DNA of 64,000 nt from Pelagomonas calceolata (lineage: Eukaryota > Sar > Pelagophyceae > Pelagomonadales > Pelagomonadaceae): assembly GCA_918797485.1 (NCBI GenBank), contig CAKKNE010000001.1, positions 4,154,001 through 4,218,000 of the forward strand. The letters run 5' to 3'. Position 1 is the stretch's first letter. Every line of letters starts with the position of its first letter. The notes under the pieces were generated by a model, which saw only the letters and a program-made list of their open reading frames with translations, had not been told where the DNA came from and did no database searches. The translations under genes and the position numbers were made by a program. Shown piece after piece: positions 1 to 64,000 of the stretch.

Positions 1-176
1 CTGCGGATGCGCCTTCCGCTTTTCCGGGAGTCGAAGCTAATGGCCGCGGCATGCCTCCGGAGGACGACCCTTCCTGAGTCCGTTAAACGCCGCATCAGAA
101 ATGCAAGAGGGCGCCCGGGCCCGGACATTCCGCCCCTCCTCGTCAAGCGCATATTTCTCTGGTGTGCGCCGGGCTG

Positions 177-260
177 GTTTGCGCCCACTCAAGCGCGTCC
201 GGAATATAGCCGTTGGATGTTTGCGCCCAATCAAGTGCGTCCCGAAGCTAGCCGTTGGAT
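177..260 (+). repeat. Two-copy 42-bp tandem repeat
   Basis: Copies lie at 177-218 and 219-260, each beginning GTTTGCGCCC and ending AGCCGTTGGAT, with about 37 of 42 positions identical. The unit is 14 codons long and stays open on the plus strand, where it would read FAPxQxRPExSRWM twice. It lies in the 3' flank of the cyclin gene, and no ATG-started gene is convincing here, so it is called a minisatellite-like duplication. Confidence 0.6.
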
Positions 261-423
261 GGTGTGCAATGCGTTTCGGTCAAGTGGCGACGACGAGTCT
301 GGGGAGTGGTTCAACTTTCTGGAACACATGCGACGCCGCTCGTGACATGGGAGAAACCGGACTCACCGGGAGGACGACTAGCCTAAGACATTTACACACT
401 ATCCTTGGTTCGGCGCGGAACAG

Positions 424-921
424 TCAGGACGCGCTCCGCAGCCTCAACCCCGCGTAGTAGCGGTCGTATTCCGAGGGCGAGACGTGCAGCGAGAAGTTCA
501 GCGAGAAGAGGAACTCCACCTCGAGTCGATTCAGCTCCTCCAAGGGAATACCGCCGAGCTGCGCGTAGAAGCTGTTCGGATAAAATGAATCGTCCAGAAA
601 CTTCGACGCGACGCAGACCGCCGTGATTAATAAACGGTGCACATTCAATGGAGACAGCCGCATGCCCAGCCGGTCGATGTAGACCATGCTCAAGACGAAG
701 CACCCGGGGGAGCAATCCGCGTACTGGCCTATTCTCTCTAAGTAACTTCGCACAGATATTGCTGGAGGTGTGAGCGCGCAGAACTTCGTGACGTTGTCCC
801 TCGCGTCCTCGTCGATCAACTTGGATACGACCGTCGCCATGACTATGACCATTTCCGACGACGGCAGCGGCGGGCTCGCCGCGTCGTCGAGCGGCTGCAC
901 CTGGAGGAACATGGAGGGCAT
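424..921 (-). CDS. PHO80-like / P-type cyclin
   Basis: This 165-aa protein is a single cyclin box. From residue 45 it carries the signature of PHO80-like (P/U-type) cyclins: an FCALTPPAISVRSYLERI segment, then CFVLSMVYIDRL, then LLITAVCVASKFLDDSFYPN, and a closing ELNRLEVEFLFSLNF helix. Family members are regulatory partners of cyclin-dependent kinases in nutrient or phosphate signalling and cell-cycle control. The length is typical for this small class and no intron is needed. It is divergent from the acetyltransferase gene, with 426 bp between starts. The subfamily is clear from the motif order; the partner kinase cannot be read from the sequence. Confidence 0.88.
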   Translation of the reverse strand: MPSMFLQVQPLDDAASPPLPSSEMVIVMATVVSKLIDEDARDNVTKFCALTPPAISVRSYLERIGQYADCSPGCFVLSMVYIDRLGMRLSPLNVHRLLITAVCVASKFLDDSFYPNSFYAQLGGIPLEELNRLEVEFLFSLNFSLHVSPSEYDRYYAGLRLRSAS

Positions 922-1154
922 CGCTACCGCACCGGCATGGTATCCGCCCGCATGCGTGCCTCGACCAGTTTAGCGCGTGCTGTGGCTCTAATCGGTGGTT
1001 CAGGCACTGACAGCTCTGGATGGGGCTGTGCAAACGCAGCGCGCCACAGCGCTCTCGAGGCAATGATGTGGACCAGTAGGCGACAACAATGTGCGTTCAC
1101 ACTATCGAAAACACCGGGAACGGCGGCTTGCACCTGTTGTTTGCAGTCGACAAA

Positions 1155-1170
1155 CTAGTGTGTCACTACG
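1155..1170 (+). promoter_or_regulatory. Degenerate copy of the CTAGTGTCTTAC upstream motif
   Basis: CTAGTGTGTCACTACG lies 193 bp upstream of the NAA30 start, in the shared promoter with the cyclin gene. It resembles the shorter GCTAGTGTCTTACACTAGC copy at 9874. Two positions of the left half-site differ, so this copy is weak evidence on its own. Confidence 0.3.
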
Positions 1171-1347
1171 CAAAGCACGGCCGAATTTTTGCACAGGCTA
1201 ATTTGGAAGCGCTGGCCGTTACTCGTGCGTGCGACGGCCTTAAGAGTCGTCGCCTTGCAGGGCCAGATACGACGAGGGCAAAAAACGCGGCTTCGCTGCA
1301 AGCCAGGGCTGCACAGCTGCCTCGCCGCCACCGCTGCGCAGACAACC

Positions 1348-2094
1348 ATGACCAAACAAAAGAAAAAGAGCAAACAAAAGAAGAAAGAAAACAACGGCGA
1401 CGCCGAAGCGCTCGCGAAACAAATCCAACAAACCACCTTAGACGAGACGCGGCGACGGCGCGAGGCCGAGCGCTCGCGGGAATTGTCCAGAGAACTCTGC
1501 GCGTCGCGCCACGATGGGGTGGAATGGTGCGAGTACGAGGGCGAAGTGAACTTGCCCGAGGTCATGCGTTTGGTCGACGATGATTTAAGCGAGCCCTACT
1601 CGATTTTTACGTACCGCTACTTCGTGAAAAATTGGCCTAGTTTATGTTTGTTGGCGAAGATCGAGGGCGAGACGGTAGCTTGTGTGGTCTCAAAAGCCGA
1701 GGTCGAGAATTCGCAGCTCGTGGCGGGCGAGACGTGTTATAGAGGTTATATCGCGATGCTCGCCGTGAACAATACATATAGGAGATCAGGTATTGGTACC
1801 GCTCTAGTCTGTCGCTCGATCGAAAGGATGCGCGCCATGGGCTGCGCGGAAGTCATCCTCGAGACGGAGACGACGAACACGATCGCACTTTCTTTATATG
1901 AGAAATTGGGCTTCGCGCGCGACGAGCGGCTGTTCAAATATTATTTGAATGGTGCCGACGCCTTTAGATTGTGTTTGCCGCTGGCGCGCGAGGACTTTGT
2001 CGATGATGGCCTGCCGCCGACGCCGGAGGCCTTCCGCCAGCTCTCGGCGGCGCCTCCACCTGGGGAGCGGGGGCGGAGCAAGTCGGACCCTTAA
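1348..2094 (+). CDS. NAA30: N-alpha-acetyltransferase 30 (NatC catalytic subunit)
   Basis: This 248-aa GNAT enzyme transfers acetyl from acetyl-CoA to protein N-termini of NatC type (Met followed by a hydrophobic residue) on ribosomes. The NAA30/MAK3 hallmark LSEPYSIFTYRYFVKNWP is present, followed by the catalytic-strand region YRGYIAMLAV and the acetyl-CoA loop RRSGIGTALV. The C-terminal LYEKLGFARDERLFKYYLNG stretch is also typical. The reading frame is open upstream to 1189, but ATG 1348 has context ACAACCATGACC and starts a Lys-rich tail, so it is preferred. The extra tail of about 90 residues before the GNAT domain is low-complexity and charged. No intron is needed. Confidence 0.93.
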   Translation: MTKQKKKSKQKKKENNGDAEALAKQIQQTTLDETRRRREAERSRELSRELCASRHDGVEWCEYEGEVNLPEVMRLVDDDLSEPYSIFTYRYFVKNWPSLCLLAKIEGETVACVVSKAEVENSQLVAGETCYRGYIAMLAVNNTYRRSGIGTALVCRSIERMRAMGCAEVILETETTNTIALSLYEKLGFARDERLFKYYLNGADAFRLCLPLAREDFVDDGLPPTPEAFRQLSAAPPPGERGRSKSDP

Positions 2095-2484
2095 GATGTT
2101 GTTTTGATCATACATCGGCGTCGCAGCGGTGGCCTGGAGGCCCACGTCCGCGTGGCGCGCCGCCCGAGTCCGCTCGAGTCGAGGGGCGGTGGCTGACGAC
2201 GGAAGGGCCGGCACAGACGACTCTACGGCGGCGCTTACGACTCGCAGGCGGCTCTGGGCAGCCGGCGCCGCTCGGGCCCACTAGGGCGGAGCCCACTAGG
2301 GCTCGTAACTCCTGGCGCAACGAGCAGCGCCTGGCGCGGCCGCGGGCTGCCTCGCGTGCTGAGGACTGCAGCGGTGGTCGCAGCGGACCGCAGTCGAGAG
2401 CAGGCGTGCGCGCAGCGGTCGCAGCGGCGGGCCACGCGGCCATCGTGGGCTGCCCAGCACCGGCGCCGCCGGGCGGACGCGACG

Positions 2485-5400
2485 ATGACCGTCGACGTCC
2501 CCACGCAATTAAGGGAGCTCGCCGAGGTCGGTTCACTAAGTTTCCAGCGAAGCGCGGACAGTCCCGTGCGGACGGAGTTTCCCAAGCTCGCCGCGCGGCT
2601 ACTCGCGAAAAGAGAAGCCCACGACGCCGCGATCCAGAGCTTTGCGGAAAAGTTGACGTTGATTTCCGACGGTATTGAAATAGACGTGAAGACGGCGAGC
2701 GATGGCGTCGTCGACGCGCTGGAAGCGGTTGATCAACAGACTGCTGCGATCTTCGAGGAGCTCAACCGAGATGAGTTACTAGTGACGAAGGACGCTTCTT
2801 ACTTAACAGAGACCTGGGAGGCCATCGAGGGGACGCTCAAGGATCGGCATGCCGTCATCCGAGACTTCGGGGCGCGCCTCGAGGGCCTTGAGCAGCAGAG
2901 AGCAAAGACGGCTGGTGGAGAACTGCGGAATTTGGTCGATACGCTGCTCAGGATCGCCTTCAAGTCTCCCGGAGAAATCGAACGAGTAGTGGAGGGCGAC
3001 GCCTTTGAGCTCAATGCGGTGATCATCGCGAATCGCAAGTCGCACGCGGAATTACTCGCGTTACTAGAGAAGAAGGATGTGGGTGTGGGTCTCGACGCCA
3101 TCGAGAAGTGGAGATTGAGGAGAGAAGCCTGGCGCCAGCTGCGCCACGATAGAGCAGTTAAAGAATTTTGGGAGGACCTCGAGTCGCAACAATTCGTGAA
3201 CCCTCCGGAAAGGAGTAAGAGGTTCGAGAAGATCCGAGCCGATCAGTTATCGAGTGATGAGCAACGTAGGAAGCTGATTCGTGAAGTGGAGGCGATGACC
3301 CTGCCGCAGTCGGCCAAAGCTTCCGAGGCGAAAACAAAATTTAAAGAAATTCATGCGAAGGAGGCCAACACGATCGTCAAGCATGAAAAAGCTTTAGATA
3401 AGCTTGTGATCAAGTCTCATGAGGCCGCCTTGTTGCGACGGGAAGATCTTAGACGAGAATTACATAGATATGGGGCACTCGCGGAGGAGCCTGAGTTACA
3501 TGAGTTCGCCGATGCTGTTGAGAGTATCGCGTTGGATCCGGAGCGGGAGGACTTCTTCCGGAGTGCTGGTGGGTTGAAACCTGAACTGAGGCAGTTGATC
3601 TCGGAATGTCGTCATGAGGACATCGTCTACGCTAGAGTACTAGACGAGGCCAAACGACGTTTACAAGTTGTGAGATGTGGTAGGGACCTCCATACGACGC
3701 TAGAGAAGCAGGGCAAGGGTTCGTTCCGAGACGCGCTCAAGGACACGTGTGAGAGGCTCAGAAAAGGCGGGCGGCCCGAGGTGCCTCCCCTACTCCCGAT
3801 CCTGGAGCAGCAGGTCGACCAGTTGCGAGCGGTCGAAGGTTTGGACGACTTACTCGTCTCGGAATTGAGTCGCGTGTCGGAGGACGTCCGCCAACTCATC
3901 GACGACATCGCTGATCAAAATGGTGAAATGAATGAGCGCAAGAGCATGGCCACGTCTCGCAAGAGTTCGAAGCGAGGCGCTACTACGGCCTACACTGGTT
4001 ATGAAGGTCCCGCGATTGATATGGTCGCCGTGCGGTCTGCTCAAAAACGAGTAGCCATGATGATGTGCGTGTGCGAGCTGGAGGAGGAACATATTTCTTT
4101 ATTAGGAGAAGTGCAGGACGCCTTAGAACAAAAAACGGTGTGCAATGTTGCCATCGACGAGGTCTGTACAAATGAATGCGAAGAAGTGATCGCCAAGCGC
4201 CACGAGGAGCACCTGGACCTGGCGAAGGAAGTCACACAGTACCTCGAGAAACAGTCTTCATCATTGTGCAAGGACGCCTGCCAGACGTGCGACTTCTACG
4301 AGCGCGTCGGTAAGGCCGTCGAGGCTAACCACAAAAACATAAGTGACATGGACGAGGCCATGGAGGACGACTTGTTTGATATCAAGGAAGATCAGCGCGT
4401 GAGGAACGAGGACACGGAAGAAGAATTGAGGCAGGCGTGCCACGACACGAGGCACGCGGCCGATGCCGATGCTTTGGAAATTGCATTTGCGAACGTGATC
4501 AAGCTGTTGACGGTCGTCGAAGACCAGTACCGGGACTACCAGCTGACGGCGCGTACTAAGGCCGAGGAGCACCCCGTCAACGATAGTAATGAAGCATTGA
4601 GGTTTGATGGGGTCGTACGTGCGTTGTTCGGGCTCGACGGGGAAGAAGGCTCAGATACGTATGTCGTTGGCGATGGTGCTCCTAGAACCGTGCGGCTTTC
4701 ACTGCCAGACTTAGTTAAGAGTGTATTAGCGTACGAGGAGCCCAAGGCCGAAGAGGAACCTCCTAAGGTCGCCATCGAAGGGGACGACGAGGAGGACGAG
4801 GACGAGGAGGAAGAAGCCGAGGAGGTGAACTGGTACGCCGAGGGCTTTGTCGAGTTGAGTGAGGAGGAGCGGAGGGAGCTGAAGGGGCGCACGCTCGAGA
4901 AGTACCTCGATGCTCGGGACGACGCCTTTACGCCGCTGGATGCCGCTACTAAGGCAACACTGTCCGAGGAGGACCTGGAGATCTACGAAGCCCTTGTGGA
5001 AGAAGTGGAACAACATCGGGCGGCGCGGGCATCCATCAGAGAACAAGGTGATGTCAGTGACACGCCGGTGGATGGGAACCAAGAGGTCTGCGTTTGCGAT
5101 GTGACGCTGCCGGAGTCGAGGTTGGTTGAATTATTAGATAAGTTAAGGGCCTCCGTCGTGATGGATATGGAGTCAAGGGCAGCAGCTAGGAAGGTCAAAA
5201 TACAAACGTTGACGGACGAGCGTCTCACGTCCTACACCGAGGAGCTCGAGGAAAGACTGAGGACGCACTGGCCCCGGAAAGGGCGGTCCGAAGTGTCCTT
5301 TCGGCAACCGAGAGAAGGTGAGTTGATAGCTCATCGACAGCGAAAAGAGCGACATTTACGAGTTGTACTACAGCGCGACCGCCTGCATAGCAAGGACTTC

Positions 5401-7443
5401 CTCAACGCTCTCTCGTCATCCTATGAGAAGGTCGAGACCTTCAAGACCGACCTACAAGCATTAGAAGATTTGTTGCCGAAGCAGCAGTCACTCGCGACGC
5501 TGCAAGGCGTCGAGTCGAAATGTAAAAAGCTAGCCGCAGCTTTTCATATTGAATGTTTGGCCGAGGTTGATGGTTTAGGGAGGTACACGGTCACGGAGCC
5601 CACGAAACTGTTTCAATTGAACGAGGTGCTGCTGAAGGCGACGCGGCTCTTCGAGGACGGCGGCGATTTCAGCGACGTCGAGAAGGAGGAGCTGCGAGGT
5701 AAATTGGAGCAGGTCGCGTTGCGGGTTCAAAGTTCTGTTGAACAGCGCAAGGAGAAGGTCGATACACTGAGGGAGTCGCAAGCGCAAGCGTTGCAGGGTC
5801 TGGCGTCGTTCAACGCTACTGCCGAAACTTGTTTAGATGAATTATCCTTGATGTACGGCCTGGGCATGAAGTACGGCGCGCCCCGGAGGAACGCGCAAGA
5901 AAAGATCCGGTCGAATCAAACGCTCGACGAACGGGAGGCGGCCCATTTTGATGAACTACTTGAAGCTTTGGCTGTGACTTGCGACGAGGTCAAGCACCCC
6001 GAGGACGAGGACGAATCTACACCGCGTTCCAAAAAATTATTAGCGTTGTTAGCTGCTATTAGAAAGCACGCTCGTAACAGGGCGCTCTACCTCAACTTCC
6101 TGCCCAAGCCCGACAAGGTGCCTGTTATCGATCAGATGGCGCAGACGTCCATTCCGGAACCTGAGGAGGAGGAGCCTGCTGCTGCCGAGGACGAGGAGCC
6201 TCCAGTCAAAGAGGTCGATCCTGATGATGCCATCGAGTTGGACGAGGCCACGGCATTGCTAGTAGCGGACAGGGAGGAGCGAGAAGGCAATTTAGCACAA
6301 CTTGTTGATGATGTGGAAGAGGCCTGCAAGCAGGAGACCAAGGACCTCTACACTTCAGAAGGCAAGGCCGACCGTTTGGGGGAGGACGGCGTGCCCGATT
6401 CGCTGCGGACGTGGCTCGCGGAATCGCGAAGGAAGGTGCTGGGCGAGGGTGGCTATAGGGAGAAGGCAGCGCGGCGGCTACGGGCCCAGGTCCAGCTTAT
6501 GGAGGGGTTGATCGCGAAGACGCCCGAGCTCCCGCTTCAGGACCCCGACGCGCTGGGCGCGCCGGCGGCGATCATTGCGGACGTCGTGAACCGATGCAAG
6601 GCCGAGGCCGATGCCAGACGAGCGGCGACGGCCCAGCGCTTCGGCGAGGCCATGCGCGCCTGGATTAAGAAGCGCGACGCCCACCGGTCGGCTTTAAGGC
6701 CGCAGCTCGGCTCGCCCGATGCAAGGGAGGAGCTCACGCAACTCTGCGAGGCGGAATCCGTGCGGCGGGAGGAGGTCAAAGAGGCCGTGAAAGAAGCGCG
6801 AGCAACGGTCGTCAAGGACGCCGCGGTCGTGGCGCGGCGCTTCCTCGGCCGCATGGCGTCGAGCAGTGCGGAGTGCTTCGGCACGCTCGACGGCCTCACG
6901 TACAACGACGACCTCGGCTGGCTGCCCGGCGACGAGAACCTTTTCGTGAAGCGCAAGTCTCTCAAAAGGTTGCGGAAGATGCGGCGGAAGGCCGGGCCCG
7001 ACGCCGAGGGCGAGATCTTGCGGGAGACGGGCTTGTCCTACGGCGAAGGGCGGGGTCGCCGGTTCCCGTCGCGGACGTGGCCGGGCGTCGACGCGAAGGC
7101 CTTTGCGAAGGTCGAGGAGCCTGAGCCGGCGGAGGAGCCCGCTGCGGAGGAGGAGGATGCCGGGGAGACGCCGGCGGAGGATGCTCCCGCGGAGGAGGAG
7201 GAACTGGAGGGCCCGTGGGCCGGCGTCGTCGCGTCGATGGGCGAGGCGCGCGACGCGCTCGTGACGACGGCGCACCGGCAGCTCGTGCGCGCGCGCGACG
7301 CGGCCGTCGCCGATTATTTGAAATACTACGAGTCGAGCAACGCGGACATGCTCGCGCACTACGACGCGCTCGTCGCCGAGGAGGAGTCCTGGCACGGGAC
7401 CTGGGAGGGGCTCGTGAAGAGTTTGCTGGTTAAGAGTTCTTGA
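2485..7443 (+). CDS. CCDC180-like giant coiled-coil protein
   Basis: This protein of about 1652 aa is almost entirely alpha-helical and charged. It is built of an N-terminal helical region (about 1-300), long coiled coils, acidic linkers near residues 760-790, 1220-1250 and 1540-1580, and a C-terminal helical block. The order ANRKSHAELLALLEKKDVG, then W..RREAWRQLRHD, then FVNPPERSKRFEKIR, and later LSLMYGLGMKYGAPRRNAQ, recalls the DUF4455 and DUF4456 domains of CCDC180, a ciliary coiled-coil protein. This family call rests on remembered motif order. The frame is also open from an ATG at 2356, so the start is uncertain. The linker PPKVAIEGDDEED resembles acidic linkers of the SPAG1 gene in this window. 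No introns interrupt about 5 kb of coding sequence. Confidence 0.6.
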   Translation: MTVDVPTQLRELAEVGSLSFQRSADSPVRTEFPKLAARLLAKREAHDAAIQSFAEKLTLISDGIEIDVKTASDGVVDALEAVDQQTAAIFEELNRDELLVTKDASYLTETWEAIEGTLKDRHAVIRDFGARLEGLEQQRAKTAGGELRNLVDTLLRIAFKSPGEIERVVEGDAFELNAVIIANRKSHAELLALLEKKDVGVGLDAIEKWRLRREAWRQLRHDRAVKEFWEDLESQQFVNPPERSKRFEKIRADQLSSDEQRRKLIREVEAMTLPQSAKASEAKTKFKEIHAKEANTIVKHEKALDKLVIKSHEAALLRREDLRRELHRYGALAEEPELHEFADAVESIALDPEREDFFRSAGGLKPELRQLISECRHEDIVYARVLDEAKRRLQVVRCGRDLHTTLEKQGKGSFRDALKDTCERLRKGGRPEVPPLLPILEQQVDQLRAVEGLDDLLVSELSRVSEDVRQLIDDIADQNGEMNERKSMATSRKSSKRGATTAYTGYEGPAIDMVAVRSAQKRVAMMMCVCELEEEHISLLGEVQDALEQKTVCNVAIDEVCTNECEEVIAKRHEEHLDLAKEVTQYLEKQSSSLCKDACQTCDFYERVGKAVEANHKNISDMDEAMEDDLFDIKEDQRVRNEDTEEELRQACHDTRHAADADALEIAFANVIKLLTVVEDQYRDYQLTARTKAEEHPVNDSNEALRFDGVVRALFGLDGEEGSDTYVVGDGAPRTVRLSLPDLVKSVLAYEEPKAEEEPPKVAIEGDDEEDEDEEEEAEEVNWYAEGFVELSEEERRELKGRTLEKYLDARDDAFTPLDAATKATLSEEDLEIYEALVEEVEQHRAARASIREQGDVSDTPVDGNQEVCVCDVTLPESRLVELLDKLRASVVMDMESRAAARKVKIQTLTDERLTSYTEELEERLRTHWPRKGRSEVSFRQPREGELIAHRQRKERHLRVVLQRDRLHSKDFLNALSSSYEKVETFKTDLQALEDLLPKQQSLATLQGVESKCKKLAAAFHIECLAEVDGLGRYTVTEPTKLFQLNEVLLKATRLFEDGGDFSDVEKEELRGKLEQVALRVQSSVEQRKEKVDTLRESQAQALQGLASFNATAETCLDELSLMYGLGMKYGAPRRNAQEKIRSNQTLDEREAAHFDELLEALAVTCDEVKHPEDEDESTPRSKKLLALLAAIRKHARNRALYLNFLPKPDKVPVIDQMAQTSIPEPEEEEPAAAEDEEPPVKEVDPDDAIELDEATALLVADREEREGNLAQLVDDVEEACKQETKDLYTSEGKADRLGEDGVPDSLRTWLAESRRKVLGEGGYREKAARRLRAQVQLMEGLIAKTPELPLQDPDALGAPAAIIADVVNRCKAEADARRAATAQRFGEAMRAWIKKRDAHRSALRPQLGSPDAREELTQLCEAESVRREEVKEAVKEARATVVKDAAVVARRFLGRMASSSAECFGTLDGLTYNDDLGWLPGDENLFVKRKSLKRLRKMRRKAGPDAEGEILRETGLSYGEGRGRRFPSRTWPGVDAKAFAKVEEPEPAEEPAAEEEDAGETPAEDAPAEEEELEGPWAGVVASMGEARDALVTTAHRQLVRARDAAVADYLKYYESSNADMLAHYDALVAEEESWHGTWEGLVKSLLVKSS

Positions 7444-7684
7444 TGAGTATCGTCTGTCTTGTCTGGGTGTTGGGGAGCACGCAATACGCGCACGCGGCTG
7501 CCATCCTGGTGCGGGGTCTGGCCCCATGGCCAGCGCTTTTCAGTTTGGTCAACGCCGCAACGCCAATGTTGGCTGCCTAATCGCTTTTTATGTTTGTCTC
7601 ACGCCGGAACGCCGGCGTGGGCTGCCTCAATTGCTAACGCTGCGCTCGCGGCGCCACTGATAAGGTAGCTACTGCAGACCATCG
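7444..7684. other. Intergenic spacer with short imperfect direct repeat
   Basis: This spacer lies between the CCDC180-like gene and the first membrane paralogue. It holds two loosely related segments, around 7545-7585 and 7590-7640. Each has an ACGCCGCAACGCC- or ACGCCGGAACGCC-like block followed by GGCTGCCT. No gene is seen. Confidence 0.35.
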
Positions 7685-8602
7685 ATGCTGCCTGGCGGAA
7701 GCCATCAGCGGCGGCCCAAGCACGATGCTGAGGCTGGCCCTGCGGAGAAGCAAGTCGACGAGCCGGCGTCGAAGTACGCTCGCATGCAATGGTTCGTAGT
7801 CACATGGCTCGTTTGCGACAACGTGTTGCTCACGTTTGGCAGTCTGGGCAAAAAGAGCTCGCGTGCCGCTTTTTTCCACGCCGAGATGCTAGTCTTTCCG
7901 ATCAGTATAAGCCTGAACATGTTATACGAATTCGGCACACTGGACTCGTTGGCCATCGGTGGGCGTGCGCTTGTTATTTGGGTCATTTTCTGGCTCTACC
8001 AGGCGGTTCTTACACCCGTAGCGATGTGGGCGCGCGGAGAATCGTTCCTTCGGGGATTGATGCCTCTAGTTGCGTTCTTGTTCATGGCTACGGCATTCGG
8101 AGGGTTAATTCGAATCCTTCGGGAAGAATTGCGCGCTCTCGGCTCCCTGGACGAGACGACGCGCCGTATCACGACCAGATTGCTTGAAATTATGGGCCTC
8201 CAGGCAGCGCTGGTGGTTATAGGACTCACGCACGGAATAGAAAGAAGTGCATTTAATCGCATTTCCGCTACGATATTCTTCTCAATATCACTGATAATGG
8301 CCTGGCTTTACTCACTAGCCATCTTCGATGTCGCGGGGGTCGATGCTGTGGCGGCAACCCAGCTGAAACTCAGCCCCATAGAAGGCGCGGCTTTATCTTT
8401 CACCGGCCTGCTTGTACTCGCTGGGCTCGCCAGCTATATTCTCTCGGAGCAGGCGCGGCCGAAGAGAGGAACAGTTATGGTCGTGGGCGACACGTTCATG
8501 GTCTCGATGTTCGGGGCCTACTTTTGCACCGCGAGAATAGTCTGGGTCGCCCGACGCAAGCGGCGGTCGAAGGTACGCGAGGACCCGGACGCGCCAGCGT
8601 AA
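7685..8602 (+). CDS. Eight-helix membrane protein, tandem family copy 1
   Basis: This 305-aa protein is one of three adjacent paralogues. About eight hydrophobic helices can be seen, starting near residues 38, 60, 95, 120, 165, 190, 225 and 255. Residues shared with the other copies include MLYxFGTLDS after helix 2, LREELRALGS before helix 5, MAWxYSLAIFDVAGVD at helix 6, L.PIEGAAL before helix 7, and the basic tail ARRKRRSKV. I recognise no named family and see no catalytic motif, so transporter, channel or receptor-like roles are all open. The start ATG 7685 precedes a short hydrophilic tail of about 30 residues, as in copies 2 and 3. No intron is needed. Confidence 0.8.
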   Translation: MLPGGSHQRRPKHDAEAGPAEKQVDEPASKYARMQWFVVTWLVCDNVLLTFGSLGKKSSRAAFFHAEMLVFPISISLNMLYEFGTLDSLAIGGRALVIWVIFWLYQAVLTPVAMWARGESFLRGLMPLVAFLFMATAFGGLIRILREELRALGSLDETTRRITTRLLEIMGLQAALVVIGLTHGIERSAFNRISATIFFSISLIMAWLYSLAIFDVAGVDAVAATQLKLSPIEGAALSFTGLLVLAGLASYILSEQARPKRGTVMVVGDTFMVSMFGAYFCTARIVWVARRKRRSKVREDPDAPA

Positions 8603-8712
8603 CTAGAGTAGTAAAAGTACTCCGTACTAGTCCAGAAGACCGCCCGGGGACCTATCCAGAGCCGTCCATGCGGGCTTCTGGCTTTTGTGTGGGTTCTCGC
8701 GTTAGGACGCGT

Positions 8713-8736
8713 GCTAGCGGCATGTAAGACACTAGC
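8713..8736 (-). promoter_or_regulatory. Upstream near-palindrome, copy in front of membrane paralogue 2
   Basis: On the minus strand the site reads GCTAGTGTCTTACA, then a short spacer, then CCGCTAGC. It lies 146 bp upstream of the ATG at 8882. It is one of at least seven copies in this window, all intergenic and close upstream of starts. Confidence 0.55.
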
Positions 8737-8881
8737 ATGTTCTGTCGATCCTGGACAGCGCGGCCCTGCGCGGACGCGCGGCGCCTATGTGCTGCCAAAA
8801 TTGAGCGGAAGGAGACATTTGGCGAGTCTTTCCACAAATACCTACTCCGCGGCCAGTGTGCGCTTGATAAAGCGATTTGTG

Positions 8882-9835
8882 ATGCTGCCCACCGGCTCGG
8901 CCTCAGGAGTGGACGACGACGCGGCCGCGCCGGCACGCCGTCGAGCAGGCGTGGCGGCCAGCATCATGAAGCAGCAGTCGGATCCCACGCCGGCTGCCGA
9001 GGACGTGCCGGCGTCGACCTACGCGCGTCTGGAGCGGTCCGTCGTCGCGTGGCTGGTTGCTGATAATGTTTTGTACACGTTTGCCAGTCTGAGCAAGAAG
9101 AGCGTCCGCTTGCCTTTTTTGCTGATGGAGAATCTCATGTTTCCGATCTGCCTATCGGTCTGCATGCTATACGCATTCGGCACCTTGGATTCGTCGGCCG
9201 TCCGTAAGCGCGTGGTCGTCATTTGGGTCAGTTTTATGCTCTATCAGGCCGTATTTTCGTTTATTTTCTGTTGGGTGCAAGGATATCCCCTTGCACGGGC
9301 GGTGGGTATTACCGTTTTCTTCGTGCTTATCGCCGCTGGCTTTTCCTGGCTCATAGGCATCATCCGTGACGAACTACGCGCCCTCGGCTCCTTGGATGCG
9401 ACTCGTGTCAAGCGACTATTCGAAATCATGGGAATCCAGCTCGCGCTTGTGGTCGTCGGTGCCACGCAGGGCCTCGGGCGAGGGGATATGCCACGAATCG
9501 TTGGAACGGTAACGTTCTCGCAGTCATTGACGATGGCCTGGTTTTATTCGCTGGCAATTTTCGATGTAGCAGGCGTAGATGTAGCAGTGGCAGGGACCCG
9601 TCTGCAACTCCGGCCCATCGAAGGGGCTGCCTTATTCTTCACGGGAACACTCGTCCTTGCAGGATTTGCGGCGTACGTAGTCAGCGAGCAGAACGATCCG
9701 TCGCGAAAGATGGCCATAGCTGTCTTCTTCGTGTTCGCCGCCTCGATGATCGGGGCCTACGTTAGCACCGCTCGCATCGTTTCCGCCGCCCGGCGGAAGC
9801 GCCGGTCGAAGGTTGGCGACGACCTACCAGCATAA
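8882..9835 (+). CDS. Eight-helix membrane protein, tandem family copy 2
   Basis: This 317-aa paralogue of the genes on both sides keeps the same order of about eight helices. It shares MLYAFGTLDSSAV, RDELRALGSLDAT, MAWFYSLAIFDVAGVD, RLQLRPIEGAALFFTG and the terminal ARRKRRSKVGDD with copy 1. The frame is open upstream to 8687, but ATG 8882 gives an N-terminus of the right size, with a 60-residue hydrophilic tail, and puts the recurrent upstream palindrome in the promoter. Copies 1 and 2 are visibly closer to each other than to copy 3. The function is unknown. Confidence 0.8.
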   Translation: MLPTGSASGVDDDAAAPARRRAGVAASIMKQQSDPTPAAEDVPASTYARLERSVVAWLVADNVLYTFASLSKKSVRLPFLLMENLMFPICLSVCMLYAFGTLDSSAVRKRVVVIWVSFMLYQAVFSFIFCWVQGYPLARAVGITVFFVLIAAGFSWLIGIIRDELRALGSLDATRVKRLFEIMGIQLALVVVGATQGLGRGDMPRIVGTVTFSQSLTMAWFYSLAIFDVAGVDVAVAGTRLQLRPIEGAALFFTGTLVLAGFAAYVVSEQNDPSRKMAIAVFFVFAASMIGAYVSTARIVSAARRKRRSKVGDDLPA

Positions 9836-9873
9836 AGATGGCGAAAACCTCCCTAAGTAAAACTCGGCTTGTT

Positions 9874-9892
9874 GCTAGTGTCTTACACTAGC
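9874..9892 (+). promoter_or_regulatory. Upstream palindrome GCTAGTGTCTTACACTAGC
   Basis: This is the shortest and most symmetric copy of the recurrent motif: the GCTAGTG arm is mirrored by CACTAGC around TCTTA. It lies 176 bp upstream of the start of membrane paralogue 3. Confidence 0.55.
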
Positions 9893-10067
9893 GGATCTTC
9901 TCGCGCGCTGTGGATCGCATATGTCGCATGTGCCATTGGCCAGTACGGCGAGGCTCTAGCACCGCCGCAGACGTAGCTCCGTAGAAGGCGTCGCCGCCGT
10001 CTTGCAAGCACGGCGCTGCCAAAGCTGCATATGCGATAGGCTGCCCCGGTGAGCCGACACTGCCAGC

Positions 10068-10979
10068 ATGCTCGACGATGCGGTACACGTCCTCAATGGA
10101 GCGCATGAGAGGAAGAAAGTGGATCCCCAGGAAGTGGACGCGCCAGCGGAGCACTACGTGCGGCTGTTCTGGTTCACGCTCGCCTTCGGCATCGGCGACG
10201 CGGCCCTCTTCGCGGTCGCCACGGCGTACCTTAGCTACGCGGCGCTCAACGTGGACCTGCTGCTCATGGGTCCCTGCCTGAGCGTGTTTATGCTGTACAC
10301 CTTCGGCACCCTGGACTCGGAGGTCCACGGCCCGCGGGCCATCGGTCTCTGGGCCGCGCTGTGGCTCGTCCAGACGGTCATTATGGTCGTGAGCTACGCC
10401 GTTCGTGGCGAGGCATGGGCGCAGATCGCCTTCTGGGCGTTCTTCTTCCTGCTCAGCGCCACGGCGTTTGGGTGGCTCATGCACATGCTGCGCGAGGAGC
10501 TGCGGGCGCGGCACCGCGGCGCCCGGCTCGCGGTGGCGCGCGCGCTGACGGAGCGGCTCGTCAAGGTCGTGGGCCTCCAGATCGGCCTGCTTGTCGTCGG
10601 CGTCGTCCAGGGCGTCGCGAAAAGAGACTACCCGCGCGTCTACGCGACCGCGTGCTTCTCGCTGTCGCTGCTGATGGCGTGGTTCTTCGCGGTCGCCATC
10701 GACGAGGTCGCGGAGGTGGACGTACATGCTGCCGCGGCGCGCATGCGACTGCGGCCCATTGAAGCCGCCGCGCTATTTTTTTCTGGTTGTGTCGTTCTCT
10801 CGGGCCTAGGCCTGTACGTGATCTCGGAGCAGTCGAGCCCGCGGCGAGGCATCGCCCAGGCTGCAGGCAATGCGCTATTTCTCTCGATCATCCTCGCATA
10901 CTGCTGCATCATACGGATCGTGTGGGTCGCCCGGCGGAAGCGCCGGTCAAAAGTCAGCGATGACGACCCGCCGGCATAA
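10068..10979 (+). CDS. Eight-helix membrane protein, tandem family copy 3
   Basis: This 303-aa protein is the most divergent of the three paralogues and has higher third-position GC. It retains FMLYTFGTLDSEV, MLREELRARHRG, LMAWFFAVAIDEVAEVD, MRLRPIEAAALFFSG, a YVISEQSSP loop before the last helix, and the basic tail ARRKRRSKVSDDD. The same helix count and loop lengths indicate a conserved fold. It converges on the EF-hand-like gene, with 47 bp between stops. The product is unknown; location in an internal or plasma membrane is inferred only from hydrophobicity. Confidence 0.8.
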   Translation: MLDDAVHVLNGAHERKKVDPQEVDAPAEHYVRLFWFTLAFGIGDAALFAVATAYLSYAALNVDLLLMGPCLSVFMLYTFGTLDSEVHGPRAIGLWAALWLVQTVIMVVSYAVRGEAWAQIAFWAFFFLLSATAFGWLMHMLREELRARHRGARLAVARALTERLVKVVGLQIGLLVVGVVQGVAKRDYPRVYATACFSLSLLMAWFFAVAIDEVAEVDVHAAAARMRLRPIEAAALFFSGCVVLSGLGLYVISEQSSPRRGIAQAAGNALFLSIILAYCCIIRIVWVARRKRRSKVSDDDPPA

Positions 10980-11026
10980 CTAGTAATGACGAAAAATCTC
11001 CCTTAGTCTTCGTAGGGGCAGGGCGC

Positions 11027-12409
11027 TCAGAGGACCCACTTCGAGAGGTCGAGCAGCTCGAGCCAGGAGGCGACCTTGTAGCCGCCGTCCGTGTACCAGT
11101 CCGCGAAGTCGTCGAACGCGACCAAGTCGTCGCCGCCCGCGTCGGCGAAGACGGCCGCCGCGAGCGCGACCGCCGCGTCGTCCGCGTCGTCGGCGACGTC
11201 CACCGCACATTCCGCGACGGCGGCGTCGCCCGCGGCGCCGTCGGGCAGCGACGCCACGGCTAAGAGGGTGGCGAGAAAGGATCGCACGTAGCGCCACAAT
11301 CCTCTACGGCTCAATGCCCCGTCCCACTTGTCCCCATCAGCAAATAGTTCCCAGGCCACCGCGAGCTTCGACGACTTGCTCCCGGCGCAGAGCAGACTGA
11401 GCCCGGCGGCCACCTCCGCGGCGTCGGCACCGAGCTGCTCGTCTCTAACAAAGGCGCCGTACAGGTAGTGGAGGAACGGCGCGTGTCTTTCGGCCGAGGC
11501 CTCGTCCGGCGCGAAGGCCGCGATTACCGAAGCGAAGGCCCGCCTGTCCAACCTACCCGCGGCCGTGGCGGCTCTCGCTGCATGGCCGCAGAGCACGGAC
11601 GCGTCGCAGTCGCCCAGACCACTGCCCATCACTAAATCTCGCAACCTCCCGACCGCTTGTAAAGAGAAGGCCGCCCGCAGCACTAACACTTGACCGTCGT
11701 CGTCCTGCGTCGTGCCATCATCGGTCGCGACCTCGAAGGCCACAACCGCCCGCGACGCCGTCTCCTCCTCGTCGTCCTCCTCTTCGTCAGACTCGTCCTG
11801 CAGCTCGCCTCTTCCATCCACGGGCCACTTCGTCAAATCCAACAACTCCAGCCACGGCGCCAATTCAAAGCCCCTAGAGTTGTACCAGTTCCCGAAGTCG
11901 TCAAAAGTGATCTCGTTTTGGTCTTCGGCGTTCGCGCAGACGTCCTCGGCCAGCGAGGCCGCCTCGCGGTTGATCGCTTGGCTGATGTCCGTCGCGTCGG
12001 TGGCGAAGGCGATGGACGCCAGAGCCGCTCTTAACAATCTAGCAACGCCGTTCAGGTCGAGCGCGTCCGGGCCCAGGACCTCGAAGGCCGCCGCGAGCTT
12101 TTCCGACTTTCTCGCTCCAGACAATAACGCGGCGGCGACTCTCAGTTCACCACCATCACCTCTGCCATCACTCGGGTCCTGCAACGCGTCAAAGACGTCA
12201 TTCAAATAGGCCTGGGCGTCGCCGTTGCCCCCGCCTCCCCCAGAACACGCTCGTAACCAGACACCTCGAGCGACTCGGTCCGGGAAGTCCGCGCCGATCT
12301 CATGCGGCCTGGCTTCCAGTAAGCCCGAGGTGACGGCCACTAATCGTACTCTACCGGTGTCCGGCGGCGCCACCTCTAAGGCTAAGCCGGAGATGTCGAA
12401 GGCGAACAT
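11027..12409 (-). CDS. Duplicated EF-hand-like protein
   Basis: This 460-aa protein is an internal duplication of about 200 residues. Each half has an ARK/GSKSSKLAxAxE helix pair, a long helix LLRAALASIAFA or VRSFLATLLAVA, and ends in an almost identical block: FDDFGNWYNSRGFELAPW in the first half and FDDFADWYTDGGYKVASW in the second, each followed by LELLDLxKW. The layout resembles degenerate EF-hand pairs, in which acidic residues of an ITFDDF or VAFDDF loop lead into the helix. An Asp/Glu-rich linker joins the halves. The ATG at 12409 (MFAFDISGLAL) is preferred over an upstream in-frame ATG. Calcium binding is plausible but the canonical loop residues are incomplete. Confidence 0.7.
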   Translation of the reverse strand: MFAFDISGLALEVAPPDTGRVRLVAVTSGLLEARPHEIGADFPDRVARGVWLRACSGGGGGNGDAQAYLNDVFDALQDPSDGRGDGGELRVAAALLSGARKSEKLAAAFEVLGPDALDLNGVARLLRAALASIAFATDATDISQAINREAASLAEDVCANAEDQNEITFDDFGNWYNSRGFELAPWLELLDLTKWPVDGRGELQDESDEEEDDEEETASRAVVAFEVATDDGTTQDDDGQVLVLRAAFSLQAVGRLRDLVMGSGLGDCDASVLCGHAARAATAAGRLDRRAFASVIAAFAPDEASAERHAPFLHYLYGAFVRDEQLGADAAEVAAGLSLLCAGSKSSKLAVAWELFADGDKWDGALSRRGLWRYVRSFLATLLAVASLPDGAAGDAAVAECAVDVADDADDAAVALAAAVFADAGGDDLVAFDDFADWYTDGGYKVASWLELLDLSKWVL

Positions 12410-13484
12410 TGTTTTTTGCTGCTGCTTTGGTCTGTGGTGCGTCCGCGCGCGCACGATTGGGCTGGGAGGGGCTGCAGCTATGCGGCAGCTCCTGACGGCT
12501 GGGGGGCACTGATTTCCGTGCGGCTTTCGATGGTTCGCACTTGAAGGAGTGCAGACAACTGTCCACTGCTCGGATTTTCAAATTTGTGCGCAGCGGCGGC
12601 GATTTTAGCAAGCCAAGCTCCAGAGTTTAAACAAGCCATTTTTTTTTTTTGCTAAATTGGTTCCCGCACGGGTCTACTTTGAGCGACGACCCATCCAATC
12701 CACCCGTCCCCAGCGTTCCAGGCCTAAAGAGAGCGCGATCCCTAGCTGAAAAGTCGGCGCGACGCGGCCCACGTGCCCTCGCGCCGCGGAGGCTCCCAAC
12801 AAAGCACGCGCGCCGACCGGAAGGAAGAAAACACCCCGGAAGCCCGCCGCCGCGACACATACGAATAGCACAGGCACTTACAAGGGGATGCGCGCGCGCC
12901 GGCGGTCAACGCGCGGCGACGGCGTCGGCGACCGCCCGCCGCGCGAAGCCTGCGGCGAAGGTGGCGACTGAGATACCTTCGTCGCGTCCCGCTTCTTCGG
13001 ACCGCGCCGCGCCCGCGCGCGCGTCGACGTGCTTTGCTATGGCAGTGGCCCTTCTTTGTGCCTGCTCAAAGCGCCGGCGCGGCGTGCACACGTTGCCGTT
13101 GTTGGCGTCCTCCATCCGCCGGGCTGCCCCCCCCTTCTGCGCCGTCGCTGCGACGACGTACAGGCCAAGAGAAGGCGCAAGCCTCGCAAAGGTTCAATGA
13201 TGGCACCGTGCGAAATCCTCGAAGACACCGCTATGCATTCATCAGAGGCGCCCCCCCAGACGCTGCCGACCGCCAGCAGAAATGACAAAGATTCTGACTC
13301 AGTTGACGAACACGGGCTTTCTCCAGACTGTATCTCTGTTTAAGAGCAAGTACGTGTGTGTGAAAGACGCGGCGCGGGCCGCCGCGGACTCGCGCAGCGG
13401 CTCTCCCATCATAGCACAAGGCCCGCCGGGCCTGGCGGGCACCCCATGGGTGCGCGCGCCGGCTGCCCCCCGCCGCATCTGGCC
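12410..13484. other. Long intergenic region
   Basis: About 1.1 kb separates the EF-hand-like gene from the Myb/SANT gene. A 13-base T run lies near 12638. A minus-strand open frame at 12906-13115 (69 aa, starting MEDANNGNVC and ending in a helical Ala/Arg stretch) is codon-plausible but has no recognisable domain. Other frames here are Arg-rich shadows. I see no supportable gene. Confidence 0.3.
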
Positions 13485-14030
13485 ATGGAACAATGCTACC
13501 ATTACGGCACGCCCGTGCCGACGATCACGCCGTCGCCCATGCGCGCCTGGTCGAGCCTCGAGGACGAGCGCCTGGCCTGGCTCGTCGAGACGCGCCAGCC
13601 CGAGCAGCTGTTTCGGGAAGCGCTGCCGGGCCGGAGCGACGCCGAGTGCCGCGACCGCTGGGCGCGCGTCGTCCACCCCCTGCGGGACTACAAGGCCAAG
13701 GACGTCGCGGCTCTACTCAGTAAGCAGGTCAAGGTCGTCGCCGGCCTGACCTGCGAGATCAATAGACTGAGAACTAGGCTCGACGAGTACGCCGGCGTGG
13801 CGGCGGCGGCGGCGGCGCCGCCGCCGGCGCCGGGGCCGGAGGACGTCGCTCCGACGAGCGAGGAGGACGACGAGCCGCCCTGGTCCTGGTCGTCGCCGCC
13901 GCCGCCGCCCTCGCCGGGTCTATTTGAGCGGGCCGGCCTGCTGAAGACGCCGCCCGACCTGACGCGCGACCTGCCCGGCGGCTCGCCCTTCACGTTCCCC
14001 GTCGGCCTCGATGGTCAAAACGGCCTCTGA
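13485..14030 (+). CDS. Small Myb/SANT-type DNA-binding protein
   Basis: This 181-aa protein has one Myb/SANT-like repeat at residues 18-65. The first tryptophan is in AWSSLEDERLAWLV, the second helix carries FREALPGRSDAECRDRW, and the repeat ends ARVVHPL. A short coiled coil follows (AALLSKQVKVVAGLTCEINR, then LRTRLDEY), then an Ala/Pro- and acid-rich tail. Single-repeat proteins of this sort act as transcription or chromatin regulators; the target is unknown. The frame is open upstream to 13356, but ATG 13485 (GGCCATGGAA) is the best start. The coding sequence is very GC-rich. Confidence 0.65.
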   Translation: MEQCYHYGTPVPTITPSPMRAWSSLEDERLAWLVETRQPEQLFREALPGRSDAECRDRWARVVHPLRDYKAKDVAALLSKQVKVVAGLTCEINRLRTRLDEYAGVAAAAAAPPPAPGPEDVAPTSEEDDEPPWSWSSPPPPPSPGLFERAGLLKTPPDLTRDLPGGSPFTFPVGLDGQNGL

Positions 14031-14486
14031 TGACGGCGCCCCACGTTGCTTCCCAATCGTCAATATAATCGTTGTTGTTATCAATACTCGTCCGTCACGG
14101 TGTCTTTTCTTAGAGCGAGGCCGCCTAGCCGCGGAGCCGACGCCCCTCCAGACGCCGTCGCCCCGAGTGTTAGCTCGGAGGCGACGGCGGCGGCACGATC
14201 ACGAAAGTCAAGATCCCCTTCCCCTGTTCCTGCACACAGCGACGCGGCGCCATGACGCCCGGCGACGGCTCCCGGGGAGCTGCCGCCGGGCCGAGGATAT
14301 CCACCCCGGCTACAAGTCCTGCCGGGGCCGCCCGTCCACCACAGTTGCACACACGACCCTCCCCCCGCACGTCCGATGGAGAACGCTCTGAGATGGCCTG
14401 GCTTTTTTGTACGCCACGGCCCTTGCCAAGTTGAAGTGCCTAACCGTTGTACATACCCATCTTCTTGGGTCTTAGGCCCTTGTGGC
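14031..14486. other. Intergenic region between convergent genes
   Basis: These 456 bp lie between the stops of the Myb/SANT and helical-repeat genes. Short overlapping frames exist but none has a domain or a consistent codon signal. No RNA gene or repeat is seen. Confidence 0.35.
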
Positions 14487-15833
14487 CTACGGCGTGCGCG
14501 GCGGGGGCGGCGGCAGGACGACGTCCGACGTCGGACTCTCGACGCCGACCGGCGACGCCTGCTGCCGCGCGCGTTTCGGCTCCGGCGTCGGCGGCGCGCC
14601 GGGGAACAGCTTGCGCAGATCGCGGACGAGCACCGCGAGCGCGGCCGCCGCGTCGCGGTCGAGCGCTCCCGATCTAGCCTGGACGACAGCCAACGCCTCG
14701 AGGAGCTTGGCGAGCGCCGTCGGCGCGACGGCCGCGCCGGTCAGCGCGGCGAGGGCTTTAGCGCGCCCGGCCTCGCGCCGCGCCACGCAGGCCAGCGGCA
14801 CGGCGCAGTGCGCGGCCTCGAGGACGTCCTCGACGCGCCAGTCGTCCGAATCATCCTCGAAACCGATCGTTTTGAGTAAGGAAGCGAGGCGCGCCGCGAG
14901 GGGCGCGCACTCGAAGCGCCGGCAGTTCTCCAAGTCGACCTCGAGGCAGTTGGCCAGCGCCGTCAGCGCGAGGAGCCGCGCGTCGAAGGCGCCTTCCGTG
15001 GACACGGCCGTTAATGCAGAGAGGCCCCCGTCGGCGCCCACGAGTTTTGTTGACGGCGGGTGGAGGTGCGTCGCGTCGACCACCACGCGCAGCGCCGCGT
15101 CCGACGTTCGGATCAAACGGAGCGCCCGCGGCAGCAGCGCCGTCTCCCTTAATCTCGAGACGTTCGGCGGGCAGCCCGCGCACGCCGCCGCCGCGGCCTC
15201 GAGGCCTGCGTCCGTCCCGAGCGCCGCGAGCGCCTCGACGCCGCCCGCGTCGCCGAAGGCGAGCCTCGCGGCGCCGCGGTCGTCGACGGGCCGCGCGCCG
15301 TAGTAGCCGCCCTCGCGCGCGCGGCCCCGCGTGCGCAGGGCGAGCTCCGCCAGGAGGCCCGCCGCCTGCCGTATAGATGAAGACGGCTGCGCCGCGAGGC
15401 ACCGCGCGAGCTCGGCCGACGGCGCGTCGTCGTCGACGGCGGCGGCTTGCTCGGCAGCCCCGCCCGCGAAGAAGCCGCGGCGCCGGCGGCGCTTGCTCGG
15501 CGACGGCCGCGGCGCGGGCGCCGGCGCGTTGCGGAGCAGCTCGGCGACGGCCGCGATTTCCGCGCGCGACCGCGGCGCGGCGGCGGCGCACGCGCGGCTC
15601 GCGAGGACCGCGCAGAGCGTCGCCGCGTGGGCGAGCGTCGCGTCGCCGGCGCCGCGCGCCGCGAGGGCCGCCGGCGCGAGCGCGCGCAGCGCCGGCGCGT
15701 GCGCGCGCGCGAGCTCGGGCCCCGTCGCCGACGCGAGGCACTCGGCGAGCTGCGCCGCCGCGCGCGCGGCGGCGAGGCCGCCCGTGGCGCTCGCGAGGGC
15801 GTCGAGGAGGTAGGGGATGTCCGCCTCGTCCAT
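14487..15833 (-). CDS. Helical-repeat (ARM/HEAT-like) protein
   Basis: This 448-aa, very Ala- and Leu-rich protein is predicted to be a solenoid of short helices. It is interrupted near residues 105-135 by a basic KRRRRRGFF patch that could be a nuclear localisation signal, and it ends in a Pro-rich tail. The segment LLALTALANCLEVDLENCRR near residue 280 recalls ARM-type folds such as WAPL or importin-like repeats. That similarity is weak, so no family is assigned. Third-position GC is extreme, which also produces many long open frames in the other readings. The start at 15833 is the first ATG of the frame. Confidence 0.65.
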   Translation of the reverse strand: MDEADIPYLLDALASATGGLAAARAAAQLAECLASATGPELARAHAPALRALAPAALAARGAGDATLAHAATLCAVLASRACAAAAPRSRAEIAAVAELLRNAPAPAPRPSPSKRRRRRGFFAGGAAEQAAAVDDDAPSAELARCLAAQPSSSIRQAAGLLAELALRTRGRAREGGYYGARPVDDRGAARLAFGDAGGVEALAALGTDAGLEAAAAACAGCPPNVSRLRETALLPRALRLIRTSDAALRVVVDATHLHPPSTKLVGADGGLSALTAVSTEGAFDARLLALTALANCLEVDLENCRRFECAPLAARLASLLKTIGFEDDSDDWRVEDVLEAAHCAVPLACVARREAGRAKALAALTGAAVAPTALAKLLEALAVVQARSGALDRDAAAALAVLVRDLRKLFPGAPPTPEPKRARQQASPVGVESPTSDVVLPPPPPRTP

Positions 15834-16269
15834 ACTTTTTCTGGTCGCTGCCGGTCACTTTGTAGAGGGCCTCGTCGAGCTCCGAGTGTTGCGCGACGAT
15901 CTATGCGGCGTAGTCTCCGCTGCAGGGTTGGCGCCCAGCCGAATTTGAATATATGCTGCAGTGACGGGACAGGGAAGCGCTGCAAGGCACACAGCGACAG
16001 CCAAGGGGTCTATTGCGCTGCCGTTGCGCGCAGGAGAGCGCCGCGGGTGCACGTCGCGCGGGGCACGGCTGAGAGCGGCGCTTATCGAGAGCCTTCGGGT
16101 TTTGCGTCGAGCCTTCCGAGAGCGATACTCGAGCCTCTGGAACCTCCGGAGTAGCAGTGGACTGAGGCAGGGCCGCGGCGTTCTCGCGAGAGCCACCAGG
16201 ATACGCCGGCCGCGGCCCGTCGTCCGTTTAAAAAACACAAACTGTTAGGGAAAACACCGGGGGGGGGGT
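15834..16269. other. Intergenic region
   Basis: These 436 bp lie upstream of the helical-repeat gene and downstream of the four-helix membrane gene (both minus strand). The region ends in a run of ten G at 16260-16269. No gene, tRNA or clear repeat is seen. Confidence 0.35.
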
Positions 16270-17187
16270 TCACAGCATCGTCGCGTTCGCCTCGTTGACG
16301 ACCTTGGCCTGCGGCTCCTGCACCGTCGCCATCACCGGCGCCGGGACCATCTGCGGCGGCTGGCCGGGCTGGGCCTGATACGGCTGCATGCCCGCGGGCA
16401 GCGGCACCGCCGCGACGATGGGCGGCATCTGCCGCATCTCGATCGACGGGTTCACGCGCTCGGGCTCCTTCGCCTGGACGGCGACGCCCGCGAGCGCCGC
16501 CGCGGGCACGAGGAGGAAGAGGATGACGACGACGCACGTCCGGATCAAAAACTGTTCGAGGAACTGCGTGATGGTATAGCAGTCGCTGCGGTCGCCGCAC
16601 TGGTCCTTGTGGTGGTCGCTAAACGGGTTGCAGTAGTCGGTGCAGGCCTTCTTCGTGCAGAACGCGCGACAAAGGTATTTGTCGTCGTCGCGGTCGCAGC
16701 CCCAGTTGTGCCACTTCGGAGCGTACAGTTTGCCGCCGCAGGTGTTGTCGTTCAGCACTTGTTCGACCGGGTCCGGATCGTCGACGCACTGGTAGAACTC
16801 TTGGTTCTCCTTGGGGCAGCTGAAGAGGACACTCAAGTCGCACTCCCTCGACTCCGCGCAGTTGTCCTCGATCGCGCCGTCCTTGGCGGCGAGGACGGCG
16901 ACGAAGCAGACGACGCCGCAGAGGACGACGTACGCGGCCAGGGCCTGCCCCAGGCGCCTCAGGGGAAAGCCTCCCTCGCCGCAGCACCGGCAGGCGTAAA
17001 CCGACGTCGCCACGAGGACCCCGATCGTCCCCACGAAGTGATAGGTCATGATCCAGTAGTACGCGTGAATATCTGTTGCGATGACCATCGCGTAGATGTT
17101 GGCCATGAAGACGATGATCGAGAGGACGAGGACCGCGACCGTCGCGGCGCGGCCCTCGCCCTCGCAGCAGCCCGCTTGCTCGGCCAT
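16270..17187 (-). CDS. Four-helix Cys-rich membrane protein (tetraspanin-like topology)
   Basis: This 305-aa protein has hydrophobic helices near residues 15-38, 43-65, 80-102 and 212-238. The large loop between helices 3 and 4 is Cys-rich (about 14 cysteines, including ESRECD, NTCGG, NWGCD, RAFCTKKACTDYC and DQCGDRSDCY). This four-helix layout with one disulfide-rich extracellular loop is tetraspanin-like, but the CCG motif of true tetraspanins sits elsewhere (YACRCCGEGG, after helix 2). The C-terminal tail is Pro/Met/Gln-rich and probably cytoplasmic. A role as a membrane scaffold is possible but not shown. Confidence 0.7.
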   Translation of the reverse strand: MAEQAGCCEGEGRAATVAVLVLSIIVFMANIYAMVIATDIHAYYWIMTYHFVGTIGVLVATSVYACRCCGEGGFPLRRLGQALAAYVVLCGVVCFVAVLAAKDGAIEDNCAESRECDLSVLFSCPKENQEFYQCVDDPDPVEQVLNDNTCGGKLYAPKWHNWGCDRDDDKYLCRAFCTKKACTDYCNPFSDHHKDQCGDRSDCYTITQFLEQFLIRTCVVVILFLLVPAAALAGVAVQAKEPERVNPSIEMRQMPPIVAAVPLPAGMQPYQAQPGQPPQMVPAPVMATVQEPQAKVVNEANATML

Positions 17188-17544
17188 CGGTGTGAGTGCC
17201 AGTAGTGGTGTGAGTGCCAGTAGTGGCTGCCCCAGGAGTGTAGCCGGTACACGCTGCCTGGCGAGGCTGTCTGGTGCTCCGCGCCGTCGACGCGATGCGT
17301 TCTGCGTTGGCGTTCACCACGCCTCCGTGTTCTTTCCACACTGCTCCAGCACAGAGTGGTTTTATGCTGGCGCTGCTGGCTTGGCAGCTCAAAAGCGTGC
17401 TGCAGTCTAGCCCGCATGCATGCTTCTGTAGGTATCGCAGGGCTGCCGGGAGTCCTGGCTGTCACCTGGTACCGAGTCCACGCCCATCTATGGCCCCGCG
17501 CGGCGCTCTCAATGCATGCCATCTCTGATTGGAAACAGCACAAT

Positions 17545-18498
17545 ATGGCATCGCAGGGCAGCCCCGCGCCGCTCGCGTCCGAGCTGCGTGTCGCGTTGGG
17601 TAGGCTGAGGTATGCCAGGGCGAAGCACCAGTCGGAAAGGGCTGCCTGGGAGGTCGCAGGGCCGTCCGCGGGTGCCCTCTTCGAGGCGGCGCTCACCGAT
17701 CTCGCGCGCGAGCGCGATGACCTGCACGCGCTCGTCGACCGGCACTATGAAGCCTGCCGCGCGGAGCTGCTGGCCTCGCGCGACGACGCCGACGAGGACG
17801 CCGGCGCGGCGGCGGCGCTGGACGCGATCGACCGCCAGTGCCGCCTCGTGGACCAGACGGCGGGGGCCATCCAGGAGACGCTCGGCGGCGACGTCGCCGC
17901 CGCCGCGCCGCGGCTCCTGGCGCGCGCCGACGACGTCCTCGGCGCGTCGCGGCGGCTCTCGGAGCGCGCGGCGTCCGCGGCGCCGACGCCTTCGTTGCGC
18001 GACGTCGGGCGCCGGCGGGGCGTCGGCGACCGGCTGCGGGCGTACCTCGGCGCCGAGGCGTCGCCGGCGCGCCAAGACGCGCCGCCGCCGCCGCCGCCGT
18101 CGCCGCCGAGCAGCCCCTTCGGCGGCGACGTCGAGCGCCTGGTTGCGTCCCTCCGCGACGAAGTACTGTCGATCCGCGACGAGGTCCGCGCGCGAGACGC
18201 CTCATCGCCGCCGCCGGCACGCCCCGCGGCGGCCGACGCGCCGCCGCGGACGCCCCTCGCCCCGCAGAGCCGGCCGTCGCCCACGGGCGACGCGCTCGCG
18301 GCGGCGGACCGCGCGCTCGCCGGTGGCAGGGAGGCACCGCCGCTCTCGCCGCTCACGGACGACCGCTACGCGGACCTCCTGGCGTTGTCGCTCCGCGACG
18401 TCGAGGCCTCCGCCGCGCGGTCGTCGCGGCGGCGCGGCTTGCTCTCGAGCCCGGAGGAGGCGGCGGCGGCCCTGGATAGGCTCGACCGACGTTATTAA
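17545..18498 (+). CDS. Coiled-coil protein of unknown function
   Basis: This 317-aa protein starts at ATG 17545 (CAATATGGCA). Residues 1-150 form amphipathic helices (for example ALTDLARERDDLHALVDRHY). A Pro-rich linker, PPPPPPSPPSSPFGG, follows, then another helix RLVASLRDEVLSIRDEVRA and a Ser/Pro-rich, basic C-terminus. I recognise no family. It shares its upstream region (357 bp) with the divergent four-helix membrane gene and converges on the ferredoxin-PDZ gene. Confidence 0.6.
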   Translation: MASQGSPAPLASELRVALGRLRYARAKHQSERAAWEVAGPSAGALFEAALTDLARERDDLHALVDRHYEACRAELLASRDDADEDAGAAAALDAIDRQCRLVDQTAGAIQETLGGDVAAAAPRLLARADDVLGASRRLSERAASAAPTPSLRDVGRRRGVGDRLRAYLGAEASPARQDAPPPPPPSPPSSPFGGDVERLVASLRDEVLSIRDEVRARDASSPPPARPAAADAPPRTPLAPQSRPSPTGDALAAADRALAGGREAPPLSPLTDDRYADLLALSLRDVEASAARSSRRRGLLSSPEEAAAALDRLDRRY

Positions 18499-18576
18499 GA
18501 ACATTTAGTTTACACAAGCCTACCTCCGTCGCATTTGCGGCATTTCCATGCGCACGCCATCGCCGCGGTCGCGGCT

Positions 18577-19479
18577 CTACCCTTTGTGCTGCCGCGGGTT
18601 GATGCGGATCGTCATCTTCCCCGTCTCGCCGTTCTGGAGGCCCTCGCCGACGGCCGTCTTGCAGGCGAGGCGGAAGCGCGGCTGGCGGAGCGTCTTCATG
18701 ATTTGCCGCTCGGAGGCCTTCTGGGGCGAGAGCATCTCGGCCCCTGCAAGGACCGCCACAGCGCACGTGCAGCAGGCGCCGCCGGAGCCGCAGTCGCCCC
18801 CGACATCATTATCGTCGAAGCGCCGCGCGAGGGGGTCGTTCAGGGCCACTCGCCGCGTGAGCATGGCTCGGCGCAAGTTCTCGCCCGCGAAGAGTCGGAG
18901 GACCTGATCTGGTTGTTCACCGTTGGGGTGCTTGACCGTCACGTCGACCACAGGCCGCTTCACCAGCCGCTTCACGACGAGCTCCACCTGGTCGCCCTCG
19001 ACGCGGCCCAGAGCATCCACGGTGTCGTCCCAGGTCTTGGCCTCGACGCTCTCGAAGGGGCCGCCCGGCTGTCCGACGAACGCAATAACATCACCCTTCT
19101 GCAGCGCCGAGTCGGCCGCCGACGAGCCGGCAACCGTGCCGTCCACCACTACAATACCAACGCCCTCATTGTTGTTGGCAACCTCGAGCAATTCGATGCC
19201 GAGGCCGGGACTCCGCGTCAAAATGATTCCGTCCACAGTCTCGGTGCCGTAGGTCCGCGGGTCTTGCGGGGAGAAGAGGAGGCCGCCGACCTTGATCGCC
19301 GTGCTCTCCTCGACGCAGACGCCCCACTGCGCATATACCTCATTCAGCGTTTCGAGGCCTAGGGCGATGCATTCCTCGGATTCTGCAGCCAGTTGCAGCC
19401 GTGTAGTCCTAGCCGGGCGTGGCGCTTGCAGGGCGGTGCAAGCAGTGCATGCCAACGAGAGCGCTAATAGGCGCTGCAT
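18577..19479 (-). CDS. Plastid-type PDZ plus [2Fe-2S] ferredoxin fusion
   Basis: This 300-aa protein starts MQRLLALSLACTACTALQAP, a signal peptide followed by an LQAPRPARTT transit-like stretch, as in heterokont plastid presequences. Residues about 60-175 form a PDZ-like domain, with GLGIELLEV in the carboxylate-binding position and LQKGDVIAFV later. Residues 190-300 form a ferredoxin-like domain with CGSGGACCTC and a distant RLACK. The cysteine spacing is C-x5-C-x2-C plus a fourth Cys, closer to adrenodoxin than to plant ferredoxin. A role in plastid electron transfer with PDZ-mediated docking is inferred. ATG 19479 is used because upstream in-frame codons lack ATG. Confidence 0.75.
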   Translation of the reverse strand: MQRLLALSLACTACTALQAPRPARTTRLQLAAESEECIALGLETLNEVYAQWGVCVEESTAIKVGGLLFSPQDPRTYGTETVDGIILTRSPGLGIELLEVANNNEGVGIVVVDGTVAGSSAADSALQKGDVIAFVGQPGGPFESVEAKTWDDTVDALGRVEGDQVELVVKRLVKRPVVDVTVKHPNGEQPDQVLRLFAGENLRRAMLTRRVALNDPLARRFDDNDVGGDCGSGGACCTCAVAVLAGAEMLSPQKASERQIMKTLRQPRFRLACKTAVGEGLQNGETGKMTIRINPRQHKG

Positions 19480-19594
19480 GCTAGCTTTTTGCAATCAGTA
19501 GGGCGGCAGTTGATGTAGAAAGTCGATGCGTCGCTGCACCACAGTCTTCGTCGATTTCGAGCAGGTTTGTGGGCTGGGCAAGGCGTCTGACGAT

Positions 19595-19618
19595 GTCTAG
19601 CTCCAGTAACACACTAGG
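19595..19618 (-). promoter_or_regulatory. Upstream near-palindrome in front of the ferredoxin-PDZ gene
   Basis: On the minus strand this reads CCTAGTGTGTTACTGG followed by AGCTAGAC, a close match to the consensus GCTAGTGTCTTACA...CGCTAGC. It lies 116 bp upstream of the minus-strand start at 19479. Confidence 0.5.
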
Positions 19619-19655
19619 CCAAATTTCGAGCATTGGCAACACACACAAACTCTTA

Positions 19656-20399
19656 CTAGAGGTCCTGTTTCGCCTTGACAAGAAGCTCCACCGTCCGCTC
19701 CGAGTCGGGGAGCACGAACAGCTTCCCCGCGAGCGCGCGGTACGCGTCGTAGTGCTCGTGGGCGTGGCCGCTCGCCGTCTCGCCGCGGCCCGCCCGCTGC
19801 ACGGCCACGCGCCGGTAGGCCTCGGCGTCCGCTTTTTCATACACCCCATGCCTCCCGGGCCCGAGCGCGATGGCCCGCCGGTTGTGCACGACGGCCTCCC
19901 GGGAGTTGCCGGTCACATCATAAACCTGGGCTAAATTCCGGTGCGCCGCGGCGTCGTCCGGCCGCAGCTTCACGGCCTCCAACGCGTGCTCGAGGGCCTT
20001 CTCGTAGCGGCCCCGCGCCGCGTACACGGCAGCAATATTCTTGTGCGCGAGAAAGTTGTCCGCGTCGACCCGCAAAATGTAGGTGAACTCCTTCAACGCC
20101 CGCGCCCAGTGCTCCCGGCCCCGCTTGAAGATTGCCAAGGCCAAGTCGTTGCGCACATTCAAATTCTCGGGGTTCGCCTTGGCGGCGAACTGCAGCCGCC
20201 GCAGCGCCTCGTCGTGGTCCCCGAGCTCCTGGAGGATGGGGGCTAGCGAATGGTGGTTCGGGCCGGCCATCGGGTCCCGCGCTATGCGGCCTTCGAGGTA
20301 CTGCGCGGCCTCGTTTCGCAGCTGGGCCTGCTGGCGCTCGCGCCAGATCTTCTCCTGCATCTCTCTCAGTTCCCGCATGCGTTGGGCCGGGTCGGACAT
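19656..20399 (-). CDS. TPR repeat protein
   Basis: This 247-aa protein has an N-terminal charged helix (MREL..MQEKIWRERQQAQ) and then at least four TPR-like helical pairs. The clearest are GDHDEALRRLQFAAKANPEN, LALAIFKRGREHWARALKEF, IAAVYAARGRYEKALEHALE and LAQVYDVTGNSREAVVHNRR, each followed by a Pro/Asp turn. It is probably a protein-protein adaptor. The C-terminal 60 residues do not form a clear TPR. It is divergent from the GlcNAc-transferase-like gene. Confidence 0.8.
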   Translation of the reverse strand: MSDPAQRMRELREMQEKIWRERQQAQLRNEAAQYLEGRIARDPMAGPNHHSLAPILQELGDHDEALRRLQFAAKANPENLNVRNDLALAIFKRGREHWARALKEFTYILRVDADNFLAHKNIAAVYAARGRYEKALEHALEAVKLRPDDAAAHRNLAQVYDVTGNSREAVVHNRRAIALGPGRHGVYEKADAEAYRRVAVQRAGRGETASGHAHEHYDAYRALAGKLFVLPDSERTVELLVKAKQDL

Positions 20400-20486
20400 G
20401 GTCTATGATGGCGTTTTCTCGGCTGATTTAGGTCGTGGGGCAGTGTAGATGGGGCTGCCCCTTGTGTGCCACTCCGGATCTAGGTC

Positions 20487-20545
20487 CGATACGCAGTGAT
20501 CCTGCGCGTGTCGGGCCGACACGCAGTGATCCCGCGCGTGTCTGA
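20487..20545. repeat. Two-copy 30-bp tandem repeat
   Basis: The 22-bp core beginning ACGCAGTGATCC and ending GCGCGTGTC occurs at 20491-20512 and 20521-20542, differing at one position. The joining bases create a small palindrome around TGTCGGGCCGACA. It lies in the promoter shared by the TPR and GlcNAc-transferase-like genes. Confidence 0.6.
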
Positions 20546-20604
20546 CGGCCTGTTTGGGGCCGAGGGATGGGCCTACAGCGGAGCTTTTGTTGCAGCGCCG
20601 CTTT

Positions 20605-20626
20605 GCTAGTATCTTACACGCTAAGC
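20605..20626 (+). promoter_or_regulatory. Upstream near-palindrome in front of the GlcNAc-transferase-like gene
   Basis: The site reads GCTAGTATCTTACA then CGCTAAGC, a copy of the recurrent motif with one change in each half. It lies 206 bp upstream of ATG 20832 and also in the upstream region of the divergent TPR gene. Confidence 0.5.
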
Positions 20627-20831
20627 TCGGTCGCATAATTTTGCAAAGTCGGCAGCGCGACGCGGTTTCGCGCCGTGCCGCGAAGCTGTTGCACCGTAGC
20701 GGTACTCAGCAGCGAGCTGTGTTGCAGGACAAGCAGCGGTGCAAGCCAAAGCTTGCGCGCGGCGGCCAGCATCACTGATTTCCTGGCAAAGCCAGCGCGC
20801 AACAGGCGCAGCAAACCGACGAGGTAGGACC

Positions 20832-22463
20832 ATGGCCGCCCGCCGCAAAGCGAGAGAAGCGCGCCGCCAGCGCCGCACCCGCTGCTGCCGCTGGTGCTGC
20901 ATCAGACTGGCGGTCGTCGCGCTCGGGTCGGTATTCTCCTCCGTCCTCTTAGTCCTGAGCCACATGGAGTCCGTGCAGCACGGCAAGTCCTTCGCCGTGT
21001 CGCACGCCGGCTCCGTGCACCACGCCAAGAAGGAGCCCGAAGTTTTTGAAAGAAAGCAAAAACCGGTCACGTCTTTGTTGCGCGGTGCGGTGGAGAAGGA
21101 CGACGACCGGCCGCCCCGCCATGCGACGGGTGAGCGGTACGTGCCTCCTGAGAGTGTAGAAGTGAAACACGACCTACCTTCTCTCCAGGAAATCGTGTCC
21201 ACACTCAGAAACTTTCTAGATGAAGTCCACCGAGCCTTCGGACGCGCGAAACGCAAGACGCGGGAGGAGGTCTGGGCCGCTTATGTCGCTGTCGCGGAGA
21301 CGCACCTCTTACCCTTCGAGAAACGGGTCCACCGAACCAAGCGACCTGTCAGAAGTGATGGCTCGATCTTTGTATCAATAGCCGCGTATAGGGACCACAT
21401 GCTCGCCAATACTCTGACGGAGCTATTCACGCACGCGTCAAAACCCGAATTAGTCATTGCGGGCGTCGTCCAGCAGAACTGCGTCGTAAAGTGCAAGACT
21501 GGAGTGCAAGTCGTCAGCAAGCCGGGCGAACCGGTAAGAACAAAAGTGTCGGACGCGCCGGCCGACGCGGACGGCGTCGCGGACTTTTGCGCTTCTGCCG
21601 TTGGTCAACCCCATTGCCGAGCGGGCCGCGTGCGTGTTTTGAGGGTGAACGAGACGGAGAGCCTCGGGCCGGCCTTCGCGCGGTATCTCGCCTCCAAATT
21701 ATGGCTTGGCGAGCAGTTCTACGTGCAGATCGACGCGCACATGTGGGCGAGAGATGCGTGGGACGACGAATTGAGGAGTGAGATGCTGGCGACGCCGTCG
21801 TATCCTCGTTCAGTGATGTCCGCCTATCCTCCTGGACCCTCGAACGGCTGGCAGAGCATGGCGCCGTCCGGAAAACTGTGCTCCGGTACTTTTAGTACAT
21901 CTCCGGTAGAAGCCCACATCTTCAGGTTAGGTGGAGGCGGGGGCGGTCGGAACATCGCCGCCCCCGCACCGGAGCCGCCTAGATCCATCTTCGTCGGCGC
22001 GGGCTTCTTCACGGCACATTCTAGTTTCTTACAAGTGGCGCCCTTCGACCCGTTCTTACCTTTTGTATTTATGGGCGAAGAAATCATGCTCACCACAAGG
22101 TTTTACACGAATGGTTTCGATGTGTATTCGCCTAGGGTCAACTTCTTCGCGCACCAATACAGACCTGGGAGGTTAGGTCTGCCGAAGTTCTGGGAAAGTC
22201 AAGATAGGGCTTTTGGGAGTGGTGGTTCGAATACGAGATTTATGCTGATGATCGTGGATAGGGTCAAACATATGGTTGGCTACGAGTCTCCCGTGAAGAA
22301 CCCGGACGTCCTCAAACACGTGAGCGATCACGATGGCCCAAACTATGGCTTGGGCAGTCATAGAACACTGACCGAGTTCCTGCGGTTCGCGGGCCTAGAC
22401 ATGGTCGCGATGACGGCGCGCTCGCCGAGCTGGTGCGCTAGGAACGATTACCCGCCTAACTAA
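20832..22463 (+). CDS. GlcNAc-transferase-like glycosyltransferase (GT60 type)
   Basis: This 543-aa protein resembles the GlcNAc family that includes the Skp1 hydroxyproline N-acetylglucosaminyltransferase. The fold entry SDGSIFVSIAAYRDHMLANT, then FVQ-type ELVIAGVVQQNC, GPAFARYLASKLWLGEQFY and the metal-binding QIDAHM (a DxH motif) are in the expected order. FVFMGEEIMLTTRFYTNGFD supplies the acidic loop. A hydrophobic helix near residues 24-45 after a very basic N-terminus suggests a type II Golgi protein, unlike cytosolic Skp1 enzymes. ATG 20832 has context GACCATGGCC. The stop codon directly abuts the stop of the convergent EF-hand gene. Confidence 0.82.
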   Translation: MAARRKAREARRQRRTRCCRWCCIRLAVVALGSVFSSVLLVLSHMESVQHGKSFAVSHAGSVHHAKKEPEVFERKQKPVTSLLRGAVEKDDDRPPRHATGERYVPPESVEVKHDLPSLQEIVSTLRNFLDEVHRAFGRAKRKTREEVWAAYVAVAETHLLPFEKRVHRTKRPVRSDGSIFVSIAAYRDHMLANTLTELFTHASKPELVIAGVVQQNCVVKCKTGVQVVSKPGEPVRTKVSDAPADADGVADFCASAVGQPHCRAGRVRVLRVNETESLGPAFARYLASKLWLGEQFYVQIDAHMWARDAWDDELRSEMLATPSYPRSVMSAYPPGPSNGWQSMAPSGKLCSGTFSTSPVEAHIFRLGGGGGGRNIAAPAPEPPRSIFVGAGFFTAHSSFLQVAPFDPFLPFVFMGEEIMLTTRFYTNGFDVYSPRVNFFAHQYRPGRLGLPKFWESQDRAFGSGGSNTRFMLMIVDRVKHMVGYESPVKNPDVLKHVSDHDGPNYGLGSHRTLTEFLRFAGLDMVAMTARSPSWCARNDYPPN

Positions 22464-23048
22464 CTAGCCGTAATGAACACTTCCTTGCCCCGCCAAAAAC
22501 GTCCGGAAGGCCGGATCCTCGACGATCTGGTGGACCACTTCCCCGTAGTTGACCACCACGCCATCCTTCGACTCCAAGAAGACGTTCTCGCACAACGCAT
22601 CGACCTCTTCCGGCGTCACGGCCGGGTCCCCGAACCACGACGCCACGTTATTCATCGCGTTCACTATTAACGCTAATTCGTGCTTCTTGATGGTGCCCGC
22701 GTCGTTGACGTCGAACATCTCGCATCCAAAAAGTACTCGCGCCTTGACGTCGCCTCGGACCAGTGGTGCGAGGCCGGCCAAAAATTCCCGGTAATCAATA
22801 GCAGCCGCGCCCATCTTGTCGAACATGGTGAACATCCTTTCTAAAATTTCGACGTCCTGGGGCATGATGTTCGCCGCCGTCATCGCGTCGGCGAGCTGGT
22901 CCCTATTGATCATGTACGCGCCCGTCACACACGCGTCGCCGAAGGATTTGCGGATCATGCCCATCTCCTTCCTTTCTATTTGTGTGACGTTGGCCATGGC
23001 CGCGATGTACAATTGTTTTTCTCCCTTGGTGCTGGTGGCATTGCCCAT
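22464..23048 (-). CDS. Myristoylated EF-hand calcium sensor
   Basis: This 194-aa protein begins MGNATSTK, a good N-myristoylation signal. It has the helical layout of the calcineurin-B / neuronal calcium sensor group: MFDVNDAGTIKKHEL is the most canonical EF loop (D-x-N-D-x-G), with FTMFDKMGAAAIDYREF a degenerate one before it and ESKDGVVVNYGEV after it. The length fits that group. Several loop acidic residues are missing, so perhaps only one site binds calcium. The stop at 22464-22466 touches the stop of the GlcNAc-transferase-like gene. It is divergent from kinesin, with 413 bp between starts. Confidence 0.78.
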   Translation of the reverse strand: MGNATSTKGEKQLYIAAMANVTQIERKEMGMIRKSFGDACVTGAYMINRDQLADAMTAANIMPQDVEILERMFTMFDKMGAAAIDYREFLAGLAPLVRGDVKARVLFGCEMFDVNDAGTIKKHELALIVNAMNNVASWFGDPAVTPEEVDALCENVFLESKDGVVVNYGEVVHQIVEDPAFRTFLAGQGSVHYG

Positions 23049-23461
23049 GGCTGGGCTGCGCCCGTGCTACGGCTGCGGTGGCCGGCCCGTCCGGTCGTGG
23101 AGAACTTGTGCGAAGGGCGTTTCTGCGTTTGTACGTCGCGACGGCGGCGTGTGGGCAGCCCTTTGTTTTATGCGCGCTAGACAGCTTTTTGTCGAACCCG
23201 TACGGTAGAGTCTCGTAGCTAGCTTTGCGGAGAGTGCTCCCAGCCTTCGGAGGGCCAGCACGGGCCCGAGAAGCATCCTCGACCACGCGCACATTTCGTG
23301 GGGCTTGCCCAACGACGCCGCCATCGTCTGCGGGCGTGCGCGGAGGATTCGCCCGCGTGTGGAGCCAGCGCGTCCTCCGCAGTCGCACTACACGCAGCGC
23401 TGCGGGCCGCCAGCGCGCGGGCAGCCCTAGGAACCAACAGCACAACACCACAAGCAGCACC

Positions 23462-26205
23462 ATGGCCTTAGCAGCGGCGGCGGCGGCCATGAAGCTCAAG
23501 AACAAGGGTTCCGTCACGGTCCAAGTCGTCGTGAGGTGTCGACCCCTGAACAAGAAGGAGCTCGGCGAAGACCGGAAACCGATTATTAGTATAGACGAGA
23601 ACCAGGTGTCGATCGTCAAAGGCATCGGTAAAGACGGCCATATCATGAGTGAAGAAGAAAACAAAGCCACGAAGAAGTCTTTTACGTTTGACGCGGCGTA
23701 TGACGAGCAGTCGACGCAGAAACAGTTCTACGAGGAAAGTTGCTACCCCTTGGTCGAGAGCGTCATGGAGGGCTTTAACGGGACGATCTTCGCCTACGGC
23801 CAGACGGGCTGCGGCAAGACCTGGACCATGATGGGGCCGCCTTCACCTCTCGAACTGAGAGGTGTTATACCTTCGTCCTTCGACCACATCTTCGAGAATA
23901 TAAAAACTACCACAGATTGTGAATTCTTAGTACGGTGTTCTTACTTAGAAATTTATAATGAGGAGATCCGGGACTTATTGGGGGACGACCCGAAGGCGCG
24001 GTGCGAGCTCAAGGAGGACCCGTCGAAGGGTGTCTATGTTAAGGGTCTGTCCAATGTCGTGGTCAACGACGAGGCGACCATCAACAAGGTCATGGAGAAG
24101 GGCCTGAAGCATCGCACGACTGGGGCTACACTCATGAATGAAGGGTCTTCACGTAGTCATAGTATCTTCACCGTGGTCCTGGAAATGAATAGAAAAGATG
24201 AGGGTGGTAAAGACCATTTTACGATGGGGAAATTAAATCTCGTGGATTTAGCTGGTTCAGAAAGACAGTCGAAGACGGGCGCGTCGGGCGATCGCTTGAA
24301 AGAAGGCTGCAAGATCAATCTATCTCTATCAGCATTGGGTAACGTCATCAGTGCTTTGGTCGATGGCAAGGGCAAGCACATCCCCTACCGCGACTCAAAA
24401 CTAACGAGACTCCTCCAGGATTCACTAGGTGGGAACACGAAAACACTCATGATGGCCGCCGTGAGTCCCGCGGATTATAATTATGACGAAACTTTATCTA
24501 CCTTACGGTATGCTAATAGAGCCAAGAACATCAAGAACAAGCCCAAGATCAACGAAGATCCGAAGGATGCCATGTTGAGAGAATATAAGGCCCAGATTGA
24601 TCAGCTCAAAGCTATCCTCGAAGCGCAGGCGGCCGGCCAGCCGCTCGATGGGCGGTGGGCCGGCGAAGGGATGGAACAACCACCGGGCCAGGTCGTGCAC
24701 GTCCCGGGTCAGAACACCGTCGTGGAGCGCGTCGTCACGAAGGACGGCCCCGTGCGGATCTGTGTCGACCTTCACGCCAGTTGCACCCGACACACTGGTT
24801 GATTTCCGCACAGGTGCAGATCCAGCGAGTGGTAGAGAAGGAGGTGGTGGAAGTCGAGAAGATCGTCGAAAAGGAGAAAGTTGTCGAGAAAGTCGTCGTC
24901 CAGGAGAAAATTGTTAATGTGCTCAATGCCGAGGGTGAGGCGCTGACGGAGTACAATGCGGCGCTCGTGAATCAACGCGCGCAATTAGGAGAGCAGCTCG
25001 AGGGCCAGAAAGCAGCGACCCAAGCTGCCCAAAATGACGTGAGCGCGGTGATGGCCAAGCTCGCCGCGCTGCAATCACGCGTCTGTGGCTCGTCGCTGAA
25101 GCGGGGCGAAGCTGCTGATGACCAAGCGTTCGAGGAGGCTTTGAAGAGGAAGAAGGACAAAGAAAAACGCATCAAGAAGCGCCTCGAGAAGAAAAGACGA
25201 GCAGCTCAAGCTGCGGAGGAGGGCCGACTCGCGGCGGAAGCGGAACGGGAAGCGGTCGAGTTGGAGCTGCAGGAGGCGGCGTTGGAGATGGACGAGCGCG
25301 AGAGGGAGTTCCGGCGGGAGAAGAAGAAGCTGAAGCGGAAGATACTCCAGGGCCAGAACGAGATCGAGGATCTACACGACGAGTTCCAGCGCGAGCGCGA
25401 GATGCTGCAGGACAACGTGCGAGAAGCGAATAGGGACGCGCAGTTGTGGCGGCAAGTTTGTGAATTAGTCCTAGATAAGAACTTGGTGGATCGGGTCTGG
25501 CAGCGGTCGGAATTCAATGAGAGGGAGGACAAGTGGATCCTGCCCGAGATGCTCCGGGCGAAGCGGCAGTATCAAGATTTGTCGTGTCCGCCTTTGCCGG
25601 GCATGGGCCCGACGCCACCTGTGGAAGGGGGTGTCTTCGCGCGGCCGGCGTCGCGGTCGCCGCGCGCCGTGATGGGCCTCGCCGGGGCAGCTCGGCCGCC
25701 GTCGCAGCAGCCCGGCGTCGGTGGCCTCGCCGGCGCCGCGAGACCTCCATCATACTCGCCGCGGTTGGACGACTTCATGGACGCGCCGCGCGAGGAGTAC
25801 TCGCGGCCTTCCTCGAACGCGATCCCGTCGCGGCCGACGTCGTCGCGGCCGGGCTCGACGCGGCCTCATTCTAGACCGTTGTCTCGGGCCGGCGGCTCGC
25901 GGGGCGGCGACCCGGAGCAGCGGCGACGGCGGAAGAAGCGCGAGAAGGCGCCCGGCGGGCTTGCGGGCGCGGCGGTCGGCGGGCTCGCGGCGGCTGCCGT
26001 CGGCGGGCTCGCCGGGGCCGCCCAGGTCGGCGGGCTGGCCGCGGCGGCGTCGAAGCCTTCACAAAAGCCGCCGCGGCCGAAGAAGAAGGCTGCTGGTCTG
26101 GCGGGCGCGGCCGTCGGTGGCCTTGCTGGTGCGGCGCAGCGACCGGTGGGCGGCTTGGCGGGTGCGGCGGCGGCGAGCTACGACTACGATATCGCGTCGC
26201 CGTAG
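23462..26205 (+). CDS. Kinesin-2 type motor protein
   Basis: This 893-aa protein is spliced from 23462-24751 and 24814-26205. The motor domain (about residues 17-355) has the P-loop YGQTGCGKT, switch I NEGSSRSH and switch [27 protein letters not shown] and the neck [17 protein letters not shown] are typical of kinesin-2 (KIF3/KIF17), the plus-end motor of intraflagellar transport. A coiled coil spans about residues 430-650. The tail is a low-complexity array of about nine GLAGAA-like repeats. The start has the strong context AGCACCATGGCC. The 62-nt intron is an inserted introner-type element in phase 0; removing it restores [13 protein letters not shown]. Confidence 0.92.
24760..24813 (-). 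mobile_element. Introner-type element in the kinesin gene (54 bp)
   Basis: Ends are CTGTGTCGACC (decayed left end) and TTGATTTCCGCACAG. The 8 bp to its left, GTGCGGAT (24752-24759), match the 8 bp to its right, GTGCAGAT (24814-24821), at seven positions: a target-site duplication. The intron runs 24752-24813, so the left duplicate supplies the GT donor and the element supplies the CACAG acceptor. It is inverted relative to the gene and lacks the CACGCCATCGACGCGAC core. Confidence 0.85.
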
Positions 26206-26729
26206 TTGGCTCACTTAACTTGTTGGTTTTTATGAGTCCGAGTCCGACTGCTCGGGACGCGGTGTAGATACGCGGTGCACATGCCGCGGGGGCCCGGGCC
26301 CCAGCGACTCGGAGTCCCTGGGCGGGGCGAGCCGTCCGAGGTAGTCGCCATGGTTCCGTTAATCGTGGGCTGAGCCCCGGGATACGTATCGGTGATATAT
26401 ATATATAATACATATATATATATATATACCTATCGGTATCAACTCTAGAGTGTCTTTGTGGCTTTAGCTTGCCTCCGTCTTCGATTCGCGTTGTGGGCAG
26501 TATCCTGCCCCAGCAAGGGCCTCAGTTCGAACCAGGCTGCTTTGCTACTCACGTGGTACCTATAGAGCCGTGGCAACCACCTGTTCGACGCCGTTCGACG
26601 CGGGAGCAGCAATAGAGCTCTACACACGCGTAACAGCTGGACGCTACGAAACGCCATCGACGCGACCGTGAAACAGCTCTAGGCTGCGAACAGACTGCCC
26701 GACGCCGTCGGCGCGAACCGTAGAGCAAA
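26206..26729. other. Intergenic region with AT-rich hairpin
   Basis: This 524-bp spacer lies between kinesin and SPAG1. It holds an AT-dinucleotide tract at about 26394-26429, bordered by GATACGTATCGGT (26381-26393) and ACCTATCGGTATC (26428-26440). CTAGAGTGTCTTTGTGG near 26445 resembles the recurrent upstream motif. AAACGCCATCGACGCGAC near 26649 resembles the inner core of the introns, suggesting a 5' UTR intron. Confidence 0.5.
26394..26429. repeat. AT-dinucleotide microsatellite
   Basis: About 36 bp of alternating A and T, broken by one C near 26411. It stands out in a GC-rich sequence. Partly complementary flanks would let it extrude as a cruciform. Confidence 0.75.
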
Positions 26730-29700
26730 ATGGCAGAACTCGGCGACTTCGTCGCCCAGGGCCGGCGCAAGAACTGCGAGGTCACGCTCGAGATGATGGA
26801 CTACAAGCACGTGGACACGTGTAGCGACGTGCCCGAGCTACGGTCCATCCTCCAAGCGCTCAAGAGTGGAGAGCACGGCAAGTACCCGCACCTCGAGAGG
26901 CACACGGAGAAGCGCATTTTGGGTTTGCTCCCGGAGAAGGATCGAAAAAAGATCGAAGCGTTGGCCTCGACGCCTTCTGCCCAAGATGTAGCTGATGCGG
27001 CGAACGACATCAACGCGTTCGTGGGCGAATCGAAGGAAGACGACGATCGCTTACGGACCGAAGTCTACGTGAAGAAGGGCGGGAAGCAATTGCCGCCGGT
27101 CCGAGGTCGGAAAGCCGTACCAGTCACGAAGGAGGTCTCCAAACCCTCTCCAGAAGAGCTGGAAGCGAAGAAGGAGAACAGAATTCCAGGATATGATTTC
27201 AGAGCCTGGGACAAGTACGATGTGGACAGGGAGTGCGAGAAATTGGACGACAAGGAGAAGGCCCAGGAAGAGGCCCGGAAGCGGCGGGCGCGGGAAGCGC
27301 GCGAGCGGGACGACGCGAAAGCGAGGAAGGCTCTGGAAGATCTCGCCAAGTGTCGCACAGAGTTAGGGTGTGATGATCTGGCCCCTGCTGAGAGACAATT
27401 CTTAGCTCGCAGAGAAAAGAACAAGGGCAACGAGGCCTATCGCGCGTCGGAGAATCGGGACGCCTACGATTCCTATACTAGATCGTTAGCTTATGACGCG
27501 TCTTCGGCCGTCGTGTTCGCGAACCGGGCCATGGCCTGCTTGCGCCTAGGTTTATTGGAGCGGGCCGAGGACGACTGCACGTGTGCTTTGAAAATTGATC
27601 CGTCGTATCATAAAGCTAGACAACGTCGCGGTATGACGCGGCATAAGAGGGGCAAGTACGCGCTAGCCATCGAGGACTTCGAGCGGGCCTGCGCCGACGA
27701 TCCCGACAATCTGGCGTTGCGCAAATTACTCAAGCAGGCCTGCGACAAGTTCGAGGAGGTGCGTTGCGCGGCGTCCTTTTGTGTACTTCTGGATCCGTAG
27801 AGTATCTGCACGGCTCGTGACGTGCTTCCGTAGCTGCGTCTGCGTGATGGCGTGGCGAGTCCACGCCATCGACGCGACGTTGTCCCCATGGCCGCGTCGG
27901 CTCGATGGCGTGAAGGCTCACGAAGTAACCTTACGCCGCCGACGCGTCCTCGGACGCCGAGAGTCGATGGCGCGTGAGCTCCACCGTCACCGATCGCACA
28001 CACGCAGGTCGAGGGCAAGAAGGCCGACCTAGCGCGGGACCCGGCCGCGTTCACGGCCGTCGCTATTGAAAGTGATGACGACGAGGACGCCCCGCAGGAG
28101 ACGGGCTTCACGAAGATCGCGATCGCGGACGAAGATTCGAGCGACGAGGAGGTCGTCGAGATCAACAACGGCGGTTTTGAATTACCGTCGCCCACCGAAG
28201 ACGAGGTCCTGCGCAAGTTCGAGACGATGGACGAAGATGAACTGATCGTCGAGGAGGTGCCCGTTGCGGGGACGAAGGTCGCCATCGACGACGACGACGA
28301 GAGTGTCGAGGAGGTGCCTGTGAAGACTAGTGGTACCAAAGTGGCCATCGAGGACTCCTCTGAAGATGAGGAGAACTTATTGGTGGCCGAGACCGTGCCG
28401 GAGTCGCTGAAGCCCGATCCGCCGTCACAAGGTGTCAAGGTCGCGATCGAAGATGATGATGATGATGAGCCGCCGCCGCCCGACGTCTCGCCCGCCAAGT
28501 CGTCGGACGGCTCGTGGGAGGTCGTCGGCGATGCCGCCAAGGCCGAAGCTCTGAAGGGCGAGGGCAACGAGCTGATGAAGAAGGGCGATGTGTCTGGTGC
28601 CGTCGCCAAGTACTCGGAAGCTCTCGAGGCCGATGCGCAGCACTACGCGTCGCGCGCGAACCGGGCCATGGCCCGTTTGCGGTTGGGCGACGTCGAAGGC
28701 GCGTTCCTCGATGCCGACGCCTGCTGCCAGCACCCTGATGTTGCGTCAGATGTCTCAAAACGCGTCAAAGCTTTATTTCGGCGCGGCGACGCGCGCGAGC
28801 GCCTGGCATTGTCGGCGGCCACGCCCAAGGCCAAGGTCGTGGAATTGGAGGCGTCTTTGCAAGATTTAGATGAAGTTGTTGCTTTGGAGCCGCGGAACGA
28901 CGTCGCCGTCGCGAAGCGCAGGGCCGTATCTGAGGCGTTGGCCAAGGCTAAAGCCTTGGTCCGCGAGGCGGCGCAGGCTCGCCCGACGGAAGCTGTTTGT
29001 GGCGGTGTCGAAATTTCCTCTTCGCTGCGTCCACGTCTACGGTCGCTGCTCCCTGCCACGCCATCGACGCGACACCACGACTGCTCCACCGCCACGCCAT
29101 CGACGCGATACGCCGTCGACGCGACCCCGAACAATGAACAACGCAGGCGTCGGCGAAAACGGAGAAGGGCCAATACGAGGGCGACTTCGCCGCGTCGGAC
29201 AAGGCCAAGGCCGCCGGGAGCAAGGCTTTGGCCGAAGGTAACTTGGACGAGGCCGAGGTCTTGTATACCCAAGCCCTCGACGCGTGGCCGGGCAACGCGG
29301 CAGCAAGGAACAATCGCGCTTTAGTACGGTTGAAGCGAGACGACTTCGAGGGCTGTGCTTCGGATACGTCCGAAGTCCTCAAAGCGGATCCGAAGAACCT
29401 CAAGGCCTTGTATCGCCGAGGCGTCGCGCGGCGAGCGTTGGGCGACTTTGGTGGTTCGTTAGATGACCTCGACGCTTTATTAGCCTTAGCCCCGGGAGAC
29501 CGCGCCGCAACCACGGAGCGCGACGCGACCAGAAGAAAGATGGATGAGAGGGATGGTTTGTCGAGGAAGAAGACGAAGGGCGTCGTCAAGCTCGACGCGG
29601 TCGTGCCGTCCAAAGCTTCATTGGTGAAGCCGCCCTCGCCCTCCAAGAAAGTTGTTGCGGTGGACGCGCCGCCGCCGCCGCCCTCTACCAAAGCACCTCC

Positions 29701-30118
29701 AGCAGCACCAAAGCAGAACACGGAGGAGAAGATCCAGAAGGCCGTGGCGGCCGCGCGGTCGAGAAACGCGAAGAAAGTACCATCGAAGGCGCCGAAGACG
29801 GCGTCGGAGTTGGAACGGACCTGGCGCGAGCTGAAGGGTGATAATGAGCTGTGGTCTGAGTATTTGGGCATCTTCAAGAAGAAGACGCTGGAAAAGCTCG
29901 ACATCAGCTTGTGCCCCGAGGTTCTGGTCGACGTCATCGGGAGCGCATCGGCGATGGGGGGCAAGGCCGCGAGCGTCCTGGCGGGCGCGTCGAAAGCGCC
30001 TGGCTGGGCCGTAACCAAGGCCCTCCTGTCAAAAGAGGACCTCGCGCGCGTCGCGGCCGTCGCGGACGCGGCCGACGCGGAGGCGGGCGAGAAGCTGCGG
30101 GCGGGGTACGGGCTCTAG
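26730..30118 (+). CDS. SPAG1: SPAG1-like dynein arm assembly factor (TPR, RPAP3 C-terminal domain)
   Basis: This 995-aa protein is spliced from 26730-27758, 28008-28994 and 29147-30118 (phase 0 at both junctions). The N-terminus matches SPAG1: DYKHVDTCSDVPELRSILQA, LKSGEHGKYPHLERHTEKR, then LPPVRG and DFRAWDKYDVDRECEKL. Three TPR blocks follow (FLARREKNKGNEAY..., KAEALKGEGNELMKKGDVSG..., KAAGSKALAEGNLDEAEVLY...). Residues about 870-975 form an RPAP3 C-terminal domain (ASELERTWRELKGDNELW). SPAG1 works with HSP90/HSP70 and R2TP-like complexes in cytoplasmic pre-assembly of axonemal dyneins. Acidic linkers repeat the motif (T/V)KVAIEDDxDxEE four times. Start ATG 26730 (CAAAATGGCAG). Confidence 0.9.
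27759..28007 (+). repeat. Intron with core modules, SPAG1 intron 1 (249 bp)
   Basis: The donor is GTGCGT and the acceptor CACGCAG. It lacks terminal repeats but holds CACGCCATCGACGCGAC at about 27865-27881 and inverted relatives TCGATGGCGTG and TCGATGGCGCG downstream. This suggests two or three merged, decayed elements able to fold on each other. Confidence 0.7.
28995..29146 (+). repeat. Intron with core modules, SPAG1 intron 2 (152 bp)
   Basis: GTTTGT to ACGCAG is the phase-consistent excision; an alternative donor GTCGAA at 29007 is also in phase 0. Inside, CACGCCATCGACGCGA occurs twice about 30 bp apart in the same orientation, with a third CGCCGTCGACGCGAC. This looks like a local tandem amplification of the core. 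Confidence 0.65.
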
Positions 30119-30147
30119 ATTTTGACTAACAACGGATTTTACTACTA

Positions 30148-32340
30148 TCACGCCCACGTGTCGAAATAGTAGAGGTCGTAGTTCAATTTCCTAAGTTTCG
30201 GGCAGCGCATGAGAGTGCCCTCGAGCGTCGTCAGAGTGGCGGGGAGGTTCATATGAAGAGACCGGAGCTCGGGCAGCGACGGCAGAAAGGCGATTTTCGC
30301 GTCAGTCAATTCATGATTCCTAATATTCAACCGACGAAGCGTCGGATGCCCGGACAAGTGGTTGAAATTCCAGTCGTAGCCGCGGTCACCTTCCGCGTTA
30401 GCGCCACAACCCACGATAATTAATTCCTCTAATGCAGTTAAGTTGCGAACAAATGCTAAAGCATCAGGGCCGGCGTTCTTGCACATATACCTCAAGTCTA
30501 GCTTAACAAGCGTCGCGATCTGACCGAGAGGCTCCAAATCGATTATCCTAGTATCACGGTATCCGCCGGGAGAAATGTCGTCCAAATTTAGCTTCAGCAG
30601 ATGCGGTAGCAATGCCAGTGGCTCCAAACTGCCCATATGCATCACATAGCTAAGGTCGAGAGAAGTGAGCCCCTCGAGCCGCGTGAGAGGCGCGAGATCA
30701 GTAAGGTTCACGCCACGCCGAGGGCCACCCCACTCACCATCATCCCAGGCGCGCCAGCAGAGCGAGAGGGTCGTAATTTGCCCGGGGAGCCCGCAGGCCG
30801 CGAGGTCCTGGATGCCGTCGCAGTGCTCGAGCTCCAAGCTCGTGAGCGACTCGAGATTCGGCAAACGAGTGATAGTACGACAAAAATTCAGGCGGAGGGT
30901 GCGCAGCGAAGTGATCGAGGCCAGGGGCTGCAGCGCTGCGTCCGCAAGTTCAAAACACATGCCCAGGTCCAGGGTCTCGAGCTTCGGGCAGTTCGCGAGT
31001 GGCGATAAGTTCGTGACCTTGATGCACTCAAAAAGATTGAGTTCCACGAGGTTCGTAAGCGACCCGATCGGCGTAATATCTCGCACGAAGTATCGCCGCG
31101 AAAGGACGAGCCGCTCGAGCAACGGGCACGCGGAGAGGCCGTCGAGCGTGAGCCCATGGTCATGCACCTCATCATAGTACCACGTCCCGTTGAGCTCGCT
31201 GTGGGGGTATCCGGCCAAGTCGAGATTGGTAATGTTTGCTAAAGGAAGCCTGTGCAACCGTGTCGCCCCTTGCCAGAGGCAGATGCCGCTCACGCGCCAG
31301 CCCTGGTTCCGCGCCAGCGCGCGGATTTCCTTGGCGTCGAAGCGTCTAGGCTCGCTCGACCACCCTCCGCGTTTATAAAATTTTGCCAGCGTCGTGACGT
31401 CGACGGGCCGCCCGCGGATGTGCTTGACCAAATCCTTCGAGACGAGCGACCCGATTCGTATTTTAATGGCGAGCGGGAAGTAGGAAAAGAGGTCACCCAC
31501 GGTGCATGCCGCCCTGAAAGCCTCAGACGCTATCGGCGGCGACTCGACGCTCATAATGAGTGGTTTGGGGACCAATTGCAACCGATCTCTGAAGGCTTTG
31601 CAGTGGTCGGGGATCTTGTTGTACTCCTCTCTCCAATCTTCGCCCAGCAATTTGTAGGCGTCCGCGACGCGGCGGTCTTTGTCGACGTCGACAACCGACC
31701 GGGCGGCGCGGCCGCGGCGCGATGCGCGGGAAGGCGTCCGCCGCAACGCCGCGGCGTCCTCTGCGGCGGCGGCGGCGGCGAGCGCGTCGGCGATGGGAAC
31801 GCCCTCGAGGAACGGCCGCGCCGCCGCCGCCGTGCCGAGGACGGGCGCGGCGGGCCAGCCGACGTGACCGCCCCAGACGACGGCCGGCACCGCCTCGCGC
31901 TTAAAGGTCGCGAGGGCCTCGCCGTCGAGGACGACGACGACGTACTTGCGCGGCCCCGCGTCGTCGCTGGGCTCGAAGCCCTCCACGGAGCGGAGGTGCC
32001 GCGGCTTCTGGCGCAGGCCGATGGCGAAAAATTCGCGGATCGCATCCGGCGCCATTTCGTCGTCGTCCGCGAGGTTGATGGGTTTGGCCTCGCCGTCGCC
32101 GCCCGCGCCGCGCGCCGGGCCGTGGTATATGTCGAACGAGGTCATATGGGACGGTCCGATTCTGGTCTCGATGTACAAGCCACTCTGGTCGCTCCGCCAC
32201 TCCATCGTGACGCAGGACGGCGCGAAGACGACCGTGACGTCGCGCCGCAGGGCCGTGCCTAAGTAGACGCGGCGGCATCGGAGCATGACCCGCTCCTCGC
32301 CGCGGCGCGGGTTCCGGCGCGGCGCCGGTGCAATCTCCAT
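30148..32340 (-). CDS. Leucine-rich repeat protein
   Basis: This 730-aa protein has an unrecognised N-terminal region of about 330 residues and then at least 14 LRRs from about residue 355 to the end. Clear repeats include LPLANITNLDLAGYP, IGSLTNLVELNLFECI, LANCPKLETLDLGMC, LASITSLRTLRLNFC, LTRLEGLTSLDLSYV and FLPSLPELRSLHMNLP. The Asn/Cys-containing repeats are of the cysteine-containing or SDS22-like sort used as protein-binding scaffolds. No kinase, TIR or F-box signature is seen, so the role is open. It converges on SPAG1, with 29 bp between stops. Confidence 0.8.
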   Translation of the reverse strand: MEIAPAPRRNPRRGEERVMLRCRRVYLGTALRRDVTVVFAPSCVTMEWRSDQSGLYIETRIGPSHMTSFDIYHGPARGAGGDGEAKPINLADDDEMAPDAIREFFAIGLRQKPRHLRSVEGFEPSDDAGPRKYVVVVLDGEALATFKREAVPAVVWGGHVGWPAAPVLGTAAAARPFLEGVPIADALAAAAAAEDAAALRRTPSRASRRGRAARSVVDVDKDRRVADAYKLLGEDWREEYNKIPDHCKAFRDRLQLVPKPLIMSVESPPIASEAFRAACTVGDLFSYFPLAIKIRIGSLVSKDLVKHIRGRPVDVTTLAKFYKRGGWSSEPRRFDAKEIRALARNQGWRVSGICLWQGATRLHRLPLANITNLDLAGYPHSELNGTWYYDEVHDHGLTLDGLSACPLLERLVLSRRYFVRDITPIGSLTNLVELNLFECIKVTNLSPLANCPKLETLDLGMCFELADAALQPLASITSLRTLRLNFCRTITRLPNLESLTSLELEHCDGIQDLAACGLPGQITTLSLCWRAWDDGEWGGPRRGVNLTDLAPLTRLEGLTSLDLSYVMHMGSLEPLALLPHLLKLNLDDISPGGYRDTRIIDLEPLGQIATLVKLDLRYMCKNAGPDALAFVRNLTALEELIIVGCGANAEGDRGYDWNFNHLSGHPTLRRLNIRNHELTDAKIAFLPSLPELRSLHMNLPATLTTLEGTLMRCPKLRKLNYDLYYFDTWA

Positions 32341-32943
32341 TGATGGCTAGTTTTGGGCTTTCCTCTGTGTCTTAACTGTACGGGGCGTGTGAGACGACCA
32401 ATGCTCGTGTATAGCGATCCCTTCGCGTCTCGCAATTGTATGTATTTACCAGTTAAACTTGCCCTTGCAAGTCAAGCACTGGACTCGAGGAGTACCCGCC
32501 CCGGGCTAGGTTCCTGCGGTTGCGTAGGTCAGTAGGTAGGTAGTTGCGTCTGCCTCGCGCTCGCGCTGAGCCTGAAAACCCGTCTCGACTTATGTATATA
32601 GGGTACCTAGGTATACTAGTAATTACTTTCATACCACGCTGAGTAAGCCAAGCAGGTCAGAAGGCTCTTTGCGATCTTTCCTAATTTTATTTGTTATTAT
32701 AAGTATGATCGACTTATGGAATCACATATGATATTATAATTTGCAACAAAGAATCATTACAAGTAGAAAGGGCATGGAAGGAACACGCGGGCAAGGAAAG
32801 GGAAATATAAGGCAAAGGGCGCCGCCGTCGCGGGCAGGGTGTCACAGACACAGGCGCGTAACACACCAACACGCGTGTACATATCACAGTGCGGACAGCT
32901 CTCGCACAGGACAGGGACAGGGACTCACACACAACCGAGTCTC
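32341..32943. other. AT-richer intergenic region
   Basis: This 603-bp spacer lies between the start of the LRR gene and the stop of the subtilase gene (both minus strand). About 32595-32760 is much richer in A+T than the window average, including TATGTATATAGGG and ATGATATTATAATT. It may serve as the LRR promoter and subtilase terminator. No gene, RNA or transposon is recognised. Confidence 0.4.
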
Positions 32944-35900
32944 TCACGCCGAACCCCGAAGGCGGCGGCGGCGGCGGTCGTCCGGGCACCACACCGTCTC
33001 GTACCGCGCCTTCCGCCCCTTCTTCTCGCACTTCGCTTCGTTCTTCCACCCGCCTCCTGACTTCGGTTTGAGGCTCCCGTCTCTTTGGTCGTGCACAAGG
33101 CACTTGCCCGGGGCGCCGTAGAGCTCGCAGGACAGCTCGAGTTGCGGACACCAGTGCGTCGTCCATCTAGTCTTCTCGCCCTGTTCATCGCACTCGCTCT
33201 CGGTGTTCCAGTTCCCGCTCTGCGGACCCATGATCTTCAATTCGCCACCGTCGAAGTTGTCGTAGCGGAAGCAGGCGTTCGAGAAGGGATGTTCCGCGTG
33301 AGATGTGCAGAGGTCGGCCGTCGGCACCGGCTCGGTGGGTCGTGGCGTCGGCGCGGGCACCGTCGGCTGAGGCGTCGGCGCCGGCGTCGTCGGCGCCGGG
33401 GTCGGCGCCTGCGACTCGGGCTCGGCGCAGATCTCCACGGAGTTCCAGACGGCGTCACCGTCGCCGTAGTCGACGTCCGCCCCGACGTACGTGTAAAGCG
33501 GTCCGGACGAGCCAATAGAGTCGGTGAGGCTGAGGTCGCCGCACGCGCCGGCGGTGTCGCGAAATGTGACCGTCGACTCATCGACCGTGATCTCGATGTC
33601 GTACGACTGCATCGTCGGGCAAGAGGTGTAAACGCTACTGGTCTGGCCATAGATGTAACGATAGTCACAATTCCAAACGAACGTGACAAACCCGGAGCGA
33701 GAGTACCAGGGGTAACTTGAATCAGAGCTCTGGGTGGAGACCTTGATATAGTGGTCCGAACAATAATTGGACTTGTCGAGCGAACCGCTAATGTCCAGAG
33801 GCGCCATGAGAGTATCCGTCGTGCGAATGTGCGCACCGTTTCCAGCGTTTTTACAAACCAACGTCCCGCCGCTGAGCGCGCACTCGCCGTCGCCGCCGGC
33901 GGGGTACGTCCACTGGGCGTCGAGGGTCGTTCCTTCGAACTCGTCCGACACACAGTTTCGCGTCGGTGCCGTCGTTGCCGTCGGCACGGGCGTCGGCCCG
34001 GGCGTGGGGCGCGGCGTCGGTGCTGGCGTCGGCCCGGGCGAAGGCGCGACCGTGGGACCGGGCGTGGGCCGCGGCGACGGCGCGGCCGTCGTCGGCGCTT
34101 GTGAGGGCTCCGGCGTCGTCGGCGCGATCGTCGTCGGTAGCGCGGTGGGCGACAGCGTCGGTTGGGCAGACGGCAGAGCCGTCGTAGGTGCCGCGGTAGG
34201 CGACGGAGTCGGCTGGGCCGACGGCAGCGACGTCGTGGGGGAGAACGTCGGCCCGTGCGTAGGAGCCGCAGTAGGCGCGCACGCGACGGTTGCCGTGGAG
34301 GACTGTGCGTAGGGCGAGACGTCGCCTTCGGCGTAGAGCGCCGCCACGCGCACCTCGACAATTGCGCCGCACGGAATGTTCTCGTCGCGGAGCACGAAGT
34401 ACCGCCGCCCGTCGTAGTGAGGAGCGATGGTAGCGCCGTCCGTCTCCGTCGCCAGTGTCCAGCCGTCCGTCGTCTCGGAAAGGCGTCTCGGAGCGGTCGG
34501 CGCGGGCAACGAAGCGGTCGGCACGGGCGCCGGCGCGGTCGGCGCCGGCGCCGGTGCGGGCTCCGTCGGTGCAAGCGTCGTCGACGCCTGGGTTGGCCGC
34601 GGCGTCGGCGAGGGCGCCGTGGGCGACTGAGCGGGTTGTGACGTGGGCGACTGGGCAGGCTGTGTCGTCGGCGACTGGACGGGCTGTGTCGTCGGCGAGG
34701 GCGAGGGCGCAGCGGACGGCCCCGCCGTCGGCCGCGGCGTCGGCGCGGAGGACGGCTCCGCCGTCGGCACGGCCGTCGTCGGTAGCGCGGTCGGCGATTG
34801 CGTCGGCGCGTTCAGCACGCTCCACTCGATCTTGAACTTCGTCGAATCCGGCGCGTCGGCGGTAAAGTGCACGAGCACCGTGTTCTGGATCTCGCCCGGC
34901 GAAGCGAGATGCACCTGCCCGGGCGCTTCGTAGCCGCAGAAGCGCGAGGCACCGGATGTGGCCTCACACTCGGGGCGGCCCAGCCCAGCCTCGCACGTCG
35001 GGTGGCCGGCGTCGTCGAACGTGAGGCAGCCCGTGTCGCAGCCAACTTCCGCGCAGGTGGTCACATACGGCGCCGTGAAGCACGTCTTCTCGCCGGCCCC
35101 GTAGTCGCCGCCGCTCGCGACGACGGCGCCATCAAGCTCGAGCTGATATGAACCTTCGCCCTCATAACAGCAGATGCCGTCGCCGTACAAGTCCGTGATG
35201 TCGAAGCAGTACTCCTGGCCCGCGCAGATCTGCTCCGACAAAACCGTCTTGTACTCGAAATTTGGCGTGTCATACGGGTACTCGCCGCTGTCGAGCGAGG
35301 CGTCGTGGCAGTCCGGCCCGGGGTGCTCGTGCTTGAGCGTCCAGGCGATCTCGTTTGGGTACCTGTGCGGACGACGACGGGTGAGTGGCGCGGAACGACG
35401 CGGCGAGGCCTAGAGGTTGCCTTCAGACGCTGAGTCAGTACCAGTCGGTGACGACCGTAAGCTCGAGCTTCTGGTCGCAGACGCAGGAGGCCGTTGGGGC
35501 CAGCGACATCGTTGGCTTGAACGTTGGCATGGCCGTGGTCGGCGCGAGCGAGACGGTCGGCTGCATAGTCGGCGCGCCGTTCGCGCATTGCGCCACGAAG
35601 GCGCCCGCGTCGGCCATACCCGCGCCCAGGTCCGCCGTCAACGGACCCGCGGTGTCGTAGAGCATGTCGAGGACGTCCTGTCTGCCGAGGCCCGGATTCG
35701 CGCTCAGGCAGAGGGCCAGGATGCCCGCAACGTGCGGGCAGGCCATCGACGTGCCGTCGTACCAGTCGTAGCCGCCCACGACCGTCGAGTAGATGCTCAT
35801 CCCCGGCGCCGAGATGTCGATCCAGTCGCCGTAGTTCGAAAAGTAGGCGCGGTTCCCGCTGTTGTCCGTTGCTGCGACTGCGATTGTCTTATCGTAGTAG

Positions 35901-37060
35901 GCCGGGTAGTAGTCCGCGTTGCTGTTGTCGTTGCCCGCGGCGAAGACCACGGCGCCCTCGATGCCCTGGCCGCCGTCGTCTTCAGAGTCGGTATAGTAGT
36001 CAATCGCGTCGAGAACGCTCTGTTCGAAGTCGCCCGGGTATATGTAGCCCCAGCTGTTCGACGACACGCGGGCGCCGTTATCGGCGCCGTAGACCAATGC
36101 TTCTGCGAAGCCGTCCGTCCAGGTCGCGCCAAAGACCACAGAGACCATGAGCTTGACGCCCGAGTCCTCGGTGCCGTCGCCGCCCGCGACGCCCGCGCCG
36201 CCGATGCCGTTGTTATTGTCCGCCGCGATCGTCCCACCGCAATGCGAGCCGTGCGAGCCGGCGCCGAGGTAGTTGCCACTCGACGCGTCTCCAGCGGAAT
36301 CTTCGGCGTGGTTGTAGCCGTGGCAGTCGTCAACGAAGCCATTTCCGTCGTTATCGACGCCGTCGTTGCAGTTGTCCGGCCACTCGGTCTCGCCCGTCGT
36401 GGGGTGCGGCTGCGTGTTTTTCCAGATGTTCATCTGTAAATCTTCGTGGTCCAGGTCGAGGCCCGTATCGATGACCTGCACGACGATCTCCGAATTCCCC
36501 ATGGTCGTGTCCCAGGCCGTTGCCAAATTGACGGCGTCGTAATGTCCAGATTGGTACTGGTAGTACGGGTCATCGGTCGCCCTCGACGAGTTCGACGAGT
36601 TGTACTGGAGGTGCACGAGGGCCGGCTCGATGAGCTGGACGCCCTCGTGGTCTTCGTCGGAGCGGTCGAGGTAGGCATGCAGCTTGGCCGCGGCCTTCGT
36701 CGACGCGGCCGCGCGATCCTGCGCGCCGTCGGCGCACTTGACCGAGTACCAGAGGTCGAGGCCCTTCGCGACGTGCTTCGCCTCGTGGATGCCGGCGTGG
36801 CGGAAAGTTCTCTCTGCCTTCGAGCACTCGATCAAATCGGCGACGCGGTGCGCGAGCGCATCGGCGCCGCCCTTTTTCGCGGCCGCCGCGTCGAGCTTGA
36901 ACGAGAGCGCGCCGGTGAGCGCTTCAGCTTCCGCCTTCTCGTGGACGCGCGTCAGGTCGACCGTGTCGCGGAGGCGGCGGCGTGCTGGCTGCTCCCCATC
37001 TGTGGCAGCGAGCGCGAGGCTCGCCGCGAGCGCGAGGATCGTTGTTGTTTTGGTGTGCAT
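32944..37060 (-). CDS. Large secreted subtilisin-like serine protease with PT-rich linkers
   Basis: This 1345-aa protein is spliced from 37060-35442 and 35362-32944. The order is signal peptide (MHTKTTTILALAASLALAA), prodomain to about residue 170, then an S8 peptidase domain with catalytic Asp in VIDTGLDLDHEDL, His in GAGSHGSHCGGT, oxyanion Asn in VFAAGNDNSN and Ser in YDGTSMACPHVAG. A DLYGDGICCYEGEG domain follows, then two beta-sandwich-like segments, three long PT-rich linkers (SPTxxPT repeats), a Cys-bearing beta domain, and a basic C-terminus ending RRRRRLRGSA. It is probably extracellular or cell-surface. The 79-nt intron restores VVTDWYPNEIAW. Further introns in the PT-rich part cannot be excluded. 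Confidence 0.83.
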
Positions 37061-37451
37061 GTACTATGTGGTAGCTTATGAGTGTGTTTTGGTAGCTTGC
37101 GTGTGCGTTTGCGGCTGCCCAAGGCTTGCAACAATATTTTTGAGCTGGGCTGTGCTCTCACAACAAATATTTCAGGCGGGGTCAGAACGAACGGGTTCGT
37201 GCCGGGAAATTGCCGCGCGCAGGGCGTGTTGACGGCCGAGGAGAGCCCTGGGATCGGTAAATAGCTCTTTAAGGACATTCACGAGAGATCCTGACCGTGC
37301 GGGAAGGACTTGTCCCTCGCCCTGCGAGCGCGGCGTTGGTCTCCCGAGCGATAGTGTAGTACTACTATGGTAAACTTGATATTACAACTTGACTCTACAA
37401 CTTGGCTTGGATCAGAAAAGGGAAACGGGGAAGGAAGGAAATAAATGCAAA
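37061..37451. other. Intergenic region upstream of the subtilase
   Basis: This 391-bp spacer lies between the subtilase start and the stop of the 1741-aa membrane protein. It holds a CACGAGAGATCCTGACC segment and a modest AT-rich stretch around 37350-37400. No gene or repeat is supported. Confidence 0.35.
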
Positions 37452-40400
37452 TCATGCGGCCCGGGCGCCGCACTGGCTGCAGAACTGGCCCCGCAGCGGT
37501 GCGCCGCACTGGCTGCAGAAACAGGGCGGCGGCGGCGGCATCGCGGAAACGGGGGCCTCGCGAGCCTCCTCGAGGTCGACCTCCGCGACGTCGACCTCCT
37601 TCGTTTCCTCGTCGGCCGGCAGGGCCTTCGGCGTCGGGAGCCGTGTGCTCCATTCCGCTTCGAGTTTCTCCGCGCGCGTCGGCGTGAGGACCCGCGGCAT
37701 TTTGTTACGCCTGTAGTAGTAGATACCGCCACCGCCGCACAGTACGAGGACCACGGCGCAGACCGCGATGGCAATGATCATGACGCCGCCGCCCGCGTTA
37801 TTCGCCGAACCGCCGCCCGACGAGCCGCCCGCTGGCTCGGGCGTGGGCCGCGGCGTCGGTCTCGGCGCGGCGGTCGGGGCGTCGGTCGCGGCGACGACGG
37901 TGGACGTCAGTGATGTGGTGGCGACGGCCGCGAACACGGCCTCCGCGTTCTCGTCCTTCGCGGCGTCGACGATCGCCTCATCGACCTCCGTGGGACTGGC
38001 ACTCGCGAGGTTGGCGGCTGCATCCTCCGACGCCTCGTGGTCCGTCAACTCGATTTTGTAGTCGACGACGACGCCGGCCTGAAGCCGGCGGCGCCGCGCC
38101 GACGCCGACGCCACGCCCAGGATCGTTACTGCGCTCTTCGACACGCCCGCGACGTCGGCGATGGCGCCCCGGAGAACGGCCTTGGATTCTTCTCCGCTGG
38201 CGTCGGCGACCGAGATGCCGGACAGCGTGAGGGAACCGGCGACGACCGGAGCTTCTGTCGGTGCGAGCGTTGGTCCCGGCGTCGGGGTCGGCGTCGGCGC
38301 ACGCGTCGGCGTCGGCGTCGGCCGCGGCGTCGGCGCGTGCGTGGGCTGCGGCGTCGGCTTCGTCGTCGGGGCCGAAGTCGGCGCCTTGGTCGGCGGGACC
38401 CACTTGCGCTTCTCAATCGACGACACGAAGACGTCCATCGAGACCTCGGCCGTCGCGTCGCACGCGTCTCTATCTACGGGCTCCGAGGCCTTGTCGGCGT
38501 CCCACGTGCCGACCGTGAACCCGTTGCCCAGCCCCGCACCGGTCATGGCCATCGTCGCCTCGCTCTGCGCGATCTGGAGGCCCGAGCCCCAGTCGTCGAT
38601 GGCCAGACCCATGGCCAACTCCGAAGATACGGCCTTGCTACCGAGCATGCCGCGCTTGTCCAGGTCCATGTCCATGAACAGGCAGACGCGGTCGCCCGCT
38701 TCGATATCGTTCGCGCCAAGGGTGCCGCCGAAAGTGAAGAGCGAGTCGCCTCCCGTCGACAGGTCGATCGAGCACGCCCCATCGACGCCGCCGCCGTCAC
38801 GTTTGTCCCACGAGCCCGAGGCCTCCAGGCTCATGATATTGTCGCCGCCATTGCTGAGGGCGGCGCTCAGTTCCATTGGGTCAGTCGAGACTGCGCCCTC
38901 GTAGGCGAGGTCGAGAGCCTTCTCGTCGCCCAGCGTGACGACGAGCGTGCCGGCGCCGTCGCCGCTCAAACTGCCGAGTTCGACCTTGCCGTCGAGCGTC
39001 CCGTCGATGGCGAAAATCGCGGCGTTGTCGTTGGCGAGGCTCAGCTTCAGGACCCAGTCGTCCTCCCAGCGCGCCGAGGCGTGGGCGGTCGCGTCGACGG
39101 CCTTCTCCTCGGCGAGGGTCAATTCCAGAGTCGTCTCGCCGAGCAGCAGCGCATCGTCGCTCTCGCCGTGTGCCGTCATCTGCGCGCTGACGAGCCCCTT
39201 GTTCTGGTTCTCCACGGTGAAAGCGAGAGCGACGTCGTCCCCTCCGGAGAACCGCGCGCTCCCCGTGACGCGGCCGTCCAGCAGCTCCTCTTCGGCGATG
39301 GCGACCATGAGCGACGTCTCTCCCTGCAAGCCGTCCGCGTCATCGCCGCGCGCCGTCATCTTCATGCGGAAGAGCTCCTCGTTCTGATTTAGCAGATGCG
39401 TCGTGAGCTGGAAGTCGTCCTCGTGGCGCCAGGACCAGTCCGCGCTCGCTTCCGCGTGGGCGTCGAAGAGCTCCTCGTCGGAGACGGACATCTGCAGCGT
39501 GGTCTTGCCGTAGAGCCGGTCGTCCGTGTCGCCCTCCGCGCCCAGCGCCATCGAGAAGACCTCTTCGTTCTTGTTGTGGAGTGAGGCAGAAAGTGACACG
39601 AGGTCGTCGACGGACAGTTCGCCCTCTAGGAGCGCGTCCACCAACTCGTCGCCGTCGACGCTGATCGAGAGGCCCGTCTTGCCCGACAGACCATCATCAT
39701 TGTCGCCGGACGCCGTCATTTCCAACGCGAACCGCTCCAGATGGGCGTCCTTGAAGCTCATACCGACAACGATTTCCTCATCCCAGTCGAAGCTACCGCT
39801 GACCTCGTAGTCCTTCGCGTCGCCGTCGAGTCGGACCGTCACGTCGGTGGAGCCCTCTACTTTCCCGTCGACCTCGCCGTGCAGTGCCAGGTCGAGTCCG
39901 AACCGCTCGACGGCGCCCTCCATCAGCGAGAACGCGACCGTCGCGTCACCGCCCTCCGAGGCCTCCTGCCACTCGACGCTGCCGCTCATGGAGCCGTCGA
40001 AGGTGTCTTCGCCGCCCAAGCGCAGGACTACGCCCGACGACCCGGAGACTTCCCCGTCCTCGACGTCGCCCTGGCCGTCCAGGTGCGTGTAGAGGCGCTC
40101 GTCGCCGTCGAGCCTGACCGTCCAGACCAACTGGCCCGACCGGGAATCGTGTTGGTCCAGCTCGAACGCCGTGTCGAACAGCTCCGCCCCGTCGTTGGTC
40201 AGCGTCGTCGACAGCTCGAAGTCGTGCGCGGAGTCACCACCCCACTTCACCGCTCCCGCGGCCGCGGCGTCGACGACCTCGTCGCCCGCGATCCTCACGA
40301 CGAGCGCCGAGGCGCCGCTCAAACCCGCGTCGGCGTCGCCGTCGAGCGTCATGTCCGTGTGGAATCGCTCTTCGTCGCTCTCCGTGATCGTGAGTTTCAC

Positions 40401-42677
40401 CTCGAGGTCATGATCCGACTTGTCCCCCCACTTGGCCCTACCGTCAAAGCCGCCGTCGACGAGCTTCTCGCCGTTGATCCGCATCTGGAGCGCCGCCGCG
40501 CCACGAATCCGCTGATCCAACCCAGATAACTCGTCCAGCGTCAAGGCCGTGTGGAACTTCTCCGCGTCGTCAGACGTGACCGTCAGCGCGCCTTCCCAGA
40601 CGTAGTCGTGGTCCCATTTCGAGCTTCCCCCAACGCTGCCGTCCAGGACCTTCTCACCGTCGACGCGGACGTACAGCGACGCCGTGGCGCTGTCCTCGTT
40701 TCCGTCTTTGTCCCTGTCCCAATCCAGCACCGTCTTCTTGTAGAACCGCTCGTTCCCGTCGGCGATAACCGTCATGGCCGCCTCGACGTCATGATCCGAA
40801 TTGTCCCCCCACTTGGCGCTGCCGCCGACGCCGCCGTCCAGGACCTTGTCTCCATCAACGCGGACGTAGAGCGACGCGGTGCCACTCAGGCCGTCCGCGT
40901 CGTCGCCGTTCAGCGCCGTCGCGACGTGGAAGCGCTCGGTGCCATCGTCCGTCTTGACGTACAGGGCGACCGTCACGTCGTCGACACCGTCGTGCTCCGC
41001 GCCGGACCAGTCGATCTCTCCGTTAAGAGTGGTCTGAAACTGCTGCTCGCCGTTGACGCGCGCCATCATCGACGTCGTGCCGAACAAGCCCTGGTTGACC
41101 TCGCCATCGCCAGCCAACGCGAGGTGGAACGCCTCCTGGTCGTCGTCCGTGGCCGTGAGCGAGGCCGTGAAGGCATTGCCGGACCAATCCACCTCGCCCG
41201 CCAGGGCGCCGTCGAAGAGCTCGTCGTCGCCGAGCTCGAAGCTGAGGGCGGCGCGCGCCGTGGCTCCGTCATGCGGTAAACCAGCGTCGAGCGTCCCGAC
41301 GAGGTCGAACAGGGCGTCGCCGCCGTCTTCGCCGAGCACCACGCGGAGCTTGACGTCCTCCCCCTCGCCGACGGCCGCGGAGGCCTCGAAGGCGTACGCC
41401 TTCTCGTCGAGGTCTATGGCTGCCGTAAGGGCCGTGTGCGAGGCCTCGACCGCCGCGCCGAACGACCTAGTGGTCTTCCCGTCGTCCAAGTTGACGACGT
41501 CGCCCGAGACGCACAGCGGACCGGGCTTGGCGAAGCAGCCCGTGGCCTCGTAGGTCCCGTCCCAGGTCACGGTGTAGCAGGTCCGCGCCGCGGCGCCGCA
41601 CGCGTCCTCGTAGGCCGTGAGCTGGCGCGTACCGGCGAGGCGCCTTTGTTGGGGCTCGTCGTTCTCCCAGCGCAGCGCGACGACGTGGCGCGGGCCAATC
41701 AACGAACCGAAGAAGGTGTCCGGATCTTGCGCCGAGATCGCCAGAGAGACCTTGTGGTCCACGGCGGACTGCAGCGTCCCGAGGGCGACGGGACCGTAGC
41801 CGCTCGCCGAGAAGTCGAGGTCGAGCAGCGTCGGCTCGTGGGAGAAGTGGAGGTCGGCTCCATTAAATGCGACGACGCCCGTGTTGCCGCCGTCCGCCTC
41901 GACGTCGTAGGCGACGCGCGGCAGGTGGAGGTCGACGCTCGTCACGCCTTCGGGCAGCGCCGGCGTCGCCTCGAACGAGTGCCACTGGACGGACAGGGCG
42001 CCGTCGTCCTCAATGCGCAGCTCCAGAGACTCTTTCACTTTGCGAACGAGCCAGACCGCCGCGCTGATGGCCTTTTGAGGCGCGTCGAATTTCACTTTGA
42101 TCTCCTTGCGGAGGTCGCCCTTGTCGCGAGACCATTCCGCCTCGAGCGCCCGGAAGCGGAGAGATACTGGTAGTGCCCCATATAATTCAATGTCCACAGT
42201 CACGTCACATTTTGCATAGGCCGTCGCGACCTCCTCGGCCTTGGCGAGGCGCCGCGCGACGTCGAAGTCGATGTTCGAGGTCCTCAGTTGCAATTCGTGG
42301 CGCTTTTCATTCTCTCGTGCAGCAACGGGCCAGTCGCCGTCGGCATCAAGCGTCGCCGTCTTCACAGCGTCTTCGCCGTCGAAGCTCGTGTAAACGTCGC
42401 ACTTGGCGCTCGACACGCGGGCCTCGTGGAGGTATGACCGCGCCGGCGTCGGGTGGGCGCGCGCGTCGACAATTATGTCACGGCCGTCGAAAGAAATTTT
42501 GATGTGCGCGTCGTCGGCGCCGAAGCTCCGGAGCGGCAGCACGAGCAGCTCGACGAGCGAGAGGAGCACGAGGGCGACGAAGCAGCCCGCGATGAGGCAG
42601 ACTCTGTTACATTTGCGTTTTGGCTGCGATGCCGGTACCTCGACGTCGCAAACTTTTTTGCCCAATTCTGGGTCCAT
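37452..42677 (-). CDS. Giant beta-repeat membrane protein with zinc-ribbon tail
   Basis: This 1741-aa protein has a short cytoplasmic start, a hydrophobic helix at about residues 27-50 ([20 protein letters not shown]), and a lumenal or extracellular region. That region holds about 14 degenerate repeats of roughly 75-80 residues (about 470-1370), with the pattern SLxVRVDGxxxxDGxxxGxxxW...ERFxxxxxLxGDxDxGLSG. A PTxAPT linker and a domain with [16 protein letters not shown] follow. Near residue 1640 is a second hydrophobic helix ([16 protein letters not shown]), and the end is [19 protein letters not shown], two CxxC pairs suited to one zinc ribbon. I recognise no named family. The repeats look like stacked beta strands, possibly an adhesin or cell-surface component. 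Confidence 0.7.
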
Positions 42678-43233
42678 GTAGCAACTTCGCGCGCGCGTAG
42701 TTTTTGCAAAGCGCGTGCTGTCGGCGGTGGCCGGTAGTTGTTTTGGGCGTGCCGCGAGCGTTTGGGCTGCCTTTTGCGCAAGTTGCGATGCGTGCGGCAG
42801 CTTTTTGCAAGCTCGTGATTTTTACGCGAATTTGCTTCCGACCTCAGCCCGAACCTTTGGAGCTGAGTTTTTTTCGTCGCATCCTCTGTTTCGGACATCT
42901 CCCAGCTCGCACCGCATCCGCTAGGACGGCCGGATGACTCCTGCCGCGCGCCCTAGGATGCTGCCCAAACCTTGTGCGCGCTGCGCGCCGCGCGAGCCGC
43001 CCGGCCGTCGAACACAGATTAGGCAGCGTGCAGACGATCCTTTGTTCGACCAGTAATGAAGCCACGGCTGCCCACATCGCATCAATACTGATGCCACAGC
43101 GCTAGGCAAAAGTTGGCCACACACCACAGCCAGACAAACCTGTCTGGGGCAGCTCCACAGACCGACGCCGCGCCGCGAGGCAGCCTCACTAGACCAGGCG
43201 CCGCCCCCACGAGGTCGCCTTAGTGACTAGACC
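42678..43233. other. Divergent promoter region
   Basis: This 556-bp region lies between the starts of the giant beta-repeat protein (minus) and the 1002-aa coiled-coil protein (plus). Several short TTTTGCAA and TTTTGCGC words cluster at 42705-42815. No gene, RNA or clear copy of the GCTAGTGTCTTAC motif is seen. Confidence 0.35.
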
Positions 43234-46200
43234 ATGTCCAAGTGGGCGTCGCGGTGGCCCGGCGAATACGCCTTCAAGGATGGCCCGTCGCGCCGCGGGC
43301 CGGACCGGCAGCACAAGTCCACCATTAAGCCCACCGTGGCGCTCGTCGATCACAAAGCTGATGATGTGGAAAAGAGGTACCGCGAGATCCGGCTGCGCCA
43401 GAAGGAGATCGAGCGGAAGCGGAGGCGTTCGTTCGTGATGGAAGCTCAGGCGCCGCCGCGCCCGCCGTCGCCTGCTAAGCCGCGACTACCGCCCGGTCAT
43501 GGTCGCGAGCCGCAGCGCGTCCAGCGGATGCGAAAGCTCTTCAATTCTGCGATCGATGACGCGGTGTCCCTCTGCCTCAGACGATGCGTCTCGCGTTTAG
43601 AAAGGAGGGAAGAGCGTCGGATTTGGCGCGCGAAAGTAGCTGCTGGCCGGTTTCTGCCGCCGGTGCCGGCCTCGTCGCGAGCCGTCGCCGATGCTCTCCA
43701 CGACCTGTTAGACCCCGGGAAAAAGGAAGAGGCTGAAAAAGCTCGTAAGGAAATCGAACGCCTGGCCCGGCAACGGGAAGAAAGAGCGGCGAGGCTGGTC
43801 GAGTTCGACGCCGCCAAGGAAGATGCCGCCGACGCATCACACATGGTACAAAAAGCGCGGCACGCCGCGCGCGAGCTCGAGGCGGAATATCATCACGCGC
43901 GCGATCGCGCTGCCGAAAATGAGGCGCTCCAGGAGGCGGCCCAGGCAGCAAAGAAGGCCTTGGACGAGGCGAATCACGAGGTGACTGAATTACTTCACCA
44001 CCAACGGGAACAGGAACATATCATGGCGAAGGCTGCGCAGGCTCTGGAGCGGACCGGCGTGTCCGTCTTCCATCTCGAGCATGACCGCGAAGAGCAGAAG
44101 AAGGTAGACGAGGGCGACGAGCATGCGAAGGCGCACCAGCGCAAGACGCGGCTCAAGGCAAAGTTTAGGAAGGCTGGAGGCATGGCCGGTTTGTTAAAGA
44201 CGTCGACGCACGCCCTGGCCGAGGGTGGCAAGGGTCTGATTAAAAAGAAGTCGTACCTCGCGGAGACGATGTTCGACGCGTTGAGCGGCGACGAGCGCGC
44301 GTGGGTTGGGGCTTCGTTGCGACTGGCGGACTGTCTCGAAGATGTCGACATTCGGGCCTTGCCTTGCGTGAGCCCGGCCTGTGGGAGGTTTGCGGGCCCA
44401 CACATGGAGCGGTCCCGGGCGGCCTTGGCCATGCAGAAGGCCCGGCGTGCCGCGCTGGACCGGCGCACGTATTGGGCCCGGGTTAAAGACTCGCGGGCGA
44501 CGAAGGCGATCCAAAAAGCATCTCGAACCATAAAAGGAATGCGCGACACGTACGCCCTGGGGGCTGCCTCGCAGCTCTTCAAGCTCGCCTCCGAGGAATT
44601 GGGGCCCTCGGTCGCGGCGTTCCTCGGCGAGTTCTGCCGCCTACCCTTGCAGAAGTTTGCGGCGCTGGAGCCGTGCGGCGCGTTCGGCGATCGGCCGCGC
44701 GCCGAGGCTATCGCTGCGGCGCTGTCTAGCCTCTCCTTCTCGGAAGATCTGGCGTGTCTGCTGACGCCGTTCCTCGTGGACACGATCGTGCGCACGGCGC
44801 CGATGCCGAAACATAGACACCGGGAGGCGCCGCTGTCGCCCGATGCGTCGGTGTGTTCGACGCTGTCGCCGCTGGCGCGCTTCGCGGCGGCGCCGAAGTC
44901 GCCTCCAACCTCGCCAGTTCAGAAGCGCCCGCCCTCGGCCAAGCCGCCGGCGCGGCCGCCGCCGCCCAACAAAACGCCGACGGAACGGCGCGTCTACTTT
45001 CCCGACGACCAATCCGCGGACGCCGACTCGCTCACCGTCGACGAGATTACCGTCGCCTCGGTCGCCGAGACGTTGAACACCGAGGACGCGTCCGACGACG
45101 AGGAGCTCGACGAGGACGCGTGCGTCGCGACGGCCCAGACGCTCGACGCGCTGGGCTACGCGGTCGCGCGGTCGCGGGCCTGCCACCCCCCGTTCCTGCG
45201 GGCGTCGAACCGGCGGCTCTTCTCCGTAGCGTTCCGCTGCCCCGACCCGGGCGTGCGGCGGAGCGCGGCGGCGTGTGCTTGTGCGTTTTTCGGCGTCTCA
45301 GTTCCTTCCTTGATCTCGACGCCATCGCCGCGACTCTGTTTGCTCGATGGCGTGGAGTTCCATTTGCGTCGCCCGGAGAGAGAAACGTAGCCGCCTCGAC
45401 GCCATCGACGCGACTCGCCATTCGAGCATGGCATGGAAGTTGTGCCATTTGCGTCGCCGCCCTCGTGCGACGTGGTCAACGCGATGCCCATGCGCAGGCG
45501 CCATCATGACGAACCTCGACCGGCTCCGGCGGGCTCCCAATGAGTTAAACGACGCCGCGTCGGCCTCGAGCCAGGCCCTGGCCCACGAGGCCGTCGCGCA
45601 CGGGTTGCCCGCGCTGATCAAGGCGATGACGCGGAATGTCGACGGCGACTTCGTGGAGTCTGGTTTAGACGTGCTGAGCGCCACGTGCGTGGATTTGGAG
45701 GCGCCGCGGTTCCACGCGGCGTACCGAGCCGGCGCGCCGCGCTACGTGCAAGCTTTATTATTGAGGTTGGCGTTGGACCAGTACCTCTGCGGGCCGAACA
45801 CGCCGGACACGAAGCGCGACCGCATGGCGCGCAAGGCCGGTTCTGTACTGTGCTCGCTCTACACGGACGCGAGGTGTCGGAGGAACGCGGTCGAGGAAGA
45901 CGCGCACATCGTCTGCTCGGCGGCGCTGATGGCGTGCCAGGGCTGGATCTTCGGGCAGCAGCTCGGTTGTATTCTCGCGGGGACCATGGCCGAGCAATAT
46001 GACATCCAGCGGTCGCTGGCGCCGCTGATACCGGTGCTCGCGAAGTTGATGGGCGAGGTGCAAGCCGCGCCGGAGGTGAACCTCGCCGCGAAGATCGCCT
46101 TGCGAACGTGCACTTATACGGATGAGAACTGGTCCAAAGAGCGGAAGGCGCCGGCCTGGTTCCTGGCGTCCAAGCTCGACGACGCCGGGTTGGTGGGAAC

Positions 46201-46459
46201 GATGGAGGCGCACCTCTACCACGACCCGCGCGAGCATATACTACCGGACGAGCCCTGGAGCGCGCTCCCGGTAAACGAGTACGACATGCCGCAGGACTTT
46301 TATGGATTGCCGCCAATTTTGCCGCAATCGCATTATGGCAACCCGACGCCGCCCGGATGGTATCCCGCTCCTGTGGTACCGGGACCCGCGGCCGCGCCGG
46401 CGCCGGCTGGGGCCGTGCCGGAGGGGGTGGCGAGTCCGGCGGCGCGGCCTAGGCGGTAA
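43234..46459 (+). CDS. Coiled-coil and helical-repeat protein, function unknown
   Basis: This 1002-aa protein is spliced from 43234-45280 and 45498-46459. The first 60 residues are basic and Pro-rich. Residues about 80-320 are charged coiled coil (KKEEAEKARKEIERLARQRE and a long Ala/Glu/His stretch). Residues 340-480 are helical and basic. A disordered Pro-rich linker reaches about residue 600, and the rest is helical with ARM-like periodicity (GSVLCSLYTDARCRRNAVEE). I recognise no family. The 217-bp intron joins RRSAAACA to CAIMTNLDR in phase 1, using donor GTGCGT and acceptor GCGCAG. Start context is GACCATGTCC. Confidence 0.68.
45281..45497 (+). repeat. Intron with inverted core modules (217 bp)
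   Basis: It carries GACGCCATCGCCGCGAC and GACGCCATCGACGCGAC in one orientation, and CTCGATGGCGTGGAG between them in the other. The modules alternate in direction, so the transcript could form a strong hairpin. No CTGTGTGG terminal repeats remain. Confidence 0.68.
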
Positions 46460-46510
46460 TGGTTTTCTGTAGTAGTCCTTTTTTGATGCGTGCTTGCTTG
46501 CCAGGGATCC

Positions 46511-46533
46511 CTAGTGTCTTTCAGGACGCTAGC
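46511..46533 (+). promoter_or_regulatory. Upstream near-palindrome in front of the SNF2 gene
   Basis: The site reads CTAGTGTCTTTCA, then GGACGCTAGC. It lies 233 bp upstream of ATG 46766 and is nearly identical to the copy at 52523. Confidence 0.5.
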
Positions 46534-46765
46534 TAGCCTCGGTCAACCCAAAACCAGCCTGAACGCAGCGCATTTGTCATTAATCGTGATCTCACAGCGG
46601 TGAGAGTTCTAATAGCGGTTGGTCTCACGCGTCGAAGCCTATCGGTGTGCACCGGGGGCACCCAATAAAAAAAGCGCACAAGGCCACCTTGCGAAGAAAC
46701 GCGGCGCGCGAAGCGTCCGGGGCTACGAAATTGCACGAAAAGTGACGCGCGCACACGTGTCCAGC

Positions 46766-49700
46766 ATGGCTGAAAGCAACGGCAAAAAACGCGCGCTCGT
46801 CGTGATCGACAGCGACGACGACGAAGCGCCGCTCGCGCCGTGGGTGCGGACGGTCTCAGACCAGGCCGAGGTCGTGGACATCATAGAGATCAAAGATGAA
46901 GAAGAAGACGACGACGACCTCTTCGAGAAGGAGATGGACGTGCAGTACGGCTCGTCGCCGTCGCGCGTCAAGAAAGAGAAGAAGCCGAAGCCCGACCCTT
47001 CGCCGGGCGGCCCCTCGGGCAGCGGCGGCGCGCCCCAAGGAGGCGCCGCGCCAGGAGCTCATGGTGCCGCCGCGCCGGCGCCCGCGCCCGCGGCCGCGCC
47101 GCCGGTCATCGGAGGGATGCCGACGGCCGCCGAGAAGACGGCCCATTTACTGACGTTGCCGGCGGGCGCGCGCGACCTGCAGCGCCTGCTGTGGCACATC
47201 GGCATCACGTTCAAGCTGCTGCCGCACCAGCCCGTCGCCGTGCGCATGGTCGCGGGCGTGGGCGACGATTACCCCAACCTCGCCACGAACGCGTCGCTCG
47301 ACGGCGCGCTCCTCAACGCGGCGCCGCCGACGAACCGCGGCGGACTCTTAGCCGACGTGATGGGCCTGGGCAAGACCGTCGAGGCGATCTGCGGCGCCGC
47401 GTTGCGCCAGGCCATCTGCGCGTCCAAGAACCTGCGGCCGCTGCCGGTCGTGATCGTGTCGCCGAACGTCTCCGTTCTCGACCAGTGGTCCGAGCACCTG
47501 TCGCGGGGGGGAGTCCCGCCGACGAGCGTCCTTCTCTACACGGGCCGCTTCCACGACCGCGTCAGAAAATACAATCGGCGCTGCCAGCCCGCGGGCGACG
47601 GCTCGGCGACGTGGGTCCTGTTGACGCGCCACTGTCTCATGAACGACGTGCAAGCGGCCATGGACGCCTTCTCGAAGGACGACGAGGTCGCACAAGTGTC
47701 ACCCCTGTTCCCGACGGCCGAGAAGGAGCTCCTCGAAGATCTGCGGGACCAGTACCTCGCGGCGAACGCGAAGCTCAAGGGCAAGAACACGCTGCGCCAG
47801 AAGGGCGAGGGCGTGCACCTGTGTGGAATCAACCAGTGAGTTAGGTTATCGACGTCGCGTCGATGGCGTAGGGCGTCCCGGGATTTTATTTCCACACAGG
47901 CGAGCACGATGTCGTGCGGCGCCTCATCGATGATTATTACCACAAGAACCTCGCCAACCCGCCCGTCGCCGTGATCCGAACGCTCATCATCGACGAGGCT
48001 CATTTCTTGAGGAACGCCGTGTCGTTCTGGGGCATCGGCGCTGCGCTCGCGGGCAACGGTGCCGAGCGCACGATCATGTGCACGGGCACGCCGTTCAACA
48101 ACGGCCCGCGCGACATGGCAGCTTTGCAGTCGTACGTCGACGCGTCGAGTCCGGCGGCCGAGGAGAAGTGGTGGAAGGAGGCGGTATCCGGGAAGGGCGG
48201 CCCCGAGATCGCGCGCGCCGTCCGCGACTGGCGCGAGAACGGCGGCATGGTGCGGCGCAACCTCGACGTTTTGACGACGCAGCTCCCACAGCTCGACGTG
48301 ACGACGGAGAACATTCTGTTGGATGATGAGGAGCTCTTCGCCTACCTGCCGCTCGAGGATTCGATCCTCGAGCTGCTGAAAAAGTTCGCCGAATGCAGCG
48401 ACGACGACAAGAAAGAAAAGCTGAAGCTCTTCCGCGTGATGATGAGCTTGATGGCGCTGATGCGAATGTGGGCCCGGCGTCGTCACGACTTCAGAGGCAT
48501 CGCCGTCGCGTCGATGGCGGTCCACGTCTCATAGTAGTTGCGGTCACATCTTACGTCATCGACAAGACGACTGCTCAGGAAGGGATAGTGATAGGGAAAC
48601 GCGCATCAGTAGGATGTTTCATTCTCCTCGAGGACGACACCACCGTGACCCTGGCAAAAAGCTTGATCGATTATGCCGACGGCGAGCCTCCAGATGCTTT
48701 GATCGCCGCGGCCGCGGCGCGCGGCGTGCCCTACGTGCCCCTCGAAGCGAGCTGCCCCCACTGCGATGAAGCGTTCGGTTCGGGTCGGGAGCGATTTGCG
48801 CGAGGCGCGGGCGCCACAATTTGCAGGCCTTGTCATACACGGTGGGGCACTGGAGACCCGCCGATCAACTCAGTGAGACGACCGGCCATGTGCCTGTGTT
48901 GCGGGGGCCCATTTCCACACAACCGTTATTACGCGGGGCCACACGGCCGCTACACCACATGCCTCTCGTGCGATACTCGCCGACAGCATGGCAAGACTGG
49001 TCCCGCCGAGCCGAAGGAGGCCTCCTACTGCCGCGACTGCGGCTGCGGGTCCGACGATGCACAGCTCCAGGAGCACCCGGACGGCGTCGTGCGCTGCGGC
49101 GCGTGCTCGTCACAGAAGCGTCTGGGCCGTCCACCTACCCCGGCGCGCGTCCGGCGATTCGGCGGCCCGACGCCAGCGAAGGCCCAGAAGCTTGAGAAGG
49201 CCGTCGCCGCGCGGAACCAGCAGATCGCGGAGTATTGCGCGAGCGCGGGGTTCGCGCTTGCAAGCGAGCAGCCCGATGGCGCGGCCGCGGCGCCCGCCGC
49301 CGCCGACGACGACGCGTCGGACTCCGGCGACGACGCGTCGGCGGGCGGCGCTGCGCGCCCGAAGTGGGTGCGGTGCGACGGCTGCGATAAGTGGCGCCGG
49401 CTGCCGTCCCATGTGGATGTTGACAGCCTGCCCCCGTGCGCGGCCCGCGTCCAGAATTTAGAGCTTCCGCACGTCATTCCCCACGCCATCGACGCAACGT
49501 CATCCTTCAATCCGTGTCCCCTCGATGTGTAGATGGCGCCGCGTTCCATCCCTCTCCGCGGCCGGCGTCGTCGCGCGGCCGCAAATCACGCGTCGCCGCC
49601 CGCGCAGGAGATGGTACTGCAGCATGAACGTCTGGAACCCGGAACGCGCGAGCTGCGACGCGCCCGACGACGCCGAGGCCGAGGCGCCGTCGCCCGCCGC

Positions 49701-50717
49701 GGCGTCGCCCGCCGCGGCGTCGCCCGCCGCGGCGTCGCCGGGCGCGCGGCGCGGCGGCGAGCGGCGCGGCGGCGAGCAGCGCGCGCGCGGCGCCGGCGGC
49801 AAGCCCAGGAAGCGCGGCCTCGACGACCCGAAGACGCGGCAGAAGCTCGAAGACGTGACGGCGCGCATCAACGCCGGCGCATCCAACGCGGTCCAAGAAC
49901 TCCGGGATCTTGTGGAGGGGGTCTTATCAGTTGAGGATATTGACGACGGCTGGGTCTGCGCGATCTGCGGGAGCGGCGACACGAAGAAGCCGGACCGCGT
50001 CTTCGTCAATAAAGTGAGAGCCTACTGTTGCGCGGCGTGCGCGCGCGCCGCGCCGCGCCCTTCGAGGCCGCGCTGCGGAACGACGCCCGCGGTGCGGCTC
50101 GCGCCCCTGCCGGGCGACGATGATCTGCTCGAGGCCGGACTCGCAGCCGCTTCAGGTCGTAGTGATCGGCCGCAGGGCGTGCTCGCGAAGCACGCCGGCG
50201 ATATCTATAGGAACATTCAGGTGGTCGACGAGCGGAACAAAGTGCGCCAGGCAGCCATTGACGCGCTGGGCTTAGAGCCCGTCGACGTGCGCCACCAAAA
50301 GGAGACCGTCGCCACGGCCATTCCCTTGGGCGCGCGGGACGGCTCGATCATCGTCACGTCGTCGGCCACAAAAGGCCAGGAGGCAAACGCTACGCGCGCC
50401 TTTGCCGATGCCAGCGTCGCTGATACGCGTCGCGCGGCCGTCGCCACCGTCTCGCACGCACTGCTCGCGCGCCAGAGCATATCGCGACCGGTCGCCGCCT
50501 CCGCCCGCCAAAGACCCAGTGCTCAAGCCGTCGTGTCCCGCGCAGATGATGCTCGTGGCCCTCGCGATCAAAAGAGGCTTGTTTGCCGCGAACGAGGTCG
50601 CGCCGTTCTTGGAAATTGTATACGACATCTGCGGCCTCACGAAGGAGGAGAAAGACATCCTCGGAGGCAACGTGGCGACGGTCGCCGCGACGTGGGCGGG
50701 CGTCGCGGTAGAACGAC
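46766..50717 (+). CDS. SNF2-family ATPase with CW zinc finger, probably continuing into UNG
   Basis: Supported exons are 46766-47810, 47900 to about 48478, about 48535-49435, 49608-50490 and 50546-50717; the exon 2/3 and 4/5 boundaries are uncertain, and in exon 1 a GT donor at 47823 is as possible as the GC donor at 47811. After an acidic, Pro-rich N-terminus comes the first SNF2 ATPase lobe: Walker A LLADVMGLGKTVEA, Walker B TLIIDEAHFLRN and motif III CTGTPFNNGPRD. I find no second (HELICc) lobe. A Cys-rich region follows (ASCPHCDEAF, CLCCGGPF, YCRDCGCG). A CW zinc finger, KWVRCDGCDKWRRLP joined to RWYCSMNVWNPERASC, is split by the 49436-49607 intron. CW fingers read methylated H3K4. The last exon splices in phase 1 to the uracil-DNA glycosylase exon. 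Confidence 0.75.
47819..47899 (+). mobile_element. Introner-type element in the SNF2 gene (81 bp)
   Basis: It starts CTGTGTGGAATCAACCAGTG and ends TTTTATTTCCACACAG, with the core GTCGCGTCGATGGCG inside. The flanks GCGTGCAC (47811-47818) and GCGAGCAC (47900-47907) agree at seven of eight positions. It has the same orientation as the gene. Exact excision of element plus one flank (89 nt) uses a GC donor; a GT donor at 47823, 12 nt later, is also in frame and adds four codons. Confidence 0.85.
49436..49607 (+). repeat. Intron with core module splitting the CW finger (172 bp)
   Basis: The donor is GTGCGC and the acceptor CGCGCAG. The core CACGCCATCGACGCAACG lies at about 49482-49499, with CTCGATGTG downstream. 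The phase 2 junction joins VDSLPP to RWYCSMN exactly as a CW finger requires. Confidence 0.75.
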
Positions 50718-50781
50718 GTGGGCGCGCGGAGTCCGCGATCCGCTTTCCACACTGTTCCGAAAAACATCTTCCCACACACAG

Positions 50782-51911
50782 GTGGCGCGGCCGAAGCGCA
50801 CCGGATCTGGGCCGACGCCGCCCGCGACGTCTACTACCACGGCGAGAACCCGGCCTTCGTCTTAGCCCTCTTGAGGCCGGAAGCCCGCGGTTATCTTGCT
50901 GCGTCGCTGCACCAGCTCGGCTGCGCCAAATGTAGAGCGCTCCACGGCTCGATCGGCGGCGTCTCCGACGACATAGAACTACCCGACGTCCTCACGCCGT
51001 CCGGGGTCAACCCGCACATCAAAAGCACGGTGTACTGCGCCCGGCTCGGCGGCGTGAAGCACGCGACGTGCGTGAAGTGCCGCAAGCGCCGCGTGCTGCC
51101 CGCCGGGTCTGAAGTCGACGAGGACGAGTTCCAGTGCTCCGACGTCGACACGACTTGCGAGACGGGCGCGGAGCGCGACCCGACGGAGCCGCCGGCGAAG
51201 CGGCGGCGGACTGACGCCGGCGCCGCGCTGCTGGCCCTCGTCCCGCAACCGTGGCGCCACGTCGTCGACAAGGTCCCCAGCCGCCGCCTCGATGCTATCG
51301 CCGACTTCGTCTCGGGCGAGCGCCTCGACGGCGTCGTCGTGTATCCGCCCCAGGACCAGATCTTCGCGGCGTTGGAAGCCTGCAGGCTCGATGATGTCAA
51401 GATCGTCATCGTCGGCCAGGACCCGTACCACGGCCCCGGCCAGGCCCACGGCCTCGCGTTCTCCTGTACTGACGGATCTATTCCGCGGTCGTTGGACAAC
51501 ATCTTCAAAGAGCTGCTCGCCGACCCGGACTCGGGCGTCTCGAGGTACCCGACGACCGGAAACCTGGGCGCTTGGGCGCGACGGGGCGTGCTGCTCTTGA
51601 ACCGCGCGCTCACGGTCCAGAAGGGCGAAGCGAACTCGCACAAGGACAAGGGCTGGGCGCCGGTGACCGACGCGATCATTGACGCGGTGAACAACCGCAC
51701 GAAGGGCGCGGTCTTCATCCTGTGGGGCAAGGAAGCGCGCGGGCTCGCACGCACCATCAAGCCGCGCCACCGAGTCATCCAGTCGTCGCACCCGTCGCCC
51801 AACTCGCACAAAAAGACGACGGAGCCCTTCACGGGGTCGCGCTGCTTCTCGCTCGCGAACGCCAAGCTGAGGGAGCTCCAGCAGGCGCCCGTCGACTGGA
51901 ACCTCGCGTAG
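50782..51911 (+). CDS. UNG: Uracil-DNA glycosylase (family 1) exon, probably the C-terminus of the SNF2-CW gene
   Basis: The last about 225 residues are a complete family-1 uracil-DNA glycosylase: catalytic-water Asp in VGQDPYHGPGQAHGLAFSC, then GNLGAWARRGVLLLNRALT, NSHKDKGW, FILWGKEARG and the minor-groove loop SSHPSPNSHKK. It removes uracil from DNA in base excision repair. Before it lies about 150 residues with a Cys cluster, ATCVKCRKRRVLPAG and FQCSDVDTTC. This exon has no Met codon, so it needs an upstream exon. Phase 1 splicing of 50718-50781 (donor GTGGGC, acceptor CACACAG) joins it to the preceding frame. ATG 50546 is the nearest alternative independent start. Confidence 0.93.
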
Positions 51912-52046
51912 GCGGCGTCAGATTCGGCGCGCGGCGGCGCCAGTAGGGCGAGTGTAATCCCCGCGACACACCAAGACCGGGGCCTCGACGGGCAACTGGC
52001 ACTTTCTCGCGTTGGGCCCGAAGCCCAGGCAGGCAGCTCTCCCCGA

Positions 52047-52405
52047 CTAAATGAGGACCTGGGTCGCCGGCTCGCGGAACGTCGTCCAAAACCCGCACGA
52101 TTTCCAATAAGGCTTCGTGCGCGCCGCGTAGACGTCGCGGCGAGCATCTCCGACCCGTAACGTAATCGTCGCCGCATCCTGAGCCGCCTTCGACGCGTCA
52201 TCGACTCGCAGGCGCCGCGGAGCGCCGTCGGCCGCGCGCCCGCCGAGTAGACCGCGCGGCTGAAACTCGACAACGCGTAGCGAGTCGGCCGCATTGACCC
52301 GGGCGTGAGCGTCGCCGTGGCGTCGACCGCTCGCGGCGCGCCATAATTGCGCAGCGCCGCCGGCCCTAGCAGCGCCAGCAAGCAGTGCAACAACGGAGAG
52401 CGCAT
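52047..52405 (-). CDS. Possible small secreted or plastid protein, structure unresolved
   Basis: From ATG 52405 the frame gives a signal-peptide-like start (MRSPLLHCLLALLGPAAL) with high third-position GC for about 75 codons. Downstream, a different frame ending at 52047 has the coding-like stretch TITLRVGDARRDVYAARTKP, then YWKSCGFWTTF. No single frame joins ATG to stop, so a small intron or an indel near 52200 would be needed. I recognise no family. Confidence 0.3.
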
Positions 52406-52522
52406 CGCGAGGCGCACGCGCGCGGCACAGCAATATTATCAAACTCCAGCGGCTAAATAAGAGCAAGCAAATCAGCGCTATAAGCGCAGGGGTGCCAGAG
52501 ACACTGGGCTACCGCTTGCTTT

Positions 52523-52546
52523 GCTAGTGTCTTACAGGACGCTAGC
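52523..52546 (+). promoter_or_regulatory. Upstream near-palindrome, consensus-like copy
   Basis: The site reads GCTAGTGTCTTACA then GGACGCTAGC, the best match to the consensus. It lies 174 bp upstream of the G-patch gene start. Confidence 0.6.
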
Positions 52547-52719
52547 ATTTAATAGTCAGGCGCAGGCCTGCTGGGCAGCAACCCGGGCGCAGCCGTTTTG
52601 CCAACCCGCAAAAATCGGCTGGTGACCTCGGTAGGATCGCTGCGGAGGACTGCGCCAACTTCTAGGACAGCTCAAGGCCGCTGGAGCTCGAGCACTGCCG
52701 GTGCTTGAGGGCTGCTGTG

Positions 52720-53415
52720 ATGGAGCAAAACGACTCCGACGACGAGAGCGTAACACCGACGCTGCCTGGCTTCGTGCGCGCGTCCAAGCCGCCAGCGCTG
52801 CCCGGTTTCGTGCGTCCGGCGTCGCGGCCGAAGAAAAAGACCAGCGGCGCCGACGTGGCCGCAGCGTACAAATCCCTCGTTCGACAACCAAAGCCGCCGA
52901 GCGCGGCGCCAGAGCCAAGCGTTGCAGTCGGTCCGGCGCGGATGGCCACTTGCGCCGCGTGCGGCGCCACGTACGACCCTCTGGCGCGAGAGGCGCACGA
53001 GGCATCGATCTCGCATCAGCTGGCCGTTGGTCCGCGGACACGCGGCCGCCGCGTTATGCTGCCCGATTCAAATCCTGGTGCGAAGCTGCTGGAGCGCATG
53101 GGCTGGCAAGACGATGGCGAGCGTCCTGGCCTCGGCGCACCCGGGAAGGAGGGCAGGATTCAGCCGCTCGCTGTAGCCCTAAAACGCGACACCTCGGGCC
53201 TCGGGAGCCGTGCGTACGAAAATCGTGTGTCCCATTTTTCCGCCAACGACGCCGCCGCGGTTGCGCCGCCACGCCCACCGAAACCTCCGCCGCCGCCGCC
53301 GCCCTCGCGGAAGGCGCGGCGCCGGGCCGAGGCCGAGGATCGGCGACGAAGCGTGCGGCTGCGACGAGACCTCGCAGACGCGATCCCCGAGGGGTACGAG
53401 GAACTGTTTCGATAA
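52720..53415 (+). CDS. G-patch domain protein (GPANK1-like)
   Basis: This 231-aa protein has two LPGFVRxxxxP repeats near the N-terminus, a Cys/His finger-like segment (CAACGATYDP then HEASISHQ) at about 90-115, and a G-patch at about 128-175. The G-patch reads NPGAKLLERMGWQDDGERPG, then LGAPGKEGR and KRDTSGLG. The tail is Pro-rich and basic. G-patch proteins activate DEAH helicases in RNA processing, and this order of finger and G-patch fits GPANK1-like proteins. ATG 52720 is the only ATG start available. It converges on the DUF1415-WW gene, with 16 bp between stops. Confidence 0.82.
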   Translation: MEQNDSDDESVTPTLPGFVRASKPPALPGFVRPASRPKKKTSGADVAAAYKSLVRQPKPPSAAPEPSVAVGPARMATCAACGATYDPLAREAHEASISHQLAVGPRTRGRRVMLPDSNPGAKLLERMGWQDDGERPGLGAPGKEGRIQPLAVALKRDTSGLGSRAYENRVSHFSANDAAAVAPPRPPKPPPPPPPSRKARRRAEAEDRRRSVRLRRDLADAIPEGYEELFR

Positions 53416-53431
53416 GTATGTTACACAAAGC

Positions 53432-55112
53432 CTATTCTGGCGGCCAGACCCACGAAGTCGCGCCCGTCTTCGTGTTGTAGTAGTAAGTATTCCCCGACGC
53501 TTCGTCGACGGCCGACGCCCAGTCCGCGACGACAATTTCAGCGGTCTCCGCCGCCGCCGCAACTGTTTCCGCCGCCGCCGCCGCAGCTCCACCAGTGAGC
53601 GTGAGGTCGTCTGTCGCCTTGATGCCTCCGCCCTGCGCCATCATTTTTCGGGCGATCTTGAGGACCTCGACTTGCGACCTATCTACTTTCACGTCGTTGA
53701 CCGCGCTCCAGTCGAGCGTGCGCAGCATTTCCTCGAGTTTTTCGGTGCCGATGTCGCCGAGCGTCTCCTCGTTTTGTGAATACACGAGCCCAGTCGGCAA
53801 GCCCTTCTGCGCCGCCTTCACCTGAGGCGTGCGGAGGATGTTGATCATAGGAATCGGTGACCGTCTTCCGTAATTGGCCGCAGCATCCGCCCCCGCGCGT
53901 TCGCCACCCTGCGTGGGGCATCACGTCGATGGCGTGGCGCGTGGCGCCATCGACGCGACGTGGACGTGGCACGCGATGCCAACGCGAACAACGCAAAGAT
54001 AATAAAGGACGCCGCAAGAGCACGTCTCGGAACACGTATTGAGGATGAAAGAAAACGAGCTGGATCTGGCCCTCGAAGCCCAATCCTTCGACCTTTGATT
54101 CCGTGGCCGATTGGAGGGCTTGCGTTAGTGCGTCGCCAAATTGCTCAAACGCGTCAAAGTTACTGGCCCAGTACGGATTTGTCATCAGGAGCAGCGACGT
54201 CGCGTGTCGAGGGTGGTCCTCGAGCCATTGCACCTCCTTCCAGAACCATTGGAAGCACGTCTCCGTATCGTCGGCACGAGTTACCTGTGTGGAAAGCAAC
54301 CAGTGAGTGATGTTGTCGCGTCGATGGCGTGGGGCGCCTGAAAATTTGATTTGATTTTCACACAGGTGCTAACGTCGTATCGTACGTCTCCTAGAGGTAA
54401 GCCGGCGCGGTCAGCCGACAGGCTAAAGGGGCAAATGCCCGCATCGCTCACGATTGCGTTCACCCAGTCCTTCGAGCACTTCAGGGCGTCGTCGTCGCCG
54501 AGGTCGTGCTGGATAGGACATTTATCCACCGGCGGCGCGGTCTCCGCGTCGAGCGCCTTGAGCCGCTCGCGCATCTCGGGGCTCAAGAAATCATCATCCT
54601 CGTCTTCGTCAGCCCACTCGTCCCACACGTCCGCGTTGGTCGACCGCGGCACGTTTTTTACGATGATGCTGTTAGCAGGGCCTGGCATCGCGTGGATGTG
54701 CGCTCCAAAGTTCCTGTGTGGAAACCAACCAGTGACATCAAGCCGTGCGCTGATGGGTGGGGCGCCCGAAATTTGATTTCCACGCTGTGGCTCGCTGCGA
54801 CGAGTCTTTGCAGACCTCGAGATGCTCGAACAAGGCTTGGAAGGTCTGCGGCCGCTTCAAGTCTTCGCAGTTCGGGAAATACATCGCTCGGAAGTCTCCG
54901 GGCGGCGGCGGGTTCGCAAGGACTTGCCAAAGCTCGGCAAGAGCGCCGGAGATAGACGTCGTCTCGCTGAAAATCTCTTTTTCGTCTGTGCTGGACTCAG
55001 TCTCGATGACGTGGAGCGGCGCCGCGCGCCGCGGCGGCACGGCCGGTGCCAAAAGAGCATTAGCAGTGGTAGCTGCACACAGCAGCCCAAGGATTACTCG
55101 AGGCCGCGCCAT
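53432..55112 (-). CDS. DUF1415 domain plus WW domain protein, plastid-type presequence
   Basis: This 468-aa protein is spliced from 55112-54784, 54713-54374, 54284-54024 and 53908-53432, with phases 2, 0 and 0; a GC donor at 54795 is an equally framed alternative for the first junction and would give 464 aa. It starts MARPRVILGLLCAATTANAL, a signal peptide followed by LAPAVPPRR, as in heterokont plastid proteins. DUF1415 spans about residues 180-390: WVNAIVSDAGICPFSLSADR, GDVRYDVTRADDTETC and the closing ANYGRRSPIPMINILR. The C-terminus is a WW domain, DWASAVDEASGNTYYYN then TGATSWVWPP. WW domains bind Pro-rich ligands; DUF1415 is uncharacterised. All three introns carry introner-type sequence. 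Confidence 0.8.
53909..54023 (-). repeat. Intron with two opposed core modules (115 bp)
   Basis: In gene sense the donor is GTGCTC and the acceptor CACGCAG. GTCGCGTCGATGGCG is followed within 15 bp by CACGCCATCGACGTGA, its near-inverse, giving a hairpin. Terminal repeats are absent. The phase 0 junction joins QYVFRD to GGERAGAD, matching the DUF1415 pattern. Confidence 0.7.
54285..54365 (+). mobile_element. Introner-type element, DUF1415 gene intron 2 (81 bp)
   Basis: It starts CTGTGTGGAAAGCAACCAGTG in plus orientation, carries GTCGCGTCGATGGCGTGG, and ends TTTGATTTTCACACAG. It is inverted relative to the minus-strand gene. The intron is 54285-54373; its donor GTTAGC starts exactly 8 nt outside the element. 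The 8-nt flanks agree at only three positions. Confidence 0.8.
54714..54787 (+). mobile_element. Introner-type element, DUF1415 gene intron 1 (74 bp)
   Basis: It starts CTGTGTGGAAACCAACCAGTG and ends TTGATTTCCACGCTG. The core has decayed to GCTGATGGGTGGGGCGCCC. It is inverted relative to the gene. Two in-frame donors exist: GTGG at 54783, and GC 8 nt outside the element at 54795, 12 nt apart. Confidence 0.78.
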
Positions 55113-55220
55113 CGCGCAGGCCTGATGCGTTCGCGTGTCTGGCTTCTCTCACGTCAAATTTACGACCAGTAAATGTGTCTAAGCGCGTCAGAGCGCCCCG
55201 GTTGACGTTAGGTGTTTTAT

Positions 55221-55243
55221 CTTAGCGGCAGTAAGACACTAGG
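55221..55243 (-). promoter_or_regulatory. Upstream near-palindrome between two divergent genes
   Basis: On the minus strand it reads CCTAGTGTCTTACTG then CCGCTAAG. It lies 109 bp upstream of the DUF1415 gene start (minus) and 130 bp upstream of the membrane protein start at 55373 (plus). Confidence 0.5.
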
Positions 55244-55372
55244 AAGCAGGCCGCATGGCAAAAATTGCTGCCATACGCCAGCCCAAGCAGCTAATTTCTC
55301 GAACGATTGCCATTTTCGAGCCATGACTCCATAATAGAGACCGCACTCCGCTCGCTGTCCGCGTGTCGCGCC

Positions 55373-56395
55373 ATGATAGAGCTCAAAGAGACGGGGAGCC
55401 CTCCCCGCAGCACTCCCGGCAAGGTCAGCGACGCGGCAGGCTTGCTCGCTGAGGAGGAGGGATGGTCTCGCGATGACGCCGACGAAATGAAAACAAGCGA
55501 GCCTGCTGCTGAGGCCACCGCGAGCCCGCCGCGTTCGCGTCTCGCGTCGCCCTGGCTGCCCGACGCGCCGCAGCGCTGCGGCGGCAGCGCTGTGAAATCA
55601 CTGAAAGCACGCGTGCGGCTCGCGAAATTCCTCGTGCTGTCGTGGGTGCTCATCGTCTGCGGACACGCGTTTATCCGGGCTCACAAATCCGAGCGGAGGT
55701 GGGAGCGAGATCCGAACTACAGCATCGGTGATTTCCATAGTCTCGACCTCCACTCCTGCGCGCTCGACGCCCTGTGTTATTTCATCGTGGGCCGCTGGTG
55801 GAAAAGAAAGGGTGTCGACCGATGGAACGTGTTTGCACCAATGGTCTTGGGCCTCATTCTCTTCTCGGCCGTGGGCGCGGCTGATATTGCGCATTATTCG
55901 ATCTCACTCTTTGCGATAAAATGCCTGTGGCCACCGGCCGTCGTCGTCGCCGCTGCGGTGTTGTGCATCGCGGTCATTGTGATTGTTTGCCTGCACGTGC
56001 GCGCGGCCTGGCGCGACGGCCTCCTGCTCGGTAGATGTATCGAGATCGCGGCGACGGCGTTGGTTTTTGTCTTACCAGTTTTTCGGGACCCGTCGTTCCA
56101 CCTTCATCATTGGTACTGGACCTGGCTAATAGGTATGCACGCGAACCAGGACGCCTGGTGGTCTCAGGCCGCCTGCGCGTTCCTTTGGGGCGGCTATTTG
56201 AATGGGATTGCTGCCTATGGCCGAGACGATCTGCTCGGCTGCAAGCGCTCGTTCTACGCGGCCGCCAATCAGCATTGCGGATACCTGGACTGCTACTACG
56301 AGTCGCACTACACTGATCAGAATGCAACGATCCCAGCGAAGCCACCCTTCCAGGACGCGCCGAATTGGAGGACGTGCGAGGGGATGGCTCCGTAA
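55373..56395 (+). CDS. Multi-pass membrane protein, function unknown
   Basis: This 340-aa protein has a hydrophilic N-terminus of about 85 residues (Ser/Pro/Glu-rich) and then about six hydrophobic helices: FLVLSWVLIVCGHAF, ALCYFIVGRW, VFAPMVLGLILFSAVGAA, a long one in WPPAVVVAAAVLCIAVIVIV, IEIAATALVFVLPVF, and ACAFLWGGYLNGIAAYG. A His-rich FHLHHWYWTWLIGMHANQDA segment between helices may bind metal or heme. I recognise no family. The start is ATG 55373; no earlier in-frame ATG exists. It converges on the pirin gene, with 18 bp between stops. Confidence 0.7.
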   Translation: MIELKETGSPPRSTPGKVSDAAGLLAEEEGWSRDDADEMKTSEPAAEATASPPRSRLASPWLPDAPQRCGGSAVKSLKARVRLAKFLVLSWVLIVCGHAFIRAHKSERRWERDPNYSIGDFHSLDLHSCALDALCYFIVGRWWKRKGVDRWNVFAPMVLGLILFSAVGAADIAHYSISLFAIKCLWPPAVVVAAAVLCIAVIVIVCLHVRAAWRDGLLLGRCIEIAATALVFVLPVFRDPSFHLHHWYWTWLIGMHANQDAWWSQAACAFLWGGYLNGIAAYGRDDLLGCKRSFYAAANQHCGYLDCYYESHYTDQNATIPAKPPFQDAPNWRTCEGMAP

Positions 56396-56413
56396 TTTTT
56401 GTTCTATGTGTAT

Positions 56414-57630
56414 TTATGATTTACGCCGCTTCAGGAATGTACCTGCTTGCAATTCCCGGTATGCCTCGTCAATCTCCCAATCGTAATTCATCACGATCGG
56501 CCCGCCCATCGCCACGGGCTCGCGCAGCCGCTCGCCGACGAGCAGCAGCACGTCGCTTTCTCCGCGTGCCGCGTTCGTGCACGAGATCGCGTCCGCGCCG
56601 CTCGCAAAGCCGCAGGACTCGCCGGCCTTTACGGTGACCTGTCCCCCGCCAGGCCCGGGTACGGTGACCTGGCCCTCGCGACAGTACAGCGAACAAGAGG
56701 AGTCGGCACCGACCTTTGGCGCCCACTTTCCACCGGCCGGAATCCAGGCGTGCAAGACCTCAGCGCGCGGCCGCTGGTTGGGCGTTGCGCCCTCGCCGTC
56801 GGAGGCCGCAGCGACGATATTTTCGTCAAGCACAGTGCGTATACGCGTCCCGTCGACAACTTCCTCGTGCCACGGCGCGCCGTGCGCCGCGCCGAGGTAT
56901 CGAATAGAAGGCGGATCGAACTTCTGCGAGGCTGGCAAATTGACCCAGACCTGAAAGAGCTCGATGCTCGTCCTTCGCTCGTCGCTCGTCTCCCAAAATT
57001 CCTCGTGCTGGGCGCCCGAGCCGGTTCTCATCCATTGCGCACTTCCCCCTCGATAGGTCTTGGACCCGCCCAGGCTATCACGGTGGCGAAAGCCGTCGGA
57101 GCCGTCTAGCACATATGTGAGAATGTCAAAACCGCGGTGCGGATGCATCGAGAAGCCCTGTGTGGAAATCACATTTCGGGCGCCCCACGCCATCGACGCG
57201 ATATTTTCTCCGTAGCTCACTGGTTGATTTCCACACAGCTCTCGACCTCCACATCTATGTAGGGCAGCCCCGTGGCCTTCCCGAAGGCTCGGAACGGCCC
57301 CCGCAGCGGGTCCCGCGGGTCGAACCAATGTTTGTGATGCGCGACCAGCAAGAACGGGTCCGCGTTCGGCAGGCCCATCGGAATTACGCGCCCACCAGCC
57401 CAAGAAGGCCAGACAGGAATGCGGGGCCACTGCTGTACGTCTCCGGCGCGGCGCGAGGCCGTCTTCTGGGAAGCGGAGGCTGCTACGGGCGCCGCGGCCG
57501 TCAGCGCGGCGCCCGTCGCAGTCGCAGCATCTCTCCGAGTGAACGTCCCAGGGTTAATATCCGGGAGCTTCAACCACTGCGAGAGGGCTGCGGCCTGCGC
57601 GGCGACGGCTAGCAGAGCAAAGCATGGCAT
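56414..57630 (-). CDS. Pirin-family protein with signal peptide and Tat-like lumen signal
   Basis: This 375-aa protein is spliced from 57630-57247 and 57157-56414 (phase 0). The cupin core shows PNADPFLLVAHHKHWFDP, then GFSMHPHRGFDILTYVLDG and DSLGGSKTYRGGSAQWMRTG, the pirin N-terminal domain with its metal-binding His pair and Glu (AQHEEFWE). A pirin C-terminal domain follows. Pirins are Fe-dependent cupins, some with quercetinase activity. The N-terminus is a signal peptide, then FTRRDAATATGAAL and AAAPVAASA: twin arginine, hydrophobic stretch and AxA, like a thylakoid-lumen signal. Splicing joins PYIDVE to GFSMHPHRG. Confidence 0.87.
57158..57238 (-). mobile_element. Introner-type element in the pirin gene (81 bp)
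   Basis: In gene sense it starts CTGTGTGGAAATCAACCAGTG, holds ATCGCGTCGATGGCGTGG, and ends ATGTGATTTCCACACAG: the most intact copy, inserted in the forward orientation. The intron is 57158-57246, with donor GTCGAG 8 nt outside the element. The flanking 8-mers no longer match. Confidence 0.88.
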
Positions 57631-58003
57631 CGTGTTGGCAGCTTATGGACCGCTGCGGGGCGCCGAAAGATGGCGCAGGCAGCAGCGCTAGGTATCTCTA
57701 GGACGCGTAGGACCTACAAGACGACGAAGGCCGAGCAGCCGGATGCTGCTCGTCCAGCAAAGGCCGATTATTTTTCAGCTCATAGCGTGATTCATACTAG
57801 CCTTTTTTGGCATAAGACGACGCGTTTTGCGTCCAAACTCACCGCGCCGCAGCCGCTGAAGCAAGCTGGTGTTGACTGAGAGTTTGGAACAACTGCCCAC
57901 GTGCTGCTAACAAAGTTCCGTAGGCTGATACGCGCCTTTGAGGTCGAGCCTCTTGCAGCCACCACCTACGGCGAGGGGAGCGGTTTACAGCGCCGCGCGC
58001 ACG
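57631..58003. other. Divergent promoter of pirin and NDUFA5
   Basis: In these 373 bp, GCTAGGTATCTCTAGGACG near 57687 resembles a decayed copy of the recurrent upstream motif. No gene is seen. Confidence 0.35.
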
Positions 58004-58571
58004 ATGCTAGCCTGCCGCGCCGCAGCGCGGCGCCCGCAACTCTTGTGGCCATCGATGGCGGCGCGTCGCGCCATCTCCTTGGGCCCTCGCCGCCCGCCGG
58101 CGCTCCGCCGCACCTTGGGCGCCGCCCTGGCGCCGCGCCGCCCGCCGGCGCTCCTCGCGCGCCGCGCCGCAACCACGAAAACGACGACGGGCATAGTAGG
58201 TCTCCCTGTCGACCCGCATGCCCGCGAGACCTTGATCGCCCTCAACGAGCAGCTCCTGGACGAAATTAAACAAGTACCGGAAGGGGCCGAGTACCGCAAG
58301 TCTGTAGAGGCGACCTGCAACTACCGACTCAAGTGCCTGCGCGAGAACGAGGACGAGGCGACGCTCGAAGAGCTCATCGGCATGGGGCAACTGGAGGAGC
58401 TCATCGAGTCGCAGACGGAGGAGCTGGGCGTCCTCCGCATGTACGTGGCTGTGTGGAAATCAAAATTTACGGCGCGTTTGACACACTGATTGATTTCCAC
58501 ACAGGTACGTGGCCGAGGAGATGTGGAAGGTCATCGCGGAGCTAGACACCCCGGAAGTGAAGCTCGACTGA
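58004..58571 (+). CDS. NDUFA5: NDUFA5-type subunit of mitochondrial complex I
   Basis: This 167-aa protein is spliced from 58004-58440 and 58505-58571. The first about 65 residues are Arg/Ala/Pro-rich without acids, a mitochondrial targeting peptide. The mature part matches NDUFA5 (29.9-kDa / B13 subunit): TTGIVGLPVDPHARETLIAL, EIKQVPEGAEYRKSVEATCN and GQLEELIESQTEELGVLRMY. The subunit belongs to the matrix arm of NADH:ubiquinone oxidoreductase. Removing the 64-nt intron restores RMYVAEEMW. The stop lies 14 bp from the stop of the convergent membrane-protein gene. Confidence 0.92.
58449..58504 (-). mobile_element. Introner-type element in NDUFA5 with perfect 8-bp duplication (56 bp)
   Basis: CTGTGTGGAAATCAA at the left and TTGATTTCCACACAG at the right are perfect 15-bp inverted repeats. 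GTACGTGG occurs directly on both sides (58441-58448 and 58505-58512). The intron is 58441-58504, so the left duplicate gives the donor GTACGT and the element gives the acceptor. The central core is absent. It looks recent. Confidence 0.95.
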
Positions 58572-58585
58572 ATTAACTATGTTCA

Positions 58586-59257
58586 TTAATATTTCTTATC
58601 CCCCTTGATGGTCGATCGGAGGTCGTTCTCGACGGTCGACATGGCCGCCTTCAGGCCCGCCGCCGCGTCGGCGACGAAGTCGCCCGCCTCGACGTCGTCG
58701 TCGTCGGAAAAGTCGTCGTCGCTCTCACCATCGAGTGCCCTATCATCCAACGACGCCTCGATGCGGTTGCACAGCTGGAAGGCGAGCGCGGCCCAGGCGT
58801 AGACGGCGCAGAACGTCATGCGCGCGCGCGGCGTCTCGCCGCTTCGTTGTGCGGCGCAGAGCAGCTCGCCTCTATGACTAACTACTTGCCCAAAGAGCGA
58901 CGCGAGGGCCGCCTGCGATATCCGCATCGCACAAGCTCTTGAGAATAAGCCGTGCCTCAATAAAGTCTCGAGCAACAAACACAATAACCCACAGACGTAC
59001 ACCAAGCCGTAGGCCGTCAGACACCTCAATGCTTCAGGCGCATCGCCGGCACACGATAACGCCACGTCGATGCGCGACGGGAACAACGCAGCCACGGCCA
59101 ACGACGCCATGGCCGCGCACGTCGTCACGTGCAACGATCTAACAAAGCGACTCAAATCCGTCCGCTCGTCGAGCATCACTTCCGGGTGAAAATAAACCGC
59201 GCTGCTCAGCGACGCGGCGAGCCACCACAGCAACATGGCGGGGGACGCGGCCGGCAT
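58586..59257 (-). CDS. Small multi-pass membrane protein
   Basis: This 223-aa protein has four to five hydrophobic helices (MLLWWLAASLSSAVYF; HVTTCAAMASLAVAALF; LTAYGLVYVCGLLCLLLETL; MTFCAVYAWAALAFQLC) and an acidic, Ser/Asp-rich C-terminal tail (DGESDDDFSDDDDVEAGDF) followed by a short helix. I recognise no family. The acidic tail is probably cytosolic. It is divergent from the Tudor-like gene, with 511 bp between starts. Confidence 0.65.
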   Translation of the reverse strand: MPAASPAMLLWWLAASLSSAVYFHPEVMLDERTDLSRFVRSLHVTTCAAMASLAVAALFPSRIDVALSCAGDAPEALRCLTAYGLVYVCGLLCLLLETLLRHGLFSRACAMRISQAALASLFGQVVSHRGELLCAAQRSGETPRARMTFCAVYAWAALAFQLCNRIEASLDDRALDGESDDDFSDDDDVEAGDFVADAAAGLKAAMSTVENDLRSTIKGDKKY

Positions 59258-59768
59258 CTTTTATGTGGTGTGGCGATGGCGTTTGGAGAGAGCTTTGCTG
59301 TAGCGCGGTCGGCGCCCAGAGGAGTTTTCAGTCCTCTGCTTACAGCTGCTTGCAGAGCGAAATTGGTTGTGGCTGCGGTCGCGAGTGGGAACAGCGATCG
59401 AAACACAGTATTTGTGAGCCGGCACAGCCACCAATGCGTGTGTAGGCAAAAAAAGCAAATTACAAAGCTGGCCAAAACCCGCGAGTTAGAAAATTGAATC
59501 AATCACGAGGAGCACGTGGAGCCACCGCCTCTCGCCCCCAAGGACCGTCCCAATCGCAACAACCACGCGTCCCAGTCAGCTCAAAATCTCGATCTCTGCT
59601 GTCCGGTGGAGAGACAGACCCTCGTGGTACGCCGCGAATCGGCATTGATCAAGCTAACGACAGCAGCCGCGGGACGCGGTCGACGCGGCACGCGACGGCA
59701 AACGCGAAAAGGCAGCGTCGCGCGAGCCAGGGCAGCCCCCAAGGGACTCTGGGAGGATCCCTGACACA
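59258..59768. other. Divergent promoter region
   Basis: These 511 bp lie between two divergent genes. The stretch near 59440-59500 is locally A-rich. No gene, RNA or clear motif copy is seen. Confidence 0.35.
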
Positions 59769-62729
59769 ATGCACAAAAACAAAGGAACGGCGCGGCCGCC
59801 GCGACCGAAGCCGCCGAAGAAGGCGGCCGCCCGCCGCAGCGCGCCACAAGAAGGCGGCCCGCTGGCCGTGGGCCAGCGCGTGCGCGTCGTGCGCGACGGC
59901 AAAGCGTGCGACGGCGACGTGTCGTTCCTCTCGCCGCTGCGCGACACGTGCACGATCACCTACGTTGATAAGACGGTGGAGACCTTCGTCAGCGTGAAGC
60001 GGCTGCGGTCGGCGTCGCGCGACGGCGGCTTCGCGGTGCTGGCGGCCCCGCCGACGGCCGCGGCGCCGGCGCCGAAGAGCCACAAGTCGCTCGTGCGCTT
60101 TAAGCGCGGCGACCGCGTCGAGGTGCGGCGGGGCAAGACCTGGGCGAAGCGCACGGTGCGAAGCTGCGAGGCGACGGGGCCCGGCACGGCCGATTTAACT
60201 TTGGCGGACCCCTGGGGCAACGAGGAGTTCCACCAGTTGGATGTTAGTGAAGGTTTGGAGGACGTTATCCGCTGGGAGAAGCGGCCGGACAAAGCGTCGC
60301 TCGACGCGGCGCCCACGCCCGCGAAGGCGCCGAAGGCGCCTAGCAAGGCGTCGCAGCCGAACATTGCGTCGCCGGCGCCCAAGGCGGCGGCCGTCAAGCA
60401 GCTCCACGCCGTCGTCTCGCGCCAGGCTTCGGCAGAAAGTGAGCGTTTGGAATCAAACCAGCCGGCCTGGGCGCGGCGCGGCGCGACGTGCCAGGTCGAC
60501 TGCGGCCACGACTGGTTCGACTGCACGCTGACGACGCGCGAGAAGCAGGGCACGTGGCGCATTCGGCACGCCGACGGCGCCTTCGAGAACGGCGTTTCGC
60601 TTGATAGATTAAGGGAGCGCCAGTGGTTTGCTGCTGGTTCGCTAGCGAGGGTGGCCTACCAGGACCGCTGGCACGACTGCAAGATCTTGGCGGTGTCGCG
60701 GGACCGCAAGACGTGTACGGTGCGGTACGAGGACAACGGCTACGCCGAGGAGAACGTGCCCGTGGCGACGCGGCTGCGCGAGCTGCGGTATGCGGACCCG
60801 GTAGCGCCCGTACCATTGCCGGACTTCAGCAAGCCCGCGCCGAAGCCCGTGTCGCTGGCGTCGTCCTCGGACCGGGACTCTCCTGCGGTTGTGGAATCGA
60901 AGAAGAAGAAGAAGACCGTACCGGCGCCGCCGCCGCGCTTCGTCGAACGGGCACCGGTCGCGCCCAAGCCCAAGGCCAAACCGTTGAGGGCCAAACCCGA
61001 CATCGACCTCACGGGCGACGACGACGAATCGCCGCGCAAGGCGCCGAAGCCGAAGCAGAAGCCGGCGGCGCCGCACCCTCCGTCGAAGCCCAAGCCGGCG
61101 AAGGCCGCCAAGGCGCCCGCCGCCGCGGCACCGAAGCCGAAGCCGGCTCCAAAGGCCGCTAAAGCTCCGCCAGCGACGGAGAAGGCTCAGCCGAAGCCAA
61201 AACCAGTCCCGAAGGCGCTGTCGGCTCCCAAGGCCGCCAAGGCGAAGCCGGAGGCTGCCGCCGCGCCGAAGGCTCCGAAGGCGCCCAAGGCGCCCAAGGC
61301 TGCGACGGAGAAGGCTGCGCCGAAGCCAAAACCAGCACCGAAGGTGGCCAAGGCGCCAGTCGAGGCTCCCAAGGAGAAAGCCGCGCCGAAGCCGAAGCCC
61401 GCTCCGAAGGCCAAGCCCGACGCGCCGGCGCCGTCGAAAGCGCCCAAGGCGAAACCGGCGCCGAAGGCCAAAAAGCCGGTGGTCGCCGCGGCGCCCGCGC
61501 CCAAGCCGTCGCCCGCGAAGAAGTCGGCAGTCGCCGCGCCAGCACCGACCAAGGCCGCGGCCCCCAAGCCGTCCCCGGTAAAGAAGGCGGCGCCAGCGGC
61601 GCCGAAGGCCCGGCGCGCGCCATCACCAGAGCCGAAGGCAGCGAAACCCGCCGCTCCCAAGCCGCAAAAGAAGGCCGAGTCACCTAAAAAAGCGAAGGCG
61701 CCCGCGCCCAAGCAGCCGGAGAAGGCGGAGGCTCCGCCGAAGCCGGACGCCGCCGAGGCCGCGCCGCGACAACCGAAGAGGCCGAGTTTCTTCCCGAAGG
61801 CCGACGCCGCGCCGGCGCCGCAGCCCTCTCCCAAGAAGGCCGCGCCGACGCCACCGCAAGAGGCCTCTCCCAAGAAGCCGACCGCAGCTTCGCCGAAGCC
61901 GAAGAAGCCGCAAACGCCTCCGAAGCCGACGCCGGCGGGGCCGCAAAATACGCCGGCCGGGCCGCAGACGACGCCGGCCGCGCGGCCGACGCCGGCCGCG
62001 CCCGCGACGCTCACGCCGAACCAGAGCCGCTCGCACGAGCAGGCCCTCGAGACGCTCAAGCTGGCCGCGAACCCGGACCTCGAGCCGCTGCCGCCGCGGC
62101 GCCGCCCGTCCGCGTCTAAGCCCGCCGCGCCCTCTCCCGAGAAGGCCGCGCCACCGACGCCCGTCGCGCCGAAGGAGCCAGAAGCCTCTCCGAAGCCGGC
62201 CGCCGCGCTGACGCCGCCGCCAGCACCAGAGCCGGAGGCCGCGCCGCAGAGCGCCGAGGAGCGCCCGCCGACGCCGCCACCGCCCGCCGAGACGGCGGTA
62301 GCGTCGCCGAAGCGCGAGCGTCGCCTCGGGCCCGGCACGACCCTGACGCCGCGGCGCAAGAGTTCGATCGACGAGCCCGTCGGCCGCGGCGCGCTCGGGC
62401 GGAAGGTCCAGAAATTCGAGACGGGGCCCCCGCCGGCGACGCCCGCGCCGCAGCCGACGTCACCGTCGTCGACGACTCCGGTCCTCCTGCACTACAAGAG
62501 CGGCGCGGACGTCACGTCGAACGAAATGGACCTCACGGACAAGTGGCTCGGGAAACCTGTTGCTGCTTTGAAAGCGGCCTTCGCGAAGCGCATGAGCTTG
62601 GATGTCGACGGCCTGTCCACAAAACGCGCCGACGGCACAGCCATCAGCGAGGCCCTGCCCATCCGGGACATCATCGACGGCGTCGAGGGCAGCGCGAACG
62701 TCGTCTTCGAGCTGAAAGCGTCGGAGTAA
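59769..62729 (+). CDS. Tudor-like domain protein with long Lys/Pro/Ala-rich region
   Basis: This 986-aa protein has four SH3/Tudor-like barrels in the N-terminal third: GQRVRVVRDGKACDGDVSFL, GDRVEVRRGKTWAKRTVRSC, GATCQVDCGHDWFDCTLTTR and GSLARVAYQDRWHDCKILAV, the last continuing TCTVRYEDNGYAEENVP. Residues about 400-870 are a Lys/Pro/Ala low-complexity region like histone H1 tails. The last about 85 residues form a compact domain (LLHYKSGADVTSNEMDL to SANVVFELKASE). Tudor repeats often read methylated Lys or Arg, and the basic region would bind nucleic acid, so a chromatin role is inferred. Start ATG 59769. Confidence 0.72.
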   Translation: MHKNKGTARPPRPKPPKKAAARRSAPQEGGPLAVGQRVRVVRDGKACDGDVSFLSPLRDTCTITYVDKTVETFVSVKRLRSASRDGGFAVLAAPPTAAAPAPKSHKSLVRFKRGDRVEVRRGKTWAKRTVRSCEATGPGTADLTLADPWGNEEFHQLDVSEGLEDVIRWEKRPDKASLDAAPTPAKAPKAPSKASQPNIASPAPKAAAVKQLHAVVSRQASAESERLESNQPAWARRGATCQVDCGHDWFDCTLTTREKQGTWRIRHADGAFENGVSLDRLRERQWFAAGSLARVAYQDRWHDCKILAVSRDRKTCTVRYEDNGYAEENVPVATRLRELRYADPVAPVPLPDFSKPAPKPVSLASSSDRDSPAVVESKKKKKTVPAPPPRFVERAPVAPKPKAKPLRAKPDIDLTGDDDESPRKAPKPKQKPAAPHPPSKPKPAKAAKAPAAAAPKPKPAPKAAKAPPATEKAQPKPKPVPKALSAPKAAKAKPEAAAAPKAPKAPKAPKAATEKAAPKPKPAPKVAKAPVEAPKEKAAPKPKPAPKAKPDAPAPSKAPKAKPAPKAKKPVVAAAPAPKPSPAKKSAVAAPAPTKAAAPKPSPVKKAAPAAPKARRAPSPEPKAAKPAAPKPQKKAESPKKAKAPAPKQPEKAEAPPKPDAAEAAPRQPKRPSFFPKADAAPAPQPSPKKAAPTPPQEASPKKPTAASPKPKKPQTPPKPTPAGPQNTPAGPQTTPAARPTPAAPATLTPNQSRSHEQALETLKLAANPDLEPLPPRRRPSASKPAAPSPEKAAPPTPVAPKEPEASPKPAAALTPPPAPEPEAAPQSAEERPPTPPPPAETAVASPKRERRLGPGTTLTPRRKSSIDEPVGRGALGRKVQKFETGPPPATPAPQPTSPSSTTPVLLHYKSGADVTSNEMDLTDKWLGKPVAALKAAFAKRMSLDVDGLSTKRADGTAISEALPIRDIIDGVEGSANVVFELKASE

Positions 62730-62972
62730 GTAGGTTTGCGTCGACGGCGTCTAGCCTCGTGCGGGTCGCAGAGCTGATTTTGTGAGAGCGCCGGTTTTTT
62801 CAGACGTGGCGCAACGTATAAGCGTTTTGCGGCATTGATTCGCAGGATTGTGTACCGCAGTATTGTGCTGGGGCGCTGGGGCAGCGCTTCTTGCTCCAGC
62901 CGCCTCCCACAGGTCCACTCCAACCTGGTGGTCAGAGTCACACTTTGAGCAAACCGCGTCCGCTGCTCAGTG

Positions 62973-63820
62973 ATGCGGCGCACTGGCATCATCCTCGCGA
63001 CAGCATTGGGCGCCTGCAATGCGTTGACGGCTTACCAGCGGTTGACAGGCGCGACGGTGCTCTCGGTCGCGGACCGGCGGCCGGTCGAGCTGACGTCGAC
63101 GTGGCAAGGTAACGAGCGCGTCGTCGTCGAGTTCCTGCGACACTTCGGGTGAGTGTTCTGCTGGGAGCGTGCCGTGCAGTTAAGGCGCGACGCGCTCCCA
63201 GCACTCGAGAAGAATAACATCAAGCTGGCTGTGGTAGGAATCGGTTCCCTCGACTCCGGCGAGACGTTCGCATCTCGCACGGAGTTCCCGAAGTCTATGC
63301 TCTACGTCGACGATTCTGACGAGTCCGAGGCGTATCGCGCCGCGGGGACTCGGAACACGAAGCGGAAGCCTGACGGGAAAGCTGACTTCGAGGGCATCGG
63401 CTCGATGTGGTCGCAAGCCACGAACGACGCGCTCAAGGAGCGCGGTAAGAAGGACCTCGACGCCATCACCGGCTCGCTCTTCAAGCCCGGCATGTGTCAG
63501 TGTGTTTACGCCATCGCCGCGACTCACAGACACGCAAACCGCAGGCATCTATACGCCACTCATGCCGAAAGGCTCGACGATGACTCGATCCATGGAGAAG
63601 ACGATGGTCCAGGGCGGCTCGTTCGTCTTCGAGGGCGACACCGTTTGCGCCAGTGTCCTTCCATGAATCCCCACCGGCACGCCGTCGCCGCGGTCGCGTC
63701 GCGTCGATGGCGTGGAGCGAGTCGCGTGCTACCGCGCAGGTCCTCTTCGAGCACTACGACGAGTCCTCGGGCGCGCACGCCGGGATCGACGACATTCTCA
63801 AGGCGGCCGGCGCCGCGTAG
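62973..63820 (+). CDS. SELENOU: Selenoprotein U (PRXL2 / AhpC-TSA2 family) with in-frame TGA as selenocysteine
   Basis: This 237-aa protein is spliced from 62973-63495, 63545-63654 and 63740-63820. It is a thioredoxin-fold, peroxiredoxin-like protein. The active site reads VVVEFLRHFG-U-VFCWERA, where U is TGA 63150-63152 at residue 60, giving the U-x-x-C motif of selenoprotein U in place of C-x-x-C. Homology continues in the same frame on both sides. KLAVVGIGSLDSGETF, YTPLMPKGSTMTRSMEK and GGSFVFEGD fit the family. The N-terminus MRRTGIILATALGACNAL is a signal peptide, so the protein is plastid, ER or secreted. A SECIS element follows the stop. Splicing out the TGA as an intron would give an immediate TAA. 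Confidence 0.9.
63655..63739 (+). repeat. Intron with core module, selenoprotein intron 2 (85 bp)
   Basis: Donor GTCCTTCC resembles the first bases of the next exon, GTCCTCTT (five of eight identical). It contains CACGCCGTCGCCGCGGTCGC and CGCGTCGATGGCGTGGAG. Acceptor CGCGCAG. The first intron (63496-63544, 49 bp) also holds TACGCCATCGCCGCGAC. Confidence 0.68.
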
Positions 63821-63825
63821 TCATC

Positions 63826-63890
63826 GCGTGCGAGGTACATGACGCGGCCCCACGCAATCGCCGTGTGGCCGCCGAAACCCCCTCGTGCGT
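63826..63890 (+). promoter_or_regulatory. SECIS element of the selenoprotein U mRNA
   Basis: Helix I pairs GCGTGCGAGG (63826-63835) with CCTCGTGCGT (63881-63890) with three G-U wobbles. The non-Watson-Crick quartet is ATGA (63839-63842) against CGAA (63873-63876). Helix II is about 12 bp, GCGGCCCCACG against CGTGTGGCCGC with one mismatch. The apical loop begins with AA (63856-63857). Spacing from ATGA to AA is 13 nt, within the usual range. It begins six bases after the stop codon. Confidence 0.88.
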
Positions 63891-63910
63891 GGACTAACAA
63901 CAACATGTGA

Positions 63911-64000
63911 TTATTTCCCGTCCTCCTCGCGCAGCTTTCGCGACGACGCGCGCATATCCACCAACTTCGCCTTCTGGTCGTCGGACATCGTCCCGAGGAT
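63911..64000 (-). CDS. C-terminal end of an unidentified gene (partial)
   Basis: The last 29 codons of a minus-strand gene run off the window edge, reading TMSDDQKAKLVDMRASSRK, then LREEDGK and stop TAA. The stretch is charged and helical. Its stop is 90 bp from the selenoprotein stop and 20 bp beyond the SECIS. The protein cannot be identified from this fragment. Confidence 0.5.
   Translation of the reverse strand: MLGTMSDDQKAKLVDMRASSRKLREEDGK

Follow-up and report, generated by a model that had tools for sequence, protein, structure and literature searches.

The 64,000-nt window of Pelagomonas calceolata DNA analysed here (the whole stretch, called the window throughout) carries an NDUFA5-like gene whose coding sequence is split by a short stretch with repeated flanks, which raises the question of whether a mobile element has landed in this gene and become an intron. 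The initial annotation had described an element of 56 bp, its 15-bp inverted ends matching perfectly, between two identical 8-mers, and this structure proved right to the base at positions 58441-58512 (Table 1). The element starts with CTGTGTGGAAATCAA and ends with the exact reverse complement of CTGTGTGGAAATCAA. Removal of positions 58441-58504 leaves a coding sequence of 504 nt (58004-58440 joined to 58505-58571) that encodes 167 aa from a putative start codon, and retention of the same positions leads to a stop codon at 58487. From the residues TTGIVG onward, the joined product matched the Pfam family ETC_C1_NDUFA5 with 74.4 bits, the domain match stopping before the splice junction; the arginine-rich leader encoded by exon 1 is presumably of mitochondrial type. 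We consider it very probable that the interruption is an introner, that is, a non-autonomous, MITE-like DNA transposon that inserted into the NDUFA5 coding sequence with an 8-bp target-site duplication (TSD) and is removed as a spliceosomal intron.

Table 1 Features of the NDUFA5-like gene, its inserted element and the other two-ended copies of the family. Fractions in the last column give the matches between the donor-side and exon-side 8-mers.
Feature	Coordinates	Strand	Description
Exon 1, NDUFA5-like gene (complex I B13 subunit)	58004-58440	+	start codon inferred
Left TSD copy	58441-58448	+	GTACGTGG; predicted to give the 5' splice site GTACGT
Introner/MITE	58449-58504	+	56 bp, perfect 15-bp terminal inverted repeats (TIRs); 3' end CACAG, predicted 3' splice site
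Alternative in-frame donor inside the TIR	58453-58458	+	CTGT/GTGGAA; +12 nt (4 aa); disfavoured by homology
Right TSD copy	58505-58512	+	GTACGTGG; start of exon 2
Exon 2, NDUFA5-like gene	58505-58571	+	stop codon 58569-58571
Copy D	24752-24813	+	donor side GTGCGGAT, element 24760-24813 (54 bp), exon side GTGCAGAT (7/8); frame of kinesin gene
Copy E	47811-47899	+	donor side GCGTGCAC, element 47819-47899 (81 bp), exon side GCGAGCAC (7/8); GC-AG intron, frame of SNF2-related gene
Copy A	54285-54373	-	donor side GTTAGCAC, element 54285-54365 (81 bp), exon side GTAACTCG (3/8); DUF1415 gene
Copy B	54714-54795	-	donor side GCGAGCCA, element 54714-54787 (74 bp), exon side GAACTTTG (1/8); open host frame
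Copy C	57158-57246	-	donor side GTCGAGAG, element 57158-57238 (81 bp), exon side GGCTTCTC (2/8); pirin gene
Copy on contig L001	1432-1539		TSD GTCGGCCG (8/8); kinase-like gene

The ends of the element are far more frequent in the window than in shuffled sequence. The 15-mer CTGTGTGGAAATCAA occurred 10 times at up to three mismatches, whereas 100 dinucleotide shuffles of the window averaged 0.50 and none of them reached 10. A scan for element lengths of 40-259 with identical 8-bp flanks and at least 9/12 matching inverted ends gave five structures, and 12/12 was found only at 58449-58504. A second scan (flanks of at least 7/8, first four end bases exact, up to three mismatches in the 15-bp ends, 40-150 bp) returned six structures in the real window and none in each of two mononucleotide shuffles; two of the six, at 58449 and 47819, belong to the element family of 58449, and the other four, located in G+C-rich stretches, were taken as low-complexity background. 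The G+C content of the window is 63.7%, and an excerpt of PMC9481584 gives 63% for Pelagomonas calceolata and 67.4% for A. anophagefferens. The predicted RNA fold of the intron 58441-58504 pairs its TIRs (z = -3.62, with 0/200 shuffles as good); the folds of the other five window copies were weaker (z from -0.87 to -2.36), and that of copy D lacked end-to-end TIR pairing.

The family comprises seven two-ended copies, of which the window contains six and a separate contig, L001, the seventh (Table 1), with 0 to 6 mismatches among the 15 positions of the TIR arms. For copy C, a weaker left end at 57115 (5 mismatches) was dropped in favour of 57158. The common ends stand at different positions of NDUFA5, kinesin, SNF2-related, DUF1415, pirin and kinase-like genes and one unnamed gene; the host of copy B is possibly the DUF1415 gene of copy A again. 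When the copies were aligned head to tail by eye, CTGTGTGGAAATCAACCAGTG-like heads were found in common, interrupted in the L001 copy, and a core around TCGCGTCGATGGCGTGGGGCGCCCGAAA was common to five of the seven. Three copies lie head first and four tail first with respect to their genes, the NDUFA5 element being tail first in its own gene relative to the copies at 47819 and 57158. The predicted introns of the family are 62-116 nt long.

If these elements are spliced out by one rule, their borders should agree across the copies. In all seven, the stretch to be excised starts with GT (five copies) or GC (two copies) exactly 8 nt upstream of the TIR and ends with CAG. Read in the opposite direction, GT or GC stood at that place in 1/7 copies, and the chance of 7/7 is 5e-6 at the dinucleotide frequencies of the window; the orientation of copy B was picked from the open frame alone. 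The host frame was open after excision in 7/7 copies and ran into a stop upon retention in 7/7, the full CDS being used in this test for 58449, since exon 2 soon reaches the natural stop. For L001 and copies A, B and C, openness of the frame is of little weight as a test: with 120-nt flanks, the L001 host frame was open at all offsets between 0 and 30 and that of copy A at two of three phases, a second upstream frame would join as well in copies B and C, and copy B has a further in-frame GT, a possible donor, 6 nt more upstream.

Domain matches offer a second view of the joined readings. Those of NDUFA5, DUF1415, pirin and the kinase-like gene of L001 matched Pfam, and in the last of these an APH/EcKL kinase-like domain spans the junction. 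The joined pieces of copies D, E and B gave no Pfam match; the host frame of copy D continues from a kinesin domain that lies upstream of it, and that of copy E from an SNF2-related one. Copy C sits in a 338-aa minus-strand ORF (56414-57430) that has matches to Pirin and Pirin_C and whose frame stays open across the element. Here we prefer excision over the read-through ORF, because the pirin part then joins a different, putative upstream frame ending ...GLPYIDVE, which we take to be pirin-like. In comparisons with 12 PDB pirins, no alignment began before residue 42, which lies some five residues ahead of the junction of copy C.

TIRs with a TSD are typical of MITEs in general, and splice signals might be coincidental in a plain MITE insertion, either one disrupting the gene or one present as a rare allele. 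However, all seven interrupted frames reopen by a single excision rule (8 nt plus the element, ending CAG), and the joined reading contains a domain match in four of the seven, so we regard coincidental signals as extremely improbable. The initial reading of an introner-type element is upheld by the TIRs, the 8-bp TSD, the several copies, the candidate GT donor in the TSD, the candidate CACAG acceptor in the TIR and the restoration of a recognisable protein.

A further question is which donor the NDUFA5 intron would use. It had been proposed that splicing from the left GTACGT to the CACAG of the element removes exactly the element plus one duplicate and restores the frame. Such an excision does so, but the reading frame alone does not single out this donor, because the GT at 58453 (element position 5) restores the frame too, with 12 additional nucleotides. 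An introner spliced from this donor inside the TIR would leave four extra residues in the protein, encoded by 8 nt from the TSD and 4 nt from the element, and the product stays in frame because 8 + 4 = 12. All seven copies carry a GT in their 5' arm at element position 5. In addition, an excerpt of PMC9860276 contains an example at 3289-3365, which is 77 nt if the ends are inclusive and equals 81 - 4, and three of the copies here are 81 bp, although this agreement in length may be a coincidence.

Homology points the other way. Both NDUFA5 products, from precise excision and with 12 additional nucleotides, were compared with PDB sequences, of which 22 matched, many of them close orthologues. 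The results showed that the precise product outscored the longer one in 22/22 of these matches (best 72.1 versus 69.4 bits), and its best matching stretch extended past the junction in 21/22, versus 3/22 for the longer product. The four printed alignments of the precise product, all to distant NDUFA5 proteins, cross the junction without a gap there, up to a shared tryptophan, and the three printed alignments of the longer product stop just short of it. The differences in bits are not wholly due to the junction, because the match to 7zm7, which ends at residue 53, far from the junction, drops by 3 bits. The DUF1415 protein of copy A scored 43.3 bits after precise excision and 36.4 bits with the 12-nt addition; the pirin of copy C scored 56.1 bits with either donor, and the two were not told apart there. 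Moreover, a donor inside the TIR does not require the GT or GC found at -8 in 7/7 copies. Use of the in-TIR donor at NDUFA5 is thus quite improbable, and the homology of NDUFA5 favours the TSD donor (58441) over that at 58453. The proteins continue across the junction in both NDUFA5 and DUF1415, and we infer that the stretch 58441-58504 itself is spliced out.

With the TSD as the likely source of the donor, the events at this locus can be proposed as follows. A short DNA transposon would have landed in the NDUFA5 coding sequence and produced the 8-bp duplication on both sides; the left TSD copy, starting with GT, would act as the donor, and the 3' TIR, ending TTGATTTCCACACAG, as the acceptor. 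The element may also supply a short run of pyrimidines and a branch-point-like TTGAT, whose role as a branch point is presumed. Since each end is an inverted copy of the other, an acceptor would be presented in either insertion orientation, and both orientations were found among the copies. Excision of one TSD copy plus the element would bring back the coding sequence that existed before the insertion, and the intron would have been formed in one step. Mobilisation would have been brought about by an unseen transposase; a Pfam search with 28 ORFs, out of 52 listed for the window at a length of at least 250 aa, gave no transposase match, and Rfam gave no match at gathering thresholds. TSDs of 8 bp fit several transposon superfamilies (hAT, P). 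A superfamily assignment was attempted and given up, the CTGTG ends fitting none that could be named with confidence.

The same mechanism would leave duplicated 8-mers at the other copies, as the initial annotation had anticipated. They were found at three of the six (8/8 on L001 and 7/8 at 24752 and 47811) and were missing from the remaining three, copies A, C and B, with matches of 3/8, 2/8 and 1/8, respectively; the NDUFA5 copy itself matches 8/8. In copies A, B and C, which were grouped after the data were seen, the TIR arms differ at 6/45 positions and the TSD at 18/24 (Fisher p = 5e-7). Copy D has 6/15 arm mismatches and yet a TSD match of 7/8. Age alone therefore does not explain the TSD mismatch, because the ends of A, B and C are well kept while the more diverged D keeps 7/8.

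These data leave room for a mixed origin of the family, in which the TSD-bearing copies arose by DNA transposition and copies A, B and C moved as whole introns (the 8-nt donor segment plus the element), so that their donor 8-mer would stem from the source locus; reverse splicing of excised intron RNA is one example of such movement. Such an origin would account for a GT or GC that stands in A, B and C exactly 8 nt, the TSD length, upstream of the TIR within an 8-mer unlike the exon, and for a TIR decay too small to match the TSD mismatch. On the other hand, it depends on three copies, one of which has an alternative donor and no homology support; no source locus was identified, and imprecise insertion or repair could equally have erased the TSD identity. 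We consider the mixed origin unlikely, and three copies are too few to decide among whole-intron movement, imprecise insertion and repair for the TSD-less members. For the NDUFA5 element, insertion of a DNA transposon is the preferred reading.

The copy outside the window was found by an exact 20-mer scan of GTDB contigs, which gave a single match, contig NZGT01000054.1 (L001), filed as Spirochaeta sp. MED672; the same 20-mer had 0 matches in viral contigs. An exact paired-TIR pattern had 0 matches in both viral and GTDB contigs, its gap of 20-50 restricting it to perfect 14-bp ends and element lengths of 48-78 bp, so that 81-bp or decayed copies would escape it. L001 is probably eukaryotic, and probably algal, contamination in a Spirochaeta MAG, because it contains the kinase-like gene whose reading is joined across its element copy, as well as a biotin carboxylase behind a leader, which we take to be of plastid type. 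It shares 20 matches of 19-69 nt with the window at 80-100% identity, mostly these elements and other short repeats, and is therefore taken as belonging to the same or a related species. By eye, L001 also contains a single-ended element copy at 2254-2397 with two occurrences of the core motif, flanked by a pair of exons that are apparently paralogous and lie on opposite strands; having one TIR (2383-2397) and no other end that could be found, it was excluded from all counts.

Some further features of the window were observed. A 16-bp motif, CGCGTCGATGGCGTGG, occurs 10 times at up to one mismatch and is also repeated in L001. Three of its occurrences in the window lie within copies of the family (47856, 54317 and 57185), and seven lie outside the CTGTGTGG-ended elements (27861, 29056, 29092, 45397, 49481, 53922 and 63700); the motif may represent the core of other introner or MITE families. 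At about 63620-63735, an intron-like stretch with the CGCGTCGATGGCGTGG core and without CTGTGTGG ends apparently splits a redoxin-like frame, as judged by eye. The window also encodes a DUF4455/DUF4456 protein, which is presumably cilium-related and would fit a flagellated alga.

The intron-making mechanism proposed for NDUFA5 is already known, and the insertion is a clear further example of it. Huff, Zilberman and Roy are said to have described in 2016 that the introners of Aureococcus anophagefferens and Micromonas pusilla are short non-autonomous DNA transposons with one splice site in the element and the other from the duplicated target, the coding sequence being restored precisely; judged by this description, the family here resembles these introners in its candidate splice sites, one element-borne and the other co-opted from the TSD. 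An excerpt of PMC9860276 likewise describes a mechanism with the 3' splice site from the element and the 5' splice site from the TSD, and its methods allow for insertion in the opposite orientation. In the portion of PMC7789003 that deals with them, the elements of A. anophagefferens always have direct repeats, canonical splice motifs and TIRs that do not vary in length, whereas two of the seven copies here would use GC donors; the characteristic length of A. anophagefferens introners in the excerpt of PMC9481584 is about 210 bp, in contrast to introns of 62-116 nt here.

Two systems in the excerpt of PMC9860276 come close. Introner family 4 of Aureococcus sp. (TARA_AOS_82_MAG_00129; Fig. 2F of that paper) has an 8-bp TSD, as here, and a donor 4 bp inside the element, such as is present here too; in family 4, however, this in-element donor is reported to be used and to add four residues, whereas in our case the homology speaks for the TSD donor, which adds no residues. 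Going by its description alone, the family 4 example (3289-3365, 8-bp TSD, 4 bp of the element retained) may be the same family as that found here. The introners of Symbiodinium microadriaticum (Fig. 2B of that paper) share with ours the TIRs, the 3' splice site in the element and the 5' splice site from the TSD, but their TSD is 4 bp instead of 8. Amoebophrya introner elements, in the excerpt of PMC7789003, are similar in having hairpin-capable inverted repeats (8-20 nt) and direct repeats at the exon/intron borders, and differ in the length of these direct repeats (3-5 nt) and in their non-canonical introns.

Combining the donor and TSD observations, one may imagine a frame-safe way of making introns with two routes of spreading, in which the TIR donor CTGT/GTGG is held in reserve 12 nt from the TSD donor and copies A, B and C moved later as whole introns without a TSD. 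Although we give this combination little credence, it would mean that an insertion with an 8-bp TSD is spliceable in frame even where the target has no GT, the price being four additional residues. The contrast between TSD-bearing and TSD-less copies within one family provides a concrete test of whether introners spread as DNA transposons only or as whole introns too. The NDUFA5 insertion itself is a clean one-step case, with TSD and TIRs undecayed, a protein that can be aligned across the junction and splicing predicted from these features, and it bears on the long-standing question of intron gain.
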